10,656 nucleotides of DNA from contig JAFGKO010000064.1 in assembly GCA_016928525.1 (NCBI GenBank), positions 1-10,656 of the forward strand, written 5' to 3'. Numbering within the stretch: position 1 is the first letter of the stretch; every line of letters starts with the position of its first letter. Of the stretch, positions 1-10,656 are shown piece after piece. The stretch is from Anaerolineales bacterium. Its GTDB lineage: Bacteria; Chloroflexota; Anaerolineae; Anaerolineales; Villigracilaceae. The notes below the pieces were generated by a model. It was not told the DNA's origin and did not search any database. It saw nothing but the letters and a program-made list of their open reading frames with translations. The translations under genes and the position numbers were made by a program.

Positions 1-508
1 CGCACCAGGAAATTTCCGCGTTAGAATTGTTCAAGGCAATACCGCCGGCATAAGTAGAGACTTGTCCGTGTGCGTAATTATCGCTAATGCGGCAATGAGT
101 GATCACAGGATTGGAGTTGGTGCAATTTATCCCGCCCATACCGGTGAAAAATGTTCCAGAGTGGAGGATGGTGCAGAAGGCCAGTTTACTGCTATCGGGC
201 GCATTGGAAAAGTTCAGGCCCCTCCAGAATGTGCTGGCTGTGAAGTGGATGGAATCAGCTTCCGTACCGATGGCTTCCAGGTAGCCGTTGACAGTCAGGC
301 TGTAATCTCCCTGGAATTCCACCTCCACACCCGGTTCGATGACCAAGGTATCACTTGCCGGGATCGTAATACTGCCTGCAATGTAGTAGGGTGAATTCGC
401 CTGATACCAGGTGCCGGATACGTTGCCGCCCGGAATGGTGTCCGCGGAAAGCACTGCGGCGCAGACCGACAGCACAAGCCCTGCGACTGATGAGAATCTT
501 ACCTTCAT
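1..508 (-). CDS. Exported right-handed beta-helix surface protein, 5' part (C-terminus beyond left edge)
   Basis: The frame is open from the ATG at 508 to the left edge: 169 codons, no stop. The start has a strong ribosome binding site (AGGAGGT, 4 bases upstream). Residues 1-22 form a Sec signal peptide ending VLSA, with the mature protein starting DTIPGGNVSGTW. A pattern typical of parallel beta-helix proteins follows: SITIPASDTLVIEPGVEVEF, then LTVNGYLEAIGTEADSIHFT, then a right-handed-helix repeat region (GINCTNSNPVITHCRISDN, GGIALNNSNAEISWC). Such proteins are usually large, secreted or surface-anchored, and often end in a sorting or FlgD-like domain, which would be off-window. No catalytic residues can be assigned. 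The attC-like site at 606-761 lies just upstream, so the gene may be the first gene of the next cassette or ordinary chromosome. The fold class is fairly secure; the function is unknown. Confidence 0.8.
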   Translation of the reverse strand, partial: MKVRFSSVAGLVLSVCAAVLSADTIPGGNVSGTWYQANSPYYIAGSITIPASDTLVIEPGVEVEFQGDYSLTVNGYLEAIGTEADSIHFTASTFWRGLNFSNAPDSSKLAFCTILHSGTFFTGMGGINCTNSNPVITHCRISDNYAHGQVSTYAGGIALNNSNAEISWC

Positions 509-605
509 CGTGACCTCCTGCCATAATAGAGACTTGTTCCTTCCTGATTGAACTTCTATTCTGTACTCCTTATGTCTTGAAATGATATCTGCCTTTCATT
601 TCTTC

Positions 606-761
606 GGCGCAAACATTGACACCAACGTTGGCCGACGTGTGCTGTTGCCGCCTATAGTCTCGCCGCCGCGACGGAGCGCTTTCTGCGACATGACCAGGCG
701 GCGACTCCACAGTGTCAAGCGGCAATGGCACGCCCGGCTTGTTGTGGGTTGTTAGGGCCTG
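606..761 (-). repeat. attC-like hairpin site A
   Basis: This is a long imperfect hairpin of integron attC type. On the + strand the left arm reads GGCGCAAACA, spacer TTGA, box CACCAAC (620-626). The right arm reads box GTTGTGG (741-747), spacer GTTG, TTAGGGCCTG (752-761). Inside, CAAC (623-626) pairs with GTTG (741-744), followed by an asymmetric unpaired spacer of 4 against 2 bases. GCCG (631-634) then pairs with CGGC (735-738), with one extra unpaired base in the left arm. A 15-bp stem (637-651 with 719-733, three G-T wobbles) and an inner stem (656-667 with 697-706) follow. It lies about 90 bases 3' of the AAC(3) gene, where an attC belongs. The label attC is inferred from architecture, not from a model search. 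Confidence 0.6.
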
Positions 762-851
762 GCGTTTCTCTTCTGTGTCCATTGCATGGTGTCGATAGTT
801 AGCGCATCTTCGCTCGCGGGGACTCGTCCAGTTCATCAGTTGATCTTGTTG

Positions 852-1637
852 CTATGTCCCAAATTCGCGCTCCATCCTGTCCACAGCAAATTCAATAAAT
901 GCCTTTGCCGGGAGGATGTAGGATTTTGCATTTCCGACCAGTCCAGAAAACGTGCCTTGCCCTTCTATAAAGGCCTGCACAATCTCCCCGAAGTAGTGCG
1001 CAGGCATCTTGTCCAACACCATCCTACTGGTGTCATATTCCTCAATAGTGACTTCAGTTATCCGGCCTTGAAATAGGATTTTTGTAGGAACCTGAATCAC
1101 GCGTTTATCAGGCAAGCGGGCTATGTGCTCAGCGTGATGCAATAGGGTTACATGCTCAAACTCAGATCCAAGAAGCAGTACCTTTCCTTCTATCTCTACA
1201 AGCTTTTTATATGGAGAGTCCTCGCCGTATCCATAGTTAAGAGAGTGCCCCTCGCACAGCCAACCGGCTCGGTCACCCACGGCAACAATTGACGCGCCGG
1301 GATTGCGGGACCGAACAGCTCCAGGCCAATTACGTAGGATTTCAGGAAATACACCATACTCGGGCACTGCCGGCGATCTGTCAGGATCGAAATAGGGAAT
1401 CTCATCTGTTGGCTGGTAGTCTGCATAGGCACTCAGGATTCCGTTCGGACCGAGCACCTTAAGAAGCGCCCTTACCAATGCCTCAGCACGGCCATTAATC
1501 GGCCCTACTGAGCGTAAAGACACATGCACCATGACTGTGTCTCCAGATACCACACCCAAAGCGGATAAATCAGTCTCCAATCGTGATTGTAAGACCGTTG
1601 GTCTGATTCCTGGCTCTTGAACCATAGCGTGTGCCAC
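852..1637 (-). CDS. AAC(3)-family aminoglycoside N-acetyltransferase
   Basis: A protein of 261 aa from GTG 1637, or 257 aa from the in-frame ATG at 1625; neither start has a clear ribosome binding site, so the start is uncertain. It matches the Antibiotic_NAT family, whose best-known members transfer acetyl from acetyl-CoA to the 3-amino group of 2-deoxystreptamine aminoglycosides. Visible family features are GDTVMVHVSLRSVGPINGRA (residues 32-51), GPNGILSAYADY (63-74), RSRNPGASIVAVG (109-121), the GEDSPYKKL turn (138-146) and the VTLLHHAEHIA segment (163-173) holding the conserved His and Glu of the active site. Length is normal (about 260-280 aa) and no disruption is seen. It lies 43 bases after a GNAT remnant and before attC-like site A, so it sits in a cassette-like setting. 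Some family members act on other amines or are of unknown substrate, so resistance is likely but unproven. Confidence 0.85.
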   Translation of the reverse strand: MAHAMVQEPGIRPTVLQSRLETDLSALGVVSGDTVMVHVSLRSVGPINGRAEALVRALLKVLGPNGILSAYADYQPTDEIPYFDPDRSPAVPEYGVFPEILRNWPGAVRSRNPGASIVAVGDRAGWLCEGHSLNYGYGEDSPYKKLVEIEGKVLLLGSEFEHVTLLHHAEHIARLPDKRVIQVPTKILFQGRITEVTIEEYDTSRMVLDKMPAHYFGEIVQAFIEGQGTFSGLVGNAKSYILPAKAFIEFAVDRMEREFGT

Positions 1638-1680
1638 GACGCGCTGAGGAAGCCGTGCGCTGAAATCGCGCGGTGCCAGC

Positions 1681-1863
1681 TCAATCGCCGTCTATGGCTT
1701 GTGTGTCCTCTTCCTTTCTGATCATGAGGACGGCGTCGTCTCCATCAACTCCTCCCCATTCTGCCAGGATCTGCTCTGGTGTCGCGGGGGTCCTGACGAA
1801 ACCCGCCTTCTCGTAGGCCCGGATGGCTCTCGGGTTCCGGCCGTGACGGAGCGCGGCCGTACT
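1681..1863 (-). pseudogene. GNAT acetyltransferase remnant, C-terminal part only (AAC(6')-like)
   Basis: The last about 57 codons before the TGA at 1681 read as the C-terminus of a GNAT-fold N-acetyltransferase: GRNPRAIRAYEKAGFVRT, the acetyl-CoA-side motif, then AEWGGVDGDDAVLMIRKEED. This is the style of aminoglycoside 6'-acetyltransferases. Upstream, the same frame (up to 1983) loses all family resemblance, and only about 180 bases remain before the preceding gene. The N-terminal two thirds, including the acetyl-CoA P-loop region, must be missing. No ribosome binding site or credible start is present. It is therefore a truncated gene, probably the scar of a deletion that joined two cassettes. 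The aminoglycoside link is inference from the motif and from the neighbouring AAC(3). Confidence 0.65.
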
Positions 1864-2046
1864 GGACGCGCGACAAGGCAGTGTGCCTGAGGCACACGTC
1901 TTGCCCACGGACGGGACCCGGAACGCTTTCATTGTCTTCTCCCGGTGCAGGCATGGCATCCATGGGCGTGTTGTGCGATGCAAACCGGGAATCCCGTCAG
2001 ACTAGTTATCGCGGCCAGCGATGTGAGTGTCATCACAACGATGTAT
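1864..2046. other. Non-coding deletion scar between the small exported protein gene and the GNAT remnant
   Basis: No gene is supported here. The stretch holds a short perfect hairpin, GTGTGCC-TGA-GGCACAC at about 1880-1896, and a loose inverted repeat of GTTGTGCGATG (1969-1979) with CATCACAAC (2031-2039). The latter has the opposite box polarity to the four attC-like sites (GTTG first, CAAC last), so it is not one of them. GTTATCGC at about 2003-2010 could be the stub of a lost attC arm, since site C would predict a partner resembling GCATAAC, but this is weak. Confidence 0.35.
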
Positions 2047-2655
2047 TCATTGGAGCGCATCAGCATCGCTGCTGGTCTCGAGCGCCTTGTACTCCTTGAC
2101 TGCTTCGGTGAATTCTGGCGAGGCTTCAACAGACATCTTTATGAATCCTGTACCTCGCTTGATGCCCTCAATTTCAAGCATTATTGTCTTGTTGTCGCTC
2201 GAGAAGAATATAGTCCACATGCCGCAACCCTTATAGGCAAGGCACTCGTAGAACTCATCCGAATCCTCATAGAGTTTGTGACCAACTGAACAGAAGGACT
2301 TGCCCATCGTGTAATTCTGTTTCAACAGTTTCTGTAGATTGTCGAACTTCGACTTTCCTTCAGTTCCGTATGGGTCCTCAGCTATCGTTCGAGATGCCAT
2401 TGTGATCTTGACGAGTGCCGTGTCGCCGGCGAATATCAGAACATACGATTCAGAGAGTGATAGGTTCTTTGGCAACGAGTCCGTCTTGTACATGTGAAGA
2501 TTGTTGCGAGAACTTTCTTTTGTCAACGCAATGCCCATCTGCCGAATCTGGTCAGGTGATTGACCCCACTTGAGACCGAACATGGCGTCTCCAGCGGCAG
2601 AACCATTGGTCAACAAGCAAAAGATGATCAACAAGAAGGTGCGATACCCCAGCAT
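2047..2655 (-). CDS. Small exported protein of unknown function
   Basis: A protein of 202 aa starting at ATG 2655 with a strong ribosome binding site (GAGGAGG, 6 bases upstream). Residues 1-21 are a Sec signal peptide (hydrophobic FLLIIFCLL core, cleavage near GSAA), so the product is periplasmic. The mature protein opens with GDAMFGLKWGQSPDQIRQMG, followed by alternating strand-like segments (YVLIFAGDTALVKITMAS, MWTIFFSSDNKTIMLEIEG). It has three cysteines in its middle (FCSVGHKLYEDSDEFYECLA and YKGCG) that could form a disulphide. The order MFGLKWG-motif, small beta domain, then a GxGFIKMSVEASPEF tail recalls small secreted proteins I have seen annotated as hypothetical in accessory DNA, but I cannot name a family. 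It follows attC-like site C and looks like a cassette gene whose own attC has been lost. Low-complexity end (SSDADALQ). Confidence 0.75.
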   Translation of the reverse strand: MLGYRTFLLIIFCLLTNGSAAGDAMFGLKWGQSPDQIRQMGIALTKESSRNNLHMYKTDSLPKNLSLSESYVLIFAGDTALVKITMASRTIAEDPYGTEGKSKFDNLQKLLKQNYTMGKSFCSVGHKLYEDSDEFYECLAYKGCGMWTIFFSSDNKTIMLEIEGIKRGTGFIKMSVEASPEFTEAVKEYKALETSSDADALQ

Positions 2656-2740
2656 AGATTGCCTCCTCGGCCTGATAGTTGGATGGTATATGACAGATGA
2701 GTTTCTCTTAAGTGCCTGCTGCTCTGCTCCGCGACATGTG

Positions 2741-2949
2741 AGTGCCCGGTTTGTTTCGCATAACGTGTGCCGTGTTACGACGTGGCCGGGCTACAAACCT
2801 GCATTGTGACGGAGGCCTTACGGAACCCGGTACACCGGGTGACATGACAGGCCGACATGACACAATGCAGATTCCCCTTGTCATCCCGGCCATGTGGCCG
2901 AAGGCCCTTGCGTAACGCGGCTGTTGGCTGTCTGTATGATTTGGCCATG
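2741..2949 (-). repeat. attC-like hairpin site C (long, nested)
   Basis: On the + strand the left arm carries GCATAAC (2758-2764); the right arm carries GTTGGCTG (2923-2930), spacer, TTTGGCCATG (2940-2949). Inside the boxes, four bases (GTGT) face one (T) unpaired. GCCGTGTTACG (2769-2779) then pairs with CGTAACGCGGC (2911-2921), with one G-T wobble. Further in, CGTGGCCGGG-like bases (2780-2790) pair 10 of 11 with 2885-2895, TGCATTGTG (2800-2808) with CACAATGCA (2861-2869), and ACCCGGT (2825-2831) with ACCGGGT (2834-2840). A side hairpin GGCC-GAA-GGCC bulges from the right arm (2896-2906). The asymmetry of the unpaired spacer matches sites A, D and E. The site sits directly 3' of the lipoprotein gene. 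At roughly 170 bases between boxes it is longer than most attC sites. Confidence 0.55.
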
Positions 2950-2970
2950 TTTCTTCCCTGGGCGGGGATA

Positions 2971-3630
2971 TTATCGGAAAATTACGCTCAAATTCTCAAT
3001 AATATCAGTAGAATCGACTTCCCCATCTTCCATTTCAGCTTCGGTGTATATAAAATCATAGTCTTTTCCATTCCAATAAATAAATCCACCGGCACCGGAA
3101 CCACATTTTCTTATGAGTAACGCATCACCAATAAGTTCAGGGGCATTCTTTTCGAAAGGAAGACCCATTTCCTTTACATTTATCTCGAGATATTCTACCC
3201 AAGAGAAATCATCAGACAATTTTTCTAAAAGATAAATTTGCTGAGAATTCGGGTGGACAATACATAATTTCGTAGCACTGTCATGCCTTTTGCAAACAAA
3301 AAAGGCTGCGTCTAAGGAACAATCACCGTTGAAATCTGCGTAGACAATAAAGGGGTTTACATGTGTTAATAGAATGTAGTCGCTGTTAAATCCAGTACAC
3401 ACAATTACATTATTGTAAAGCCACCTTGGGAAAGCATTTTTTATAGCACACATGTCATCAATAGTCTTAAATGAAAACCAATTTGAATTTTCACTGTCTG
3501 CATATTTCGGCGAAGGACAAGTGTACTTAGTGTTTTGCTTAAACTGCTTGTTTTCTTCATTCTTAATTTTTGTTTGTCCACAAGAGGCAACCAATATAAG
3601 AGAAATAACAATAAAAATTCCAAGCTTCAT
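2971..3630 (-). CDS. Lipoprotein of unknown function
   Basis: Chosen start is ATG 3630, preceded by a good ribosome binding site (AAGGAG, 10 bases upstream) that overlaps the stop of the upstream gene; an in-frame extension to 3690 would run into that gene and is rejected. Product 219 aa. It opens with a lipoprotein signal (MKLGIFIVISLILVASC; lipobox VASC, Cys17). Asn/Lys-rich linker residues follow, then a beta-rich domain with a DFNGDCSLDAAFF segment resembling the Asp-rich D-x-N-x-D loops of FG-GAP/dockerin-like calcium sites. Near the C-terminus is IRKCGSGAGGFIYWNGKDYDF. Six or more cysteines in the mature part suggest disulphides in the periplasm. It is the second gene of the two-gene cassette-like unit and probably translationally coupled to the first. 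No family can be named, and immunity or binding roles would be guesses. Confidence 0.75.
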   Translation of the reverse strand: MKLGIFIVISLILVASCGQTKIKNEENKQFKQNTKYTCPSPKYADSENSNWFSFKTIDDMCAIKNAFPRWLYNNVIVCTGFNSDYILLTHVNPFIVYADFNGDCSLDAAFFVCKRHDSATKLCIVHPNSQQIYLLEKLSDDFSWVEYLEINVKEMGLPFEKNAPELIGDALLIRKCGSGAGGFIYWNGKDYDFIYTEAEMEDGEVDSTDIIENLSVIFR

Positions 3631-3643
3631 GGTGAAACACTCC

Positions 3644-4189
3644 TTAAAATTTAAGATATTTTGTTTGTTGGTAGAAATATTCGAAAACATCAGGCCAAAG
3701 CAGAACGGAATTCGTAGGGCTTGCTCTTGGGGGTGTCCATTTGCCAGTAATACTTCCGTTCATAATTGTGCCATCAAGATACAGCATTGAGAATATCGGA
3801 TCTTCAATGTCGGTTTCAAGTCGTTGAAAACTTTTAGCATCATATCTGTCTGGATTCTCATCAATGAAAATACCACGAAGCCGTATCATTATTGGTGTCC
3901 AGCCATTTGAGGAATGCCCCCAGACGTCAGCTAATTCATATAACGATAGGTTCGGTGTCTTAGAGTTAGGTTTGAGATTGATTATTAATGCTCTATTTAG
4001 ATGTTCATTCGCTCCAAGTGCCGTTGCGATGTTGATATGCCAATTGTATGGCTCATTTGCATCGCCAAGAAGTGACTTCTGTAGTAACCAAGGTATAAAA
4101 CCTTGATTGCATCCAAAAAGGGATACATTTTCAATCCAACAAAATTCCCAGACATCCTGCTTCTGAATCTTGCTGTAAAGAGAATACAA
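3644..4189 (-). CDS. Hypothetical cytoplasmic protein, first gene of the two-gene cassette
   Basis: The frame is open from a TTG at 4225 to the TAA at 3644. I prefer the TTG at 4189, which has AAAGGA 8 bases upstream and gives a 181-aa protein starting (M)YSLYSKIQKQDVWEFCW; the 4225 start would give 193 aa. No signal peptide or membrane segment is seen. Notable segments are ENVSLFGCNQGFIPWLLQKS, YNWHINIATALGANEHLNRA, LADVWGHSSNGWTPIMIRLRG and, near the end, SPTNSVLLWPDVFEYFY. Tryptophan and asparagine are abundant. Its stop overlaps the ribosome binding site of the lipoprotein gene (13 bases between them), so the two are almost certainly co-translated. I do not recognise the family. The gene is AT-rich compared with the exporter operon, in line with independent acquisition. 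Confidence 0.65.
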   Translation of the reverse strand: MYSLYSKIQKQDVWEFCWIENVSLFGCNQGFIPWLLQKSLLGDANEPYNWHINIATALGANEHLNRALIINLKPNSKTPNLSLYELADVWGHSSNGWTPIMIRLRGIFIDENPDRYDAKSFQRLETDIEDPIFSMLYLDGTIMNGSITGKWTPPRASPTNSVLLWPDVFEYFYQQTKYLKF

Positions 4190-4247
4190 TGGTACCGTCC
4201 TTTCTTGATTTGTTACCCCGCCCAACTATAATATTTCTTCTGTTATA

Positions 4248-4354
4248 CATGGCCAAAGCATATTGCAGCCAACGTTTGCGGCACAGCCGAAGTGCCTGTG
4301 TTGCGCCTGCGGCAGGCATTTTGGCTTGCCGTTGTTGGTGGGAGTTTGGGCACC
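4248..4354 (-). repeat. attC-like hairpin site D (best-formed)
   Basis: This is a near-textbook attC fold. Reading inward on the + strand: CCAAC (4269-4273) pairs with GTTGG (4334-4338). GTTTG against TT is an unpaired spacer. CGGCA (4279-4283) pairs with TGCCG (4327-4331). C4284 is extrahelical (a G on the minus strand). A 14-bp stem follows (4285-4298 with 4313-4326, two G-T wobbles), closing on a 14-base loop. Outer boxes are CATGGCCAAA (4248-4257) on the left and TTTGGGCACC (4345-4354) on the right. The two arms differ from each other outside the core, yet each matches the next site along: left arm to site C, right arm to site E. That is the signature of a junction between two cassettes. 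A covariance-model search is needed to confirm the class. Confidence 0.65.
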
Positions 4355-4532
4355 GTTCTTCGTCTTTGCGCCGCATTTTCGTTTGGTTCTTCTTCCTTTG
4401 GCAAACAATCTTCAATGGAGCGCCCGGCATTCAGACTGTTGTAAATATCTGCCCGCATTGTCAATGGCGCGATTAAGGAGCCGACCACTCTGCTTTGCCT
4501 GCGTGGTTTTGTCATGCGGTCACGCCCGTATA
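4355..4532 (-). other. Tail of the export operon; weak 90-codon ORF reading into site D
   Basis: Between the barrel stop and site D no recognisable gene is present. An ORF starts at ATG 4515, 17 bases after the barrel stop, and runs through the attC-like hairpin to 4243 (90 codons; MTKPRRQSRVVGSL, then MRADIYNSLNAGRSIEDCLP). It has no good ribosome binding site. Its second half (PPTTASQNACRRRN onward) is just translated hairpin. The first 50 residues could be a small real peptide, but nothing supports a function. No separate rho-independent terminator is seen, so the site D hairpin may fold at the transcript end. Confidence 0.3.
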
Positions 4533-5855
4533 TCAGAAGCTTTTATTGATCCTCAGGTAGGCTTCGTCTTTATCGTCCCACCTGAAGAATGTAGTGCCTT
4601 TTTGCCCCTTAATGATATGGGCACCGATGGCGCACTCAAGCCCATGACCTGGTTTGTAACTGATTTCCGGCAAAGTAAAGAATGAAACCTTATCTGCTTC
4701 CCTGATTTCGATACCACCAGCTAGACGAAGTGTCAGCTCATCATGCAGAAAGCTCTTCTCAGCCGCGATCATCACGTAGTCACCGATGTTGTCGGGCCCC
4801 ATCTCCGCAATGAATCCCCGTAAATACTGTATTTGTGTGTAGATGCCCCATTTAAAGGTGTAGTCAAGTCCAAGAACACCTTTGAGGAATGGTTCATCGT
4901 CAAGAACTGTGTCGCGATAAGGCATATCCCCCATGGGAGTTGTGATCACGATCTCAGTCACGGTTTTGCCATGCGGAATGACCAAAGCTCCCTCACCCCA
5001 AACTCCGATGTTACCGATTGCTCCGGCAAAATCGAGCCCCACAACATGGATTTTGGGATATTCAAGAGTGAGGTCAAGCCTCAGTACAGGCGGAACCACT
5101 GCAGAGGCCATAACAGCATGGCCACTCACCGGTAGCGGCACTTGTTCTCGTCCGTAGAAGTAACTCGTCGAAAAGTCGATCCCAAACGCATTCAGCCCGA
5201 TCTTCGCGCCGCCTGCCATGTTGCTTGCGCGTCTATCAGGTAAATCCACCGTAAGATTACCGGTTTCAAGCGACATGCCGGGAATGGGCGAAACTTCCGA
5301 AGAAGACATGATAAGCGACACATCATCCGGCAGCCGGGCAGGCTTGAATACAGGTATCACCACCGCGGCGATATTCAATGATTTAAAGTAGTACGTGGCC
5401 TTGAACATGGTGTTCGCCAGCTTGCGTCCAAAATCGAAAGGATCGGAGAAATCGTAAGGATTGAGATAGTCCGTAGGATTGAATAGATCAGCCGTACCCC
5501 ATTTCTCTATCTGATGCCCGACTCGCAAGTCAAGACCGGGCAGGATGAACCCATACATATCAATGTATATGCCGCGGAGTTCAACCCATATGTCGTTCAG
5601 TTTCCGGAGGTCCTGAAGATCCGCCAGTGATGACACATTATGGATGTCCTGAATAACGACCTCAAGTTCACCGTGAAAACCCACCTTTACGGCATCGCGT
5701 GTTCTGAGACCTGCATTGAATGTATTCCTGCTGAAACTGAAGCTGTGTGGTGTGTTTGTCAACACCCGCACATCGGTTTCAACAAACCCGTATCTCTCCA
5801 CTTCAGCGGCTGTCGCCGAAACCAAAATCAGCAAGAACAGTCCCGTTCTTTTCAT
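4533..5855 (-). CDS. Outer-membrane beta-barrel protein of the export operon (DUF1302-like)
   Basis: A protein of 440 aa from ATG 5855 with ribosome binding site GGGAGG 6 bases upstream. Residues 1-17 are a Sec signal peptide (MKRTGLFLLILVSATAA). The mature protein is built of alternating amphipathic strands with turn-rich loops and ends in Phe (YLRINKSF), the usual signal for outer-membrane barrel assembly. The stretch at residues 112-145, with VGHQIEKWGTADLFNPTDYL followed by NPYDFSDPFDFG, resembles the DUF1302 family, whose members are often encoded with LolA-like proteins and MMPL-type RND exporters. It is the last gene of the operon, 24 bases after the LolA-like gene, and is the likely outer-membrane station of the pathway (porin-like exit or lipid insertion). 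No plug domain or TonB box is seen. The barrel call is firm; the DUF1302 assignment is tentative. Confidence 0.8.
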   Translation of the reverse strand: MKRTGLFLLILVSATAAEVERYGFVETDVRVLTNTPHSFSFSRNTFNAGLRTRDAVKVGFHGELEVVIQDIHNVSSLADLQDLRKLNDIWVELRGIYIDMYGFILPGLDLRVGHQIEKWGTADLFNPTDYLNPYDFSDPFDFGRKLANTMFKATYYFKSLNIAAVVIPVFKPARLPDDVSLIMSSSEVSPIPGMSLETGNLTVDLPDRRASNMAGGAKIGLNAFGIDFSTSYFYGREQVPLPVSGHAVMASAVVPPVLRLDLTLEYPKIHVVGLDFAGAIGNIGVWGEGALVIPHGKTVTEIVITTPMGDMPYRDTVLDDEPFLKGVLGLDYTFKWGIYTQIQYLRGFIAEMGPDNIGDYVMIAAEKSFLHDELTLRLAGGIEIREADKVSFFTLPEISYKPGHGLECAIGAHIIKGQKGTTFFRWDDKDEAYLRINKSF

Positions 5856-5879
5856 CGGTGCCTCCCGGGCTTAACTAGC

Positions 5880-6617
5880 TCAGTTGCGTTGCAGGTATCG
5901 CTGTGAGAAAAGTTCGTCTCCCAGGTCCTTGTCAATTTCAACATTTGTCAGTTGCAGGATCGTACGGTGCTGCTTCTTAACATCTTTCATGGTCATCGTA
6001 TGAGCAACCCAGTATTCGCCTATTTTCCGTATGTTTTCACGTTCCATGACTTTAAGCAATTCCCCGCTTTTCCCATAGTATTCGGTCTTTACCTTATAGA
6101 AATTCGACATGTCTACCCACAGAAGGAGTTTGCTGTATTCCTTGTCTGCCTCCTTCTTCGGCGTTAACTCAAGCACATAATGGGCGTCCTGCTCACGTAC
6201 GCCCACGGCGTTGTAATCTTCACCATATGTAATGGAACCGAAATCATCATAGGTGAAATCCGTTCCCATGAAACTCTGGTTTTTAACGTGTGCTGCAATT
6301 CGCCGGGTGTTGTTGAAGGCGGGCATGTAGAAGTAAATCACATCGCCGGGCAACGTGAGGATTCCCGCCCCTTTGATGTCGCCTGGAGAAAGGAACTTTA
6401 ACAAGCGCATCGAATCGCCTTTCTGCATCATTTTGGCTTCCCGTTCTTTGCGGTGTCCCTGCTTGTCCACGAGAACCATCGACATGGTATATGTCTGGTC
6501 CTTTGGAGCTGACTCTACCTGATCTGCCTTGTGCAGAATCCCGGTGGCAGTCATCTCTGCGCCCGTGGTAATAGATGCCAGAGCAATCGCGATTACTGTT
6601 ACAAGTCTGTGTTTCAT
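5880..6617 (-). CDS. Periplasmic LolA-like 'outer membrane lipoprotein-sorting' protein
   Basis: A protein of 245 aa from ATG 6617 with a very strong ribosome binding site (GGGGAGG, 7 bases upstream). A Sec signal peptide covers residues 1-20, and there is no lipobox Cys, so the product should be free in the periplasm. The body matches the LolA-like family (Pfam LolA_like, PF17131): a half-open beta-barrel that binds acyl chains. Characteristic segments are GDSMRLLKFLSPGDIKGAGI (67-86), VIYFYMPAFNNTRRI (93-107) and the family hallmark NQSFMGTDFTYDDF (113-126), then LLLWVDMSNFYKVKTEYYGK. These proteins are commonly encoded beside MMPL/RND exporters and are thought to carry a hydrophobic or lipidated substrate between membranes. 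It lies 15 bases after the exporter and 24 before the barrel, so co-transcription is near certain. It is not the housekeeping LolA, judged by its context and its TDFTYDDF motif. Confidence 0.85.
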   Translation of the reverse strand: MKHRLVTVIAIALASITTGAEMTATGILHKADQVESAPKDQTYTMSMVLVDKQGHRKEREAKMMQKGDSMRLLKFLSPGDIKGAGILTLPGDVIYFYMPAFNNTRRIAAHVKNQSFMGTDFTYDDFGSITYGEDYNAVGVREQDAHYVLELTPKKEADKEYSKLLLWVDMSNFYKVKTEYYGKSGELLKVMERENIRKIGEYWVAHTMTMKDVKKQHRTILQLTNVEIDKDLGDELFSQRYLQRN

Positions 6618-6632
6618 TGGTAACCTCCCCGG

Positions 6633-9509
6633 TTAGTGTTTCTGCATGAATGCCGTATGCATTGTTATTTGGAGAACGGGCAGCAAAATCAGGGCGTTCA
6701 GTGCACTGACGATCATGGTCAATGCCGTAAGCAGGCCGAATGCCTGCAAAGGAACAAGATTGCTGAAGGCCAGCACCGCGAAACCACCCGAAACAGCAAC
6801 TGCATTGAACACGATGGCACGGCCCGTCGTATGGTATGTGCACTGCAGGATTCTCTCGATATGATTATCTTTCTTAGACACGGCACGAAAGCGGGACAAG
6901 AAATGTATGGTGTAGTCGATACCGATGCCGATTGCGATACTCGCTATCATGGTGGTAGCGATATCAAGCGGGATGCCGACGATGCGCATGAGAGCGAAAT
7001 TGGTAATTATGGTGAACGCTATCGGGATACACGCCACGAGTCCCCATCGTATGGATTCAAACTGGAGTGAAACGAGCACGAGCACACAAAAAAGCGAAAA
7101 GACAAGGCTCAGCAACTGGCTTCGCACAAGCTGACGGTCAATAATCTGCATAATGACCGGGAATCCCGTCACATGCGCCACAAGCCGGTGAATGTCCGCT
7201 TTTTCCACTTGTCGACCGGTGATCCTGGTATAGTCCGCAAGGCGAACCAGTGCCGGCCTGTTATTCAATGTCTCGGCGATGGTGAGGAAATTCTTGTCGA
7301 ACTCACTATTCCATATTGTCTCGTTTGTCATGTTTCGCAGATCGTCTCGCAGACGCAGGATGTTCATTTCCCGCCGGGCCGCCGTTACCACCTGATGCAC
7401 GCGTGTTGCCAGGTCGTGCAGTACTTCCATGTCGTTTTTGTACAGTTCTGCGGGAAACACACGGCCGAGTGCAGTGACAATCGCAGTCTCCGATAGAAAT
7501 GGCAATATTGAGACCCCGATTGCCTCAATAGCAGCACGGGCAGCGCCGGAATCAAGCGCAGGTTCGGCATCTGTACGCGCCAGGCAGGTCCTGACCGCAT
7601 CGGCAATTATCATCTGCTCTTCAAGAGACTCAATCGTGGAAGGTGCCGCATGTAATGCTGTTTTATCCCGTAAAACCTGCAGCGGGATATCAACACCCGC
7701 ATTCCCGAATATCGGAAGGAGTTGCTGTGCGATATGCTCGACACGCGTCTCAATAATATGGTTTCGCAACCCGGTGTGTGTAACGGTATCGGCAAGCACC
7801 TCGATAAACTCTTGCGGCAACCGCTCTTTGATGTATCTCCTGATTTGATCAATGGGTTCTGAGATTTCAGAATAGTTCAAGGTTGGTATCTTTATCTGGA
7901 GCACACCTTCGGTTCTGTCAGGATTCACCATCTGCTCCAGAATTTCGTTGCCTTCGATAAAAAGCCAAAGATTGGCAATCTGGTGTCTGGTCTCGGGAAT
8001 CCGGTAGCGGCTATTCATCGCGTCATTCATCTCACAGACAAGGTTGACTATCGATGTCGGTGTATTGACTATCGGCATCGAATCGATGAAATCATGCATC
8101 TTTTTAATCTCGTTCAGGACCAGAGGATTTTGGAGGTCGCCTTTTATGCCGATCTGAATTGGCCGTGCGCCGCCGAAGTTATCGCCGATGATTCTTTCTG
8201 CAATTCTGGTGGGACTGTCTTCTTTAAAATAGTTACTTAAGTCGGATTCGGTTTGTATGCCCGGGATTGCGGCTATACAAATGATGACCAACGCCGCGAA
8301 CACCCAGAAAATTGTTTTGGTTCTTTTGAGAACGAACCGGTAGAGGAAGCTCAGAAAGCCGCCGATGAGCGTTTGATCATCGGCGGCACGGGCATACGTC
8401 TTCTCGCTGACTCTGATGAAAATCAACGCGGACGGAATGGCAACCAGTGACAGGATTAGCGCGGCGAAGACGCCGATGGCCGTAAAGACCCCAAATTCCT
8501 TTATTGGCGACAAGCTTGATGAGATAAGGGCAATGAAGCCCAGTATAGTCGTCACTCCTGCCATTGCTATCGGAGGCGCAATTTGCTTTAGCGCCCCGGC
8601 AACGGCGTCCCGGTTGGATTGCTCAATTCGTCTTTCTTCCAGGTACCTGTTTACTACATGGATTCCATAGGCACTTCCGACGGAAATAAGTATGACGGGC
8701 ACTATTTCGGTTATCATGTTTATTTTGTAACCGAAAATAGTCATCAGGCCAATGGTCCACACGACAGATATGGCAACAGTAAGCAAGGGAAGCACGACGC
8801 CAAACCAGCTGCGGAAACTCCAGTAGAGGGCACAAATCACCAGTATCACCACAAAGGGAATGAGTGCTGTCATGTCCCGTTTGATCCAATAGGTGATATC
8901 ATCTTCCATCACCGGCTGGCCGGAGAAATAAAGACTTTCAAAGGCGGATTCGTATTCCCGTGAAATTTGTTTTACCTGCCGAGAAACGACATTGTGGTCG
9001 GCTCCCTGGCGCACCTTGCATATAACCGCGGCGAACTTGCCGTTTTTTGAAACGAGTGTGTTCACATACAGGTCCTTACCCATCACCCTGTTTCGCAGCC
9101 GCTCCAGCGCATCGTTTTGGGACGGGATTTTGTCGATCAGCTCTGCCACCTCCAAACCCGACTCAGTGGACCGTATGTCAATTATGTTGGTAAGGCTTGT
9201 TACATGTGTAATGTTCGGGTGTTCCTTGAGCTTGTCAGTCAATCCTTTGATGTTGGAAATCGATTGCTGCGTGAAAACATCGGCACACTCAAGCGCGATA
9301 ACGATGATCTCCGTTCCGCCGAATGTTTGCCCGATCTGCTTGAAAAACTGGACTTCGGGGTCGGTTGCAGGGAGGTAACTCAGTATGTTGTCGTTGATAT
9401 CCGCGTTTCGGATCTGATAGCCAAGGAAGATGGTTATGATACCAATGATACTCAGCCATGTTTTCGGACGCCCGACAACCAATTCGGCAAGTTTTTCCGT
9501 GCGATTCAT
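6633..9509 (-). CDS. MMPL/RND-superfamily exporter with 12 TM segments and an enlarged second periplasmic loop
   Basis: A protein of 958 aa from ATG 9509, which overlaps the TetR stop (ATGA), indicating translational coupling. Predicted TM segments are near 17-32, 213-231, 235-257, 264-280, 311-332, 336-366, 400-418, 797-816, 820-842, 847-868, 895-917 and 920-947, the two-fold RND plan. The first half carries VGSAYGIHVVNRY (277-289), with Ser in place of the usual Asp. The second half carries GIGIDYTIHFLSRFR (861-875), with Asp865 the probable proton-relay residue. This pattern fits the predicted exporters of COG1033/MMPL that work with LolA-like partners and no membrane-fusion protein, and none is encoded here. 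The first periplasmic loop is about 180 residues; the second is about 380, including a largely helical stretch at roughly 580-765. The likely role is proton-driven extraction of a lipid-like substrate from the inner membrane; the substrate is unknown. Confidence 0.9.
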   Translation of the reverse strand: MNRTEKLAELVVGRPKTWLSIIGIITIFLGYQIRNADINDNILSYLPATDPEVQFFKQIGQTFGGTEIIVIALECADVFTQQSISNIKGLTDKLKEHPNITHVTSLTNIIDIRSTESGLEVAELIDKIPSQNDALERLRNRVMGKDLYVNTLVSKNGKFAAVICKVRQGADHNVVSRQVKQISREYESAFESLYFSGQPVMEDDITYWIKRDMTALIPFVVILVICALYWSFRSWFGVVLPLLTVAISVVWTIGLMTIFGYKINMITEIVPVILISVGSAYGIHVVNRYLEERRIEQSNRDAVAGALKQIAPPIAMAGVTTILGFIALISSSLSPIKEFGVFTAIGVFAALILSLVAIPSALIFIRVSEKTYARAADDQTLIGGFLSFLYRFVLKRTKTIFWVFAALVIICIAAIPGIQTESDLSNYFKEDSPTRIAERIIGDNFGGARPIQIGIKGDLQNPLVLNEIKKMHDFIDSMPIVNTPTSIVNLVCEMNDAMNSRYRIPETRHQIANLWLFIEGNEILEQMVNPDRTEGVLQIKIPTLNYSEISEPIDQIRRYIKERLPQEFIEVLADTVTHTGLRNHIIETRVEHIAQQLLPIFGNAGVDIPLQVLRDKTALHAAPSTIESLEEQMIIADAVRTCLARTDAEPALDSGAARAAIEAIGVSILPFLSETAIVTALGRVFPAELYKNDMEVLHDLATRVHQVVTAARREMNILRLRDDLRNMTNETIWNSEFDKNFLTIAETLNNRPALVRLADYTRITGRQVEKADIHRLVAHVTGFPVIMQIIDRQLVRSQLLSLVFSLFCVLVLVSLQFESIRWGLVACIPIAFTIITNFALMRIVGIPLDIATTMIASIAIGIGIDYTIHFLSRFRAVSKKDNHIERILQCTYHTTGRAIVFNAVAVSGGFAVLAFSNLVPLQAFGLLTALTMIVSALNALILLPVLQITMHTAFMQKH

Positions 9510-10129
9510 ACTCTCTCACATGCGTGCTTTATAGCACAGTTTAGCCGCCTGCAATTGAGACCCTCGAACAGGATATCCAGCAAAATGGGCATTTGTTTCG
9601 ACAATTGCGTATGAGTACGACCGGTTGCCCATGTGTACTCAAGACCTTTCAAGGCCAAGAGTATCGTTTCCGCAACAAGGCGGGTATTACTAACGCTGAA
9701 TTCATTGCGCGACACCCCTTTGTCAAGGATTGATCTGAGTGTGTCGATTTCCCATTTGGAATGCCGGGCTCTGATTTTCTCGATGAATTCGTAGTGTTTC
9801 AAGTACTCATCTTTGACCGTTGTGTATTCGTCGGCCTTCTGTCGCAGGTATTTCATACGGGTCATGACAAAACCGGTCAGCGATTCTCTTGCACTTTGCT
9901 GTTCGTTGAGAGGCTCAAGAATGAGGGCTTTAAGGTTCTGTATCTCCGCACAAATGACTTCGGTAAATATTTCTTCCTTGCTTCGGAAGTAGTAGTAAAG
10001 GGCGCCTTTCTGCATGCCTACGGCACCGGCAATGTCTTCTGTTGTCGTCTTTTCCAGCCCGTAGCGTGCGAACAATGTGCGTGCTTTCTCAACAATGAGA
10101 GTTTTTTTGCGTCCGCCTTTTATTGCCAT
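9506..10129 (-). CDS. TetR/AcrR-family transcriptional regulator
   Basis: The chosen start is ATG 10129, with GGAG 6 bases upstream; an in-frame TTG at 10144 lacks such a site. Product 207 aa, normal for the family. The N-terminal DNA-binding domain is clear: KTLIVEKARTLFARYGLEKT (9-28), then the helix-turn-helix at 28-48, TTTEDIAGAVGMQKGALYYY followed by FRSKEEIF. The C-terminal ligand-binding and dimerisation part is divergent, as usual; near its end is ILLALKGLEYTWATGRTHTQ. The stop overlaps the exporter start by four bases, so it is the first gene of the operon it most likely represses. Members of this family next to RND pumps usually sense the exported compound or a related lipid. The four-base overlap means regulator and exporter are made from one message, giving negative feedback. 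Confidence 0.9.
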   Translation of the reverse strand: MAIKGGRKKTLIVEKARTLFARYGLEKTTTEDIAGAVGMQKGALYYYFRSKEEIFTEVICAEIQNLKALILEPLNEQQSARESLTGFVMTRMKYLRQKADEYTTVKDEYLKHYEFIEKIRARHSKWEIDTLRSILDKGVSRNEFSVSNTRLVAETILLALKGLEYTWATGRTHTQLSKQMPILLDILFEGLNCRRLNCAIKHACERV

Positions 10130-10170
10130 GCAAGTCTCCAGCAATCTTCTTCCCGAAGAATATTGAATAA

Positions 10171-10187
10171 TTGACCGATATGTTCAA
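10171..10187. promoter_or_regulatory. Candidate TetR operator
   Basis: An imperfect inverted repeat TTGACCGATATGTTCAA (TTGA and TCAA ends, five of eight pairs) touches the -10 hexamer and lies in the 5' leader of the regulator gene, where an autoregulatory site would be expected. A partial direct copy, TTGAATAA, sits just beside it at 10163-10170. The placement is suggestive; the symmetry is only moderate. Confidence 0.3.
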
Positions 10188-10215
10188 ATATATAATTTTG
10201 GTAAAGCTAAGTCAA
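10187..10215 (-). promoter_or_regulatory. Sigma70-type promoter of the export operon
   Basis: On the minus strand, TTGACT (10215-10210) is followed by a 17-base spacer and TATATT (10192-10187). Each hexamer matches consensus at five of six positions and the spacing is optimal. It lies about 58 bases upstream of the TetR start codon and is the best promoter in the window. Its presence means the operon need not depend on an external integron Pc promoter. Confidence 0.7.
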
Positions 10216-10553
10216 TAGCCGGGACTCAGCACTGAGCATCACCGTTAGCACTCATCAGAATTCCCCTGGTTGTGCAGAGATAATTTCCCCACTCCAAAAA
10301 AACAAAATGCTAATAGAGGAAACCTTTGTGTGGAGATATCCCGTGTAGGTGGAATCTGTATCTCTAAATCGGTGATAATTCTTAAGACTCGATTTTCACT
10401 CGAGTCACCATAGAGGAAAACAAACCCTGTAATATATAGACAAATTCAAATGTCCTCAAAGAGAGAATTTAGGTGAGCGCCAAAGATTCTCTCATCACAA
10501 ATATTTGTCCAATTTTTCACAGGACGCTCTATTTTCGCGGCGCATTTTTCATT
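10216..10553. other. Gene-free leader of the giant cassette
   Basis: No convincing gene. A frame open from the right edge (10655) ends at a TGA at 10446 on the minus strand. It reads through site E (ILNVGVNLGTNEKC) and into this stretch, and looks like translated repeat, not a gene. A 6-bp hairpin (GACTCG 10386-10391 with CGAGTC 10401-10406) is the only clear local structure. Apart from the promoter at its left end, I see nothing else. Confidence 0.4.
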
Positions 10554-10656
10554 GGTGCCCAAATTTACACCAACATTAAGGATTCTTTCCGAAGCGCCAC
10601 GACAGAGTGCGGTGACCATGGTTCTCGCGTCGTTTCGGAAAGAATTCAGTTGAACG
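10554..10656 (-). repeat. attC-like hairpin site E (outer box on the right side cut by the window edge)
   Basis: Left arm on the + strand: GGTGCCCAAA (10554-10563), TTTA, CACCAAC (10568-10574). CAAC (10571-10574) pairs with GTTG (10649-10652), with ATTAA facing a single A unpaired. A continuous 17-bp stem (10580-10596 with 10631-10647, two G-T wobbles; core TTCTTTCCGAA) follows, and an imperfect inner stem ACGAC/GTCGT. On the minus strand the right-edge box reads GTTCAAC (10655-10649), an exact fit to the attC consensus RYYYAAC. Spacer asymmetry is the same as in sites A, C and D. The partner outer box on the right would lie beyond the window. Confidence 0.6.

What the first reader, a model, noticed from the sequence alone, without database searches (positions are those of the whole stretch)
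4334..10574. A whole TetR-RND-LolA-barrel operon bounded by matched attC arms: a 6.2-kb gene cassette
The arm of site D facing the operon and the arm of site E facing it are inverted complements at 17 of 17 box positions (7-base and 10-base boxes), differing only in the 4-base spacer. Site D's other arm is different and matches site C instead. In integron biology the ends of one cassette derive from one circular attC, so matched ends mark one cassette. If right, this is an exceptionally large cassette carrying its own promoter, regulator and a multi-component envelope export machine, unlike the one-gene, promoterless norm.
Basis: partly seen in the sequence, partly recalled or inferred. Interest (0 to 1): 0.85.

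Follow-up and report, generated by a model that had tools for sequence, protein, structure and literature searches.

The report
Giant integron cassette carrying an operon
A whole four-gene membrane-export operon sits between two matched recombination sites, so it looks like one unusually large movable gene cassette, and a related operon is packaged the same way in three other bacterial genomes.

Summary
4333-4354 and 10554-10575 are inverted copies (19 of 22 positions; both boxes perfect) lying just outside two attC-like hairpins, D (4267-4340) and E (10568-10655). D's other side pairs with site C, and C with B: three consecutive segments have matched ends; the A-B segment does not. None of 150 shuffled windows gave such a pair. 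Read on the minus strand, sites and genes are collinear, and the operon is one 6.3-kb cassette (4273-10573): TetR regulator, HAE3-like RND pump, LolA-like protein, predicted barrel. Independent support: in three Bacteroidetes genomes a related operon is a 9-10-kb segment between attC-like sites, and DNA homology among them stops at those sites; in one, a group II intron end lies in the site. Bacteroidetes arrays gave matched ends in 53 of 67 scored neighbouring pairs, 8 over 5 kb. Surveys requiring attC sites under 4 kb apart would split such arrays. Not shown: an integrase on this contig, excision, a circle, an own promoter, the host; a later insertion of the operon into a small cassette is not excluded. 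Verdict: very probably a real, unusually large multigene cassette; new variant of a known kind.

The parts
10568..10655 (-). attC-like site E: R'' GTTCAAC, 12-bp stem, R' GTTGGTG; its R' half starts the operon cassette
10554..10575 (-). start arm of the operon cassette (R' box, 4-nt spacer, 10-base outer box)
   Evidence: (I4)
9506..10144 (-). TetR-family regulator gene
   Evidence: PF00440 2e-16
6633..9509 (-). RND transporter gene, MMPL/HAE3-like, 958 aa
   Evidence: PF03176 2.5e-45; TIGR00921 284 bits, under its cut-off of 351.9
5880..6617 (-). LolA-like outer-membrane lipoprotein-sorting protein gene
   Evidence: PF17131 8.8e-56
4533..5855 (-).
4333..4354 (-). end arm of the operon cassette (outer box, spacer, R'' box)
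   Evidence: (I4)
4267..4340 (-). attC-like site D, the operon cassette's own site: R'' CACCAAC, stem with one extra base, R' GTTGGCT
4273..10573 (-). inferred whole cassette, 6301 bp, if the cut is between G and TT of the R' box (recalled rule)
   Evidence: inference from sites D and E
2758..2929 (-). attC-like site C; its arm (2923-2950) pairs with D's outer arm (4247-4273)
   Evidence: (I13)
1880..1989 (-). weak site B; arm 1970-1989 pairs with 2745-2764 of C; its other half is degenerate. Limits approximate
   Evidence: (I8); not found by the automatic scan
620..747 (-). attC-like site A, long stem; no matched partner at B

Best explanation
The segment 4273-10573 is one integron-type gene cassette of 6.3 kb that carries a complete regulated export operon. 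In the excised circle its two ends would join into one attC: the R boxes (CACCAAC / GTTGGTG) pair and, past a 4-nt bubble, the outer boxes (GGTGCCCAAA / TTTGGGCACC) pair too. Recombination between G and TT of the R' box would then put the two halves at the two ends of the integrated cassette, while neighbours carry other arms. The operon (TetR, RND pump, LolA-like carrier, barrel) probably moves a hydrophobic molecule across the envelope under TetR control. Shown: hairpins, matched ends, polarity, gene content, and the same packaging of a related operon in three Bacteroidetes genomes. Inferred: excision and integration, expression from a cassette promoter, the substrate.
For: Matched ends at three consecutive segments, absent from 150 shuffles. 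Same rule in an IntI-bearing locus and in Bacteroidetes arrays. Polarity and collinearity. The related operon as a 9.3-kb (L072), 9.8-kb (L066) and about 10-kb (L069) segment whose DNA homology stops at attC-like sites with other neighbours outside. No good attC inside the segment: two weak hits, both inside genes and within the range of shuffles.
Against: No integrase among the ten window ORFs scanned and the contig ends at E. The A-B segment has no matched ends. Loose attC-like hits are as many in shuffles. The recalled consensus RYYYAAC/GTTRRRY is met in full by one of eight boxes only; the AAC/GTT core is met by all eight. The extra base of D's stem lies on the side opposite to L102 (read). 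The Bacteroidetes model R1 does not match the window sites.
Confidence: 0.83

Rival explanations
1. The operon was inserted later, by transposition or homologous recombination, into a small ordinary cassette whose two ends survive. The ends mark one cassette, but the operon was not captured as such; it could still move as one unit now.
For: About 430 nt and 190 nt of non-operon DNA lie at the two ends (from coordinates). In L066 and L072 the interior differs between homologous cassettes, and several Bacteroidetes cassettes share leaders and tails around different genes, so cargo can change between fixed ends.
Against: No transposase among the ORFs scanned and no internal inverted or direct repeat framing the operon stands out.
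Confidence: 0.12
2. The segment is two or more fused cassettes that lost an attC between them.
For: Fused cassettes are described in class 1 integrons (PMC4670013, start of abstract seen in a listing).
Against: A simple fusion keeps the start of one cassette and the end of another, so its ends should not match; these do. The weak internal hits lie inside genes.
Confidence: 0.03
3. Chance, or the terminal inverted repeats of a transposon.
For: Inverted repeats of this size occur by chance in the window (20 pairs).
Against: The arms sit directly outside hairpins, the next two segments have their own different matched arms, no transposase was among the ORFs scanned, and no shuffle reproduces it.
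Confidence: 0.02

Closest known systems
Integron gene cassettes (attC-bounded, moved by IntI)
   Same: Hairpin sites with AAC/GTT cores, short-then-long spacers, genes collinear with the sites, ends of one cassette complementary to each other as in L102.
   Different: 6.3 kb and four genes with a regulator. Literature seen: one ORF as the rule, two or none also observed (PMC8618304, passages); 1.5 kb and more called very large (PMC5371416, section 13). No integrase on the contig.
Bacteroidetes arrays found here (L066, L072, L069, L149, L151 and others)
   Same: attC-like sites, matched ends with an extension past a short bubble, cassettes from 205 bp to 9.8 kb, a related TetR-RND-LolA-barrel operon as cargo.
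   Different: Site sequence family not shared with the window; linked recombinase is Xer-like; outer arms shorter.
Chromosomal TetR-RND-LolA-barrel operons of FCB-group and candidate-phylum genomes
   Same: Gene content and order: all four genes in this order in 35 of 80 loci.
   Different: In 77 of the 80 loci no R1 site was found; other kinds of attC were looked for only with a loose scan.

Membership tests
Integron gene cassette | attC-type hairpin at the cassette end (R''-L''-L'-R') | tested here: met
   Site D scores above every site in 150 shuffles; E, C and A are weaker one by one.
Integron gene cassette | Start and end of the cassette complementary (one circular attC split in two) | tested here: met
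   D-E 29 (hand arms) and 27 (automatic) against 17 or less elsewhere and no shuffle of 20 or more.
Integron gene cassette | Consensus boxes RYYYAAC / GTTRRRY (recalled) | tested here: inconclusive
   Core AAC/GTT in 8 of 8 boxes of A, C, D, E; the full consensus in 1 of 8 (E's R''), read.
Integron gene cassette | Member of an array of such sites in one orientation | tested here: met
   A, C, D, E show the same spacer polarity.
Integron gene cassette | Array linked to an IntI integrase and attI | tested here: inconclusive
   None among ten window ORFs scanned; the contig ends at both sides of the array.
Integron gene cassette | Excision as a circle, integration by the integrase | not testable with these tools
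   Needs reads or an assay.
HAE3 transporter (TIGR00921) | Score above the curated cut-off | tested here: not met
   283.9 against 351.9 bits; Pfam MMPL is above its cut-off. Called HAE3-like only.
Bacteroidetes arrays as integrons in the strict sense | Integrase with the IntI-specific insert and a TIGR02249 score above cut-off | tested here: not met
   L151 recombinase 185.7 against 265 bits; 30 of 30 homologues lack about 41 residues between two motifs, compared with 2 IntI.

The most novel reading that the evidence does not exclude
Operon-sized cassettes (5-10 kb: efflux, metal or arsenic export, defence-like genes) are a regular class in arrays of the FCB group. In Bacteroidetes these arrays are served by a Xer-like recombinase without the IntI insert, and many large cassettes share a non-coding leader. 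Surveys that define integrons by IntI and attC sites less than 4 kb apart would overlook much of this; the window is one more case from another lineage.
Probability: 0.5. Interest if true: 0.87.

Novelty: new variant of a known kind. Interest (0 to 1): 0.72.

Why it matters
Cassettes are usually thought of as single, mostly promoterless genes. Published excision tests used inserts of 60-3060 bp.5 kb and more very large, and found no strict recombination limit (PMC5371416, section 13 and passages). A cassette with a regulator and a multi-part envelope pump could pass on a complete, regulated trait in one recombination step. It makes a question testable: is cassette size limited by recombination or by how cassettes are born? 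In practice, a survey rule of attC sites less than 4 kb apart (PMC9668308, passage) splits an array exactly at such a cassette.

Tried and rejected
Rfam: no match in the window or in the L072 leader. A strict attC scan found only D and was replaced by a looser one. IntI-bearing loci L096, L098, L100, L101 and L104 showed no clear array in the stretch held, nor did L138, L135, L136, L082, L097, L083, L099, L081; L103, beside a partial IntI, has one site. So the IntI control for matched ends rests on one locus, L102 (3 sites); L137 (2 sites) served for polarity only, its orientation taken from its likeness to L102. A generic attC model from published sites was not available; R1 comes from 8 Bacteroidetes sites. 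Host not identified: the best relative of the pump is 46% identical, on a 9.4-kb contig of source 'ena' without a name, and I did not reach that contig. Transposon, chance and fusion readings: see rivals.

Limits of counts; 103 typed sites in 26 loci; I dropped loci with a single site and partial or opposite-strand hits; one typed site lay beyond its locus; of 76 neighbouring pairs 67 were scored and 9 not, as the AAC/GTT core was not found; 6 of the 67 come from L120 and L130, the same DNA as R1's training loci, and the 9268- and 9838-bp cassettes are homologous. Rechecking the 77 rows by eye adds two contigs: G054:C2 fits (1.6 kb, same strand) and G052:C144 does not (opposite strand), so 12 of 14; G045:C5 is the other misfit. 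One search scored at most 28 candidates per genome. The IntI search covered 60 genomes, the R1 search 119, at different thresholds. In L072, site 5375's right arm also matches its own left arm (20).
Full report
WHAT WAS CLAIMED.

THE OBSERVATION. One search reports the pair 4333-4354 / 10554-10575, 22 nt, 86% complementary: an 8-base and a 10-base perfect box and a 4-base spacer in which 3 bases differ. Alone such a pair is not rare in the window (20 inverted pairs). Its place counts: each arm lies directly outside an attC-like hairpin. In a matrix of site arms (placed by hand) the pairs that bound one segment score 25 (B-C), 34 (C-D) and 29 (D-E); every other combination scores 17 or less; the A-B segment fails with 10. 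Random pairs from the window reach at most 23 in 3969 trials. With sites found automatically the window has pairs of 34 and 27, and 150 dinucleotide shuffles have none of 20 or more. Against this: loose attC-like hits are no more numerous than in shuffles (6 against 2, 8, 2); only D exceeds all shuffled sites, and A, C and E do not; folding of the D region is not remarkable (z -1.34), that of E more so (-2.61). The case rests on the pairing of ends, not on the hairpins alone.

ORIENTATION AND BOUNDARIES. In L102, from an Eisenbacteria genome with a full-length IntI gene, the long ORFs between the sites read in + direction, and read that way the spacer beside R'' is 2 nt and that beside R' 5 nt; in the similar sites of L137 2 and 4 nt. 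Five L066/L072 sites give 2/5 three times, 2/4 and 0/6. Read on the minus strand, window sites A, C, D and E give 2/4, 1/4, 2/5 and 3/7. The window genes named here read on the minus strand. So D is the operon cassette's own site and E the site before it. With the cut between G and TT (recalled) the cassette is 4273-10573, 6301 bp. About 430 nt lie between E and the TetR gene and about 190 nt between the barrel gene and D. Promoter-like sites upstream are at chance level (2 found, 1.5 expected); an own promoter is an inference from the regulator.

GENE CONTENT. TetR (PF00440), an RND transporter of MMPL/HAE3 kind, a LolA-like protein (PF17131) and a 440-aa predicted barrel without family match. 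The operon is a usual one: among 80 loci fetched with the transporter, all from genome records of many FCB-group, candidate and some other phyla, 35 have TetR, RND, LolA and barrel in this order, 65 have LolA downstream and 53 TetR upstream; many loci are cut by contig ends. What is unusual is its packaging.

CONTROL 1, A LOCUS WITH IntI. In L102 both segments between its three sites have matched ends (26 and 33; all other combinations 15 or less). The matched stretches there are 13 and 16 bases by eye, so complementarity beyond the 7-base box is not peculiar to the window.

CONTROL 2, A RELATED OPERON AS A CASSETTE ELSEWHERE. A loose scan of the 80 loci gave 13 attC-like hits against 3 in shuffled DNA, most of them in L066 and L072, two Bacteroidetes MAGs. 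DNA homology between these two loci lies at L066 8855-12980 and 17270-18946, with two weaker pieces (73-77%) between and nothing outside; these limits fall at sites 8852-8982 and 18820-18950. The segment is 9838 bp in L066 and 9268 bp in L072; its ends match (score 20 in both); the downstream site is identical in both up to its final GTT while outer boxes and neighbours differ. L066 matches at 6 of 6 neighbouring pairs, L072 at 2 of 3. A third genome, the isolate Marinilabilia salmonicolor MSL42 (L069), has the same cassette: homology to L072 runs, in pieces, from 512, inside its R1 site (404-538), to 10551, inside the R'' box of the next site. There the site is interrupted by a group II intron end (Rfam RF00029, 10551-10632 minus, 39.2 bits, just under the gathering score of 40, E 2.4e-6). 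Group IIC introns are known to associate with integrons (PMC7923331, abstract start seen in a listing), which fits the reading of the site as attC; the class of this intron was not tested. The interiors differ: acyltransferase-, patatin- and glycosyltransferase-like genes vary (named by look, no family search).

HOW GENERAL. A covariance model R1 from 8 of these sites has 15 of 23 pairs with a change on both sides. It finds 20 sites in G022 and 11 in G021 and sites in 75 of 119 genomes of the order (E 1e-6 or better). Of 67 scored neighbouring pairs 53 have matched ends (14 or more), against 4.3% of 3000 random start-end pairings; matched cassettes are 205-9838 bp and 8 of 53 exceed 5 kb (limits in Tried and rejected). 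Large ones hold several genes in array direction: by look, a Cus-like metal pump set (L139), an arsenic-like set (L146), helicase- or ATPase-like genes (L141, L147) and a TolC/MFP/RND/TetR set in L066 (no family searches). Of 104 site-adjacent starts compared, 12 share a leader of up to about 300 nt; they include 8 of the 12 segments of 5 kb or more in that set, and 3 of the shorter ones. L066's 7.6-kb segment is not among them.

THE LINKED RECOMBINASE IN BACTEROIDETES. IntI at E 1e-60 is in 1 of 60 genomes of the order, and at 1e-40 in neither G021 nor G022. Upstream of the L151 array, same strand, lies a 387-aa tyrosine recombinase: 185.7 bits to TIGR02249 (cut-off 265), 197.7 to the XerA model (cut-off 220). 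Homologues occur in 54 of 119 genomes (E 1e-30). Of 14 contigs on which both were listed, 12 have it 0.9-7.5 kb upstream of the nearest listed site on the same strand; G045:C5 and G052:C144 do not fit. In G022 it lies 7.5 kb upstream of the nearest listed site of the array with the operon cassette; in G094 only a partial copy is seen. All 30 homologues inspected have 91-92 residues between two catalytic motifs, against 132-133 in the 2 of 7 IntI that show both motifs. By that test these arrays are not integrons in the strict sense, though they are built like them.

WHAT REMAINS OPEN. The window contig has no integrase among the ORFs scanned and ends 1 base beyond E. Its host is unknown. R1 does not match the window sites, so the Bacteroidetes case is an analogy for packaging, not a close relative. 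A later insertion of the operon into a small cassette is not excluded. No circle, empty site or excision was seen.

LITERATURE. PMC5371416 (section 13 and passages), PMC9668308, PMC8618304 and PMC9024848 (passages). [quoted passage not shown] Searches on extended complementarity, large or multigene cassettes and Bacteroidetes arrays listed no paper that by title or start of abstract describes operon-sized cassettes or a Xer-like array integrase; only open-licence papers are held and most listed papers were not opened.

VERDICT. It is a new variant of a known kind; the pattern behind it may be more novel than the window itself.

Noticed in passing
L151 6165-7328; G022:C31:25033-26085; loci L159-L188: Tyrosine recombinase family, often with an N-terminal extension and without the IntI insert, upstream of Bacteroidetes attC-like arrays on the same strand (12 of 14 contigs).
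   Followed up: partly
L072 8976-9280 and starts in L066, L132, L139, L141, L146, L147, L149 (array orientation): A shared non-coding leader of up to about 300 nt follows the site in 12 of 104 starts, mostly of very large cassettes; tails are shared too. No Rfam match for the L072 copy.
   Followed up: partly
L069 10551-10632: A group II intron end interrupts the attC-like site after the same operon cassette in Marinilabilia salmonicolor MSL42.
   Followed up: partly
window 852-1637 and 1681-1983: An aminoglycoside 3-N-acetyltransferase-like gene (NF033082, 278.5 bits, cut-off 270) and the C-terminal piece of an acetyltransferase lie in the A-B segment, the one without matched ends.
   Followed up: no
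window 590-650 and 10545-10580: The cassette starts after A and E look alike when read on the minus strand (GTTGGTGT, then AAT and TTTG-like stretches), by eye.
   Followed up: no
L102 8462-9541 and L137: In these two Eisenbacteria loci the IntI gene is on the strand along which the sites were read, with the array beyond its 3' end, not divergent.
   Followed up: no
window 2-508: Beta-helix-like secreted protein gene, cut by the contig start, beyond site A; L102 also has a repeat-rich secreted-looking ORF after its last site.
   Followed up: no
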